Shown here: in pieces, positions 1-49,259 of the stretch | How positions within the stretch are numbered: the first letter of the stretch is position 1 | Layout: each line of letters opens with the position of its first letter | Source of the DNA: Pseudomonadota bacterium | Lineage (GTDB): Bacteria > Desulfobacterota > Desulfobulbia > Desulfobulbales > Desulfocapsaceae | Direction: 5' to 3' | Assembly (NCBI GenBank): GCA_018820855.1 | Contig: JAHJNL010000066.1 | Span: 1-49,259 of the forward strand | DNA length: 49,259 bases | The notes under the pieces: model-generated | Database searches by the model: none | What the model was told of the DNA's origin: nothing | The model's input: the letters and a program-made list of their open reading frames with translations, nothing else | Position numbers and translations under genes: made by a program

Positions 1-440
1 AAAGCGCCGTGCGGGATAACCCGCGACGAAGTCACTAATTTACTCTAGCCAAACATTCTTGTCAATATTTAAATTGACCTGGCTTGTCGATTTTTGAGAG
101 GCGCTTTTTGCAAATCGTCTCTCTCTCAAGGACCGAGGCAATCTACACAATCACTCAGACACTGTCAATGAGAAAAAGATTATTTGTGTGACACTATCTG
201 ACGATGTCGGTCAACTTGCTGTTTCAGTGTACTATCTATTTTCACATCTGTTGGAGTACTTCGCCGGAGAGCAGAGTTTTTTGAGTAAGCAGCAATGACA
301 GTGCTAAGGGAAGAGATGAAAAGATAGTAAAAAATAAGGTGTTGTAGGTGTACTTTCTGGTTTTTGATCAGGAGAAGGGCGTACTTCTATGGTGAGTAAA
401 GAAATACTGTGCCAAGATAATAACGTTTAGAGGAACTGGA
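1..440. other. AT-rich gene-free left edge
   Basis: I see no convincing coding region here. The first 110 bases hold a short GCGGG/CCCGC hairpin (about 12-25), and the 8-base end AAAGCGCC at 1-8 is complementary to GGCGCTTT near 101-108. A sigma-70-like promoter reading leftward is listed separately. The remainder is AT-rich and shows no recognisable element. Confidence 0.5.
37..65 (-). promoter_or_regulatory. Candidate sigma-70 promoter reading off the left edge
   Basis: On the minus strand a perfect TTGACA (-35) is followed after 17 bases by TAAATT (-10, four of six consensus matches). Transcription would start near position 30 and leave the window almost at once, through the GCGGG/CCCGC hairpin. 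The gene served lies outside the window. This is a pattern match only. Confidence 0.4.
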
Positions 441-486
441 AAAAGGCGGTTGAGTGGAAAAAGAATTTTTTCAACCGCCTTTTTTT
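441..486 (-). terminator. Rho-independent terminator, probably bidirectional
   Basis: A 13-bp stem (441-453 with 471-483, core GGCGGTTGA/TCAACCGCC) is flanked by an A-run on one side and a T-run on the other, so it could work in both directions. It lies 30 bases past the stop codon of the minus-strand coiled-coil protein gene and most simply ends that transcript. Confidence 0.8.
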
Positions 487-515
487 GTGGGAAGAAGGGG
501 GAAAGATCGAGGAAT

Positions 516-1511
516 TTAATCCTTCTGGCGACATGTCCTGATAAAATCTTTAGTCAAAGAGGGGTGCTCGGCTATGATTTCAGCATTTTCTGCTGAGAGA
601 GAATCGTTAAGGAGTTCTCCAATCTCGGCATAGGTCATTTCCTTGCTCACCGCTTCCTCTACCAATGATATAAACTGTTCTTCGTCCTCTTTGCTGGGAA
701 AATACGCAAGGATACGATGATCGGAGTTCTTTTCATCGGTTGCATTCTGGTTACCACCTAATAGGATTTGCACAGAATCTTTAATCGCAGTTAGCTCCTC
801 CTGCAGGCCACCGACTGCTTTATCTACTACGGAATGTACATCTTCCTTTGTCTGAGCGGAAATTGAGCTTTCAAGGGCAGTGAGTTTGTCGGTGAGGGGC
901 TTGATTGTATTCTGAATGGAGCTGATGTCTCCTGTAAGCTTTGCTATCGATTCATTCACGCTGGCTACTGAAGCCATGCTTGCAAGCTCCTCCGCAACCG
1001 TAATTGTTTTGGTGTCAAGGGCGGTGATTTCTCCAAGAGCACCAGACACTGATGAGGATAAGGTGTTGACACTCTGTTCCAGAGATCCAACACCGCTCTG
1101 GATTTGAGTGAGTTGATTGTTAAGGATATTCTGTTGGTCACGTAGGTCGGCGATGTCTTTTTCAAAAGCATGTTGATGACTGTCTGTTGTGCTACAGCAT
1201 TTTGAGCTGAACACACCTATGAACGAACCTGAAGAATTGGAGAGAGTGGTTTTGAATTGGTCATAGGATTTTTTGCATACCTCTTGACTGTACATGGCAA
1301 GAATTCCAAAATATATACCAATGATAACAACAATACTAAATGCCAGAGCAAAGGCAAGGCCGATAAGAAAAACGATTCCTGAAAAGATTGAACCAATGGT
1401 ACCAATGACACCTCCTGAATCACTGACAGCAAAGGCGTAAATGAAAAAGACACATATTGTCAGGAGGAGACCTGACTTGATAAGGGATGATTTTAATTCT
1501 TGATTTTTCAT
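516..1511 (-). CDS. Membrane-anchored coiled-coil protein, unknown function
   Basis: A 331-residue protein that I cannot assign to a named family. The N-terminal part has two hydrophobic segments (about residues 12-29 and 41-73). A Cys/His/Ser-rich linker follows, then a long heptad-like region (about 115-250) rich in Ser, Thr, Leu and Gln that should form a coiled coil, and an acidic globular C-terminus (about 265-331). This layout suggests an inner-membrane anchor with a long cytoplasmic or periplasmic rod. The ATG at 1511 is preceded by GGAGGA at good spacing. The gene stands alone, with a terminator directly downstream and the M48 protease gene upstream in the same direction behind a 240-base gap. 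A role in membrane organisation or sensing is possible but nothing visible decides it. Confidence 0.75.
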   Translation of the reverse strand: MKNQELKSSLIKSGLLLTICVFFIYAFAVSDSGGVIGTIGSIFSGIVFLIGLAFALAFSIVVIIGIYFGILAMYSQEVCKKSYDQFKTTLSNSSGSFIGVFSSKCCSTTDSHQHAFEKDIADLRDQQNILNNQLTQIQSGVGSLEQSVNTLSSSVSGALGEITALDTKTITVAEELASMASVASVNESIAKLTGDISSIQNTIKPLTDKLTALESSISAQTKEDVHSVVDKAVGGLQEELTAIKDSVQILLGGNQNATDEKNSDHRILAYFPSKEDEEQFISLVEEAVSKEMTYAEIGELLNDSLSAENAEIIAEHPSLTKDFIRTCRQKD

Positions 1512-1754
1512 AAATTGTTCCTCCGGCTAATCACTAAAAATAAAAAAAAAGGTTGTATTCAAGGAATTGTAATGCGATCAAATGATAAGATAATACTAGC
1601 CTAGAGAGATATTTCAGATAAAGAAAATGGCTAGAAGATGGATAATATCATTCAACGAGCATTTATATATTTAATAAGTTGATTATACACGATTCTTACA
1701 AAACTTGAAAAATAAAAATGGAAGAATAATCCATAATCACATGATTATGATCAG

Positions 1755-2990
1755 TTATATTTTATCAAGCTCCTGGATCCTTTTTGCAACAGGAGGATGA
1801 CTGTAATGGAGAAAGACGAAAAAAGGATGAGGGGTTAGATTGCTCAGGTTTTCTATGCTTAATTTTTTCAAGGCTTGGATCAGTGTTTGACCATATTTGT
1901 TACTGCTTTCCGCATATGAATCCGCTTGAAACTCATAATGGCGTGAAAGGGCATTGCTCAGGCAACTGAGTAACAGATTGATTGGTGTATAGAGGAAAGT
2001 GAAGATAACGAGGCTGGTATAAGTTGATGGTTGCCTGAGACCAAAGGCTTGGGCAAGCGAAACGTTATCAAGAGTAAGAGAAAGAAGATAAAAAATGAGA
2101 GCAGACTGGAGAATGGTCAGGAGAAGCTGTTTGTACAGATGATGATATTTATAGTGACCCATCTCGTGGGCCAGTATCGCCAATATCTCATCGTGTGAGA
2201 GCTTTTGCAGAAGGGTGTCGTAAAAAACAATTTTTTTAAAACGACCAAGTCCTGTGAAAAAGGCGTTCAACTTTGTCGAACGGGTAGAGCCATCCATTGT
2301 ATAAACGCCAATAAGCCGAAAAGATTCTTTTTTACAATAGATCATGATTTTTTCTTTCAGCGATTCATCATGTATAGGTGTAAATTTATTGAAAAGCGGC
2401 ATGATCAGAACAGGTGCTAAAAATTGGAAGGTGACTGAAAAAATGGTGACACCGATCCAACAATAGATCCATGCCATATCCTCTGTGGTTTCAAAAAGCC
2501 AGAGGATTAGGCAGAGTAACGGAGTACCAAGGGAAAATGACAGAATGACTATTTTAAGTTGATCGAGGAAAAACGTCTTTAATGTAGTTTTATTGAAGCC
2601 GAATTGTTCCTCAATACTAAAGGTGGAATAGAGAGAGAAGGGGAGATTGATAAGGCCGATAAGAAAAAGAAGGCAGCTAATAAATATGAGGCCTGTGGAG
2701 ATCGGACCTTTTCCAAAAAATTGGGCAAATGTGTCTAAAAGTGGAAAGCCACCACAAAGAAGAAAGACTATGGTGAGAACCAGGAAAAATGTCTGCTGCA
2801 ACAGGGAAAAGCGGGTTGATGCGCGTGTGTAGGCCTGTGATTTTGCATAACCCTCTTTATCAATCGCATTTTGGAATAATGCTGGGATATCAAGGTGAAG
2901 AGCTTTCAGGTTCAGAAGAGAGGCCGCAGTCTCCAAAATAAATTCGCTGAGGAGAATGAAGAGGACAAGTGGCAGCCAGAAAAGTGTCAT
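1755..2990 (-). CDS. M48 family Ste24-type endopeptidase
   Basis: A 411-residue multi-pass membrane zinc metalloprotease of the Ste24/CAAX-protease-1 group (peptidase family M48). The zinc site HEMGH is at residues 275-279 and the third-ligand motif EFQAD at 353-357. The family motif around DGSTRS...NAFFTG (about 233-246) is also present. Several hydrophobic helices precede and follow the catalytic part, as in full-length Ste24 rather than the shorter HtpX or the periplasmic BepA/LoiP types. In bacteria such enzymes are thought to act in membrane-protein quality control, since these cells do not prenylate proteins. The gene starts at an ATG and seems monocistronic. The nuo operon terminator lies just upstream, so it probably has its own promoter. 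Confidence 0.9.
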   Translation of the reverse strand: MTLFWLPLVLFILLSEFILETAASLLNLKALHLDIPALFQNAIDKEGYAKSQAYTRASTRFSLLQQTFFLVLTIVFLLCGGFPLLDTFAQFFGKGPISTGLIFISCLLFLIGLINLPFSLYSTFSIEEQFGFNKTTLKTFFLDQLKIVILSFSLGTPLLCLILWLFETTEDMAWIYCWIGVTIFSVTFQFLAPVLIMPLFNKFTPIHDESLKEKIMIYCKKESFRLIGVYTMDGSTRSTKLNAFFTGLGRFKKIVFYDTLLQKLSHDEILAILAHEMGHYKYHHLYKQLLLTILQSALIFYLLSLTLDNVSLAQAFGLRQPSTYTSLVIFTFLYTPINLLLSCLSNALSRHYEFQADSYAESSNKYGQTLIQALKKLSIENLSNLTPHPFFVFLHYSHPPVAKRIQELDKI

Positions 2991-3014
2991 GAGTGAGGAA
3001 GGACAAAAAAGAAA

Positions 3015-3041
3015 AAGCCCTGTGAATAACTCACAGGGCTT
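3015..3041 (-). terminator. Terminator of the nuo operon
   Basis: A perfect 11-bp stem, AAGCCCTGTGA with TCACAGGGCTT, and a 5-base loop. On the minus strand it is followed by a T-rich run (TTTTCTTTTTT). It lies about 30 bases past the nuoN stop codon and should end the nuo transcript. Confidence 0.85.
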
Positions 3042-3069
3042 AGAAATAATAAATATATATTTTCAGGTG

Positions 3070-4482
3070 TTACATTATGGTCTGGACTGCAGTGGAGGCA
3101 AAGTCTACAAAGCGCTGAGGTGTAACACCCATAATGACGATCACCAAAAGGAGAAAGACTGAGGTTGCATTGGTGAGCAGCGAAGAACTGATAGTTACAC
3201 GTTCCTCAGGATCGCTGCAAAATGTGACGCGAACAACGGAGAGGTAATAAAAGATAGCAATGGCAGTATTAATCGCAGCAAGGATAACCAGCAGGAGATA
3301 TCCTTCTTTTAAGGCTGAGGTGAGAATCATGAATTTTCCCATGAAGCCGACAAAGGGTGGAATACCTGCCAGGGCAAAGAGTCCCACTGCCAGGGTAAAG
3401 GCCATGAGTGGAGATCGTTTATACAATCCGCTGAGGTCGTCAATCATTACATTTTCTCCCTTCTGGGAAACGGTACAGATGACGAGGAAGCAGGCAAGGT
3501 TCATAACTACATAGCCGATGATGTAGTAGAGTGCATTTGCAAAACCTGTGATCTGGAAGGTAAGAATACCAAGGAGGACAAATCCGGCATGGGCAATACC
3601 TGAAAAGCCGAGCATTCGTTTGACATCCTTTTGTACCAGGGCGGAAAGGTTACCGTAAAACATGGAGAGAACGGCACAAACCATGAGTACATTGACAATG
3701 ACCTGTCCTTCTCCGTTGATGAGACTGACCAGACGAATAAGCAGAGCAACAGCAGCGAGTTTAGGTACAGAGGCAATAAAGGCAGTGGTCTCGTTTGACG
3801 CGCCCTCATAGACATCCGGAACCCAGAAGTGAAAGGGAAAGATAGCCAGTTTATAAAAGAATCCAGCAAGAACCATCATCATGGCAATAACTGCGGCCGG
3901 CTGGCTGTACATCAGAGAAAGTTTTTCAACAACCACGGAAAGCTGAGTGGAACCGGTCAAGCCGTACATATAACTCATACCAAAAAGCATGAAACCGGTG
4001 GCTGTAACACCAAAGAGAAGGTACTTGATTCCAGCCTCCATCTGAAACTTTAAATTTCCCCGATCATCACGCATGGGTACCATAATATAGACAGCAAAGG
4101 ATGAAAGTTCCAGTGCAACAAATATGGAGAGCAGTTCGACGCTGGAGACCAGCATCATCAAGCCAAGCACACTCATGAAGAGGAAGAGGTAGTATTCAGG
4201 TCGGACAGAATTATCTATTCCCTTCAGGCTCCCGCCAAAGATGAGGACAATCAACATGGCCCCTGCAATCAAAGCCTTAAAGACTTGAGAGTAGAGATCT
4301 ACCTGATAGGCGTCGAAAAAAAGCTTGCCTGTCTGGCAGAAGCTGAGGAGGGTGGCCACAAAGACTGCGGCTCCGAGTCCGATAGCTACATTTCTGGTGG
4401 TATCAGCACTGGTTTTTCCCAGGCTGATTATGAAGACGATAAGGCCTGCACCCAGCAGTGTTAACTCAGGGAGAAATTGCAT
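3070..4482 (-). CDS. nuoN: Complex I antiporter-like subunit NuoN
   Basis: A 470-residue integral membrane protein, the antiporter-like subunit closest to the quinone-side arm of respiratory complex I. It has about 14 hydrophobic helices. The family's key glutamate lies in the ALELSS segment (TM5), and the TM7-8 region carries HFWVPDVYEGASNETTAFIASVPK, split here as HFWVPDVYEG and IASVPK, with the conserved lysine. The length is normal for NuoN. It is the last gene of the operon, starts at ATG 4482 and sits 38 bases behind nuoM. Its partners are NuoA, NuoH, NuoJ and NuoK, which form the quinone-proximal membrane arm. Confidence 0.95.
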   Translation of the reverse strand: MQFLPELTLLGAGLIVFIISLGKTSADTTRNVAIGLGAAVFVATLLSFCQTGKLFFDAYQVDLYSQVFKALIAGAMLIVLIFGGSLKGIDNSVRPEYYLFLFMSVLGLMMLVSSVELLSIFVALELSSFAVYIMVPMRDDRGNLKFQMEAGIKYLLFGVTATGFMLFGMSYMYGLTGSTQLSVVVEKLSLMYSQPAAVIAMMMVLAGFFYKLAIFPFHFWVPDVYEGASNETTAFIASVPKLAAVALLIRLVSLINGEGQVIVNVLMVCAVLSMFYGNLSALVQKDVKRMLGFSGIAHAGFVLLGILTFQITGFANALYYIIGYVVMNLACFLVICTVSQKGENVMIDDLSGLYKRSPLMAFTLAVGLFALAGIPPFVGFMGKFMILTSALKEGYLLLVILAAINTAIAIFYYLSVVRVTFCSDPEERVTISSSLLTNATSVFLLLVIVIMGVTPQRFVDFASTAVQTIM

Positions 4483-4520
4483 TTGTTTTACCTTCAGCAG
4501 ATCGTTGAGGTTGAACTCTT

Positions 4521-6047
4521 TTAATGAAGAATTAAGTCGGTGACAGCCATTGCCTGACCATGAAAGGCATGGTAGTTGTCAAGCAGGTTAGCTACACTGA
4601 CATGGATAAGATCGATAAAAGGCTGTGCTCCCAGTCCAATCCAGAAGACAAAAAAGAGGAAGGGACTGAGGGTAATGATCTCACGCAAGTTAAGATCATT
4701 GAGCCATGACTGATCCGGGTTGTCGGTTCCACCCCAGACGATCTTCTGCAGCATACGTAACATGTAAGCTGCGGCCAGAACTGCTCCGGGAATGGCTGCA
4801 AGGGCCAAGGGGATGCTGTATTCAAAGGTACCTGCCAGAATCAGGAATTCACCGACAAAACTGTTGGTTGCCGGAAAACCGAATGATGACAAAGAGAAAA
4901 AGGTAAGAAAAGTCACATAGATAGGCATGTATTTACCGACACCTGTGGCTGAACTCAGTTCTCTGCTGTGAGTCCTTTCATAAATCATTCCGATACAGAG
5001 GAACAGGGCACCAGTGGTGATACCGTGATTGAGCATCTGCAGAATGGCACCTTCAACTCCTGCAGTATTGAGGACAAAGATACCAAGGGTAACAAAGCCC
5101 ATATGGCCCACAGAGGAGTAGGCTATAAGCTTCTTCATATCATGCTGGGCAAGTGCTGTAAATCCGCCATAGATAATTCCGGCAATGGATAGCCAGAGTA
5201 TATAGGGTGCCAGGGTCATGGTCGCTTCCGGAGTAATGGGGATGGCAAAGCGTAAGAAACCATATGTCCCCATCTTCAGCAGAACTGAGGCAAGAATTAC
5301 AGAACCGGCAGTGGGGGCCTCAACATGGGCAGCGGGTAACCAGGTATGAAAGGGAAACATGGGTACCTTGATGGCAAAGGCCAGAAAGAATGCAAGAAAG
5401 AGCAGGATCTGGGCGGTGCTTGAGTAGTTCTGCCACATCATGTCCGGGATGAAGAAGCTGTACCCATTAAATATATAGAGCCAGATGATAGCAACAAGCA
5501 GCATAACGGAACCGGCAAGGGTGTAAAGAAAGAACTTGATGGAAGCATAAATCCTTCTTGGACCACCCCAGATACCGATAAGCAGGTACATGGGAATCAG
5601 CATTGCTTCCCAGAGGACGTAAAAGAGGACAAAATCAAGTGCCATGAATACACCAAGCATGGCAGTTTCCATGATCAGAAGACAGATCATGAAGGCTTGA
5701 ACTCTGGTCTTGATATAGGTCCAAGAGGCCAGAACACAGAGCGGCATGATGAGTGTTGTCAACATCACGAGCAGGATGGAAATTCCATCTATGCCGATGA
5801 CGTATTGGATGTTGAGGGATTGAATCCAACTGACCTGTTCAACAAACTGGTATTTGCTCGTACTCGTGTCAAATGCCATGACCAGGGGAATGGAAAGGAT
5901 GGCAGTCAGTGCTGTGATGCCAAGAGCCCAGTAACGCGCAAAGTCATCATTCTTTATGAAGAGCAGCAGTAGAGCTCCTGCCAGAGGCAGGAAAATCAGT
6001 GTGCTCAGAATGTAGGGGTAATCTGGATTGATTAGTAGTTGATCCAT
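4521..6047 (-). CDS. nuoM: Complex I antiporter-like subunit NuoM
   Basis: A 508-residue membrane protein of the NuoM/MrpD superfamily, one of the proton-translocating subunits of complex I. The TM5 glutamate is in LWEAML, and the TM7 region has HTWLPAAHVEAPTAGS followed by the LLKMGTYG lysine motif. All are typical of NuoM. It starts at ATG 6047, 26 bases after the stop of the NuoL-like gene. Its position between the NuoL-like gene and nuoN follows the usual distal-to-proximal gene order of complex I. Confidence 0.95.
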   Translation of the reverse strand: MDQLLINPDYPYILSTLIFLPLAGALLLLFIKNDDFARYWALGITALTAILSIPLVMAFDTSTSKYQFVEQVSWIQSLNIQYVIGIDGISILLVMLTTLIMPLCVLASWTYIKTRVQAFMICLLIMETAMLGVFMALDFVLFYVLWEAMLIPMYLLIGIWGGPRRIYASIKFFLYTLAGSVMLLVAIIWLYIFNGYSFFIPDMMWQNYSSTAQILLFLAFFLAFAIKVPMFPFHTWLPAAHVEAPTAGSVILASVLLKMGTYGFLRFAIPITPEATMTLAPYILWLSIAGIIYGGFTALAQHDMKKLIAYSSVGHMGFVTLGIFVLNTAGVEGAILQMLNHGITTGALFLCIGMIYERTHSRELSSATGVGKYMPIYVTFLTFFSLSSFGFPATNSFVGEFLILAGTFEYSIPLALAAIPGAVLAAAYMLRMLQKIVWGGTDNPDQSWLNDLNLREIITLSPFLFFVFWIGLGAQPFIDLIHVSVANLLDNYHAFHGQAMAVTDLILH

Positions 6048-6073
6048 TTCCAGTGGTCCTCGGTATCAGTGGT

Positions 6074-7864
6074 TTATAACCAAACGTAAGCTATGAGAAT
6101 AACGGCAGCAAAGGAGACCGTATAGTAAATTGTCTGCTGAATCTGCCCCCGCTGCAGGACAAGTGTCGCCCTGCGGCCTATGGCACGAACACAGCGGGCA
6201 GTACCGTCAACGATACCGTCAATAACGTTCCAGTCAAACCATGACCAGAAGGCTGAAGTAGTCATCAGGGTACTTATTCCAACCACTTTGTAGGCTTTAC
6301 CGATGGCTGTGTCAAACCATTGCAGAGGATTCTTGACAGTCCAAAGGAATGCCCTTCCACCTTTACGGTAGAACCAGTCAAGATCCAGGCTGATGGTGTT
6401 TTCAGGCATAACATACTTACGAAGAAGGAAGAATGCCAAGCCGGTAAAGGCCATGATCTGTAACGTCTCACTTAAGTGGTAACCGCCATAGGGATGATAG
6501 GCAATTTCGGTGTTGGGCAGCATGTTGTAGAGAAAGGGCAGGTAGCAACCAATGAAGATACAAAGGAAACCGCCAATAGCCATGGCTAAGGTCATATTCC
6601 AGGCTGGATCTTTTGCTTTTTCCCAAGTCTCTTCAGAACAGTTGTTGGTGCTGAAGAAGAGGAGATATGGCAGCCTGAGTCCTGCAGCCAGGAATGTTCC
6701 TGCGGAGACCAGAATCAGAGCAAAACCGGCCCACAGGAGATGCGCCTCAAAGGCTGCAGTGATGATCATGGATTTTGATACAAATCCTGACATCAGAGGC
6801 AGGCCGGACACGGCAAGTCCGCCAATGAGCATAAAGATCAGAGTAACAGGCATCTTCTTGTAGAGTCCGCCTAATTCGGTGAGTTTTTGTTTACCCGTGG
6901 CATGGAGTATGGCACCTGCTCCCATAAAGAGCAGTCCCTTATAAAGGATATGGGCAAAGGCATGGGCACAGGCTCCGTTGACGGCAAGGCTGCTGCCGAT
7001 ACCGACTGCAGTGACCATGTAGCCAACCTGAGAGACAATTTCCCAACCCAGAAGTTTGCGTACATCGTTTTCCATGATCGCATAGATAATGCCGTAGAGT
7101 GCCATGATGATACCGAGGTAGATCAGGACATCAAATCCGGAGCAGCTGCGAATAAGGGTGTATACCGCTGTTTTGGTGGTAAAGGCACACATGAAGACAG
7201 CACCGACAGCCGTAGCCTTGGAATAGGCATCAGGCAGCCAGGAGTGCAGGGGAGGCACGGCCGCATTCAGCATGAGGCCGATCATGATCAGCCAGGTGTA
7301 GAGTTCAGGACTCTGCACATTGAGTTGGTCAAAGGAGTAGTCCCCACCGGTGGCCTGGTAGCGAAGGACAAAGCCGATGAGAAGAATAACACCGCCAAAG
7401 GTATGAACCAGGATGTAGCGATATCCTGCGGCTAGCGATTCCTCATCTTTTCGAGCCCAGATCAGGAAGGTGGAGGCAAAGGCCATCATCTCCCAGAAGA
7501 GAAAGAGGACAATATAGTCAGCTGCATAAATGGCACCCAGGGAACCGGCGACATAGAACCAGGCGGCGATGTGCTGCCACTCATCCTCTACATGCATGCC
7601 GTAGATCGTTCCGATTATAGCCATCAGGGCCATGATGAAACCAAAGATCATGGACAGACGATCGACTCGGCCAAAGGTCAGTTCCCAATCCATGAACTGA
7701 TAGATACCATATGTACCGGGATGACCGCTGAGGTAAAGAACATCAATAAAGGTCAGCAGCGGCACCAGGAACAAGAATGGTTTACGGAATGGTCCTCGTA
7801 CAAAGGGCAGGAGAACTGCCCCAAGTATCATAATGAAGGCCGGATGGATAAAACTAGTTGTCAT
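6074..7864 (-). CDS. NuoL-like proton-translocating antiporter subunit
   Basis: A 596-residue member of the NuoL/NuoM/MrpD superfamily, in the position nuoL normally occupies. The TM5 motif is LFWEMMAF and the TM7-8 region is HSWLPDAYSKATAVGA with a TTKTAVY lysine. This departs from the GPTPVSALIH form of standard NuoL and is nearer to antiporter subunit D proteins. Past the 14-helix core there is a roughly 150-residue C-terminal extension with amphipathic stretches and a final hydrophobic helix, as expected for the lateral helix HL plus TM16 of NuoL. I therefore infer that it is the distal NuoL equivalent. It overlaps the preceding 83-residue gene by 11 bases. It could alternatively be called a sodium/proton antiporter subunit. 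Confidence 0.8.
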   Translation of the reverse strand: MTTSFIHPAFIMILGAVLLPFVRGPFRKPFLFLVPLLTFIDVLYLSGHPGTYGIYQFMDWELTFGRVDRLSMIFGFIMALMAIIGTIYGMHVEDEWQHIAAWFYVAGSLGAIYAADYIVLFLFWEMMAFASTFLIWARKDEESLAAGYRYILVHTFGGVILLIGFVLRYQATGGDYSFDQLNVQSPELYTWLIMIGLMLNAAVPPLHSWLPDAYSKATAVGAVFMCAFTTKTAVYTLIRSCSGFDVLIYLGIIMALYGIIYAIMENDVRKLLGWEIVSQVGYMVTAVGIGSSLAVNGACAHAFAHILYKGLLFMGAGAILHATGKQKLTELGGLYKKMPVTLIFMLIGGLAVSGLPLMSGFVSKSMIITAAFEAHLLWAGFALILVSAGTFLAAGLRLPYLLFFSTNNCSEETWEKAKDPAWNMTLAMAIGGFLCIFIGCYLPFLYNMLPNTEIAYHPYGGYHLSETLQIMAFTGLAFFLLRKYVMPENTISLDLDWFYRKGGRAFLWTVKNPLQWFDTAIGKAYKVVGISTLMTTSAFWSWFDWNVIDGIVDGTARCVRAIGRRATLVLQRGQIQQTIYYTVSFAAVILIAYVWL

Positions 7865-8105
7865 AATAGTCCTCCCGGGTCATGATCCCGCTTCTGCCAA
7901 ACCATCTGGCAACCATAATAACGATGGCACAGCTGCATAAGCCGAAGAGAGACCAGAATCCTGGTATCATTTTCTCTGCCCAGGTGTGAGCATGGCTGGT
8001 ATCAACGGACATACTCCAGATGACTATGAAGGTCATTACTCCATAGCAGCAGTAGATCACGGTCTGTAGCCGATCCCGAAGATAGTCGATAAAGTTTACA
8101 ATCAT
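7854..8105 (-). CDS. Small two-helix membrane protein in the nuo operon
   Basis: An 83-residue protein with two predicted transmembrane helices (about residues 15-33 and 45-66) and a charged C-terminus ending REDYYDN. I do not recognise a named family. The ATG overlaps the stop of the MrpD-like gene by four bases (ATGA), and its 3' end overlaps the NuoL-like gene by 11 bases, so it is almost certainly translationally coupled to both. Sitting between two antiporter-like genes, it may be an accessory subunit bridging them. That is inference from position only. Confidence 0.75.
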   Translation of the reverse strand: MIVNFIDYLRDRLQTVIYCCYGVMTFIVIWSMSVDTSHAHTWAEKMIPGFWSLFGLCSCAIVIMVARWFGRSGIMTREDYYDN

Positions 8106-9619
8106 CCTGTCACCGCCTTTACAAATTGCATCATAAAGTTAGGGAATATACCGATCAGTACTGATATCGTACATGCTATCATAATGGGGATGAGCATGGA
8201 CAGCGGAGCTTCCTGGATACCCTGGTATGTTTCACCTTCAGGTCGTTTACCAAAAAAGGCCTTGTAAGTAATTGGAGCAAAGTATCCGACATTAAGCATG
8301 GTTGAGGCAATCAGGATGAGGAGTATTCCCATCTGATGTGCCTGGATGGAACCGACGAGCAAATTCCATTTGGTGACAAAACCTGCCACCGGTGGCGCTC
8401 CGATCATAGAAAGTGAGGCTATGAAAAAGCACGCGAAGGTAATGGGCATAGACTTGCCCAGTCCACCCATTTGCGAGATATCTTTTTTGTGATGGGCAAT
8501 CATGATGGCACCGGCACAAAAGAAGAGGGTGATCTTGGAAAAGGCGTGATTGACGATATGAATAAGTCCGCCATCAATTCCTGCAGGAGTAAGCAGGGCA
8601 ACACCCAAGATAATGTATGAGAGCTGACTGATGGTGGAGTAGGCCAGGCGTTCTTTAAGGTTGTTTTTGGAGAGTGCCAGAACAGAAGCGGCAATCACCG
8701 TAAATCCAACAAAATATGCTGTGGGGATACCCAGGTTCAAGGCGTGCATGGTATCCACACCAAAGACATACAGCATGGTCCGTGTAGTGCAGAAAACACC
8801 GACCTTAACAACGGCCACTGCATGGAGGAGTGCTGATACAGGGGTTGGGGCAACCATGGCTCCCGGTAGCCAGTGATGGAACGGCATGACACCGTTTTTG
8901 GCAAATCCGAAGAGGCAGAAGATATAGAGCATGATTACTGTCCAGTTCTGGATATTGCCTGAAGAGAGACCATCGGTAAAGAGGCCATCTGAAATATTGG
9001 TTGGAAAGTCAAGAGTGCCGGTAATAACATAGATGAGGATCAGTGCCGGAAGGAGGAAGAGCTTGGCGGTGGTCGTCAGATAGACAATGTATTTCTGGGC
9101 CCCATTATATCCATCCTTATCCTGTGCATGGGCAACCAATGGATAGGTGCAGACTGAAACTACCTCATAAAAAAGATACATGGTAAAAAGATTGTCGGCG
9201 AATGCCACTCCGATGGCACCGAAAATGGCCAGAGCAAAACAGGCATTGAAGCGGGTCTGGGCATGTTCCTGGTGGGCTCTCATGTATCCCATGGAGTAGT
9301 AGACGGCGATGGTCCAGAGGGATGATGCAACGAGGGCGAAGATCATGGACATTCCGTCTGCCCGGAGTTTGATTGTTAATGGGTCCGTTACCCCCTCTAT
9401 TCCGTTGAAGACGGTAAACATGTGATAGACCAGGACCTTACCCTCAAGAACGGCTGGCACCATTGATGCAACGAGTAACAGGAGGATAACTGATGCTGCA
9501 GATGAGACGCCTTCACGAACATTCTCGTTTTTCCCCATAAACATGACACCAAGGGTGCCGATGAGAGGAACGAGGAGCGCGATAAGAAGTTTTACGTCAT
9601 TGACCGTTGTTATTTCCAT
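8102..9619 (-). CDS. MrpD/NuoL-like antiporter subunit (extra fourth copy)
   Basis: A 505-residue, roughly 14-helix proton-conducting membrane transporter of the NuoL/M/N-MrpD superfamily. The TM5 glutamate is in LFYEVVSV, and the TM7-8 region is HHWLPGAMVAPTPVSALLHA followed by VVKVGVF with the conserved lysine, so the channel residues look complete. It has no C-terminal lateral-helix extension. It lies directly after nuoK, where standard operons have nuoL, and is followed by a second NuoL-like gene, so the operon encodes four antiporter-like proteins instead of three. It starts at ATG 9619, 18 bases after the nuoK stop. It could be an additional ion-pumping module of complex I or a separately acting antiporter. 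Confidence 0.85.
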   Translation of the reverse strand: MEITTVNDVKLLIALLVPLIGTLGVMFMGKNENVREGVSSAASVILLLLVASMVPAVLEGKVLVYHMFTVFNGIEGVTDPLTIKLRADGMSMIFALVASSLWTIAVYYSMGYMRAHQEHAQTRFNACFALAIFGAIGVAFADNLFTMYLFYEVVSVCTYPLVAHAQDKDGYNGAQKYIVYLTTTAKLFLLPALILIYVITGTLDFPTNISDGLFTDGLSSGNIQNWTVIMLYIFCLFGFAKNGVMPFHHWLPGAMVAPTPVSALLHAVAVVKVGVFCTTRTMLYVFGVDTMHALNLGIPTAYFVGFTVIAASVLALSKNNLKERLAYSTISQLSYIILGVALLTPAGIDGGLIHIVNHAFSKITLFFCAGAIMIAHHKKDISQMGGLGKSMPITFACFFIASLSMIGAPPVAGFVTKWNLLVGSIQAHQMGILLILIASTMLNVGYFAPITYKAFFGKRPEGETYQGIQEAPLSMLIPIMIACTISVLIGIFPNFMMQFVKAVTG

Positions 9620-9637
9620 AACAGATGTTCCTCTTTC

Positions 9638-9964
9638 CTAACCTTTGAGGTCGACCAGGTCTTCGGTGTCGACTGATTTGTAGTTACGATATACAGCAAT
9701 GGTGATACTGAGTCCGATGGCTGCTTCTGCTGCGGCAATAGCCATAATGAACAGGGTAAAGATCTGTCCGACGGTGGGGTCAGGAGCGGTAAATCTGTTA
9801 AAGGCCATGAAGTTGATGGAGGCCGCAGCGAGGATCAGCTCGGAAGATATCAGCATCCCGATGAGTGTCCGGCGTGTGACCAGACCATATATCCCCATGC
9901 CAAACAGCAACGCTGCCAGGAGAAGATAGGTGTTCAGGTTGTTGTGCAGGGTGAGGATAGACAT
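9638..9964 (-). CDS. nuoK: Complex I subunit NuoK
   Basis: A 108-residue protein with three transmembrane helices, homologous to MrpC and to mitochondrial ND4L. Conserved acidic residues occur in the ISSELILAA segment (helix 2) and the AAAEAAIGLS segment (helix 3); these belong to the central polar axis that carries the proton signal. The length is normal, with a slightly long acidic C-terminal tail (DTEDLVDLKG). It starts at ATG 9964, immediately adjoining the nuoJ stop, which suggests translational coupling. Confidence 0.95.
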   Translation of the reverse strand: MSILTLHNNLNTYLLLAALLFGMGIYGLVTRRTLIGMLISSELILAAASINFMAFNRFTAPDPTVGQIFTLFIMAIAAAEAAIGLSITIAVYRNYKSVDTEDLVDLKG

Positions 9965-10513
9965 TTATTTGCTCCTTCCTTGACGGGCAATGACCAGGGC
10001 GCCGATTATGGAGATGAGCAGGACTATGGAGACCAGCTCAAAGACCATTGAGTAGGTAGTGAGTAACTCAACACCAATGTTTTCGACAGTACCCATATTG
10101 ATCTTAGGCATGGGGATAAAATCTGTTTTCAGGGCCATCGCCCCCATTCCAAAAGTGACAAGACCTGCGGTGACAATACCCAAAGGACCGGACAGTGGGC
10201 CTGCGGGACCATGCTTCTTGTTTTCTTCAGGTGAGGCCAGCATGATGGCAAATGCGATGGTAATACAGACTGCTCCCACGTAGATGAGCATCTGCATCAT
10301 GGCCACAAAAGGTGAATTCAAATAATAGTACATTGCTGCCACACCGATAAAACAGACGATGAGGCCGGCAACTGCACGCACCAGTCGTTCTGCATTGCAG
10401 GCAATGATTCCGCCGATAATGGTGGTAGCCAGCATAATGAGAAAGACTACACCGGCAAGTCCGTCGGCAGTGAGCAGACCAGGAGCCTGAGAAAGGGCTA
10501 CAGTTGGGTTCAT
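9965..10513 (-). CDS. nuoJ: Complex I subunit NuoJ
   Basis: A 182-residue membrane protein homologous to ND6, with about five transmembrane helices. The helix-3 segment MQMLIYVGAVCITIAFAIML is recognisable by its MLIYVGA core, which in structures contains the pi-bulge involved in coupling. A charged loop with PEENKKHGPAG follows. It overlaps the nuoI stop by four bases. It forms the quinone-proximal membrane arm with NuoA, H, K and N. Confidence 0.93.
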   Translation of the reverse strand: MNPTVALSQAPGLLTADGLAGVVFLIMLATTIIGGIIACNAERLVRAVAGLIVCFIGVAAMYYYLNSPFVAMMQMLIYVGAVCITIAFAIMLASPEENKKHGPAGPLSGPLGIVTAGLVTFGMGAMALKTDFIPMPKINMGTVENIGVELLTTYSMVFELVSIVLLISIIGALVIARQGRSK

Positions 10514-10980
10514 GAGTTTCTCTCCTTCAATCTCTGCAGAAGATCGAAATGAAAATCTTCTTTACGACTGGATGCAAGATTGTATTCTTTAGAAAAATCA
10601 ATGGCCCCGAAGCTGCAATTTTCAACGCACTGTCCACAGAGGGAGCAGGTGGTGAAATTCAGATTGTACTTCGTCAGCACTTTTTTCTTTTTGGTTTTGG
10701 TTTCTCCCTTCTCCTCGACCTCATACTCAACAGACTCTGAAGCAAGGCTGATGCATCCTGAAGGGCAGGCGCGTTGGCACATACCGCAGGCCACGCATTT
10801 TGGCTGGCCTTTCTCGTCTTCAACCAGTTCAATATGACCACGGTACCTCGCGGACATCTTAAGGGTTTCCATCGGATAAGAGACTGTCACTACCGGTTTA
10901 AAGAATTCCCTGAAGGTAATTCCCATGCCGATGGCAAGGCTCTGCAGTCCTCGGAATATTTCGCTAAAATAGGCACCCAT
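10510..10980 (-). CDS. nuoI: Complex I iron-sulfur subunit NuoI
   Basis: A 156-residue peripheral-arm protein that binds two [4Fe-4S] clusters (N6a and N6b in the standard complex). Both cysteine sets are complete: CVACGMCQRACP and CSLCGQCVENC. Between them is an unusually charged insert with a KTKKKK run. In standard complex I it passes electrons from NuoG toward NuoB. No NuoG is encoded here, so in this organism it may receive electrons directly from a ferredoxin-like donor or an unlinked input module. It lies one base from the nuoH stop. Confidence 0.95.
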   Translation of the reverse strand: MGAYFSEIFRGLQSLAIGMGITFREFFKPVVTVSYPMETLKMSARYRGHIELVEDEKGQPKCVACGMCQRACPSGCISLASESVEYEVEEKGETKTKKKKVLTKYNLNFTTCSLCGQCVENCSFGAIDFSKEYNLASSRKEDFHFDLLQRLKERNS

Positions 10981-10981
10981 A

Positions 10982-11968
10982 TTAAAATACCTTCAGTAAT
11001 CCAGCTGTCAGCAGCAGGTTAAACAGTGAGATGGGAATGAGTATCTTCCAGGACAGATTGAGCAGTCCATAGATAGTGGTTCGAGGAAAAGTCCAGCGAA
11101 TCCATATAAAAGTGGCAATAAGTAGATAAATTTTCAGAAGAAACCAGAACACACTCGGGAAGAGGCCAAAGGGGCAGCCCCAGCCACCGAGAAAGAGGAT
11201 GGTGATCAGGCTGGCACCAATAACGATATTGGCATATTCACCCATGAAGAAGAGCCCAAATCCCATACTGCCGTACTCGGTGTGGAAACCTGCTACAAGT
11301 TCACTCTCTGCCTCGCCGAGGTCAAAAGGAGCACGGTTGGTCTCGGCCAGTGAACAGATGAAGAAAATGAGAAAAGAAACCGGCATGAGAGGACTGGCCA
11401 GGGAAGGAATAATATTCCAATGCCAGAAGCCACCTGCTTGAGACACGGCAAGGTCGTGGAGATTCATGCTCCCGGTCATCATGACAATGGTGATGACAGT
11501 GATCAGCATGGGCACTTCATAAGAAATAGCCTGAGAAACGGCACGAACCGAAGCCATCACTCCGTATTTGTTTCGAGAACTCCAGCCTGCAAAAAGGATA
11601 GACATACTCCCCAACGAGGCAAAGGCAAAGATCATCAGAACACCGACATCCATGGATTTGGCTACAATGACATCGCTGAAGGGGATGGTGACGAAACTCA
11701 TAATGGCAGGTGCCATGGCCAGAACAGGCGCCACCATAAACAGTGCCTTGTCTGCACCGCCTGGGATCATGAGCTGCTTGGTCATCAATTTTGCACCATC
11801 GGCCAGAGGCTGCAGCAAGCCAAGAGGGCCGTTGACGTTCGGGCCGGGACGGCGCTGGATACGACCGGCTCCTCGACGCTCTGCCCACACCAGATAAGCG
11901 GCGTTCAGCGCGGCAAAGCCGATGGCTATTACCACCGCAATAATTGCATTTAGTACTGTTAAACTCAT
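10982..11968 (-). CDS. nuoH: Complex I subunit NuoH
   Basis: A 328-residue membrane subunit homologous to ND1. It forms much of the quinone-binding channel entry and the start of the proton path. Typical features include the ERRGAGRIQRRPGPN loop near residue 30, the acidic AETNRAPFDLGEAESELVAG segment (core NRAPFDLGEAESE, about 205-220), and FIWIRWTFPR near the C-terminus. Eight helices are expected and the length is normal. It lies 12 bases past nuoD and almost touches nuoI. Confidence 0.96.
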   Translation of the reverse strand: MSLTVLNAIIAVVIAIGFAALNAAYLVWAERRGAGRIQRRPGPNVNGPLGLLQPLADGAKLMTKQLMIPGGADKALFMVAPVLAMAPAIMSFVTIPFSDVIVAKSMDVGVLMIFAFASLGSMSILFAGWSSRNKYGVMASVRAVSQAISYEVPMLITVITIVMMTGSMNLHDLAVSQAGGFWHWNIIPSLASPLMPVSFLIFFICSLAETNRAPFDLGEAESELVAGFHTEYGSMGFGLFFMGEYANIVIGASLITILFLGGWGCPFGLFPSVFWFLLKIYLLIATFIWIRWTFPRTTIYGLLNLSWKILIPISLFNLLLTAGLLKVF

Positions 11969-11980
11969 GCGATTTCTCCC

Positions 11981-13099
11981 TTACCTGTCGATCTCAGGTA
12001 TAACTAGGTCAAGGCTTCCCATTAAGGCCAGGGCATCCATGATCAACATGCCCTCACAGGCCTCGTCAAACAGATGCATGTTGGAGTATGTTGGAGAGCG
12101 TAGTTTGAAACGATAGGCGTTTTTGCCGCCGTCACTGACAATTCTGATGCCGAAACTGCCGCGTGCGGTTTCTACAGCCTGATAATAGTCGCCAGCTGGT
12201 GGCTTAATTAGTTTTGGTTTTTTAGCTGGCATGATTGGTCCGTCCGGCAGTTTCTCCAGGCCCTGTTCAATGATGCGGAGGGACTGTTCCATCTCATCCA
12301 TACGAACTTTGTAGCGGGCAAAGGAGTCACATTCATGATAGACCGGTATGTCAAAATCGAACTCCGGATAAACAGAGTACGGCTCATTCTTACGCACATC
12401 AAAATCAATTCCTGAGCCTCTGGCGACTGGTCCTGTTGCTCCATATTTTCGACAGAGTTCTTTGGAGAGGGGGCCGATATCTTTTAAACGTTTTTGGAGA
12501 ATGATATTGCCGGTAACCAGGGCATCATATTTTTTCAAGGATTCGCGCATACGCGGGATAAAGGCCTTGGTCGCAGGAATGAATTCGTCATCAATGTCAT
12601 TATACAATCCACCAAACCGGTAGTAACAGTAGGTGAGGCGGGAACCGGTAACTCGTTCCAGTATATCCAGTATGTATTCACGATCCTGGATGGCATACAT
12701 CAGCGGAGTGAAACCGCCAAGATCCATGACAAAAGCTCCGAACCAGAAGAGGTGCGAGGCTATCCTGTTCATTTCCACAGTGATGGCACGGATGTATTCG
12801 GCGCGTTCCGGCACTTCGATACCGGAAGCCCGTTCCACGGCCAGGACATGGCCGTGGGTATATCCTAAGGCACCAAGGTAATCAAGACGGCTCAGGTTAG
12901 GCAGAACCTGGGGATAGGTCCTGTTTTCTCCCATCAGTTCATGCATACGGTGGATATAGCCTAGCACGGTTTCGGCATGGACAATATACTCACCATCCAT
13001 TTCCAGCTTTACCCGGAGAACGCCATGGGTGGCAGGATGCTGCGGCCCCACGTTCAGAGTAAAGGTTTCGCCCGGTTGGATATGAATTGGAGCACTCAT
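11981..13099 (-). CDS. nuoD: Complex I 49-kDa-type subunit NuoD
   Basis: A 372-residue peripheral-arm protein related to [NiFe]-hydrogenase large subunits. It contributes the quinone headgroup pocket with NuoB. The N-terminal signature LNVGPQHPATHGVLR is intact, including the loop histidine implicated in quinone binding, and the C-terminus ends in a short DLVIPEIDR form. The NiFe-ligand cysteines of hydrogenases are absent, as expected for NuoD. It overlaps nuoC by four bases. NuoC and NuoD are separate here, not fused as in enterobacteria. Confidence 0.96.
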   Translation of the reverse strand: MSAPIHIQPGETFTLNVGPQHPATHGVLRVKLEMDGEYIVHAETVLGYIHRMHELMGENRTYPQVLPNLSRLDYLGALGYTHGHVLAVERASGIEVPERAEYIRAITVEMNRIASHLFWFGAFVMDLGGFTPLMYAIQDREYILDILERVTGSRLTYCYYRFGGLYNDIDDEFIPATKAFIPRMRESLKKYDALVTGNIILQKRLKDIGPLSKELCRKYGATGPVARGSGIDFDVRKNEPYSVYPEFDFDIPVYHECDSFARYKVRMDEMEQSLRIIEQGLEKLPDGPIMPAKKPKLIKPPAGDYYQAVETARGSFGIRIVSDGGKNAYRFKLRSPTYSNMHLFDEACEGMLIMDALALMGSLDLVIPEIDR

Positions 13100-13635
13100 G
13101 GTTTGAAATCCTTTAAGAGGGGATGGAAGTCAGCATCTTCGGGAAGGAGTAGAGGAATAAGGTGTGGATGGCCCTCAAACTTGATACCAAAGAAATCGTG
13201 GGTCTCACGTTCGTGCCAGTTGGCACCGGAAAAGATTTTGGAGATGGTTGGTACTTTTGGTGCCGTTCGTGGTGTACGGGTACGAATGACAACGCGGCAG
13301 AGATCAAAGTCGTAACGACTGAAATCGTAAATGACTTCCAGCTGATCTTCCTTGATCCAGTCAACTCCGGTGATGCTTTCAATGAAAAATCCGGCCTTGT
13401 CCAGAATGAGAACTGCTGCAAGAAGTTCACCTGGATCAACCTGTGCGTCCAGATGGTATCCGCAGGCATTATAATCGCGTTCTATGACACCATTGACTCT
13501 GGGGCCTTCCTTTACCGTTTTCTTTGCTTTTGTCTCCTCGCCCTCGGCAGCCTCAGTAGGTGGCGTTTCTGCAACGACCGGCTCCGGGACAGGGAAGAGT
13601 TCCTGTAGTGCCTTTTTTATGGTGTCTTTTATCAT
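13096..13635 (-). CDS. nuoC: Complex I 30-kDa-type subunit NuoC
   Basis: A 179-residue peripheral-arm subunit. The family signature HERETHDFFGIKFEGHP (about residues 143-159) is well preserved. The first ~50 residues are a Pro/Glu/Lys-rich, probably disordered extension (PVVAETPPTEAAEGEE) before the conserved fold starts near NGVIERDYNACG. It starts at ATG 13635, 65 bases after the nuoB stop, the largest gap within the operon. Confidence 0.93.
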   Translation of the reverse strand: MIKDTIKKALQELFPVPEPVVAETPPTEAAEGEETKAKKTVKEGPRVNGVIERDYNACGYHLDAQVDPGELLAAVLILDKAGFFIESITGVDWIKEDQLEVIYDFSRYDFDLCRVVIRTRTPRTAPKVPTISKIFSGANWHERETHDFFGIKFEGHPHLIPLLLPEDADFHPLLKDFKP

Positions 13636-13700
13636 ATTCTTTGCTCCGAAAGGGCTTGAATAGAGAGATTTAACAAGGTGATCTTCAAATTCATTTCTGC

Positions 13701-14219
13701 TCAGGCCTTTTCAGGGTCCTTCCACCGATTCCAGCCGGAAACTTTATTTTCCAGCTCCAGAATGCCCTGCAGAAGAGCTTCGGGTCGTGGTGGGCAACCC
13801 GGAATATAGATATCTACCGGGAGAAATTTATCTGCGCCAAGGACAATGGAGTATTGTCCGTCAAATACGAAAGGGCCGCCGGAGATGGCACAGTTGCCCA
13901 GAGCCATAACCCATTTAGGTTCCGGCATCTGATCGTATAAGGTTTTAATACCTGGCATCATCTTTTTGGTTATAGTACCGGCAACAATCATGAGGTCCGA
14001 CTGTCTCGGTGATGGACGGAATACTTCTGCGCCAAAACGGGACATGTCAAATCTGGCGCAACCGGTGGCCATCATTTCAATGGCGCAGCAGGCAATACCA
14101 AAAGTAAGGGGCCAGAATGAATTTACCCGGCCAATGTTGATCAGTTTGTCAGCAACGGCAAACTGAACAACTGACGGCGGTATTGCTTCTAACGGTGAAG
14201 GTACGTTTTGCGTTCCCAC
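13701..14219 (-). CDS. nuoB: Complex I N2-cluster subunit NuoB
   Basis: A 172-residue peripheral-arm subunit that carries the terminal [4Fe-4S] cluster N2, the direct electron donor to quinone. The adjacent cysteine pair is in GIACCAIE, a third cysteine in GNCAISGG and the fourth in [10 protein letters not shown], so the ligand set is complete. It starts at GTG 14219 and overlaps the nuoA 3' end by about 30 bases. Confidence 0.95.
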
Positions 14220-14623
14220 TTAAATGCTCCCTTTATCCATGCGTAAACGATTGCGAGTGATAAGATTCCGACAAAAAGGATAACCTCAATGAAGTCCCGG
14301 TAGACAATACCCTGGTCCAGAAGGGCTTGACCATTGTAGGCCATGGCTACTGGAAAAAGGAAAAGTACATCAACATCAAATGCGAGAAAGATCAAAGCGT
14401 AGAGAAAAAAGACGGTACCGTAGCGGACCCAGCTATCGCCGATAGGTACCATACCGCATTCAATGAACTGGCTGTTTCTGTTCTCAAATTGTCTCGTACC
14501 ACGAGGCATAAAGAGATACACAATAGCGATAGGGCCAAAGGCAAAGGCCAGCCCGCCGAGGGTGAAGGCCGTGATCCAGAGAATATTGTCACGGTAGAGG
14601 AAATCAGAAAATTGAAGATCCAT
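14189..14623 (-). CDS. nuoA: Complex I subunit NuoA
   Basis: A 144-residue, three-helix membrane subunit homologous to ND3. The loop after helix 1 carries the family segment [16 protein letters not shown] (cysteine-containing ECG motif), and helix 2 holds the acidic [13 protein letters not shown] motif. It is the first gene of the operon. ATG 14623 is preceded by AAGGAG at 8-base spacing. A good promoter candidate begins about 55 bases upstream. Confidence 0.96.
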
Positions 14624-14678
14624 CTAAAGGCTCCTTATAGAGTTGAGTTAGCAAGATGACTTTCTGATATAGGTTTGC

Positions 14679-14707
14679 TTTTTAACGAGATCGGAGAAAA
14701 TTGTCAA
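14679..14707 (-). promoter_or_regulatory. Candidate sigma-70 promoter of the nuo operon
   Basis: On the minus strand a perfect TTGACA (14702-14707) is followed after exactly 17 bases by TAAAAA (14679-14684, four of six matches). The start site would fall near 14672, giving a leader of about 50 bases before nuoA. The 14-bp palindrome TGAATGGCCATTCA (14716-14729) lies just upstream of the -35 box, a typical activator position. Confidence 0.6.
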
Positions 14708-14715
14708 CTGAAAAC

Positions 14716-14829
14716 TGAATGGCCATTCACTCTTTGAGTTGAGTGACTATTCATTCACAAGGAGGGCGAATGAAACGTGAAGTTCAGGCGGTCAGAGCGA
14801 AAAAAAACTTGAAATTCAGGCAGTCAGAG
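14716..14829. promoter_or_regulatory. Candidate LysR operator region between nuoA and the regulator
   Basis: Three kinds of symmetry crowd the divergent intergenic region. There is a perfect palindrome, TGAATGGCCATTCA (14716-14729), and a partly overlapping CACTC...GAGTG inverted repeat just after it. There is also a 15-base direct repeat, TTCAGGCGGTCAGAG (14783-14797) and TTCAGGCAGTCAGAG (14815-14829), with one mismatch and 32 bases (about three helical turns) between copies. These are plausible binding sites for the adjacent LysR protein. No binding is shown. Confidence 0.45.
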
Positions 14830-14928
14830 GAAATCTATTGAGAAAAAGTGTATAAATGATATGGTAAGAAATCCCTAATTAAAAAAAAAGATGAATGCCA
14901 TAAGAATATTTGAACAAGGAAATTATGT

Positions 14929-15900
14929 ATGTCTATTACCTTAAGACAATTAGAAATATTTATCGCAGTTGCCGAGACGGCACAGGTGACCAAGGCCAGT
15001 AAAAAGCTGTTTGTTACCCAATCCGCAGTCAGTATGGCCCTGGCCGAGCTCGAAAATCAGCTCGGCGGCTCCCTCTTTGATCGACACGGACGCAGTCTCC
15101 TGCTTAATGAGCGAGGCCGTTATCTGCTTCCACTTGGCAAGGAAATAATATGCCAGGTCGGGAATGTAGAAAATGTCATGTCCGAAAAAAATGATACACT
15201 GCACGGTCAGATAGATGTGGTTGCCAGCACGACTGTTGGCGATTATATTCTTCCGTATCTCATCGGGGCCTTCAGGCGGATGCATCCCCAAGTTCATATT
15301 AATATGTTGGTCCATCATACCCGTTATGCAGAAAGTCTGGTTCTTGATGGGATTGTAGATGTTGGTTTTGTCGAGGGCCCGGTTTGTAATCCCGACACTG
15401 TTGTTCGTCTCTGGTTTGAGGATGAGTTAGTTGTCATAGCCGGACCTACAGATCCTCTTGCTCATAAGAAGAACTTTGATGTAGAGAAAGATTTCACCAA
15501 TACCCGTTGGATCATGCGTGAGAAAGGTTCGGGGACCCTGGCTATCTTTGAGGAAAAGATGAAAGATTATCTTGATCAAATTCATGTGGTCATGGAAATG
15601 GGTCATCCAGAGGCCATTAAAAAGGCTGTGGAATCAGGTGTGGGAGTAGCCTGCCTCTCTTCACTCACAGTCTGTCGTGAGGTGGAGCATGGCTGGCTGA
15701 AAAGTCTCAAGGTCGAAGGGGTGGATATGAGACGCAAGCTCCAGGTCATCTCGCGTAAAAATCTTGAGATAAATGATACCCTGGCCGAGTTCCTTGCTTT
15801 TTGTGATGTCATGTCCAGTTGTTCCAAATCCAGGGCCTGTCTTTCTTCCCCCTGGAAACTTCAGTCTCTCTTGGCCAAGCAGTCTGTTCAGAAGAAATAA
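14929..15900 (+). CDS. LysR-family transcriptional regulator
   Basis: A 323-residue LysR-type regulator. The winged-helix DNA-binding domain covers about residues 1-60 (TLRQLEIFIAVAET...TQSAVSMALAELE), followed by a linker helix. A periplasmic-binding-protein-like effector domain covers about 90-295. It starts at ATG 14929 behind AAGGAA at 8-base spacing. It is divergent from the nuo operon and upstream of an aminotransferase gene, and LysR proteins often regulate a divergent neighbour, so nuo or its own promoter are likely targets. The effector cannot be read from sequence. The C-terminus (after about 297) is a Ser/Cys/Lys-rich tail beyond the conserved fold. Confidence 0.93.
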   Translation: MSITLRQLEIFIAVAETAQVTKASKKLFVTQSAVSMALAELENQLGGSLFDRHGRSLLLNERGRYLLPLGKEIICQVGNVENVMSEKNDTLHGQIDVVASTTVGDYILPYLIGAFRRMHPQVHINMLVHHTRYAESLVLDGIVDVGFVEGPVCNPDTVVRLWFEDELVVIAGPTDPLAHKKNFDVEKDFTNTRWIMREKGSGTLAIFEEKMKDYLDQIHVVMEMGHPEAIKKAVESGVGVACLSSLTVCREVEHGWLKSLKVEGVDMRRKLQVISRKNLEINDTLAEFLAFCDVMSSCSKSRACLSSPWKLQSLLAKQSVQKK

Positions 15901-15988
15901 AAAAAGATCACCGGTATCTCTGCCTTCTGTCGTTCGGGGTGCAGGTACTTTCTTCCTAAATACTGAATGGAAACTTTTTGTGAATTAT

Positions 15989-16024
15989 AGCCTTGTTGTG
16001 AGTTGCTCATAACAGGGCTTTTTT
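15989..16024 (+). terminator. Rho-independent terminator after the LysR gene
   Basis: A 14-bp stem with two G-U pairs (15989-16002 with 16006-16019) closes a 3-base loop and runs into a T-tract. It lies about 90 bases past the regulator stop codon, so the downstream aminotransferase gene is probably transcribed separately. The rest of the 300-base gap to that gene holds nothing else I can name. Confidence 0.8.
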
Positions 16025-16205
16025 ATGGAATCATTATACAGAGACTTTATTCCTCTTTGTTGTTTTACTCATGCGTCGGCAGTCATGAAAACAGGGTATT
16101 AAAAAAAGGAGAGCAAAAAAAGTTTACAGAAGTGCCAAGACGCGCTATCAAGGGTTTCGGAAGATTTTTGGGCATTACTCAATTATATATAGAAGGAAGA
16201 CCATT

Positions 16206-17402
16206 ATGTGGAAGAGTATTCAACCTGCACCGCCCGATTCGATCCTTGGGTTGACGGAAGAGTTTAAGAAAGATAAAAATCCCGACAAGGTTAATCTTGG
16301 GGTAGGGGTTTATAAGGATGACGCGGGAAACACTCCTGTTCTGCGCTGTGTCAAGGCAGCCGAAAAAGAATTGGTGGAAACGCAGAAGAGTAAAAGTTAT
16401 CTTCCCATTTCAGGCGATCCTGCCTATGCGGCCGCTGTTCAGCGTCTTCTTTTCGGGACGAAGAGTGAAGTGATCAACTCTGCCCGTGCTGCCACTGTAC
16501 ATGCCCCAGGTGGTACAGGTGCTCTGAGGGTAGGCGCAGATCTCATTCATAAATTTAATCCCGAGGCCAGGGTGTGGGTCAGTTCTCCGACCTGGGCCAA
16601 CCATAATGGTATTTTTGGTGCTGCCGGCTTTGAAATTGGTAGTTACTCCTATTACAATGCAGCGAACAAGGGCTTGGATTTTGACAGGATGTTCAGTGAT
16701 CTTGAAAAGATTCCTGCCGGTGATATCGTTGTTCTCCATACTTGCTGTCATAATCCCAGCGGCGTTGATCTCAATCCTGATCAGTGGCAGGAGGTTGCCG
16801 CACTTGCTGTGCAAAAAGGATGGATCCCTTTTCTGGATTTTGCCTACCAGGGGTTTGGAGACGGAGTGATCGAAGATCGCTTTGCTGTGGAGCAGTTTGC
16901 CGCAGCCGGTATTGATTGTTACGTGGCCAGTTCTTTTTCAAAGAACTTTGGTCTCTATAATGAGCGGACTGGTGCCATGACCGTGGTTACGCCTTCAGGA
17001 GAAGAGGCAACCGTGGCCATGAGCCATCTCAAGACTGTGATACGTACCAACTATTCAAATCCTCCGGCCCATGGAGGGCTGGTGGCATCCATTATTCTCA
17101 ATACTCCTGATTTGCACGCCATGTGGCTGGAAGAGTTGGCCGCTATGCGGAATCGAATTGTGAATATGCGCAAGGCCCTGGTAGATGGATTGTCGCAGCA
17201 GGGAGTTGAGGGTGATTTTTCCTATATTGAAAAGCAGCGAGGAATGTTTTCCTTCAGTGGCTGGTCAGAGGACGTAGTGAAGCAACTCAGAGTGAATAAA
17301 GGTATTTATATGGTGGGAGGAGGGCGGATTAATCTGGCCGGTCTGACTACCTCCAATATTGAGTATGTCTGTAGTGCCGTCGCCGAAGCCATGAAGTCGT
17401 AA
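16206..17402 (+). CDS. Class I aspartate/aromatic amino acid aminotransferase
   Basis: A 398-residue pyridoxal-phosphate enzyme of the AspC/TyrB subgroup (class I aminotransferases). The PLP lysine is K246 in SSFSKNFGLYNERTG. CCHNPSGVDLN (about 180-190) and FLDFAYQGFGDG (about 209-220) are the subgroup's cofactor-binding segments. It transfers amino groups between aspartate or aromatic amino acids and 2-oxoglutarate. The length matches the family. The start ATG 16206 has AAGGAAG upstream and gives the typical N-terminus beginning MWKSIQPAPPDSILGL. Specificity for aspartate versus tyrosine/phenylalanine cannot be decided here. It stands alone, between a terminator and a strong hairpin. Confidence 0.93.
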   Translation: MWKSIQPAPPDSILGLTEEFKKDKNPDKVNLGVGVYKDDAGNTPVLRCVKAAEKELVETQKSKSYLPISGDPAYAAAVQRLLFGTKSEVINSARAATVHAPGGTGALRVGADLIHKFNPEARVWVSSPTWANHNGIFGAAGFEIGSYSYYNAANKGLDFDRMFSDLEKIPAGDIVVLHTCCHNPSGVDLNPDQWQEVAALAVQKGWIPFLDFAYQGFGDGVIEDRFAVEQFAAAGIDCYVASSFSKNFGLYNERTGAMTVVTPSGEEATVAMSHLKTVIRTNYSNPPAHGGLVASIILNTPDLHAMWLEELAAMRNRIVNMRKALVDGLSQQGVEGDFSYIEKQRGMFSFSGWSEDVVKQLRVNKGIYMVGGGRINLAGLTTSNIEYVCSAVAEAMKS

Positions 17403-17422
17403 GTGATCACAGGCACTGCATC

Positions 17423-17484
17423 TTCGAGCGATCCTTCCTGGCCGCATAGGTAGACTATGGCGGTCACAGGAAGGATCGCTCGAA
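17423..17484. repeat. Large hairpin with perfect 18-bp arms
   Basis: TTCGAGCGATCCTTCCTG (17423-17440) and its exact reverse complement (17467-17484) enclose a 26-base loop region that contains a further CATAG/CTATG pairing. Just outside, CACAGG and CCTGTG are also complementary. It lies between the convergent aminotransferase and truA genes. There is no T-run directly after either arm, so it is not a standard intrinsic terminator, though it may end or stabilise transcripts. It could be one copy of a dispersed palindromic element. Confidence 0.75.
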
Positions 17485-17786
17485 TCTACACCACCTGTGC
17501 CAATTACTGATGTTTTCAGCTATTATTTTTTAACAATCAATTAAAAAGCTCAATCCCCACCCCACCAATCCTGTCAGTACAACTTTCCTCACATTAAACA
17601 CTGTTTATACTGAAGTCGTTTTGTAGCCAGCTTTTTCCTGTTTCTCATAACTATTTTTTAATAATAACGTTAAGGTAATAAGAGAGAATTTGGATAAGCA
17701 AAAGATACAATCTGTAAAATCACATCGATACCGATTTGGAACATTCTTGCAGACTGTTGAATGACGAAGGAATAAAGAGAGGCTGT
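17485..17786. other. Gene-free AT-rich region between convergent genes
   Basis: About 300 bases between the large hairpin and the 3' end of truA. Only short, unconvincing reading frames occur. I see no RNA gene, repeat or clear terminator here. Confidence 0.5.
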
Positions 17787-18545
17787 TCAATAGCGAACGT
17801 TCTGCAGAAAAAGACCGTGGGCTGGTGCAGTAACACCAGCGGCTGAGCGATCTTTGACCTTGATGATTTCTTCAAACTCGGCCAGTGATGTCCTTCCTTT
17901 TCCCACATCCAGCACTGTTCCCATAATATTTCTGACCATGTGACGCAAAAAGCCATCTCCTGTGAAAGTAAACTGCAGGAATCCCGGTCCGGTTTCGGTC
18001 AGCAGTGCCTGGTGCAGGGTTCGGACGCTGCCGCGTCCGGTGGTGATGCTTTTGTCCCGTGATCCCGTTGCTTCAAAGCTTGCAAAATCCTGGGTACCGG
18101 TTAGCAGGTGAAGACATCTTTTCATCTTTTCGGTGGAGAGTGAAGAGGGGATATGGACACTGTAGAGGCGGTGGACGGGGGACTGGATAGCTCCGGTCTC
18201 AATCTTGTAGATATAGGTTTTGCAGCGTACGGAAAAACGGGCGTGAAAGTCTTGGGGCACCTCTTCTGCAGCAAGGATGCGGATGGCCATGGGAAGCATG
18301 GAGTTCAGCGCCTTCTGTAATTGCGGGAGAGAGATAATGGAGTCGGTGTTGAAATTGGCGACCATGGCCAGGGCGTGGACACCGGCATCGGTTCTGCCGG
18401 CACCATGCAGGATAACAGGGTTGCTGTTCGTGACCACCTCCAGGCGTTTCTCTATCTCGCCTTGAATGGTGGGTGCATTGATCTGTTTTTGCCAGCCGCT
18501 GAATTCAGTTCCGTCGTAGGCTATAGTCAGTTTGATGTTGCGCAT
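17787..18545 (-). CDS. truA: tRNA pseudouridine(38-40) synthase TruA
   Basis: A 252-residue enzyme that isomerises uridines 38-40 in the anticodon arm of many tRNAs. The catalytic aspartate is D53 in GAGRTDAGVHAL. The N-terminal IAYDGTEFSGWQ and the C-terminal FLRHMVRNIMGT motif are both characteristic. The length is normal and the ATG at 18545 fits the family start. It lies 22 bases after the GNAT gene and is probably the last gene of an argC-GNAT-truA transcript. Confidence 0.95.
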   Translation of the reverse strand: MRNIKLTIAYDGTEFSGWQKQINAPTIQGEIEKRLEVVTNSNPVILHGAGRTDAGVHALAMVANFNTDSIISLPQLQKALNSMLPMAIRILAAEEVPQDFHARFSVRCKTYIYKIETGAIQSPVHRLYSVHIPSSLSTEKMKRCLHLLTGTQDFASFEATGSRDKSITTGRGSVRTLHQALLTETGPGFLQFTFTGDGFLRHMVRNIMGTVLDVGKGRTSLAEFEEIIKVKDRSAAGVTAPAHGLFLQNVRY

Positions 18546-18567
18546 GGGCTGGGGGGGAGATGGGGAC

Positions 18568-19041
18568 TCAGCTGAAAAAGGAGAATTCTCCTTTTGTCTG
18601 TTCGAAAATCTTGTAATGGGTTTCGTCTAGTCCAAGAGACTGGTAGGTTTTCATCGCTGTATGATTTTCATTCTCCACATAAAGCCTGAAACCACAGACA
18701 TCCTGATTTTCATCGGCTAGTTTTATTACTGTCCGGTGCAGATCGCGAAAGACACCCTGTCTCCGCTTTTCTTCCTTTACATAAACGGATTGGATCCACC
18801 AGAACAGACCGTTACGCCAGTCACTCCATTCTGTTGTGATCATAAGAGATCCGATGGCTTCTCCTTCCTCCTCGGCAAGAAGGTAAAAGCCAAGTGTGGA
18901 ATCCTGGAGCAGAGTTTTCACGCCCTTAGCAATGCGTTCAGGCTGTAAAATAATCCCTTCCGTTTCTTTGGCCATGGCAGAGTTGAAGGAGGCAATTATT
19001 TGCGCGTCTTCGACAACAGCTTTTCGAATAGTTCGTTTCAT
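18568..19041 (-). CDS. GNAT-family N-acetyltransferase
   Basis: A 157-residue single-domain acetyltransferase of the GCN5-related superfamily. The acetyl-CoA-binding segment is VYVKEEKRRQGVFRDL (about residues 92-107), where the usual R/Q-x-x-G-x-G/A motif appears as RRQGVF. A conserved C-terminal portion around FRLYVENENHTAMKTYQSLG follows (core ENENHTAMKTY). The substrate is unknown. The gene lies 10 bases after argC, which hints at, but does not show, a small-molecule amine substrate. Confidence 0.88.
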   Translation of the reverse strand: MKRTIRKAVVEDAQIIASFNSAMAKETEGIILQPERIAKGVKTLLQDSTLGFYLLAEEEGEAIGSLMITTEWSDWRNGLFWWIQSVYVKEEKRRQGVFRDLHRTVIKLADENQDVCGFRLYVENENHTAMKTYQSLGLDETHYKIFEQTKGEFSFFS

Positions 19042-19051
19042 GGCAGGAAGA

Positions 19052-20092
19052 TCAAGGGAAAAATGGAGCTCCTTCGAGGCCTGTATCTTCAGTAAAACCG
19101 CACATCAGGTTCATGTTCTGTACGGCCTGGCCAGCGGCACCCTTGACGATATTGTCGATGGCCGAGATGACGATAATCCTGTTGCTGCGCTTGTCAATTG
19201 CGAAACCGATATCGCAGAAGTTTGAGCCCCTGACGTGCTGAGTTGCGGGAAAACAGTTGTCGGGAAGAACACGGACAAAGCCTTCATTTTGATATTTATC
19301 CAGATACAGTTGTCGAATCTTTTCGGACGATATGGCGCTAGTAAGCGAAGCGTAGCTGGTGCTGAGGATTCCGCGGGAGATGGGCAGGAGGTGCGGCGTG
19401 AAGGAGATGGTTACTCCATTACCGCAAGCGGCAGTGAGTTCCTGCTCGATCTCCGGTAGGTGCCGATGGACTCCACCCACCTTGTAGGCCTTGAAACCGT
19501 CATGTACCTCGCAGAAGAGGGTGCCAACGGCAGCAGACCTTCCCGCCCCGGTGGTACCGGATTTTGAGTCGACAATAATGGTGGCAGGATCAATGATGCC
19601 CTCTTCCAGGAGCGGGGCAAGAGCAAGAACAACGGAAGTGGGGTAACAACCTGGATTGGCAACCAGACGAGCATTGCGGATTTGGCTGCGGTAACGTTCC
19701 GGTAGGCCGTAAACTGCCTCTTTGATAAATTCCGGTGAAGAATGCTTTTGGTACCACTCTTCGTAAACACTCACATCGCGCAGTCGAAAGTCAGCAGAGA
19801 GATCAACCACCTTTTTTCCCGCTTGCAGGAGCTGTGGAACCAGATCCATGGCAGTCTTATGTGGGACTGCGGCAAAAAAGAGGTCTGCCCGTTCACAGAG
19901 CTCGCTCACAGAGAGGTTTTCACAGATCAGATCTGTTTTGCCCCGAAGATTAGGGAAAACCTCGGAAAGTGCCTTTCCTGCATATTGGCGTGAGGTTGCA
20001 GCTGTTAAGCAGACCTGAGGGTGGTTGCAGAGAATGCGGGCAAGTTCTACTCCGGTATAGCCAGAGGCCCCGATGATGGCAACGTTTAGCAT
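19052..20092 (-). CDS. argC: N-acetyl-gamma-glutamyl-phosphate reductase ArgC
   Basis: A 346-residue NADPH-dependent enzyme for the third step of arginine synthesis, reducing N-acetylglutamyl-phosphate to the semialdehyde. The nucleotide-binding motif IGASGYTG is at residues 7-14, and the catalytic cysteine is C149 in NPGCYPTS. I choose ATG 20092 because GGAGGA precedes it at proper spacing; an in-frame TTG 15 bases upstream overlaps that ribosome-binding site and is unlikely. It follows the rpsI terminator by about 50 bases, so a promoter of its own is probable (TTGACT occurs in the gap, without a clear -10). Confidence 0.96.
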
Positions 20093-20140
20093 GGTCTCTT
20101 CCTCCAAAACAGTTCCGGGTAACTACCGGGAGTCAAAACA

Positions 20141-20177
20141 AAAAAAGAGGGAATAACAGAAAAACTGTTATTCCCTC
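20141..20177 (-). terminator. Terminator of rplM-rpsI
   Basis: A perfect 13-bp stem, GAGGGAATAACAG with CTGTTATTCCCTC, and a 5-base loop. On the minus strand it is followed by seven T residues. It lies about 90 bases past the rpsI stop codon and separates the ribosomal genes from argC. Confidence 0.88.
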
Positions 20178-20263
20178 CACAAAAAGATTTTATTAAGCGG
20201 TTGTATCCTGTTTTGTCTTTCTCCTGACAATGTCGGGAAAAAGAGAGAACAGCCGTTAATAAA

Positions 20264-20656
20264 TTATCGTTTAGAGAACTGGAATTTAGCGCGAGCACCT
20301 TTCTGGCCGTATTTCTTCCGCTCTTTCATGCGTGGATCACGGGTGAGAAGACCTGCTTTTTTCAGGGTAGATCTGTTTTCCAGGCTAACAAGAAGAAGGG
20401 CGCGGGAAATACCGTGGGTCAGAGCATCTACCTGAGCAGATTTGCCGCCGCCAGCCAAGGTGGCCATGACATCGTAATTCTCAAATGTCTCGGTAACCTT
20501 AAACGGTTTTTCGATTTTGTGGGTCTTAAAGGTCCCGCCAAAGTAATCATCAGCAGACATCTTGTTAACAACGACTTTTCCACTACCTGGGGTAAGCCAA
20601 ACTCTTGCTACAGCTGTTTTTCGTTTGCCGGTGGCATAAAAACGATCTAGGGCCAT
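20264..20656 (-). CDS. rpsI: Small ribosomal subunit protein uS9
   Basis: A 130-residue protein of the 30S head. Its C-terminal tail reaches the P-site tRNA and here ends QFSKR, preserving the basic terminal Lys-Arg. The N-terminal YATGKRKTAVARVWL signature and the C-terminal TRDPRMKERKKYGQKGAR are typical. It lies 18 bases after rplM in the universal bacterial rplM-rpsI pair. The start is ATG 20656. Confidence 0.98.
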   Translation of the reverse strand: MALDRFYATGKRKTAVARVWLTPGSGKVVVNKMSADDYFGGTFKTHKIEKPFKVTETFENYDVMATLAGGGKSAQVDALTHGISRALLLVSLENRSTLKKAGLLTRDPRMKERKKYGQKGARAKFQFSKR

Positions 20657-20674
20657 TATCTCGTATCTCCGTAA

Positions 20675-21103
20675 TTATATATCTAACTCGGCAGGCATTT
20701 GAGCTGCGTGAGGGTGATCGTTGCCAGTGTAAAGCTTCAGTTTTTTCAACTGTTGACGACCGATTTTATTTTTGGGCAGCATTCCTTTTACTGCTTTCAT
20801 GAGCAGGTCTGTGGGATGCTTTTTTATCAGGTCTTTGGCATTGATCTCTTTCATTCCGCCTATATAACCTGAATGGTGATAATACATTTTGTCATCCCAT
20901 TTTTTACCGGTGAGACGAATTTTATCGGCGTTGGTGACAATAACAAAATCTCCATTATCGATAAATGCAGAGAAGGTAGGCTTGTGCTTACCGCGCAGGC
21001 GATTGGCTATCTCTACTGCTAGACGACCGAGAACTTTGCTTTCGGCATTAACATGGTGCCATTGTCTTTCGATCTCATTGACCGGAGTTAGATAGGTTTT
21101 CAT
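20675..21103 (-). CDS. rplM: Large ribosomal subunit protein uL13
   Basis: A 142-residue, early-assembling 50S protein. VLGRLAVEIANRLRGKHKP (core GRLAVEIANRLRG) and the C-terminal KLKLYTGNDHPHAAQ are family signatures. It starts at ATG 21103 behind AAAGGAAG. Only about 35 bases separate it from the terminator-like hairpin behind tRNA-Gly. It is therefore either transcribed by readthrough from the tRNA promoter or has a promoter overlapping the hairpin. Confidence 0.98.
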   Translation of the reverse strand: MKTYLTPVNEIERQWHHVNAESKVLGRLAVEIANRLRGKHKPTFSAFIDNGDFVIVTNADKIRLTGKKWDDKMYYHHSGYIGGMKEINAKDLIKKHPTDLLMKAVKGMLPKNKIGRQQLKKLKLYTGNDHPHAAQMPAELDI

Positions 21104-21137
21104 GTTCTTCCTTTACATCAATGGTACAATTCTTAAT

Positions 21138-21167
21138 AAAAAAAGGTTCGAACAAGTCGAACCTTTT
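21138..21167 (-). terminator. Terminator or attenuator after tRNA-Gly
   Basis: The 11-bp stem AAAAGGTTCGA/TCGAACCTTTT has a 5-base loop, and on the minus strand runs into a T-tract. It lies 11 bases past the tRNA 3' CCA and 35 bases before rplM. It may end the tRNA transcript or set the ratio of tRNA to ribosomal-protein mRNA. Confidence 0.75.
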
Positions 21168-21177
21168 GATCACTGAG

Positions 21178-21252
21178 TGGAGCGGGAAACGAGATTCGAA
21201 CTCGCGACTTCAACCTTGGCAAGGTTACACTCTACCACTGAGTTATTCCCGC
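21178..21252 (-). tRNA. tRNA-Gly (GCC anticodon)
   Basis: A 75-base tRNA with an encoded 3' CCA. The acceptor stem GCGGGAA pairs with TTCCCGC. The anticodon stem-loop reads CTTGCCAAG, so the anticodon is GCC. The T-arm contains GTTCGAATC. All four arms form. The discriminator base is U, as usual for bacterial tRNA-Gly. The gene has a good promoter upstream and a terminator hairpin downstream. Confidence 0.97.
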
Positions 21253-21277
21253 TCATATATCCATAAAAACGGCGCAT

Positions 21278-21307
21278 AACATACTCTCACGCTATGGCTC
21301 TTGTCAA
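21278..21307 (-). promoter_or_regulatory. Candidate sigma-70 promoter of tRNA-Gly
   Basis: On the minus strand a perfect TTGACA (21302-21307) is followed after 18 bases by TATGTT (21278-21283) and a GC-rich GCGCCG discriminator region, as is common for stable-RNA promoters under stringent control. Transcription would start near 21271, about 20 bases before the mature tRNA. Confidence 0.6.
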
Positions 21308-21450
21308 TAGGAAAATTAAAGAATTCTACCAGTGTTTTGAAAAAGTGTCCAGTGTAAATTTAAAAAAGAGATAGTCTTGGTGGGGGAAGGTGTGCTATAA
21401 GCCTATCATAGTTCATAAATTGTATTTTTCAGCGAATATTGAGGGGGCCG

Positions 21451-22050
21451 ATGACACAGGGAAAAAAGAGACAGGGATTGGTGGATCGCAAGACCAGAGA
21501 GACTGCTATTGAATTATCCCTTGATATTGACGGAAAGGGAGAGACCGAAATTGACAGTGGCGTCCCTTTTCTCAATCATATGCTTACACTTTTTGGTGTG
21601 CATGGCTTTTTTGACTTGCATGTCAAAGCCAGTGGCGATACCGATGTTGACGATCATCACACAGTAGAAGATATAGGAATATGTCTGGGTCAGGCCTTTA
21701 CCCAGGCGCTAGGAGACAAGGGCGGCATTGCCCGTTACGGTTTGTCCTATCTGCCCATGGATGAAACCCTGGTGCGGGTGGTGGTGGATATCTCCAATCG
21801 CCCCTATCTCCATTATGACGCCCCTGTTCCAGACCAGAAGCTTGGTACTTTTGATACTGCCCTGGCCCTTGAATTTATGCGTGCTTTTGCACAGCATGGC
21901 GGCATAACTCTGCATGTTGATCTGCTTCACGGAAGCAACAGTCATCATATTATTGAGGCGGTGTTCAAAGGGCTTGGTCGGGCCATGCGTCAGGCGACAG
22001 ACAAAGTTGCCGGTCTTACTGGAAGTTTGTCCTCTAAAGGTGTATTATAA
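21451..22050 (+). CDS. hisB: Imidazoleglycerol-phosphate dehydratase HisB
   Basis: A 199-residue manganese-dependent enzyme of histidine biosynthesis that dehydrates imidazole glycerol phosphate to imidazole acetol phosphate. Its metal-binding repeats DVDDHHTVEDIG (about residues 66-77) and SNSHHIIEAVFKGLGRA (core HHIIEAVFK) are complete. It is the monofunctional type, without the phosphatase domain found in enterobacteria. ATG 21451 is preferred over the TTG 12 bases upstream because GAGGGGG sits between them as the ribosome-binding site. The other his gene in the window, hisD, is about 5 kb downstream, so the pathway is scattered. Confidence 0.95.
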   Translation: MTQGKKRQGLVDRKTRETAIELSLDIDGKGETEIDSGVPFLNHMLTLFGVHGFFDLHVKASGDTDVDDHHTVEDIGICLGQAFTQALGDKGGIARYGLSYLPMDETLVRVVVDISNRPYLHYDAPVPDQKLGTFDTALALEFMRAFAQHGGITLHVDLLHGSNSHHIIEAVFKGLGRAMRQATDKVAGLTGSLSSKGVL

Positions 22051-22109
22051 GAAAAAGTGGTTTCGCGTTATATATGATCCGCTAGAGGATCTAACAATGA
22101 AAAAAAGAT

Positions 22110-22757
22110 ATGAGGTCTCCTGTGAGAAGGTTACTTGCCCTGTTGTGTATTTGTCTCTTTGGTTTGAACGCATGTTCCTCATGGAAAGGAAGTGATGAGA
22201 CTGTTGAGGCCCAGGTTCTGCCTGAGTTGAGTTGTATTGCTGTGCTCCCCACGGCAGTGCCTGTGGAGAGCACCGGCATCATGCTCAATACTGAGCTTAA
22301 GAGTCTGTTGGCAGGAGCTGCCTATCTCGATTCAGTTTTAGCTGAAGAATTGGCAGGAAAGGAACAGTTTCATATACTCACTGATCATCAGATTGATGGA
22401 ATACTCAGTGACCCCTGGGGAGGCAGAATACAGCAGTTGCGTGCCATCAGCAAGGCAACCGGATGTGGAGGGGTGTTGGAAACAACGCTTAGCCGCTACC
22501 GGCAGCGGGTGGGGACAAAGCTATCGGCGGAAACTCCGGCTTCAGTTTCGTTTTCCATGGATCTGGTCGGAGTGGAGAAAGGGGTCGTACTCTGGTCTAC
22601 ATCATTTGATGAGACTCAACAGGCCTTGTTCGATAATATCCTTTCCTTTAAAACAGCAGAGAGTCGTGGCTTTAAATGGATCACTGCTGAGGAGTTGATT
22701 CGAAAAGGATTACAGACTCGCCTGGAAGCATTTCCTTACTTACAAAAACAAGAATAA
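22110..22757 (+). CDS. Putative outer-membrane lipoprotein, unknown function
   Basis: A 215-residue protein with a type II signal peptide: a basic start (RSPVRR), a hydrophobic stretch, then the lipobox LNAC with the lipidated cysteine at about residue 22. The mature part begins a domain with IAVLPTAVP followed by sequences resembling lipoproteins that assemble nucleotide- or peptidoglycan-related complexes (TolB N-terminal/CsgG-like fold), but I cannot name the family firmly. ATG 22110 is 60 bases after hisB, so the two may be cotranscribed. An intrinsic terminator follows. The lolCD genes later in the window encode the machinery that would sort such a protein. Confidence 0.8.
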   Translation: MRSPVRRLLALLCICLFGLNACSSWKGSDETVEAQVLPELSCIAVLPTAVPVESTGIMLNTELKSLLAGAAYLDSVLAEELAGKEQFHILTDHQIDGILSDPWGGRIQQLRAISKATGCGGVLETTLSRYRQRVGTKLSAETPASVSFSMDLVGVEKGVVLWSTSFDETQQALFDNILSFKTAESRGFKWITAEELIRKGLQTRLEAFPYLQKQE

Positions 22758-23315
22758 GGCATCTGCTTCCATCGGCAGGGATTTGTCTGGAAACCGGTTT
22801 TCTGCTTCCCGTTTAGCGTGTCAAAAGCTCTGTCATCTGCAATTGTTGCGGGTGACAGGGCTTTTTTGGTTTTGGGACAGGAAAAAAGCTGCTGGAGGGG
22901 ATGCGGAAAGATAATTTTTGATAATTTTACTGATAGCCCCTAAGATGAAAAAAAGGATATCTTTTAAGGGGAATAGGCCACAAGCAGAAGGTGTAGCAAA
23001 GCAAGTGATGCCGTTGGAGCTGCCAGGATAAAAGTAACAATTATTTCATCTGAATCCTGTTGCCTTTTTCTTCAGCCACTTTTGTGACCACCTGAAGAGT
23101 GATAACAAAAGTAAGGGGGGGCAGTGTAGTGAGAAGATAGCTCTTTGCCGTTGATATCTTGAGCAGCTGGACTGTTGTGCTGTCACAGCCGCAGTATCTC
23201 TTTTCCTTTTCTCTTGCGCCAGAGCGTGCTTTCCTGGTATTTGTTCAGCCTTTTTGATTTTTTCCATTAAACAAGAGAATCTGTTGTCTGTCTGTGAAAG
23301 CCTGTCATTTTACCC
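22758..23315. other. Intergenic region, mostly without features
   Basis: Apart from the terminator at its start, this 560-base stretch has only low-quality reading frames. One is a 73-codon minus-strand frame (23046-23267) with a poor composition and no recognisable family. I see no RNA gene or repeat. Confidence 0.5.
22824..22868 (+). terminator. Rho-independent terminator after the lipoprotein gene
   Basis: A 12-bp stem with one G-U pair (22824-22835 with 22853-22864) leads into a T-run. It lies about 65 bases past the lipoprotein stop codon and ends the hisB-lipoprotein unit. Confidence 0.75.
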
Positions 23316-24047
23316 TTGAAAAATATAACGGAAATATTGTCGCCGCGTGTGAATCGGCGTATCGGTCAGGCCATGCACGATTACTCCATGCTTGCTGACA
23401 ATGACCGGGTACTGGTTGCGGTTTCTGGTGGAATAGACAGCCTGCTGCTGACCTGGCTGCTGCACCACTGGCAAAGGAAGGCTCCCATAGGCTATTCGTT
23501 GCAATGTGTCCATGTTGACATGGGAATTTGGAATGAAGCAATGAAGATTCCAGATCCGGTAGGCAGGATCAGAGAGCAGATAGAGAAAATAGGCATGTCC
23601 TTGCATGTGGAAAGGAGTCTGCCTCTGCGTGAAGCGGAGAGAAGCTGTTTTACCTGCTCAAAATTGCGACGCAAGCAGCTTTTTGACCTTGCCAGCCGTT
23701 TTAAATGTAATAAGATTGCCTTTGGTCATCATAAAGATGATCTGTTGGAAACTCTCTGCCTCAACATGTTCTACAGCGGTAATATCTCCACTATGGTACC
23801 GAAGCAAGAGTTGTTCGGCGGAAAACTCAGCGTAATCCGGCCGATGGCTTATATAGAGAAAGAGGAAGTGGAAAAGATGGCGCGGGCAGTTGGTTTGACG
23901 GCTGTGGCAAATCTTTGTCCCCTGGCTGGTGATACCAGAAGAGAAGAGGTAAAGGAAATGTTGCAGGAACTGTATAAGAAAATACCAGGGGCCAAGGCCT
24001 CACTCTTTGCGGCCATGGGAAATGTGCGCCAGGGGTATCTGTTATGA
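23316..24047 (+). CDS. TtcA-family PP-loop ATPase (tRNA 2-thiolation-like)
   Basis: A 243-residue protein of the adenine-nucleotide alpha-hydrolase (PP-loop) superfamily, close to TtcA, which thiolates cytidine 32 of tRNAs using an iron-sulfur cluster. The ATP-binding PP-loop is VAVSGGIDSLLL (about residues 34-45). A CxxC pair occurs in SCFTCSKLRR (about 109-118), and a further cysteine in ANLCPLAGDTRR matches the third position expected for a cluster ligand. The start is uncertain: TTG 23316 gives the longest frame, and in-frame TTG 23337 or GTG 23349 are alternatives. The stop overlaps the next ATG (ATGA), so it is coupled to the DUF89 gene. The exact RNA substrate is not shown. Confidence 0.82.
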   Translation: MKNITEILSPRVNRRIGQAMHDYSMLADNDRVLVAVSGGIDSLLLTWLLHHWQRKAPIGYSLQCVHVDMGIWNEAMKIPDPVGRIREQIEKIGMSLHVERSLPLREAERSCFTCSKLRRKQLFDLASRFKCNKIAFGHHKDDLLETLCLNMFYSGNISTMVPKQELFGGKLSVIRPMAYIEKEEVEKMARAVGLTAVANLCPLAGDTRREEVKEMLQELYKKIPGAKASLFAAMGNVRQGYLL

Positions 24048-24964
24048 AAACCGCTTTGGAGTGTCTGCCCTGCTACCTTCGCCAGACTCTGCAGGTGGCT
24101 CGTATCAGTACAGCTGATCCGACGTTGCAGTTGACTGCCCTGCGCCGGGTTGCCGAATTGACAAGTGCTATGGATATGGAACGTACCCCTCCGGAGAATT
24201 CGGTTTCGGTTTACCGGGCTATCGCCGAGATTACCGGCTGTCAGGATCCCTATCTGCAGGTCAAGGAACAGTCCAATGAAAAGGCCTTATCTCTGTTGCC
24301 CGATCTCCGTTTGGAAGTGGAACGTGCAGCTGACCCTCTGGCTCTTGCCTTGCGTTTGGCAATCGGTGGTAATATTATCGACTATGGAGCAATGCACAGC
24401 TTTGATGTCGATAAGGCTATGGAATGCTGCCTGAGTGCACCTTTTGTCATTGATGACAGTCAACAGTTGCTTCAGCGGGTGAGGCGTCTGGGGGGTGGGG
24501 GACGTGTGCTCTATCTTGCTGATAATGCAGGTGAGATTGTCTATGATTCCCTGGTGGTAGAGGCCCTGGTGCATCAGGGCTGTGAGGTGACTGTGGTCGT
24601 GAAAAGCGGTCCTATCATCAACGATGCCCTGCTTGCAGATGCCCATGCCTGCGGTTTGGAGAAGAGCGTTCGCATCCTGGAAAACGGAACTGCCTGTCCC
24701 GGTACTCCATTGGATATCTGTTCCCGTGAGCTGATACAGGCCTTTAACCAGGCGGATCTGATCATCTCCAAGGGTCAGGGGAATTTTGAGACGCTTTCCG
24801 AGGCAGAGGCTGAGATCTACTTTCTGCTCACCGTCAAATGTTCGGTGGTGGGCGCTCATCTGGCGGCTATATCCGAGAGGTCTGCTGAAGATCTTCCTGG
24901 ATGCGGTGAGCTGGTGTTGTTTCATTATAACGGGAACTCTTCACAAGGGGAAGGCAAAGGCTGA
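24044..24964 (+). CDS. DUF89 / ARMT1-like damage-control phosphatase
   Basis: A 306-residue protein of the DUF89 family. Members are metal-dependent phosphatases proposed to remove damaged or excess phosphometabolites. The metal-site motifs are LYLADNAGEIVYD (about residues 166-178) and LIISKGQGNFETL (about 249-261). The N-terminal ECLPCYLRQ cysteine pair is typical of the prokaryotic CxxC subgroup. The start overlaps the ttcA-like stop and the stop overlaps the asnS start (TGATG), so the three are translationally coupled. The substrate is unknown. Confidence 0.9.
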   Translation: MKTALECLPCYLRQTLQVARISTADPTLQLTALRRVAELTSAMDMERTPPENSVSVYRAIAEITGCQDPYLQVKEQSNEKALSLLPDLRLEVERAADPLALALRLAIGGNIIDYGAMHSFDVDKAMECCLSAPFVIDDSQQLLQRVRRLGGGGRVLYLADNAGEIVYDSLVVEALVHQGCEVTVVVKSGPIINDALLADAHACGLEKSVRILENGTACPGTPLDICSRELIQAFNQADLIISKGQGNFETLSEAEAEIYFLLTVKCSVVGAHLAAISERSAEDLPGCGELVLFHYNGNSSQGEGKG

Positions 24965-26307
24965 TGCGTATACAAGAGATACTGGAGCAACAGGAAGTGG
25001 GGCAGGAGGTAACGGTTCAGGGGTGGGTACGGACCCGGCGTGATACCGGTACATTTTCCTTCCTGGAAGTAAACGACGGTTCCTGTCTGGCCAATCTTCA
25101 AGTCATAGCTGATTCGAAACTGGTCAATTACGATCTGGAGATCAGGAAACTGAGTGCCGGATGCAGTGTGGAAATCCAGGGAAAGTTACAGGAATCTCCT
25201 GCCAAGGGGCAAGTGGTTGAACTGGCAGCAGAGGAAATCAGAGTTCTGGGCTGGGCCGATCCCGAGACCTATCCCCTGCAGAAAAAACGACATTCTTTGG
25301 AATTTTTGCGCAGTATGAGCCATCTGCGGCCCCGCACTAATGCCTTGGGAGCTGTCACTCGGGTCAGGTCACATCTTTCATTTTCTGTGCACAGATTTTT
25401 CCAGGAGCGCGGCTTTGTCCAGGTTCATACCCCTGTCATCACTACCAGTGACTGCGAGGGTGCAGGGGAGATGTTCCAGGTCAGTGTTGCTGGTGAGAAG
25501 AGTCCCTTTTTCGGAAAAAAGGCAGGGCTGACGGTGAGTGGACAGCTCCAGGCTGAGGTCTATGCCCAGGCCATGGGCCAGGTCTACACATTCGGCCCCA
25601 CCTTTCGAGCTGAGAATTCCAATACCAGCCGTCACCTGGCAGAGTTCTGGATGATCGAGCCGGAGATGGCCTTTTGTGATCTCGCCTGTAATATGGAAAT
25701 GGCCATAGAGATGCTCAAGTTTCTTATGCGCGATGTCCTGACTGCCTGTGCGGACGATCTTGCCCTCTTTGACAAGTTCATTGAAAAGGGCTTGCTGCAG
25801 AAACTGCAGACCGTTATCGATAACGATTTTGTCCACATTCCCTACACCAGAGCAGTAGAGGAGTTGAGTGCAGTGTCCGGAAAATTCGAGTATCCTGTGA
25901 AATGGGGCATCGACCTTCAGTCTGAGCATGAACGCTATCTGACCGAGGAAATTTATAAATGTCCTGTGATAGTGACCGATTATCCGGCCTCCATCAAGCC
26001 TTTTTATATGCGTCTGAGTGAGGACGGAAGGACTGTGGCTGCCATGGATATTCTGGTTCCCGGCATCGGAGAGATTGTGGGGGGCTCCCAGCGCGAAGAA
26101 CGATATGAAGTTCTGTTGAAACGCATGACCGAGGCTGGAATAGATACGAATGAGTATGACTGGTATCTGGATCTCAGACGTTACGGGAGTGTCCCTCATT
26201 CCGGATTCGGTCTTGGCTTTGAACGACTGGTGCAGTTTGTCACCGGGATGGCTAATATCCGTGAAGTTATTCCGTTTCCTCGAACTCCGGGTTCTGCCCC
26301 ATGTTAA
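24964..26307 (+). CDS. asnS: Asparaginyl-tRNA synthetase
   Basis: A 447-residue class IIb aminoacyl-tRNA synthetase that charges tRNA-Asn. The N-terminal OB-fold anticodon-binding domain (about residues 1-110, with VQGWVRTRRDTGTFSFLEVNDGS, core GWVRTRRDTG) is followed by the catalytic domain. Motif 2 is FGPTFRAENSNTSRHLAEFWM (core FRAENSNTSRHLAEF), and motif 3 is GFGLGFERLVQF. The C-terminus REVIPFPRTPGSAPC is typical of AsnS rather than AspS. Its presence implies direct Asn-tRNA synthesis. It is the third gene of a coupled run and is followed by the methyltransferase gene after 30 bases. Confidence 0.97.
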   Translation: MRIQEILEQQEVGQEVTVQGWVRTRRDTGTFSFLEVNDGSCLANLQVIADSKLVNYDLEIRKLSAGCSVEIQGKLQESPAKGQVVELAAEEIRVLGWADPETYPLQKKRHSLEFLRSMSHLRPRTNALGAVTRVRSHLSFSVHRFFQERGFVQVHTPVITTSDCEGAGEMFQVSVAGEKSPFFGKKAGLTVSGQLQAEVYAQAMGQVYTFGPTFRAENSNTSRHLAEFWMIEPEMAFCDLACNMEMAIEMLKFLMRDVLTACADDLALFDKFIEKGLLQKLQTVIDNDFVHIPYTRAVEELSAVSGKFEYPVKWGIDLQSEHERYLTEEIYKCPVIVTDYPASIKPFYMRLSEDGRTVAAMDILVPGIGEIVGGSQREERYEVLLKRMTEAGIDTNEYDWYLDLRRYGSVPHSGFGLGFERLVQFVTGMANIREVIPFPRTPGSAPC

Positions 26308-26337
26308 TGTTGATGCAATTGAGAGGAGAAAAAAACC

Positions 26338-27024
26338 GTGAGTAAAGGGCCCGGTGTACAGAAGATGTTTGATGCCATTGCTCCCAATTATGACTTGATG
26401 AATCGGGTCATGACCATGGGACAGGATCAGCGCTGGCGACGGTTTGTGGTGGGTAAGGCAGGTGACCCGGGGCAAGGTTGGGTCCTGGATCTTGCCACCG
26501 GCACCGGAGATATTGCTTCGCTCATGGGACGATCTTATCAGGGCGCCCATGTCATTGGTGCCGATTTCTCCCTTAATATGCTGCAAGAGGCAAAAAAACG
26601 ATTTCAGGAGCAGACGATTGCCTGGCAGGCATGCGATGCCAATTATCTGCCCTATAAAGACAGCAGCTTTGAATCCGTGACCTTTGGCTATCTGCTGAGA
26701 AACGTTGATGACAGCCTGCGGGTGTTAAAAGAGGTTTATCGTGTGCTGAAGCCCGGTGGCAGGGTGATCTGTCTTGACACCACCCCTCCGGAAAAGAATA
26801 TTTTTTATCCCTTTGTCCGTTTTTATTTCCGTTTCGGTATTCCCTTTCTTGGTCGTCTTATTGCCAGTGATGAGGCAGCCTATGCCTATCTTACCGGCTC
26901 GACCATGGATTTCCACAACGCAGAGGAACTTGCCGGAATTTTTACAGAGGCCGGCTTTGTCAAAGTTGATTACAAGAAATTCATGATGGGGACCATCGGG
27001 GTTCACTGGGGACAAAAAAGTTGA
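26338..27024 (+). CDS. menG: Demethylmenaquinone methyltransferase MenG/UbiE
   Basis: A 228-residue SAM-dependent C-methyltransferase for the last step of menaquinone synthesis. The family N-terminus FDAIAPNYDLMNRVMTMGQD, visible as APNYDLMNRVMTMG, and the SAM-binding LDLATGTGDIASL (about residues 50-62) are clear. FGYLLRNVDD matches the conserved FGLRNV region. It starts at GTG 26338 with GAGGAG upstream. In an anaerobe the substrate is most likely demethylmenaquinone, so menG fits better than ubiE. Menaquinone would be the electron acceptor of the complex I encoded at 3070-14623. Confidence 0.92.
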   Translation: MSKGPGVQKMFDAIAPNYDLMNRVMTMGQDQRWRRFVVGKAGDPGQGWVLDLATGTGDIASLMGRSYQGAHVIGADFSLNMLQEAKKRFQEQTIAWQACDANYLPYKDSSFESVTFGYLLRNVDDSLRVLKEVYRVLKPGGRVICLDTTPPEKNIFYPFVRFYFRFGIPFLGRLIASDEAAYAYLTGSTMDFHNAEELAGIFTEAGFVKVDYKKFMMGTIGVHWGQKS

Positions 27025-27098
27025 TGAAGTCTTGCGAGGTTCAGCTTTATCTGCTGAGTCCTCGTTAATAAAAAAACAAAATCAAGTTAGATGAAATT

Positions 27099-28409
27099 AT
27101 GCTGATTAAACCACTTACAACTGAAAGTCCTGAAGGAGAACTTTGTCTACAGAGCCTCCTTTCCCGTTTTCAGCCTGCTGAAAATTCCTGTCGCGATCTG
27201 GTGGCCGAAATTATCAATCAGGTGAAGAGCAGGGGAGACGATGCTGTCCTTGAATACAACAGAAAGTTTGATGCCCCTGATCTTACACTGGAAAATTTGC
27301 AGGTCTCGGCCGCTGAACTGAAAGAGGCATATGAGCTGGTCGATGAAGCCTTTCTTGAAACTCTGGCCAAGGCCATTGAACGGATACAGAGCTTTCATGA
27401 GCGGGAGATGGAAGATTCATGGATGCAGACCCGGGAAAACGGCACCATCGTCGGGCGCCTGGTTCGGCCTGTGGATGCTGCAGGGCTTTACGTCCCCGGA
27501 GGCCAGGGTGGCTCCACCCCGCTGGTCTCTTCAGTGCTTATGAACGGGATTCCGGCAGGGATAGCAGGGGTCAGTCAGCGAGTGATGCTGACCCCGCCCA
27601 ATAAAGAAGGGAAGGTCAGCCCGCACCTCCTGGTGGCTGCTCAGGAAATCGGGATCACCGATATCTTTAAGGCCGGATCGGCCTGGGGTATTGCAGCGCT
27701 TGCCTATGGCACCCAAACCATTCCTGCAGTGGATGTCATTGTGGGGCCAGGCAACCAGTTTGTCACCGAGGCCAAGTCCCAGGTGGCCGGCATGGTTCGC
27801 ATCGACATGATCGCCGGCCCTTCGGAAGTCCTGATTGTGGCTGATGAAAGCGCCACTGCAGCCCACGTGGCTGCAGATATGCTGGCCCAGGCAGAGCATG
27901 ATCCCATGGCATTGGCAGTGCTGGTAACCACCCGGGAAGAGCTTGCCGGAGAGGTCCTTGGTGAACTGGATCGCCAGCTGGCACTGCTGCCAAGGGTGGA
28001 TATTGCCAGGAAATCACTGCAGGAGCGAGGGGTAATCCTCATTGCCGGAGATCTCGAAGAGGCCATTTCCATTGCCAATGACATTGCCATAGAGCATCTG
28101 GAGCTGATGCTGCAGGACCCCTGGGCATGGCTGCCGCAGATTCGTCATGCAGGTGCAATTTTTATGGGTCATCACACCCCGGAGGCAGCAGGTGATTATC
28201 TTGCTGGTCCCAATCATGTCCTGCCCACTATGGGGACGGCTCGTTTTTCTTCGGCCCTCGGGGTAGAAACCTTCCTGAAAAAGAGTTCAATTATCAGCTA
28301 TTCTGCCCAAGCCCTGAAGGAAGACGGGGATCATATTCGTCTCCTGGCCGATCTTGAGGGACTGACTGCTCATGCGGCCTCAGTCACTGAGCGTCTCAAG
28401 GACAGGTGA
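27099..28409 (+). CDS. hisD: Histidinol dehydrogenase HisD
   Basis: A 436-residue zinc- and NAD-dependent enzyme that catalyses the last two oxidations of histidine synthesis. DVIVGPGNQFVTEAK, MIAGPSEVLIVADE and MLAQAEHDP (zinc-ligand Gln/His) are diagnostic, and LAGPNHVLPT lies near the C-terminal ligands. The length matches the family. It begins at ATG 27099, 74 bases after menG, and its 3' end abuts or overlaps rsmG. Confidence 0.97.
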   Translation: MLIKPLTTESPEGELCLQSLLSRFQPAENSCRDLVAEIINQVKSRGDDAVLEYNRKFDAPDLTLENLQVSAAELKEAYELVDEAFLETLAKAIERIQSFHEREMEDSWMQTRENGTIVGRLVRPVDAAGLYVPGGQGGSTPLVSSVLMNGIPAGIAGVSQRVMLTPPNKEGKVSPHLLVAAQEIGITDIFKAGSAWGIAALAYGTQTIPAVDVIVGPGNQFVTEAKSQVAGMVRIDMIAGPSEVLIVADESATAAHVAADMLAQAEHDPMALAVLVTTREELAGEVLGELDRQLALLPRVDIARKSLQERGVILIAGDLEEAISIANDIAIEHLELMLQDPWAWLPQIRHAGAIFMGHHTPEAAGDYLAGPNHVLPTMGTARFSSALGVETFLKKSSIISYSAQALKEDGDHIRLLADLEGLTAHAASVTERLKDR

Positions 28410-28419
28410 AGGGAAAAAG

Positions 28420-29100
28420 TTGGAAGAGATCTTTGAATTTATAGCGGGACTGCGATCGGGCTGTGATGCTCTGGGCCTGGCCTGTCCCGATGCTGCAGCT
28501 GAGGAGCGTCTTTTTGCCTATTTCCGTGAACTGAAACACTGGAGTAGAAAGATCAACCTCATTGCCAAGGGGGCAACGGATCAGGAGATTTTGGAAAAAC
28601 ACTTTCTTGATTCTCTCACCCTTCTCCCCCTGCTTGGCGGGGACAGGCCGCACCTCCTGGATGTCGGCACCGGTGCCGGCTTTCCCGGTCTTGTTTGCAA
28701 GGCAGTCGACCCAACCCTCAGGGTAACTCTGGTGGAGCCTCGACTCAAGCGTGTCTCATTTCTCCGTCATGTGACCAGGACCCTGGGGGTATCTGATGCC
28801 TCCATCCTGGCCTGTCGGGTAGAAGATGAAGAAATGCTGCCTTCTGATAGCGGTTTTACTCACATCACCAGCAGAGCTGTTACGGAAATCAAAGTGTTTC
28901 TGGAGATGAGCCGCCGTTTTGCAGGACCGGGTGTGCAGGTAATCTGTATGAAAGGGCCGAAATGGGAAGAGGAGCTGGCTGTCTGGAAAGATACCGCATC
29001 CCCTGCTCACTTTACACTCCAGTCTCGTACCGAATATGTCCTCCCTGTTTTTCAGGGAACTCGCAATCTCCTGGTCTTTGAAGCCGCCTGCTCAGGATAA
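28420..29100 (+). CDS. rsmG: 16S rRNA (guanine-527-N7)-methyltransferase RsmG
   Basis: A SAM-dependent methyltransferase of about 226 residues acting on G527 of 16S rRNA (formerly GidB). The motif LLDVGTGAGFPGLV and the upstream HWSRKINLIAKG are family signatures; ITSRAVTEIKVFLE follows. I prefer TTG 28420: AAGGGA lies just upstream, after the hisD stop, and the protein then starts at the usual point of the family (LEEIFEFIAG). An in-frame ATG at 28372 inside hisD would add 16 residues with no visible ribosome-binding site. Confidence 0.9.
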   Translation: MEEIFEFIAGLRSGCDALGLACPDAAAEERLFAYFRELKHWSRKINLIAKGATDQEILEKHFLDSLTLLPLLGGDRPHLLDVGTGAGFPGLVCKAVDPTLRVTLVEPRLKRVSFLRHVTRTLGVSDASILACRVEDEEMLPSDSGFTHITSRAVTEIKVFLEMSRRFAGPGVQVICMKGPKWEEELAVWKDTASPAHFTLQSRTEYVLPVFQGTRNLLVFEAACSG

Positions 29101-29369
29101 TTTCAGATACGGACAATGATGGCAGGCATCTGCTCAGAAATCCCTGCCTGAGTTCTGTCAATGGGGTTGCTCTTGCTGAAGGCCACCTCGGAAAATTGCC
29201 TTTTTGCCCAAGCTCTTCGTTACAGCCAAAAAAATAATGCTCACATAGTTACTATATGCTACGCTTATTTTTTCGTCTGCTCCTCGATCTTGAATAAAAA
29301 ATATAATTTTTTAAGGTACCCTGAACTCTACGGGGTTTTTCTACCAAGAGAGGGTGTGATCCAGATTCA

Positions 29370-29759
29370 ATGGCAAAAGAAAAAAGTATCATTTTGAAAA
29401 AATATTTCCTGGTCAGTGGCGGATTCCTCTGTGTAACGCTTGGAACTATTGGTATTGTGTTACCCGGTATCCCCACGACCCCCTTTCTTCTTCTGGCAGC
29501 AGCGTGTTTCGCCAGGTCATCCCCTCGCTTCCATAAAAAATTATTGGATAACAAGGTGTTTGGCCGAGTTATCCGGGACTGGGAGGAAAATCGAACGGTG
29601 CCCAGAAAGGCCAAGATTATCGGCCTGCTCACTCTTTTTCTGGGAGGATGCTACTCGTTTGCGGCCATTGACCACCTTCCTCTGAAAATATCAGTCTTGC
29701 TTCTGCTGTTGATACCGACAATTATCCTTCTTCGCTTACCGGAAAGCAAGGGCTTGTAA
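29370..29759 (+). CDS. YbaN-like (DUF454) inner-membrane protein
   Basis: A 129-residue membrane protein of the DUF454/YbaN family. Its conserved block GTIGIVLPGIPTTPFLLLAAACFARSSPRFH is visible through VLPGIPTTPFLLLA and CFARSSPRF. There are about three to four hydrophobic helices and a conserved RDWEENR loop (about residues 70-76). The molecular function is unknown; members are widespread in Proteobacteria. It stands alone, 270 bases after rsmG. Confidence 0.9.
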   Translation: MAKEKSIILKKYFLVSGGFLCVTLGTIGIVLPGIPTTPFLLLAAACFARSSPRFHKKLLDNKVFGRVIRDWEENRTVPRKAKIIGLLTLFLGGCYSFAAIDHLPLKISVLLLLLIPTIILLRLPESKGL

Positions 29760-31407
<1,648 letters not shown>

Positions 31408-31486
31408 ACTGCTGGTAGACTCCTTTAGTTCTGATTCTTGCTGATATTTGAGTCCCTGGGTGAACCAATACGTAAAGGGAAGCAGA

Positions 31487-32413
31487 GTGAAAATACAAAA
31501 AACTTCTGAATACATGCTGGTGGCCAACCAAGCCAGCACTGATCTGGGACGGAAGATCGCCGGAGAGTTGGGTCTGAAGTTTACCGAAATGATCTGCAAG
31601 CAATTTGCTGATGGCGAGACCTATCACGCCTTTCCGGAGGATGTGGCTGGCAAGGTGTTGATCATTGTGGCAAGTACGCACAATGACAGTGCCCATCAGG
31701 AATTGATGGATCTCATTCAGGGCGGACGGTATTGGAATGCCGCTTCAGTGAATGTGGTAATTCCTTACCTTGGCCATTCCACCATGGAGCGGGCCAAGCG
31801 GGGGTCAGTTGAAATTCCCAAGGGAGTCACCCGCACCCGTCAGATCTTTCGGGCGCGGCCTGATTTTGTCGCCTTTGTCGATCTCCATTCCGAGGCCGTG
31901 CTCCATGCCCACGGCGGAGAGATCTCCACCAAGCATATCTGGACCGGAGAATTGGTGGTGCAACATCTGCGGCAGATGGATCTGGGAGAGTTTGTTCTGG
32001 TTTCTCCCGACTACGGTTTTTCCAAGCAGGTAGCAAAACTAGCCAGCCTCCTGAACTGTCCGCATACGGCTGCCGACAAAGATCGCTATGATACCGATAA
32101 GACCATCATCGGTCAGATCTCAAGCGTTGTCAAAGGCAAGACAGCAGTGATCTGTGACGATATGATCCGTACCGGCGGCTCCATCATCCAGACCGCAGAA
32201 CGCTGCCTGGATGCCGGTGCCGCCGGCGTGGCAGTGCTTGCCACCCATCTGGTCATAGCCGGTGAGGCTCGTCAGCGATTTCTTGCCAGTCCCATCAGCA
32301 AAGTGATCGGCTCCGACACCTATCCGGGACGGATCAGTGACGATCTTTTTGAAGTCTATTCCGTGGCACCGTTACTGGCCGGAGAATTGAGGAGTTACTT
32401 GAAGATGGAATAA
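31487..32413 (+). CDS. Divergent ribose-phosphate pyrophosphokinase-like protein
   Basis: A 308-residue member of the PRPP synthetase/phosphoribosyltransferase fold. The PRPP-binding loop VICDDMIRTGGSI (about residues 221-233), VDLHSEAV (about 131-138, catalytic His region) and LVSPDYGFSKQ (about 171-181) identify it. The catalytic flexible-loop segment that in ordinary PrsA reads YARQDRK is replaced by HSTMERAKRGSVEIPKG (about 97-113), and the usual IDKRRP becomes ADKDRYDTD. It is therefore divergent, with activity uncertain. It could be an atypical PRPP synthetase, a regulatory homologue, or an enzyme with another pyrophosphoryl acceptor. I choose GTG 31487, with AAAGGGA upstream, over the TTG 39 bases before it. 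A terminator follows. Confidence 0.8.
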   Translation: MKIQKTSEYMLVANQASTDLGRKIAGELGLKFTEMICKQFADGETYHAFPEDVAGKVLIIVASTHNDSAHQELMDLIQGGRYWNAASVNVVIPYLGHSTMERAKRGSVEIPKGVTRTRQIFRARPDFVAFVDLHSEAVLHAHGGEISTKHIWTGELVVQHLRQMDLGEFVLVSPDYGFSKQVAKLASLLNCPHTAADKDRYDTDKTIIGQISSVVKGKTAVICDDMIRTGGSIIQTAERCLDAGAAGVAVLATHLVIAGEARQRFLASPISKVIGSDTYPGRISDDLFEVYSVAPLLAGELRSYLKME

Positions 32414-32437
32414 GAGATCGAGTGGGATCTGTAGAAC

Positions 32438-32488
32438 ACAAAAAAAGGGGAATGGCCTGAAGAAATAATGCCATTCCCCTTTTTTTGT
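32438..32488. terminator. Bidirectional terminator between convergent genes
   Basis: A run of A residues, then GGGGAATGGC, pairs with GCCATTCCCC followed by a run of T residues, giving a stem of about 17 bp if the A/T tails are included. It separates the PRPP-synthetase-like gene (plus) from the rhodanese gene (minus) and can terminate both. Confidence 0.88.
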
Positions 32489-32505
32489 GTGTTCAACAAA
32501 GAGTG

Positions 32506-33039
32506 TTACTTGTTCTCTCTAAAAGAAAAATCTTCCTGCAGTTTTTTGTGGTATTTTTCGACCTTGATTTCTCCCAGGTATTTGTTGCCCAAGGGGTATC
32601 CCTTTTCAGCCCAGTCCTTGATTCCACCTTCAGCCAGGTAGACATTGTTGTAGCCGTATTTGTAAAGCTCGCCGACAAAGTAGGAGGCACGATGCTTGGT
32701 GCGACAGAATATCCAGATCTCGGTGTCAGGGTTGGCCACCTTTTTGGGCAGACTGTATGCATGCCCAGAGTCCACATTGTTTGATCCGATGATGTGGCCG
32801 GCATCAAATTCGGCCTCTGTGCGAATGTCAATGATCAGGGCTTTGCTTTTTCCCTCTTGAACAGCGAGCCAGGTGTCATGCAGGTCTTCGATCTTTTAGA
32901 ACTTATCCTTGGGGATGGCGGCCCGGAAATCATCGTAGACACCTTTTTCGCCTTGTTGCAGATCGGCAAAAGACACGGCGGGCAAAGTGAATAGGAAAAA
33001 TACCGCTATCAAGATGGAGAGGGCTTTCGTTTTTTTCAT
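32506..33039 (-). pseudogene. Secreted rhodanese-like gene with an in-frame stop codon
   Basis: The reading frame from ATG 33039 gives a signal peptide (KKTKALSILIAV...VSFADLQ) and a single rhodanese domain with its active-site loop CRTKHR (Cys at codon 112), ending RENK at 32508. Codon 48 (32896-32898) is TAA, between PKDKF and KIEDL. Everything before and after reads well in the same frame, so this is a nonsense change rather than a frameshift. TAA is not a known recoding codon for selenocysteine or pyrrolysine. A cytoplasmic C-terminal fragment could restart at GTG 32775. An intact protein would be a periplasmic sulfurtransferase or sulfur-carrier. Sequencing error remains possible. Confidence 0.8.
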
Positions 33040-33216
33040 AGTTTCCTCCTTGTTGGAATGGAATGTTGTTAGGGATCTGTGAGACTTGTGAGGGGTGTGA
33101 ATTGGCTGGAGAGCCTGAAGTCACAGAGAGGTTTGTTTGTGATTAATTACAGTATAAACAAGTAGTTGACATGTGATAAAAAAAGACAGGTGAGTGGAAA
33201 ATTACAGATAGGGGAG

Positions 33217-33906
33217 TTAGGATTGTTGCAGGATGCCGTCTTTGAGGGTGCAGGAGGAGTCCATGTTTGCGGCAAGTTCTCTGTTGTGGGTGACCATGAT
33301 GGCAGCCAGGGAGAGCTCCCTGCAGAGTGAGCGAATCAGGTCAAAAACCAGGTTTCCGGCGCGGCTGTCCAGGTTGCCTGTGGGTTCGTCGGCCAGGAGA
33401 AGGGCCGGTTTCATAATAAGCGCCCTGGCCAGGGCCGTACGCTGCTGCTCGCCGCCTGAGAGTTCACCTACTCTGTGACTTGTGCGGTGGTCAAGTTCCA
33501 CCTGCTGGAGGAGGAGACGGGCAGGTCCTTCCATTTCTTCTTTTTTTCTGCCTGCAATGAGGCCGGGCATCATCACATTCTCGAGAGCCGTAAACTCGGG
33601 CAGGAGATGGTGGAATTGAAAGATGAAGCCGACGGAGCGGTTGCGAAATCCGGAAAGTTCCTGGTTGCTTTTGAGGCCAAGGTCTTTACCTTCAAAAAAG
33701 AGTTTTCCCTTGTCAGCCGTGTCCAAGGTACCCAGAATCTGCAGCAGGGTAGTCTTGCCGGAACCCGATGCTCCGACTATGGCCATCATCTCTCCGCTGT
33801 TGATCGTGAGATTGACCCCTTTCAGGATATGAATTTTTTCAGTTCCGCTGAGGTAACTTTTACAGAGGTTTTCAGCCCTGAAGAGTGGCGTCGTGCTCGT
33901 GGTCAT
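33217..33906 (-). CDS. lolD: Lipoprotein-releasing ABC transporter ATPase LolD
   Basis: A 229-residue ABC ATPase of the LolD/MacB-type family. It powers extraction of outer-membrane lipoproteins from the inner membrane for hand-off to LolA. Walker A is GASGSGKTT (about residues 44-52), the signature is LSGGEQQR, and Walker B is ALLLADEPTG, followed by the D-loop NLDSRAG and the switch histidine in MVTHNRE. The family-specific QFHHLLPEFTALENVMMP segment is present (core FHHLLPEFTA). It overlaps lolC by four bases. Confidence 0.95.
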   Translation of the reverse strand: MTTSTTPLFRAENLCKSYLSGTEKIHILKGVNLTINSGEMMAIVGASGSGKTTLLQILGTLDTADKGKLFFEGKDLGLKSNQELSGFRNRSVGFIFQFHHLLPEFTALENVMMPGLIAGRKKEEMEGPARLLLQQVELDHRTSHRVGELSGGEQQRTALARALIMKPALLLADEPTGNLDSRAGNLVFDLIRSLCRELSLAAIMVTHNRELAANMDSSCTLKDGILQQS

Positions 33907-35129
33907 GACAGGACCTCGGCAGGTTTGACCTTTGACGCCTTCCAGGATGGGTAAATGGTTGCGGAAAGGGTAATGACGATGGCGGCGATTGCTATAATGG
34001 TCACATCCATGGGCAGGACCTTGATGGGCAGGGTGTTCATGGGATAGACGTTGGAGGGCAGTTCGATGAACTGGTAACGGGAAAGGAGTTCACAGAGGCT
34101 GAGTCCTCCGCTGACCCCGAGAACGGTGCCGAGAACGGCAATGACCATTCCCTGGTAAAAGAAAATCTTCATGATAGACCCAGAAGTGGCCCCCATGGAT
34201 TTGAGAATGGCAATGTCCTGTTCTTTCTCCATGACCACCATGATCAGGGCTGAGATGATATTGAGGGCGGCCACAAGAATAATGAGGGCGACACAGATAA
34301 ACATCCCGATCTTTTCAAGCTTAAAGGCGGCAAAGAGGTTGCGATTCATGGACATCCAGTCTCTGGCGACAAAGGGAGTGCCTAAAAGGTCGACAATGTG
34401 TTTGCCCACCAGGTCGGCCCGGTTCAATTCCTTTTCTTGTACTGTAACCTCGATACCATGGGCTATATCACCACTTTCCAGAAAATTTTGAACATCGGGA
34501 ATGGCCATGTAGGCGATTGTAGAATCGTACTCGAACATACCTGACTCAAAAATGCCTGATACCCTGCAGGTCTTGATTTTGGGAATGACACCCATGGGAG
34601 TCAGGGGACCGGAGGGTGAGATGAGTCGTACCTTATCACCAGAGTCGACATTGAGATCCTTGGCCAAGGCTATGCCCAAAATTATATTGGGAATTCTGGC
34701 ATCTTTTTCCACGGTGAGATCGTCAATAGTACCCTGGACCATCTGTTCGGACAGGGCAATAACGCCTGTGGCTGTGGCCGGCTCAATACCCCGAAGGACA
34801 ACTCCTGTTCCGCCTCTTGTGCCGCTGATCAGGGTCTGGGCATAGAGATAGGGGGTGGCACCGGTGACGTTGGCAACGGTGAGAATGCGGTCGCGCACCA
34901 GGTTGTATTCGGGAATGATACCGCCCGCCCGCTGGACAATAATATGGGAGTTGATTCCAAGGATCTGATCTCTCAGGCCTCCCGTGAATCCGGAGTAGAC
35001 GGCCAGGACCACAATCAGGGCCATGACCCCTACGGTTATTCCGGCAACGGAGATGAGGGAAATAAGGGAGATGAACTTCTGCTTATGCCGGGCCCGCAGG
35101 TAGCGGAAGCTGATAAACCACTCGTACAT
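33903..35129 (-). CDS. lolC: Lipoprotein-releasing ABC transporter permease LolC/E
   Basis: A 408-residue inner-membrane permease of the LolC/LolE (FtsX-like) family: one N-terminal helix (about residues 20-45), a large periplasmic domain (about 50-265), and three C-terminal helices (about 270-400). The start YEWFISFRYLRARHKQKFISLISLISVAGI, seen as FISFRYLRARHKQ, is the family signature. Only one permease gene is present, so the transporter is probably a homodimer (LolF-like arrangement). It lies between lysS and lolD on the same strand, a familiar arrangement. Confidence 0.95.
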   Translation of the reverse strand: MYEWFISFRYLRARHKQKFISLISLISVAGITVGVMALIVVLAVYSGFTGGLRDQILGINSHIIVQRAGGIIPEYNLVRDRILTVANVTGATPYLYAQTLISGTRGGTGVVLRGIEPATATGVIALSEQMVQGTIDDLTVEKDARIPNIILGIALAKDLNVDSGDKVRLISPSGPLTPMGVIPKIKTCRVSGIFESGMFEYDSTIAYMAIPDVQNFLESGDIAHGIEVTVQEKELNRADLVGKHIVDLLGTPFVARDWMSMNRNLFAAFKLEKIGMFICVALIILVAALNIISALIMVVMEKEQDIAILKSMGATSGSIMKIFFYQGMVIAVLGTVLGVSGGLSLCELLSRYQFIELPSNVYPMNTLPIKVLPMDVTIIAIAAIVITLSATIYPSWKASKVKPAEVLS

Positions 35130-35195
35130 GGGGTTATTGGGGGTTGAAGGCTGAAGAACGGGAATGTGTGTCTTCAGTCTTCAGTTGCAGGCGAA

Positions 35196-36752
35196 TTATT
35201 TTTTGCACTTTTGGCATTCCCCGTTATCGGTCTCTTGTTGTTTTTTCTTTTTTTTCTTGCCCTGAAGCTGGACCTCGGGTTTGAGGTGAGGGAAGAGGAT
35301 GACGTCGCGGATGGAGGGTGCGTCGGTGAGGAGCATCACTAAGCGGTCAATGCCGATCCCTTCGCCAGCGGCAGAAGGCATGCCGTATTCCAGGGCACGG
35401 AGAAAATCTTCATCCAGTTCGTGGTGGATCTCCTCGTCGCCGCCTTTCTCTGCAATCTGCCTTTCCAAACGCTGGCGCTGGTCCACAGGGTCGTTCAACT
35501 CGCTGAAGGCATTGGCCAGTTCGCGGCCGGTGACAAAGAGTTCGAAGCGATCGGTGACTTCCGGATTCTTCTCGTTTCTTCGGGCCAGGGGAGAGACCTC
35601 GGTGGGGTACGAAGTGACAAAGGTGGGATCGATAAGTTTTTCTTCCACCAGCAACTCAAAGAGTTCAGTCTTGGCCTTACCCGGTCCTGCCTGCTCTTCC
35701 AGTTTGATACCCTTTTCCTTGGCAAGCGCCATGACCTTGTCGTTGTCTGCAAGGATGGCAGGATCAACTCCAGCTACCTCGATCAGGGCCTCGTCCATGG
35801 TCATTCGTTTCCAGGGGGGCGCCAGGTTGACCTGGGTACCTTGGTACTCGATCTGCATGGTGTCGTTCACCTCTTCGCAGAGCCAGGAAATCAGTTCTTC
35901 GGTGAGATCCATGAGGTCGTGGTAGGTGGCATAGGCCTGGTAGAACTCGAGCATGGTGAACTCGGGGTTGTGCCGGGTGGAGAGGCCCTCGTTGCGAAAG
36001 TTGCGGTTAATTTCAAAGACCCTTTCAAAACCGCCTACCAGGAGCCGTTTCAGATAAAGTTCCGGAGCAATGCGCAGGTAAAGATCCATATCCAGGGCAT
36101 TGTGGTGGGTCTTAAATGGTTTGGCCGTGGCACCGCCTGGTACTGGCTGCATCATGGGAGTTTCCACTTCCATGAAGCCGCGGTTGGAAAGAAACTCACG
36201 GGTGAGACGGATGATTTCCACGCGTTTACGAAAGGTTTCACGACTCTCCGGGGTGACGATGAGGTCCACATAGCGCTGACGGTAGCGGGTCTCCACATCA
36301 GTGAGACCATGCCACTTTTCAGGCAGGGGACGCAGGGATTTGGATATCATGACCAGTTTATTGGCCATGAGTGAGAGTTCCCCTGTCTTGGTTTTGAAGA
36401 GTTTGCCCTCAATTCCTACGATGTCACCGATATCCCATTTTTTGAAGGTGCTAAACAGGGCGTCTCCCAAGGCATCTTTTTTGATATAGACCTGCATGCG
36501 ACCGGAGGTGTCAGCAAGGTGGAAGAAGGCGGCTTTGCCGAACTTGCGCATGGACATGATGCGTCCGGCAATGGAATAGGTGTAATTGGTCTCGTCCAGA
36601 GTCTCGGCGGCTAAATGGGCACCTCGGGGCTGGAGTTCCTTGACTGTATTTGCCGGCTTGAAACTGTTACTATAGAGGTTGACGCCAAGTTCTGCCAGGG
36701 CATCTGCCTTTTCACGGCGCTGCTTCAGGATTTGGGTATTTTCGTTACTCAT
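35196..36752 (-). CDS. lysS: Lysyl-tRNA synthetase, class II, with basic C-terminal tail
   Basis: A 518-residue class IIb synthetase that charges tRNA-Lys. An N-terminal OB-fold domain (about residues 55-150) precedes the catalytic domain, with motif 2 EINRNFRNEGLSTRHNPEF (core FRNEGLSTRHNPEFT) and motif 3 GIGIDRLVMLLT. ATG 36752 gives the family start (SNENTQILKQRREK); an upstream in-frame TTG adds an unlikely stretch. After the usual end near DVILFPHLKPE there is a tail of about 25 residues with six consecutive lysines and a CQKC pair, not usual for LysS. Its codons come from a homopolymer tract, so a slippage or sequencing error should be kept in mind. It is first in lysS-lolC-lolD. Confidence 0.95.
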   Translation of the reverse strand: MSNENTQILKQRREKADALAELGVNLYSNSFKPANTVKELQPRGAHLAAETLDETNYTYSIAGRIMSMRKFGKAAFFHLADTSGRMQVYIKKDALGDALFSTFKKWDIGDIVGIEGKLFKTKTGELSLMANKLVMISKSLRPLPEKWHGLTDVETRYRQRYVDLIVTPESRETFRKRVEIIRLTREFLSNRGFMEVETPMMQPVPGGATAKPFKTHHNALDMDLYLRIAPELYLKRLLVGGFERVFEINRNFRNEGLSTRHNPEFTMLEFYQAYATYHDLMDLTEELISWLCEEVNDTMQIEYQGTQVNLAPPWKRMTMDEALIEVAGVDPAILADNDKVMALAKEKGIKLEEQAGPGKAKTELFELLVEEKLIDPTFVTSYPTEVSPLARRNEKNPEVTDRFELFVTGRELANAFSELNDPVDQRQRLERQIAEKGGDEEIHHELDEDFLRALEYGMPSAAGEGIGIDRLVMLLTDAPSIRDVILFPHLKPEVQLQGKKKKKKQQETDNGECQKCKK

Positions 36753-36819
36753 AACTCTTTTTGATTGCGATAGAGAGGATAGTTGGAAAGGAGGCAAGTC
36801 TGGGCCGGGTAAGGCTCAA

Positions 36820-36846
36820 TAAAAAAAAGCGGCACTTCCTGCCGCT
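36820..36846 (-). terminator. Intrinsic terminator upstream of lysS
   Basis: A 7-bp GC-rich stem (AGCGGCA 36828-36834 with TGCCGCT 36840-36846) has a 5-base loop. On the minus strand it is followed by eight or nine T residues. It lies about 70 bases before lysS and 200 bases past the TPR gene. It can end the TPR transcript or, if the lysS promoter lies upstream, act as a leader attenuator. No T-box features are visible. Confidence 0.7.
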
Positions 36847-37012
36847 ACTCACTCCTTGAGAATATAATATATTTTAACCATTCGTTTACTGAGAAAGCAG
36901 TGTTCTGTCAATCCTTTTTGGGAATGAGGTGGAGGTCCTGGGAGATTAGAGGCAGATAAATGAGCACTTTTTTTTGTCTTCTGCTGCAAGGCGGATAATC
37001 GCAACAATGATG

Positions 37013-37044
37013 ACAGCCACCGGGCCTGAGTGCCCGGTGGCTGT
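37013..37044. repeat. Perfect 13-bp hairpin directly behind the TPR gene
   Basis: ACAGCCACCGGGC (37013-37025) and GCCCGGTGGCTGT (37032-37044) form an exact inverted repeat with a 6-base loop, starting 5 bases past the TPR stop codon. No T-run follows on either strand, so a role in mRNA 3'-end stabilisation is as likely as termination. Confidence 0.7.
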
Positions 37045-37049
37045 TGAGG

Positions 37050-37601
37050 TCAGTGAATAGTGCCCAGACGCTGGACTTCGTTTTCAGTCAGCGCCAGTTT
37101 CCATCTCCCCTCATCTTTCTTAAAGAGTGTGAGGGTTCGGGAGAACAGGGGATCTGAGAAAATATATTCTTCCATGAATTCGCCAAGCTCAACATTGTTG
37201 AGGGCATGCCTGTCATGGATGTCTTTTTCCGCTTCACCTCTGTGACCAAGGGCGCTATGGGCAAGGCCCCGGGCCAGATAGGCTGCCCCCCTTTCTGGAT
37301 TAAGGGCAAGGCAACTATCCAAGTCATGGATTGCCTCCTCATTTTTTTCCTGGTTGAGTTTTGCTATACCACGATAAAAAAAGGCTTGATCGTGGTAATT
37401 GTCTTCTTTGATAATCGTATCAAAGTCTGCGATGGCTCGTGCGAACTGACCGATTTTAAGATAGGCAATGCCGCGGTTGAGTTTGGAGTGGAAGGGGTGA
37501 TCGCCCTGTTGCAGGGCATCAGAAAAAGCCTTGATACTTGCTGCAAGATCTCCACTTAAAAATGCCTTCTGTCCTAGCATAAATGTATTTGTAGAAGTCA
37601 T
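37050..37601 (-). CDS. Tetratricopeptide-repeat protein
   Basis: A 183-residue soluble protein with about three to four TPR units (about residues 5-140). Repeats with the consensus G-Y/F-A pattern include GDLAASIKAFSDAL, GQFARAIADFDTII, EEAIHDLDSCLALNP and AYLARGLAHSALG. TPRs form helical scaffolds for protein contacts; the partner is unknown. The C-terminal 45 residues (VELGEFMEEYIF...RWKLALTENEVQRLG) are a distinct non-repeat part. I choose ATG 37601 because GAGGTG precedes it well; the frame is open a further 25 codons upstream without a good ribosome-binding site. Confidence 0.85.
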   Translation of the reverse strand: MTSTNTFMLGQKAFLSGDLAASIKAFSDALQQGDHPFHSKLNRGIAYLKIGQFARAIADFDTIIKEDNYHDQAFFYRGIAKLNQEKNEEAIHDLDSCLALNPERGAAYLARGLAHSALGHRGEAEKDIHDRHALNNVELGEFMEEYIFSDPLFSRTLTLFKKDEGRWKLALTENEVQRLGTIH

Positions 37602-37808
37602 GATACACCTCAATGTGAAAGAGTTCTGCTGAAGCTTTCTATTGAGAATAGTAATCATCAGCATTGGGTGATGCAAGGAATGCCACTATAATTCCTATTA
37701 CCAGGAAACCAAACGGATAGGATTTTGACAGGAGAGAGAAAGGAGATATAGTGTAGGAAGGTTGATTTTGACTGCAGTGCGAAATGGAAAGTTTTTCAGA
37801 TACTATAA

Positions 37809-39098
<1,290 letters not shown>

Positions 39099-39549
39099 GG
39101 TCAGATACCTTGCCTGGTAATTTGACAAATTGATGAAAGACCTTGTCAAAACGACCAGTTGCAGTAGAAAGGTGAGGTTTGGGAATTATGAAAGATTGAC
39201 AGGTTTGATCCGGCAATGGCGCATGCAGACTTATTGAGAGTGGTTCCCCTTGTTTTGCATATGATGATTTCTTAAAATGGCCTTTTGGACTTGAGGAAGA
39301 GGCTTCTAAGAGCTGAAAGGCCAGGTTTTCAGAGAGTTCTTGTCAGAAAAATGACCTGTTCGTTTTGAGCCCATATGCTGCATGCCATGCGCAACTACAA
39401 CTATGAAAGGTCACCAGAGTGCATTTACAACGAAGGAAGAACTGCTTGTTGCAGACTGGTAGTGCAGTGTCTTCCCCCATAAGTCTGTCGAGCAAAGAAA
39501 AAAACGGCCCAGCTCACATTCTCACATCAGCAAATTCAAGGAGATCGCT
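39099..39549. other. Intergenic region without recognisable features
   Basis: About 450 bases between enolase and a small membrane-protein gene. An imperfect TTGACA...TGTCAA inverted repeat lies near 39122-39149. No gene, RNA or terminator with a T-run is visible. Confidence 0.45.
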
Positions 39550-39786
39550 GTGAAGACTAAACTGTGGTGGATAGGGCAATGCCTGTTGATTGTGGCCGCA
39601 GTCTTTTTTCTCGTTTACGGTATCAGTCTGTTCAGGGCAGCATACCAATTGAACGAGCCCTTCAATTTTATTATGATGATTTTTGCATCCAATCTGATCA
39701 TCCTCATCAATGGAACATTGCTGGTCGGCTTTGTTCTTCGAATGATTAATGCATATAAACTCCTTAAAAAACGACCTGAGAGGTAA
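39550..39786 (+). CDS. Small two-helix membrane protein, unknown
   Basis: A 78-residue protein with two hydrophobic helices (about residues 7-29 and 38-62), a short polar loop (RAAYQLNEPFN) and a basic end (KLLKKRPER). GTG 39550 has AAGGAG at 7-base spacing, which supports it being real. I recognise no family. It is not in an evident operon and marks the start of an accessory-looking stretch. Confidence 0.6.
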   Translation: MKTKLWWIGQCLLIVAAVFFLVYGISLFRAAYQLNEPFNFIMMIFASNLIILINGTLLVGFVLRMINAYKLLKKRPER

Positions 39787-39969
39787 GGTGAGGACAACAG
39801 TCAAAGGAACAGGAGAAAGCTAAGGGCCAAGAAGGTTACAGCCAGTTTCTATAGCCATCTATCTCCAAGGCCATTATTGCCAATTCAGACCACAAACACG
39901 GTTCAATCAACTCACACTACAAGTTCGGTCAACTGGACATACGATAAGTTGTGCATGTTTTTTTCTTCA

Positions 39970-40167
39970 TTAAATCATGTCTTCTTCATCAAAATCATAG
40001 GGGGCCATGTCGCTGATGAGGGTTAGAAAGACACCAAGAGATTCAGATAGGTTTTTTACTATTTCACTATACTGCAATTTTTCTTCAGGGGTTTTGGCCT
40101 TTGCCATAGCTTTTAATGTTACTGATAATTCTTTTGATAAGGCGTCCATCAATTTTTCAGGATCCAT
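39970..40167 (-). CDS. Small acidic helical protein, unknown
   Basis: A 65-residue soluble protein, predicted nearly all alpha-helical, with an acidic C-terminus (DFDEEDMI). ATG 40167 is preceded by GGGAGA at good spacing, better than an in-frame TTG 12 bases upstream. No family is recognised. It lies downstream of the phospholipase-D-like gene on the same strand, 140 bases away, and could be cotranscribed with it. Confidence 0.6.
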   Translation of the reverse strand: MDPEKLMDALSKELSVTLKAMAKAKTPEEKLQYSEIVKNLSESLGVFLTLISDMAPYDFDEEDMI

Positions 40168-40307
40168 GATTTCTCCCAATTAGATTTTTCTGTACTATTT
40201 ATTGCCAGTCAGTTCACAACTGGGTGTTGTGGGGGGCCATCCAACTGTCTGATTATATAAATCTTAGCGGAACATGCCCCTTTTTCCTCAGGCTCAATTG
40301 CTATTCT

Positions 40308-42005
40308 TTAATAACCGGAGAACCTGATTCTGTCCAAACTTTTGAGGCTGCCATCGGTAAAATAATCATTGCACCAGCTGTCATCTCCAGAGAGAGAAGG
40401 AGGTGCGGTTGGCTCGCCTGCCTTAACTTTCTCCCTGGCGCTAAAGCGAAAACGATAATGGTCGTAGATTCGCATGATCTCGCAAAGATAGACGTCGGCT
40501 ACATCTCTGTCTCGTCGTATGATTAAATAGTTTTCATCGTTATTTTTTGAGGCATTGGTGGAAAAGTTGTGTGATCCGGAAATGATAAGCGGAGCCTCGG
40601 AGGTGACGTCGATAACAATTGCTTTGGTGTGCACGCGAATGGTGCCTTTTTGTTTTGCCGTCGTTTCTTTCAGCCACCCCTCAAGCCCGCCTGGAAGAAG
40701 TGAAGTCGCGGTGAAGTGCGCTGTGCGATCTCGGTGGATACCCGTGATTTTAGCACTTGACGAGTTTTGAACACCCATTCTGAGGATGGAATCGTTTGCT
40801 GCACCGAGGAGTGCGTCCGTGATCTCGTCACGTAACTTGAATGCAGTCGCAAACAGCACATCACGTTTTGCGCCGGCTATCAAAGTGGCCATTGCATGGA
40901 TGTCTGCAAATTTTGATCGTGGCGAGAAGCCTCCGAAACGCTCAGGTGCAGTTGGTATTTTATTGTTTTTGTTGATCCAGTTTTTGGTCGCTCTGCGATT
41001 TGTACTGGTTGCAATAAGTGTTTCAAACATAGCTGCATAGTTTTCAAGGATTGCAGGGCTACGTGAAATATGGACTACATTTGCCTGGCGGTAGCATCCG
41101 TTTTCAGTCCAGTTTGTGGACCCTGCCAGGGCGGCAACAGGTTCATAACGACCACTCGGCTCTATCCGGCTAAGAACGGCAAACTTGTTATGCATGATAG
41201 CGGTCGTGACGCGTGGAAAAAGGATGGCACCTGGTATTGCCGGGTCATGGAGCAGGTGTTTATTCTCCGCTGTTGCATCGTCATCTTCTTTGGCATGGTA
41301 CAGGATGCGCACCTTAACGCCACGTTTCCCCGCAGCGACCATTGCCTGATGCAGGCGAGGGAGGTGATATTCATAAATGGCCAGATCAATGGCCCAACGT
41401 TCATCGTCGGCCTGCGCCAGAAAAGATTCAATTTGTTCCACCAACCCCCTGGACAGCCAATCGAGCGCTCGTTGTGGCAGTGTTTTCGAGGCAAGCATTC
41501 CTGCCTCTTTTGCCTGTTGAATTTCCAGATCCAGATCCGGGAAGCGTCGGGAAAATGCCTGGGATGAAGCCACAGCCCTGTTGAATATGATCGCATCCTC
41601 TCCTTGAAAACCCTGCGTTTCAATTACTACCCGTGGTCCGGCCTCCAGAAAAAGCCTTCGATTGGAACCTGTGACCAGTGAGGTGCCTGAACGATAAGCC
41701 GGCTGGACCGTGTAGGCGTACTGCGTATCTGGGTATACGGAATAGTCCGACCAGCGGAATTTTTGTATCGGGGCTACGTTGGTGGCGATGAGTTCTCCGC
41801 GGGCCTTGCTTGTGCCAGGGAAATCCAGGATTCCCTGCAGCCAGCCAATTCTGCCGGCAAAGCGCCCGCTGAGAATTTCACGGGAGACAGCAAAGCCGAG
41901 CAAGTCCTCTCGTTTGCCCGGTTCAACATCAAACGCCAGTAATACACCTGTAGTTCCGGCGTATGCTTTTACTCGAACACCATTTGCTTCTGCTACACGC
42001 CTCAT
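40308..42005 (-). CDS. Phospholipase-D-like phosphodiesterase with two HKD sites
   Basis: A 565-residue protein. The N-terminal ~130 residues look like a beta-rich, fibronectin-III/Ig-like domain (FRWSDYSVYPDTQYAYTVQP, core YPDTQYAYTVQP). Two PLD half-sites follow: HNK at residues 272-274 with the trailing AGSTNWTENG, and HTK at 459-461 with SGSHNFSTNASKNNDE (core SGSHNFSTNA). Both contain the catalytic His and Lys, so a complete bilobal active site is expected. No signal peptide is visible, so it is probably cytoplasmic. PLD-fold enzymes include nucleases, phospholipases and toxins, and the substrate cannot be told. ATG 42005 has AGGAGG upstream. Confidence 0.85.
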   Translation of the reverse strand: MRRVAEANGVRVKAYAGTTGVLLAFDVEPGKREDLLGFAVSREILSGRFAGRIGWLQGILDFPGTSKARGELIATNVAPIQKFRWSDYSVYPDTQYAYTVQPAYRSGTSLVTGSNRRLFLEAGPRVVIETQGFQGEDAIIFNRAVASSQAFSRRFPDLDLEIQQAKEAGMLASKTLPQRALDWLSRGLVEQIESFLAQADDERWAIDLAIYEYHLPRLHQAMVAAGKRGVKVRILYHAKEDDDATAENKHLLHDPAIPGAILFPRVTTAIMHNKFAVLSRIEPSGRYEPVAALAGSTNWTENGCYRQANVVHISRSPAILENYAAMFETLIATSTNRRATKNWINKNNKIPTAPERFGGFSPRSKFADIHAMATLIAGAKRDVLFATAFKLRDEITDALLGAANDSILRMGVQNSSSAKITGIHRDRTAHFTATSLLPGGLEGWLKETTAKQKGTIRVHTKAIVIDVTSEAPLIISGSHNFSTNASKNNDENYLIIRRDRDVADVYLCEIMRIYDHYRFRFSAREKVKAGEPTAPPSLSGDDSWCNDYFTDGSLKSLDRIRFSGY

Positions 42006-42260
42006 GAACAACCTCCTATGCCAGTTAAGATTAAGAAGTCAGAAACTCTCACGTATGTTTGCTATTGGTCTTGTCTTTCGAGCTGACACGGTTAAGCCCG
42101 AGGGAATAATGGATAGTTGCAAGCTCTTGGCGTAATGTGCTGAGGTGGTTTGTATCGCACATAACAATTTTCTTGTTGGCTTCTGTATCATTCGTCTCCC
42201 GCTACGTCTAGAACATGTGGCAAAGCTTTGCAGACGCAGCTGGGCACTCGGGAGATTCGA

Positions 42261-42830
42261 TTACTTGACAGTCCTGATATCCAGGCTTGCATTTAGACCG
42301 TCAGCGGTGTTGACCAATATCGCAAAAGAAAACAATCCCTCCTTGAAATCTAATACTTCTCTATATGCTTTGCTGCCAAAAAGAGGTGCCCAGTGTATGG
42401 CGTCTTTGCTTATAGACAACATATAATTTTTCAGGAATGCTGCTTTCTGCTCACTGCTCATTTGAGAAAAACTTCCAGCAGTAAGACTATTGAGTTTTGT
42501 CAATTCATTTGTGGAGAGCTTTTCAGGCATTTCAATGAGGAAGTAAAGCTTTTGTTTGGCAATAATTTCTACTTGATCCTGTTTGAAGTCCATGAAGTCC
42601 GTTTCCATGGAAAGCTTTAACGGAATGGTTTCTCCTGCATTGATATAGAAGACATGGTTGTTTAGATTTGTTGCCTCATCATAGCTGGTTAACTGACTAT
42701 AATGTGATATTTTGTCGGGTGAATATGGTTTGGTCTGCACCTTGTTGCCAGCGCAGCCTGTCAAGATGAAGAGCAAGTAGGTAATCATCAAGGCTTGAAT
42801 GTAACATTGTTTCCATTTATATGATGTCAT
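42261..42830 (-). CDS. Putative lipoprotein, unknown function
   Basis: A 189-residue protein with a lipoprotein signal: hydrophobic stretch ALMITYLLFI, then the lipobox LTGC with the cysteine at residue 26. The mature part has a domain with YSPDKISHYSQLTSYDEATNLNNH (visible core SQLTSYDEA) and a later segment SSEQKAAFLKNYMLSI. I recognise no family. ATG 42830 is preceded by AAGGAG. It lies 15 bases after the HTH gene, so it is the third gene of the DUF2975-HTH-lipoprotein unit. Confidence 0.78.
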   Translation of the reverse strand: MTSYKWKQCYIQALMITYLLFILTGCAGNKVQTKPYSPDKISHYSQLTSYDEATNLNNHVFYINAGETIPLKLSMETDFMDFKQDQVEIIAKQKLYFLIEMPEKLSTNELTKLNSLTAGSFSQMSSEQKAAFLKNYMLSISKDAIHWAPLFGSKAYREVLDFKEGLFSFAILVNTADGLNASLDIRTVK

Positions 42831-42844
42831 TTCTTTTCTCCTTT

Positions 42845-43054
42845 TTACTCATGGTTTTTGAACTCAAGAATGTCTCCTGGTTGGCATTCAAGGTGTTTAC
42901 AGATAGCATCCAAGGTGGAAATGCGAATAGCTTTGGCTTTCCCTGTCTTTAGGATAGACAGGTTTTGTTCGGTGATTCCGATCAGTTTGGCGAGTTCAAC
43001 TGATCTCATTTTCCGCTTTGCCAGAACCAGATCCAAATTTATAATTATTGGCAT
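42845..43054 (-). CDS. Small XRE/YozG-type helix-turn-helix regulator
   Basis: A 69-residue Cro/CI-family DNA-binding protein. The helix-turn-helix covers about residues 16-41 (SVELAKLIGITEQNLSILKTGK, core ELAKLIGITEQNLS), and the domain ends CKHLECQPGDILEF, typical of the YozG/HTH_26 subgroup. These tiny regulators are often encoded beside a DUF2975 membrane protein, as here (11-base gap). It probably binds the palindromes in the promoter upstream of the DUF2975 gene. Confidence 0.9.
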   Translation of the reverse strand: MPIIINLDLVLAKRKMRSVELAKLIGITEQNLSILKTGKAKAIRISTLDAICKHLECQPGDILEFKNHE

Positions 43055-43065
43055 AATGACTTACA

Positions 43066-43608
43066 TTAAACAGTGAGTTTGTTTTCTTCGAATAAAATTC
43101 TCCCTTCATCCATCACTCGCGCAATAACAAAAACAATGCATCCCACCAAAAGTGGCGTGATCTCTGCCGAGCCGAACTCAATGTCAATTACTCTACTGCC
43201 GGGCGGGTTGCCCAGTGTGAATAAGACAGTCTTTATTGATTCATAAATCATCGATAAGGCGACCCACAACACGAGAGCTTTGGCAGTGTTTTTGAAAATA
43301 GTGACGAGTTCAAAAGAAAAAATGACACCTTCCCTGTAGTAGGAAAAAAGTTTTCTTATATTTACAAGCCCATAAATTAGTGCGGAAAGAGGAAATAAAC
43401 TGGCGATGAATCCAATAACCTGTAGCTTTATCGGTAAGTTGTGAGGGGCGAGGGACGTCGGCTGGGTATTTACGCTTATTAATCTCGCAGGTAACTGATT
43501 AATGCAGGACCAATAGACGATATAATACAGCGGGATCGCTACGATTAGAATCGAAATTAACAACCTGAAGTTCTTGCTGAATTTTTGAATTTTAATTAAA
43601 TTGTCCAT
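43066..43608 (-). CDS. DUF2975 family membrane protein
   Basis: A 180-residue inner-membrane protein with four hydrophobic helices (about residues 15-35, 62-84, 108-128, 148-166), matching the DUF2975 layout, and a C-terminal RVMDEGRILFEENKLTV. The end DEGRxLxEENxLTV is a hallmark of the family and runs straight into the paired HTH gene. The function is unknown; the partner HTH suggests a membrane-sensor/repressor module. ATG 43608 has GGGAG at close spacing. It is the first gene of the three-gene unit. Confidence 0.9.
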   Translation of the reverse strand: MDNLIKIQKFSKNFRLLISILIVAIPLYYIVYWSCINQLPARLISVNTQPTSLAPHNLPIKLQVIGFIASLFPLSALIYGLVNIRKLFSYYREGVIFSFELVTIFKNTAKALVLWVALSMIYESIKTVLFTLGNPPGSRVIDIEFGSAEITPLLVGCIVFVIARVMDEGRILFEENKLTV

Positions 43609-43737
43609 GATCTCCCACCGTTGTAAGATTTTGAATTACTCATAGAGTACTTTGTTCCCGACCTGCTTCTGTAGCAATTACCATTTTCCGTGTGCATGCA
43701 ACCTGGCGGCAGGTGGCATGCCGGTTTCTGGAGGTGG

Positions 43738-43788
43738 AATATTCCACGATAGTTATCGTTTGTCAATAAGAAATTATCGACTATCGAT
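43738..43788 (-). promoter_or_regulatory. Promoter and palindromic operators of the DUF2975-HTH unit
   Basis: On the minus strand TTGACA (43761-43766) and AATATT (43738-43743) are spaced by 17 bases. The spacer holds the palindrome CGATA-GT-TATCG (43747-43758), and upstream lies a second one, ATCGA-CTA-TCGAT (43776-43788), about 30 bp (near three turns) away. The layout fits autorepression by the encoded HTH protein. The rest of the 43609-44045 gap is otherwise empty apart from the next promoter. Confidence 0.55.
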
Positions 43789-43999
43789 CATGAAAATGCC
43801 GTTTAACGTTGCACGCGTTTAACTCAGTCGAGCTGGATTTTTGGTGTTGTTGGCAGATGTTGTGGGTGATCGATATGGGTACTAAGTCTCCTGCGGTGTT
43901 TTTGTGGTCAATGAGTATGTCAGCAAGGATTCCCTGCCGCAGGCAAGGGTATTTCCTTCCTTGAATTTTAAAAAAAGCAGCTGGGTTTTCATTTTGACT

Positions 44000-44027
44000 T
44001 TGAGAGCTAACTATGCTTAAGTGTAAT
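44000..44027 (+). promoter_or_regulatory. Candidate promoter of the riboswitch gene
   Basis: TTGAGA (44000-44005) and TGTAAT (44022-44027, five of six matches) are separated by 16 bases. Transcription would begin near 44034, about 12 bases before the aptamer. Overlapping TTGACT (43994) could serve as an alternative -35 box. This is a pattern match only. Confidence 0.4.
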
Positions 44028-44045
44028 GAATATTAAGAGATAGAA

Positions 44046-44119
44046 ATACTGTTAAAGCCAAACCTGCTGTAAGGCAGGGGCGGAAAGCCACGGGTCGAGA
44101 ATGATAGCCGGGTTGCCAG
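44046..44119 (+). ncRNA. c-di-GMP-I (GEMM-I) riboswitch aptamer
   Basis: The sequence aligns base by base with the class I cyclic-di-GMP aptamer. GCCAAACC is followed by a 6-bp stem with a GTAA tetraloop (GNRA type, CCTGCT/GGCAGG), then GGCGGAAAGCCACGGG and ATAGCCGGGTTGCC. By my alignment to the Vibrio Vc2 aptamer, the ligand-contacting G20, A47 and C92 are retained, while the G21-C46 pair appears swapped as C-G. That is a compensatory change supporting the fold. G rather than A at position 20 suggests c-di-GMP rather than 3',3'-cGAMP as ligand. The P2/P3 arm is unusually short. The 3' strand overlaps a terminator, so ligand binding should favour readthrough (an ON switch). Confidence 0.87.
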
Positions 44120-44148
44120 AAGAAATGGGCAACCCGGCTTTTTTTTTT
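44107..44148 (+). terminator. Riboswitch expression-platform terminator
   Basis: GCCGGGTTGCC (44107-44117) pairs perfectly with GGCAACCCGGC (44128-44138), followed by ten T residues. The 5' arm is also the 3' strand of the aptamer, so the two structures exclude each other. With no ligand the terminator should form. Confidence 0.92.
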
Positions 44149-44211
44149 GCGCAGAGGAAAGAGGCAGAATGTACCTCTGGCTTACTGGAACTTTACATGG
44201 GGAGAGAATCA

Positions 44212-44637
44212 ATGAAGAAGATTGCTGTTCTGTTAAGTCTGTTACTCCTGAGTATTGTGGCAGTTTCTGCCATTGCTGCGGATAAAGTGGTTGTGGTGCC
44301 TTTGAATTCGAGCAGGGTGCAGCCAGAACTTGTTCCCTTGGCCCAGGGAGAAATCAGCACCTACACTGGCAACATACTCTCAACGGGTCATTATGGGATC
44401 AGTTCAACAGTGTTGAATGGAACAGGAGATGTTACGGTCACCTTCACTTCCAGCTGGGTTGGTTATCCTGCAGTAATGACGGGGTCTTGGGCCACTTCTG
44501 CCCTAACCTCCAACACTCTCGTGTATTATAATGCTAGCATCAATTCTAATACTATTAGATTTTATACAAAAGACAGTGCCTCAGGAGCATTAGAAAATGG
44601 ATATTTCAGCTTTGTTGTGTTTGGTCAAAAGCAATAG
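44212..44637 (+). CDS. c-di-GMP riboswitch-controlled small secreted protein
   Basis: A 141-residue protein with a clear Sec signal peptide (KKIAVLLSLLLLSIVAVSAIAA, seen as a basic start plus LLSLLLLSIVAV, cleavage near AIAA-DK). The mature ~118 residues are rich in Ser, Thr, Gly, Val and Tyr, nearly free of cysteine and predicted mostly beta-strand, with a C-terminal segment RFYTKDSASGALENGYF. I do not recognise a family. It could be a matrix, surface or appendage component. ATG 44212 follows GGGGAGAG. In-frame upstream codons to 44101 fall in the riboswitch and should not be translated. It is the only gene before the oppositely oriented HD-GYP gene. Confidence 0.85.
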   Translation: MKKIAVLLSLLLLSIVAVSAIAADKVVVVPLNSSRVQPELVPLAQGEISTYTGNILSTGHYGISSTVLNGTGDVTVTFTSSWVGYPAVMTGSWATSALTSNTLVYYNASINSNTIRFYTKDSASGALENGYFSFVVFGQKQ

Positions 44638-44822
44638 GGCGTAGCCTGCAAGGGTTGCTGAAGGTAGAGTGTTGAGCTTCACTCATACGGTTGAGCCCGG
44701 TTTGTTGGGGACTGTTTCGGCCTGAGGACGGAGAGGAGGGGGCCTGATTGCTCAGGCGGGAATGTGAATCCGGGAGAAGTCTGCCGGGTTCGTGAGGGGG
44801 AGCCAAGGGGGATGCTCTGCAC

Positions 44823-47060
44823 TCAGATGGAGATGTGTCCCTGGTCCGGGTACATTTCACTGAGTGTCTGCTGCCGGTTGTTCAGAGCGAGGATTTCCAG
44901 TCTTTCCAGTTTGTCGATGGTATAGGCCTTTTCAGATAAAAGGTCTATATGGTGGAGTTCGATCTCAATCTCGGTGCTGCGGATGCATGAAAAGGCGTTG
45001 AATGTCTTACTGTCCAGGGCAAGATGTTTTTTGGAGATGATGGCAAAATCATTTCCGTAGGCTCTGAACACAAGGGCCTCTGGGAAACTGGTCTGCAGTT
45101 CGGCGGCCAACTCTTTGAAAAGGGCATTTCCCCTGGCCCAACCGTGATGCTTGTTGTATTCCGGAACCTTCAAAAGGTGCAGCATGTGCAGGCAGACATA
45201 GTGATTTATGTCCAGGTTGTTCAGGACTATCTTCAGGTAATCCTCGTTGTAGAGCCCTGTCAGCATGTCATTGAAAAAGTAGGAAAATCTCTTCTTTTCC
45301 AGGTTGCTTACCGGTAGCTGGTTGATGGTGTTGGAGATCTTGATGTTGGCCAGCACCTTGACCGCAGCCTTCACAACCTCGGGATGAAACTGACTGCCGC
45401 TCAAGGCCTGAAGCTCGGCCAGGGCTTCGGGCAACTCTTTTTTGGCCTTATAAATACGGTTGGTGGTCATGGCATCAAAGGCGTCGCCAACTACCATGAT
45501 CCGGGAAAGCAGGGGGATCTCGTCACCCTTCAGGCCATCGGGATAGCCCTTGCCGTCGTGTCTTTCGTGATGGTGGTGGATGATCACGGCCAGTTCCTGG
45601 TACATCTCGATCTTCGAGAGCATCTCATACCCGGCAAAGGCATGAAGTTTGATGAGGTCATAATCCAGACTGGTCAGCTTACCGGGCTTGAGCAGAACGG
45701 AATCCGGCGTGGCAATCTTGCCGATGTCATGAAGAATGGCGGCCTTATAGAGGTTTTTGATCTCTTCAAGCTCAATGCCCATTTCTCTGGCAATCTTTTC
45801 GCAATACTGAGCAACGCGCTCGGTATGACCGGCAGTATAGGTGTCTCTTTGCTCAATCATGTCAGCAAACGAGAAGATTGTTTCTTCGTAATTGGCAGTG
45901 CGTTCGGCAGTGAGTTTTGTGATCGCTTCTTTTTGTCTGAAGGAATCAATGGCAAAACCGATATCGCCCGCCAGTTCATCCAGCATCTCTTTTTCTTCCG
46001 GCTCAAAGCCTTCCTTACGCCAGGTGTAGATGGTCAGGACGCCGAGGGGAGGAGCAGACTGGTGGGCGCGCAGGGGAAGACTGATGACGGCCTGGAACCC
46101 TGTTACCTTCTCCGGGTTGAGACACGGCGTCTGGTTTGGTTTCTTCGGGTCGATTTCGCGGATTACGATTTGATTGTCCCTGAGACATTGGGCTGCGGAA
46201 CTCTGGTAAAAGACACCGCTTGTATCTTGTATCTTATAGGGTGGGGCAACGAGAGGGTTGCTTGCTGTGTCGGAGGTGTGCACTGAATGGATTTCGTCGT
46301 TTTCCAGCAGGCCGATCCAGCAGAAGTCGTAATGGCCGTGTTGCACGAACCGGGTGCAGGAGCTTTCCAGCAGGCTGACAATGTTTGGCGTGGTTATCAG
46401 CAGCTTGTTGATATGGGCAACCGTATTCATGATTTCTCGAAGATACCGTTCCTGGTCAAGAAGGGTTCCGATTTTGTTCGTACGTTGGGCCACCTTTGTC
46501 TCAAGGGTTCTGTTGAAATATTCCACTTTTTTCTTGTCACGCTTTACCTTTTCTGTCAGCAGTCCCACCGGTATGGCGATAAAAAAGAGGAAACCGATGC
46601 GCATGGCAAGATCGGTCCATTCGATCTCCGTGAGCATGGGAAAAATACTGATAACATAACAGCATGCGGAAACAACGGCGACTACCAGGCCAAAGTTAAG
46701 CCCGAAGTAGATGGTGTGCAGGCAGATAAGCAGGTAATATCCGAGAAAAAAGCTGCTCTCAAAGTTTGTTTCCGCATGAACCAGATTAGAGAGAAATATT
46801 ATGTCGAGAAAAAGGGATGTCAGGTACACTTTTTCCAACAGCTCCGGTTTGCAGAAAATGACCAGGTAACAAAGGACGCTGTATATGGAAAACCAGACGA
46901 GGGCCTTGATTACGATGGTCTTTTCCACCGGGGAAAGTGGCACAATCAGGAGCCAGGCAATGCCGCCGACAAGACTGAAAACCCGTAACAGTAAAAAGGT
47001 AAGGTCAACCTCAGTGGCGCCATCAATAACTTTTTTCCAGTGTTTTTTTAAAAAAAACAT
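44823..47060 (-). CDS. Membrane GAF-HD-GYP protein with degenerate C-terminal GGDEF
   Basis: A 745-residue predicted c-di-GMP phosphodiesterase. About five to six N-terminal helices lie between residues 20 and 170, followed by a short coiled linker and a GAF-like sensor domain (about 210-375). The HD-GYP domain has the metal/catalytic motifs HDIGKI (444-449) and HHERHDGKGYP (497-507) intact, so it should hydrolyse c-di-GMP to GMP. The last ~150 residues look like a GGDEF domain whose active site reads YGNDF (668-672), so it is probably catalytically dead and may bind ligand or act structurally. GGDEF behind HD-GYP is the less common order. It is convergent with the riboswitch gene. The start ATG 47060 has only a weak ribosome-binding site. 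Confidence 0.92.
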   Translation of the reverse strand: MFFLKKHWKKVIDGATEVDLTFLLLRVFSLVGGIAWLLIVPLSPVEKTIVIKALVWFSIYSVLCYLVIFCKPELLEKVYLTSLFLDIIFLSNLVHAETNFESSFFLGYYLLICLHTIYFGLNFGLVVAVVSACCYVISIFPMLTEIEWTDLAMRIGFLFFIAIPVGLLTEKVKRDKKKVEYFNRTLETKVAQRTNKIGTLLDQERYLREIMNTVAHINKLLITTPNIVSLLESSCTRFVQHGHYDFCWIGLLENDEIHSVHTSDTASNPLVAPPYKIQDTSGVFYQSSAAQCLRDNQIVIREIDPKKPNQTPCLNPEKVTGFQAVISLPLRAHQSAPPLGVLTIYTWRKEGFEPEEKEMLDELAGDIGFAIDSFRQKEAITKLTAERTANYEETIFSFADMIEQRDTYTAGHTERVAQYCEKIAREMGIELEEIKNLYKAAILHDIGKIATPDSVLLKPGKLTSLDYDLIKLHAFAGYEMLSKIEMYQELAVIIHHHHERHDGKGYPDGLKGDEIPLLSRIMVVGDAFDAMTTNRIYKAKKELPEALAELQALSGSQFHPEVVKAAVKVLANIKISNTINQLPVSNLEKKRFSYFFNDMLTGLYNEDYLKIVLNNLDINHYVCLHMLHLLKVPEYNKHHGWARGNALFKELAAELQTSFPEALVFRAYGNDFAIISKKHLALDSKTFNAFSCIRSTEIEIELHHIDLLSEKAYTIDKLERLEILALNNRQQTLSEMYPDQGHISI

Positions 47061-47415
47061 TATGAATTCAAGTAGTCATTGCGTGGTGGCCCGCTTGAGG
47101 AGGCATGTGGACAATGCAAGGCGCATTGCCATGGATAACTAAAATGCTTTGCCACCGTCAACGGATAATACTTTCTTGTCCCTGAATGCGTCAACCATTA
47201 TATGGACACACTGCAGGCCGAGTTGAGTGAGTTCTTGGCAACAGATCACTATGTTACGGGCAGAAGTTGCAGTCATAAGGGGAGCAGGAACCAGGACTAT
47301 TCACAATTCAAGACAGAGTGAAGGCAAAGCTCAATCTCTATGTGGTGGCTTCGGTGATTGTTCTCTCGTTATCGGAACAGCTTGTTTTTTTGCCAACTGT
47401 GAGCCGATCTGATTT
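47061..47415. other. Gap between the two c-di-GMP enzyme genes
   Basis: About 355 bases with no convincing gene. The two flanking genes read in the same direction. I see no second GEMM-like sequence and no terminator with a T-run. Confidence 0.5.
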
Positions 47416-48507
47416 TTAGAGTTCTTGTTCTGTTTTGATGGAAAAACCTGATTCCTTTTTTGCTTCATACATGGCCTTGTCGGCCTTTCTCACCAGTAAA
47501 TTTGCATCATAGTTGTTTTCCGGTGAAGATATTGCAATACCCATGCTGCATGAAACACCTGTGTCTTCTGTTGATCTTTTTATAACCTCACAGAGCCTTT
47601 GGCAGAGTCGTTCCGCTTCCTCTAAAGTGCTTTCCGGTAATATTATACAAAATTCATCACCGCCATACCTGGCACTGATCTCATTTTCTCTAAGTGTACT
47701 CTTCAAGGATTTGGCCACAGCCACAAGAATCTCGTCGCCACGTTTGTGTCCTTGAGAATCGTTTAATTTTTTGAATCCATCAAGATCGAAATATATGAGG
47801 ACCGTGGAATGATTTCTTCTTTGGCCACGCGCTAATTCCCGCCTCAACTCGGTATAAAATGAACGTTGATTTAATAAGTTCGTAAGTCCATCGTAATGGG
47901 CCTGTCTTTTTAATAATTTGGTGCGTTCCGAGATAACTTCTTCGAGAGATTCCGTATAATGCTCTAACTCTTCCTTGCTTCTTCTGGTCTCTTCCATGAG
48001 ACTATTGATATAGGTGTCAAAAGTGAGAGAGAGATCAAACATGATGATTTTGTCTATTGCCGTTAAACTGGCCACACATGAATGACAATCATCAGTGCTG
48101 TACAAGCTCACAGCGTTACGTATTATTGTGCTCAAATTATGTACAGCTGAGACGTAAAATTTAGGATCTACCCCTATTCGGTTATGGACTACTCCAACCC
48201 GAAGTCTGGAATGGACATAATCTTCATCATAATGACCATCGAAGAGGCTTACTATATAATTGCGTAGATAATTCTTCAGGCGGTGAAGAGTTTCTGCGTC
48301 GCCGATAACGCGATCCATTTCATGAAAAGTAAGAATTTTCCTATAAAACTCTTCAACGATTTCGTCAATATTGTCAGATATAAGCTCTCGTAGTGAGAGC
48401 AAAATGCTAATGTCTTGTTCGGTAAAGCCAAGGTATTCTTTACGGCGTTCTATTTCCTGCTTGGTGATTTTAAGCTGCTCAATAAGAGTCTGGTCTGTTG
48501 TTTTCAT
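47416..48507 (-). CDS. Globin-coupled sensor diguanylate cyclase
   Basis: A 363-residue cytoplasmic protein. The N-terminal domain (about residues 15-165) is a globin-coupled-sensor fold: the proximal histidine that binds haem iron is H108 in VGVVHNRIGVDPKFYV. A helical linker (about 170-200) leads to a GGDEF domain (about 203-355) with an intact RYGGDEF active site at 280-286 and the substrate motif FDLDGFKKLNDSQGH (core DLDGFKKLND). The allosteric inhibition site reads RENE instead of RxxD, so product inhibition may be weak. Known homologues (DosC type) make c-di-GMP in response to oxygen, so an O2 signal is likely. ATG 48507 is used. Confidence 0.94.
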   Translation of the reverse strand: MKTTDQTLIEQLKITKQEIERRKEYLGFTEQDISILLSLRELISDNIDEIVEEFYRKILTFHEMDRVIGDAETLHRLKNYLRNYIVSLFDGHYDEDYVHSRLRVGVVHNRIGVDPKFYVSAVHNLSTIIRNAVSLYSTDDCHSCVASLTAIDKIIMFDLSLTFDTYINSLMEETRRSKEELEHYTESLEEVISERTKLLKRQAHYDGLTNLLNQRSFYTELRRELARGQRRNHSTVLIYFDLDGFKKLNDSQGHKRGDEILVAVAKSLKSTLRENEISARYGGDEFCIILPESTLEEAERLCQRLCEVIKRSTEDTGVSCSMGIAISSPENNYDANLLVRKADKAMYEAKKESGFSIKTEQEL

Positions 48508-49008
48508 TTCTGATGGTCTCTTTGTAAGGCTTTCATTATTGATTTGTCGAGTCTGCAGATCACCATGCCGGACGTTTCATTCCGCAATCAGGAGCATTTT
48601 TTGCCATAATAATGTCAGGTGGCCGTTGCCGGACTGATTGTTCTAAGGTCGTACCTTTTTCTTTTGTTTGTCCCTGAATTTGATTCTATCATGGGTGGTA
48701 CGGAAAGCAAGAAACAATCCGCACTAAATCGACATGTTAAGCTTGCGAGCCCGGTCTGTGAGCCTCTAGGGATACCGGTGTCTGGCAGGTTCAAGCGAAA
48801 AGACGTGTCGGTAGTGGATATTAGGCTAGGGCTTTTATAGAATAAAGAAGGATACGTTGAAGAGATGATGTCAGGGAGGTGAAACGTTTCTTGTCCCACT
48901 TGGTTTTTCATGGAATTATTACGGATTCTACCCGGAAAGGGAGCATAGGATAACTTGTATTTTTGTAAGTGCGAGGTCCTGTCGGATTCTCTCGTCAAGT
49001 TTATACCC
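48508..49008. other. Intergenic region, no supported gene
   Basis: Five hundred bases hold a 127-codon minus-strand frame (48615-48998) and an overlapping 73-codon plus frame. Both are of low-complexity, Ser/Thr/Arg-rich composition with no signal, repeat or family motif, so I do not call them. I see no RNA gene or terminator hairpin of note. Confidence 0.45.
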
Positions 49009-49259
49009 TTATTCCTTTTTTAGAAGTGCCACGGTTTCGATGTGATGGGTTTGCGGAAACATATCAAGCGGCTGCAGTTTTGTCAGATTAAAACCTTGAT
49101 CAAGAAGTTCTCCCAGATCCCGGCAAAGTGTTGCCGGATCACATGAGATGTAGACCAGTCGTTTCCGGCAGAGAAAAGAAAGCTCGCGGGCCAGCCCGGG
49201 AATACCCTGGCGGGGTGGATCCACCACTATGCAGTCGAATTCTCTGCCGTCTTTTCTCA
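49009..49259 (-). CDS. RNA uracil-5-methyltransferase (RlmD/TrmA family), C-terminal part
   Basis: The 3' end of a SAM-dependent RNA m5U methyltransferase gene that continues past the right edge. About 83 residues are visible. VVDPPRQGI (substrate-binding DPPR), the nucleophile cysteine in YISCDPATLCRDL, and the C-terminal MFPQTHHIETVALL with the general-base glutamate are the family's catalytic motifs. The visible part cannot separate RlmD (23S U1939) from RlmC or TrmA. The end is complete at 49009. Confidence 0.93.
   Translation of the reverse strand, partial: RKDGREFDCIVVDPPRQGIPGLARELSFLCRKRLVYISCDPATLCRDLGELLDQGFNLTKLQPLDMFPQTHHIETVALLKKE

Follow-up and report, generated by a model that had tools for sequence, protein, structure and literature searches.

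A c-di-GMP-I aptamer overlapped by an intrinsic terminator, very likely an ordinary ON riboswitch, upstream of a 141-aa gene in a probably Desulfocapsa-like bacterium

Introduction

Among the closest described relatives of the element reported here is Vc2, the type member of the c-di-GMP-I riboswitches (RF01051). In the excerpts available from the literature on this class, the highly conserved positions are given as G20, C22, A23, A25, G32, A35, G42, C44, G45, A47, A48, A49, C59, G79, G83, G90 and C92, with G20, A47, A48 and C92 as the ligand-contact residues; positions 21 and 46 are absent from the list as it appears in those excerpts (PMC3764141). Conserved residues are no proof of binding, since Vc1 is described, in the part of its report available, as keeping three contact residues yet binding weakly (PMC4744006).

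Two further systems are useful for comparison, again as set out in the available parts of their sources. In the pilM riboswitch of Geobacter, which switches ON, the terminator sequesters C75, the ligand-pairing C, whereas Cd1 of Clostridioides difficile, although of the same aptamer class and also acting on transcription, switches OFF and uses a separate antiterminator (PMC9262584). Geobacter riboswitches of the GEMM-Ib type (pilM/Gmet_0970, Gs1761) carry A20 and bind cGAMP, and the single change A20G in the Gmet_0970 cGAMP riboswitch leads to c-di-GMP selectivity (PMC6456294).

A c-di-GMP-I aptamer with intact contact residues

The window, by which we mean the whole stretch of 49,259 nucleotides analysed (contig JAHJNL010000066.1 of assembly GCA_018820855.1), carries a c-di-GMP-I aptamer on its forward strand. 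The covariance model RF01051, named as the appropriate check in the original prediction, scored 66.6 bits (E 1.3e-12 for the genome; curated cut-off 35), and RF03167 (c-di-GMP-I-GGC) scored 67.5 bits (E 6.4e-14; curated cut-off 59), so the predicted aptamer type is well founded. The only other Rfam match over cut-off in the window was a tRNA gene on the reverse strand (21181-21252).

The fold, G20, A47-A49, C92, the GNRA loop of P2 and the interhelical C44-G83 are all as in Vc2, and the differences lie in the pair 21-46 (C-G here, G-C in Vc2), the short P3 and the overlapping terminator (Table 1). Read letter by letter, G20, A47 and C92 are present as had been claimed from the sequence, and A48 (A44085) completes the set of published ligand contacts; all three P1 pairs, the tetraloop, C44 and G83 are likewise intact, the docking of the tetraloop being predicted. 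Over the positions that were placed (C59, G79 and G90 were left out), the window agrees with the conserved list at G20, C22, A23, A25, G42, C44, G45, A47-A49, G83 and C92, as well as at G32 and A35, which are the G and the last A of the tetraloop. The P2/P3 arm, described beforehand as very short, can fairly be called short. The end of the element had been placed at 44212, which is the first base of the downstream ATG, whereas the riboswitch ends at about 44148.

For the 75-nt aptamer alone, the energy model gave -24.3 kcal/mol for another fold, in which C92 pairs with G46, against -20.4 kcal/mol for the aptamer fold; with the alternative ahead by 3.9 kcal/mol, this model, which includes neither ligand nor tertiary contacts, does not predict the aptamer by itself.

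Table 1 Features of the riboswitch locus, in window coordinates (residue numbers follow Vc2)
Feature	Position	Strand	Details and basis
c-di-GMP-I (GEMM-I) aptamer	44048-44121	+	RF03167 67.5 bits, RF01051 66.6 bits
G14-C93	44051-44117	+	letters, Vc2 numbering
G20, ligand-selecting residue (A in cGAMP-type members)	44057	+	letters, alignment; role from PMC6456294 (excerpt)
C21-G46 pair	44058 with 44083	+	letters, alignment
C22-G45 pair, inside C21-G46	44059 with 44082	+	letters
P2 stem, 6 bp	44063-44078	+	GUAA tetraloop 44069-44072
C44 and G83 (interhelical)	44081 and 44107	+	letters, Vc2 numbering
A47, stacked between the two ligand bases	44084	+	letters, alignment; role from PMC3764141 (excerpt)
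A47-A49	44084-44086	+	letters, Vc2 numbering
P3 helix	44086-44114	+	bulged A-G 44106-44107 (including G83), apical 6-nt loop 44097-44102; covariance-model alignment
C92, ligand-pairing residue	44116	+	partner of G44129 when the terminator forms
Intrinsic terminator	44106-44148	+	stem 44106-44117 with 44128-44139, loop 44118-44127, T run 44139-44148
Predicted regulated gene, 141 aa	44212-44637	+	ATG at 44212; probable signal peptide, AADKVVVVPLN segment
GAF/HD-GYP protein, weak GGDEF match	44823-47060	-	adjoins the riboswitch gene
Protoglobin-GGDEF protein	47416-48507	-	beside the riboswitch gene

A terminator that takes its 5' arm from the aptamer

The aptamer is overlapped by a real terminator. 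Its stem is perfect, as originally proposed, and has 12 bp, with a 10-nt loop and 10 T; the earlier count of 11 bp omitted the A-U pair formed with the first T of the run. The whole element (44047-44149) folds with -43.8 kcal/mol (z -4.1), and none of 200 shuffles was as stable. The hairpin was not listed by the pattern scan for terminators, since that scan allows only loops of 3-8 and the loop here has 10 nt. When the growing transcript was folded, transcription as far as 44135 put the terminator fold 10 kcal/mol ahead of that of the aptamer, and by 44149 the lead had reached 23 kcal/mol; in the terminator fold C92 is paired with 44129. The scan of the + strand of 43600-44800 for a sigma-70-like promoter found none.

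The arrangement recurs. A 5' terminator arm containing C92 was found in 11 of the 12 copies of the aptamer in the same genome (the exception being L020), compared with 22 of 2000 random window positions, and in 34 of 49 copies from relatives and none of 32 from a phylum-wide sample, by a rule that tolerates one mismatch and misses the imperfect hairpins of locus L178.

Since the 5' arm, C92 included, lies within the aptamer, the layout predicts an ON switch, in keeping with the ligand-dependent antitermination that had been anticipated. Without ligand, RNA polymerase would transcribe the aptamer first and the 3' arm (44128-44139) after it; this arm would pair with 44106-44117 into an intrinsic terminator ahead of the gene, opening P3 at its lower end and disrupting the interhelical G83, the ligand-pairing residue C92 and one strand of P1. 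With c-di-GMP bound, G20 and C92 would contact its bases and A47 would be stacked between them; the aptamer would then retain the shared strand and transcription would continue into the gene for the 141-aa, putatively secreted protein, which is very probably switched on at high c-di-GMP. Such an ON layout, with a terminator sequestering the ligand-pairing C, is that of the Geobacter pilM riboswitch (PMC9262584), and is unlike the OFF arrangement of Cd1. Taking all lines of evidence together, we hold with high confidence that this is an ordinary single-aptamer c-di-GMP-I transcriptional ON riboswitch preceding the 141-aa gene.

The swapped 21-46 pair is common within the class

The C21-G46 pair in place of G21-C46 had been highlighted as a compensatory change arguing for a folded variant, and the letters confirm the swap. 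To place it, we aligned 93 aptamers, comprising 12 from the same genome, 49 from relatives and 32 from the phylum. The pair was C-G in 55, G-C in 38 and unpaired in none, proportions that are not a population frequency, since the sampling favoured high scores (relatives were sampled via RF03167, and the phylum was represented by its top-scoring RF01051 loci). In this genome, every one of the 12 copies has G20, C21-G46, A47 and C92, with U22-A45 replacing C22-G45 in one of them, and over the whole alignment A47 and A48 were present in 93 of 93, G20 in 90 and C92 in 92. The paired cells amounted to 94.4%, against 75.6% in shuffles, in an alignment fitted to a model that derived from 41 such sequences, a fit that leans toward pairing. 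The compensatory change is thus real and confirms the pairing, but with C-G prevailing in the alignment and universal in the genome's own copies it does not mark a special variant.

Searching with a pattern that fixed C21-G46 and allowed G or A at position 20 returned at least 117 stretches of named contigs. Among the matches listed, the 123 with enough flank had G20 in 119 cases and A20 in 4, and the matches listed span Deltaproteobacteria, Gammaproteobacteria and Campylobacterota. A rare variant can therefore be ruled out: C21-G46 is the commoner state in our sample, is widespread among named bacteria, and is an everyday state of the c-di-GMP-I class. A tally by pattern across the phylum gave C-G in 134 of 395 genomes and G-C in 126 of 395, both upper bounds since chance matches are included and a backwards control pattern matches many genomes too.

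In the sample of 93, a C92-overlapping terminator accompanied C21-G46 in 45 of 55 aptamers and G21-C46 in none of 38. The idea that the swap is required for the terminator was nevertheless weakened by a set of 108 C21-G46 aptamers, drawn from 98 of the at least 117 pattern loci; 43 of these aptamers have such a terminator. By lineage, assigned by hand, it was present in 36 of 70 aptamers from Deltaproteobacteria, 4 of 18 from Gammaproteobacteria, none of 6 from Campylobacterota and 3 of 12 others, and in neither of the two remaining matches; since the 43 are mostly deltaproteobacterial, the link between terminator and swap is at least partly one of lineage.

We also considered whether the swap hides the ligand site through C92-G46 pairing when ligand is absent. 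This pairing is possible only with G46 (in silico probability 0.74 in the window copy). Flipping the pair in silico, however, raised total C92 pairing from 0.45 to 0.70 in the genome's own copies and from 0.53 to 0.79 in relatives, so the idea is not supported generally; in two phylum rows total C92 pairing fell from 0.99 to 0.60. The mean predicted pairing of 21 with 46 went down on flipping in the genome's own copies (0.33 to 0.25) and in the C-G and the G-C relatives (0.35 to 0.19 and 0.33 to 0.16), as it did in the G-C copies of the phylum (0.33 to 0.09), whereas in the two C-G copies of the phylum it went up (0.00 to 0.21). This may hint, and no more, that the pair is co-adapted with its sequence context. 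That short-P3 aptamers with C21-G46, G20 and A47 make up a distinct c-di-GMP subclass, in which the orientation of the core pair and the sequence around it are jointly tuned for fast ON switching by way of a terminator that takes C92, possibly with a mixed c-di-GMP/cGAMP range, seems to us unlikely.

c-di-GMP is the most likely ligand

The C21-G46 pair also occurs in the two A20 copies of locus L178. This locus may resemble the Gs1761 crystal construct. Together with the short P3 and the overlapping terminator, which resemble what the available text says of pilM (PMC9262584), and with the GEMM-I riboswitch of the Geobacter OmcST operon, which according to the excerpt at hand responds to both ligands (PMC6456294), these similarities raise the question of whether the window element is instead a GEMM-Ib sensor of 3',3'-cGAMP, like the Geobacter riboswitches of the same layout. 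The residue that decides is position 20. It is G44057 here rather than the A of GEMM-Ib, it is G in all 12 copies of the genome, and its change from A to G was enough by itself to make Gmet_0970 selective for c-di-GMP (PMC6456294). The genome encodes 39 GGDEF domains (40 matches), and in all 32 that could be read, with 7 of the 39 left unread, the Hypr specificity residue is Asp, with Ser or Thr in none. The protoglobin-GGDEF and HD-GYP genes adjacent on the opposite strand (Table 1) also count in favour of the c-di-GMP reading. Because of G20 and of Asp in every readable domain, c-di-GMP is most likely the ligand, as judged from sequence, and a cGAMP sensor is very unlikely.

The Rfam label c-di-GMP-I-GGC is doubtful

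RF03167 is the best-scoring family of its clan at the locus, 0.9 bits above RF01051, and is over cut-off at 11 copies in this genome and in 25 of the 56 genomes of relatives. On that score the element could be assigned to the variant class c-di-GMP-I-GGC, possibly with another ligand or affinity. The RF03167 consensus, however, has G at model position 37 (position 47) and G-C at 11-36 (21-46), against A47 (A44084) and C-G in the window. Going by the model consensus and the name, 'GGC' would stand for residues 20, 47 and 92, and G47 would define the class; the literature naming it yielded no definition in the parts available.

G47 was found in none of the 93 aptamers, all of which have A47. An exact G47 motif matched 59 places in 47 of 395 phylum genomes, which on inspection looked like chance matches: 5 of the 6 P2 pairs were possible in one of the 56 distinct strings, and its place had no match to the covariance model R1 at E up to 1, so we rejected the notion of true G47 members in the phylum. 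The label is doubtful since the consensus has G47 and all 93 aptamers A47; RF03167 most likely captures the phylum's ordinary A47 aptamers, and membership of the window element in a separate GGC class is highly improbable. For annotation this means that canonical G20/A47 aptamers are called c-di-GMP-I-GGC although the residue that seemingly sets the class is absent, and many c-di-GMP-I riboswitches of the phylum probably receive this wrong label through clan competition.

The downstream gene and the other copies in the genome

Just 5' of the ATG at 44212 lies a purine-rich stretch, GGGGAGAG, likely the ribosome-binding site of the 141-aa gene. The protein appears to start with a signal peptide, followed by AADKVVVVPLN, and is probably secreted. 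It had no match in Pfam or NCBIfam, and its structure model was of low confidence (mean pLDDT 64). With its own genome included, 4 of 56 genomes contain a homologue. The closest, with 69% identity, is in a genome of the same genus (G018), where the same aptamer (77.8 bits) and the same terminator are again present at the same place, about 90 bases upstream, with changes in P2 that preserve pairing. A second homologue, in G006 (68% identity), has a riboswitch on the other strand only; a search of its 3.3-kb locus showed none of this kind on the strand of the gene.

The genome holds 12 copies over the RF01051 cut-off, and a degenerate thirteenth (L021:1501-1574, that is G000:C92:24449-24522) that scored 27.3 bits, below it; this last copy was left out of the alignment and by eye has U21 and G46. 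Such a copy, like the G006 homologue, might suggest that the window element too has decayed, leaving an aptamer remnant ahead of a plain, ligand-independent terminator or attenuator. Yet its contact residues, tetraloop, C44, G83 and three P1 pairs are all intact, 12 copies have been retained, and G018 keeps both layout and P2 pairing, which makes decay highly unlikely.

With the window element read as a working c-di-GMP-I ON switch, this little-studied, probably Desulfocapsa-like bacterium contributes a further c-di-GMP-I regulon of 12 members, almost all of them ON by layout, and the 141-aa gene offers a target gene for testing. The ORFs that follow the other copies, picked by eye with L013 left out and with putative operon membership, match T2SSE (L010), a winged-helix family (L011), T6SS Hcp (L012), a methyltransferase (L014), an alanine-zipper lipoprotein (L015), GEVED (L019) and CarboxypepD_reg (L020), and those after L016, L017 and L018 had no family match. 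The set is surface- and envelope-leaning, as expected of c-di-GMP-I regulons.

The ORFs for putative secreted proteins at 44212-44637, at L017:1788-2345 and in L226 have a common N-terminal AA(D/N)(K/R)VV(V/I)(V/I)PL and differ in the rest; riboswitches precede the first two. Tandem riboswitch arrays were also seen, at L049, L046, L184-like loci and G116:C9, L049 (a Desulfosudis MAG) having as many as four consecutive pattern matches and L046 three.
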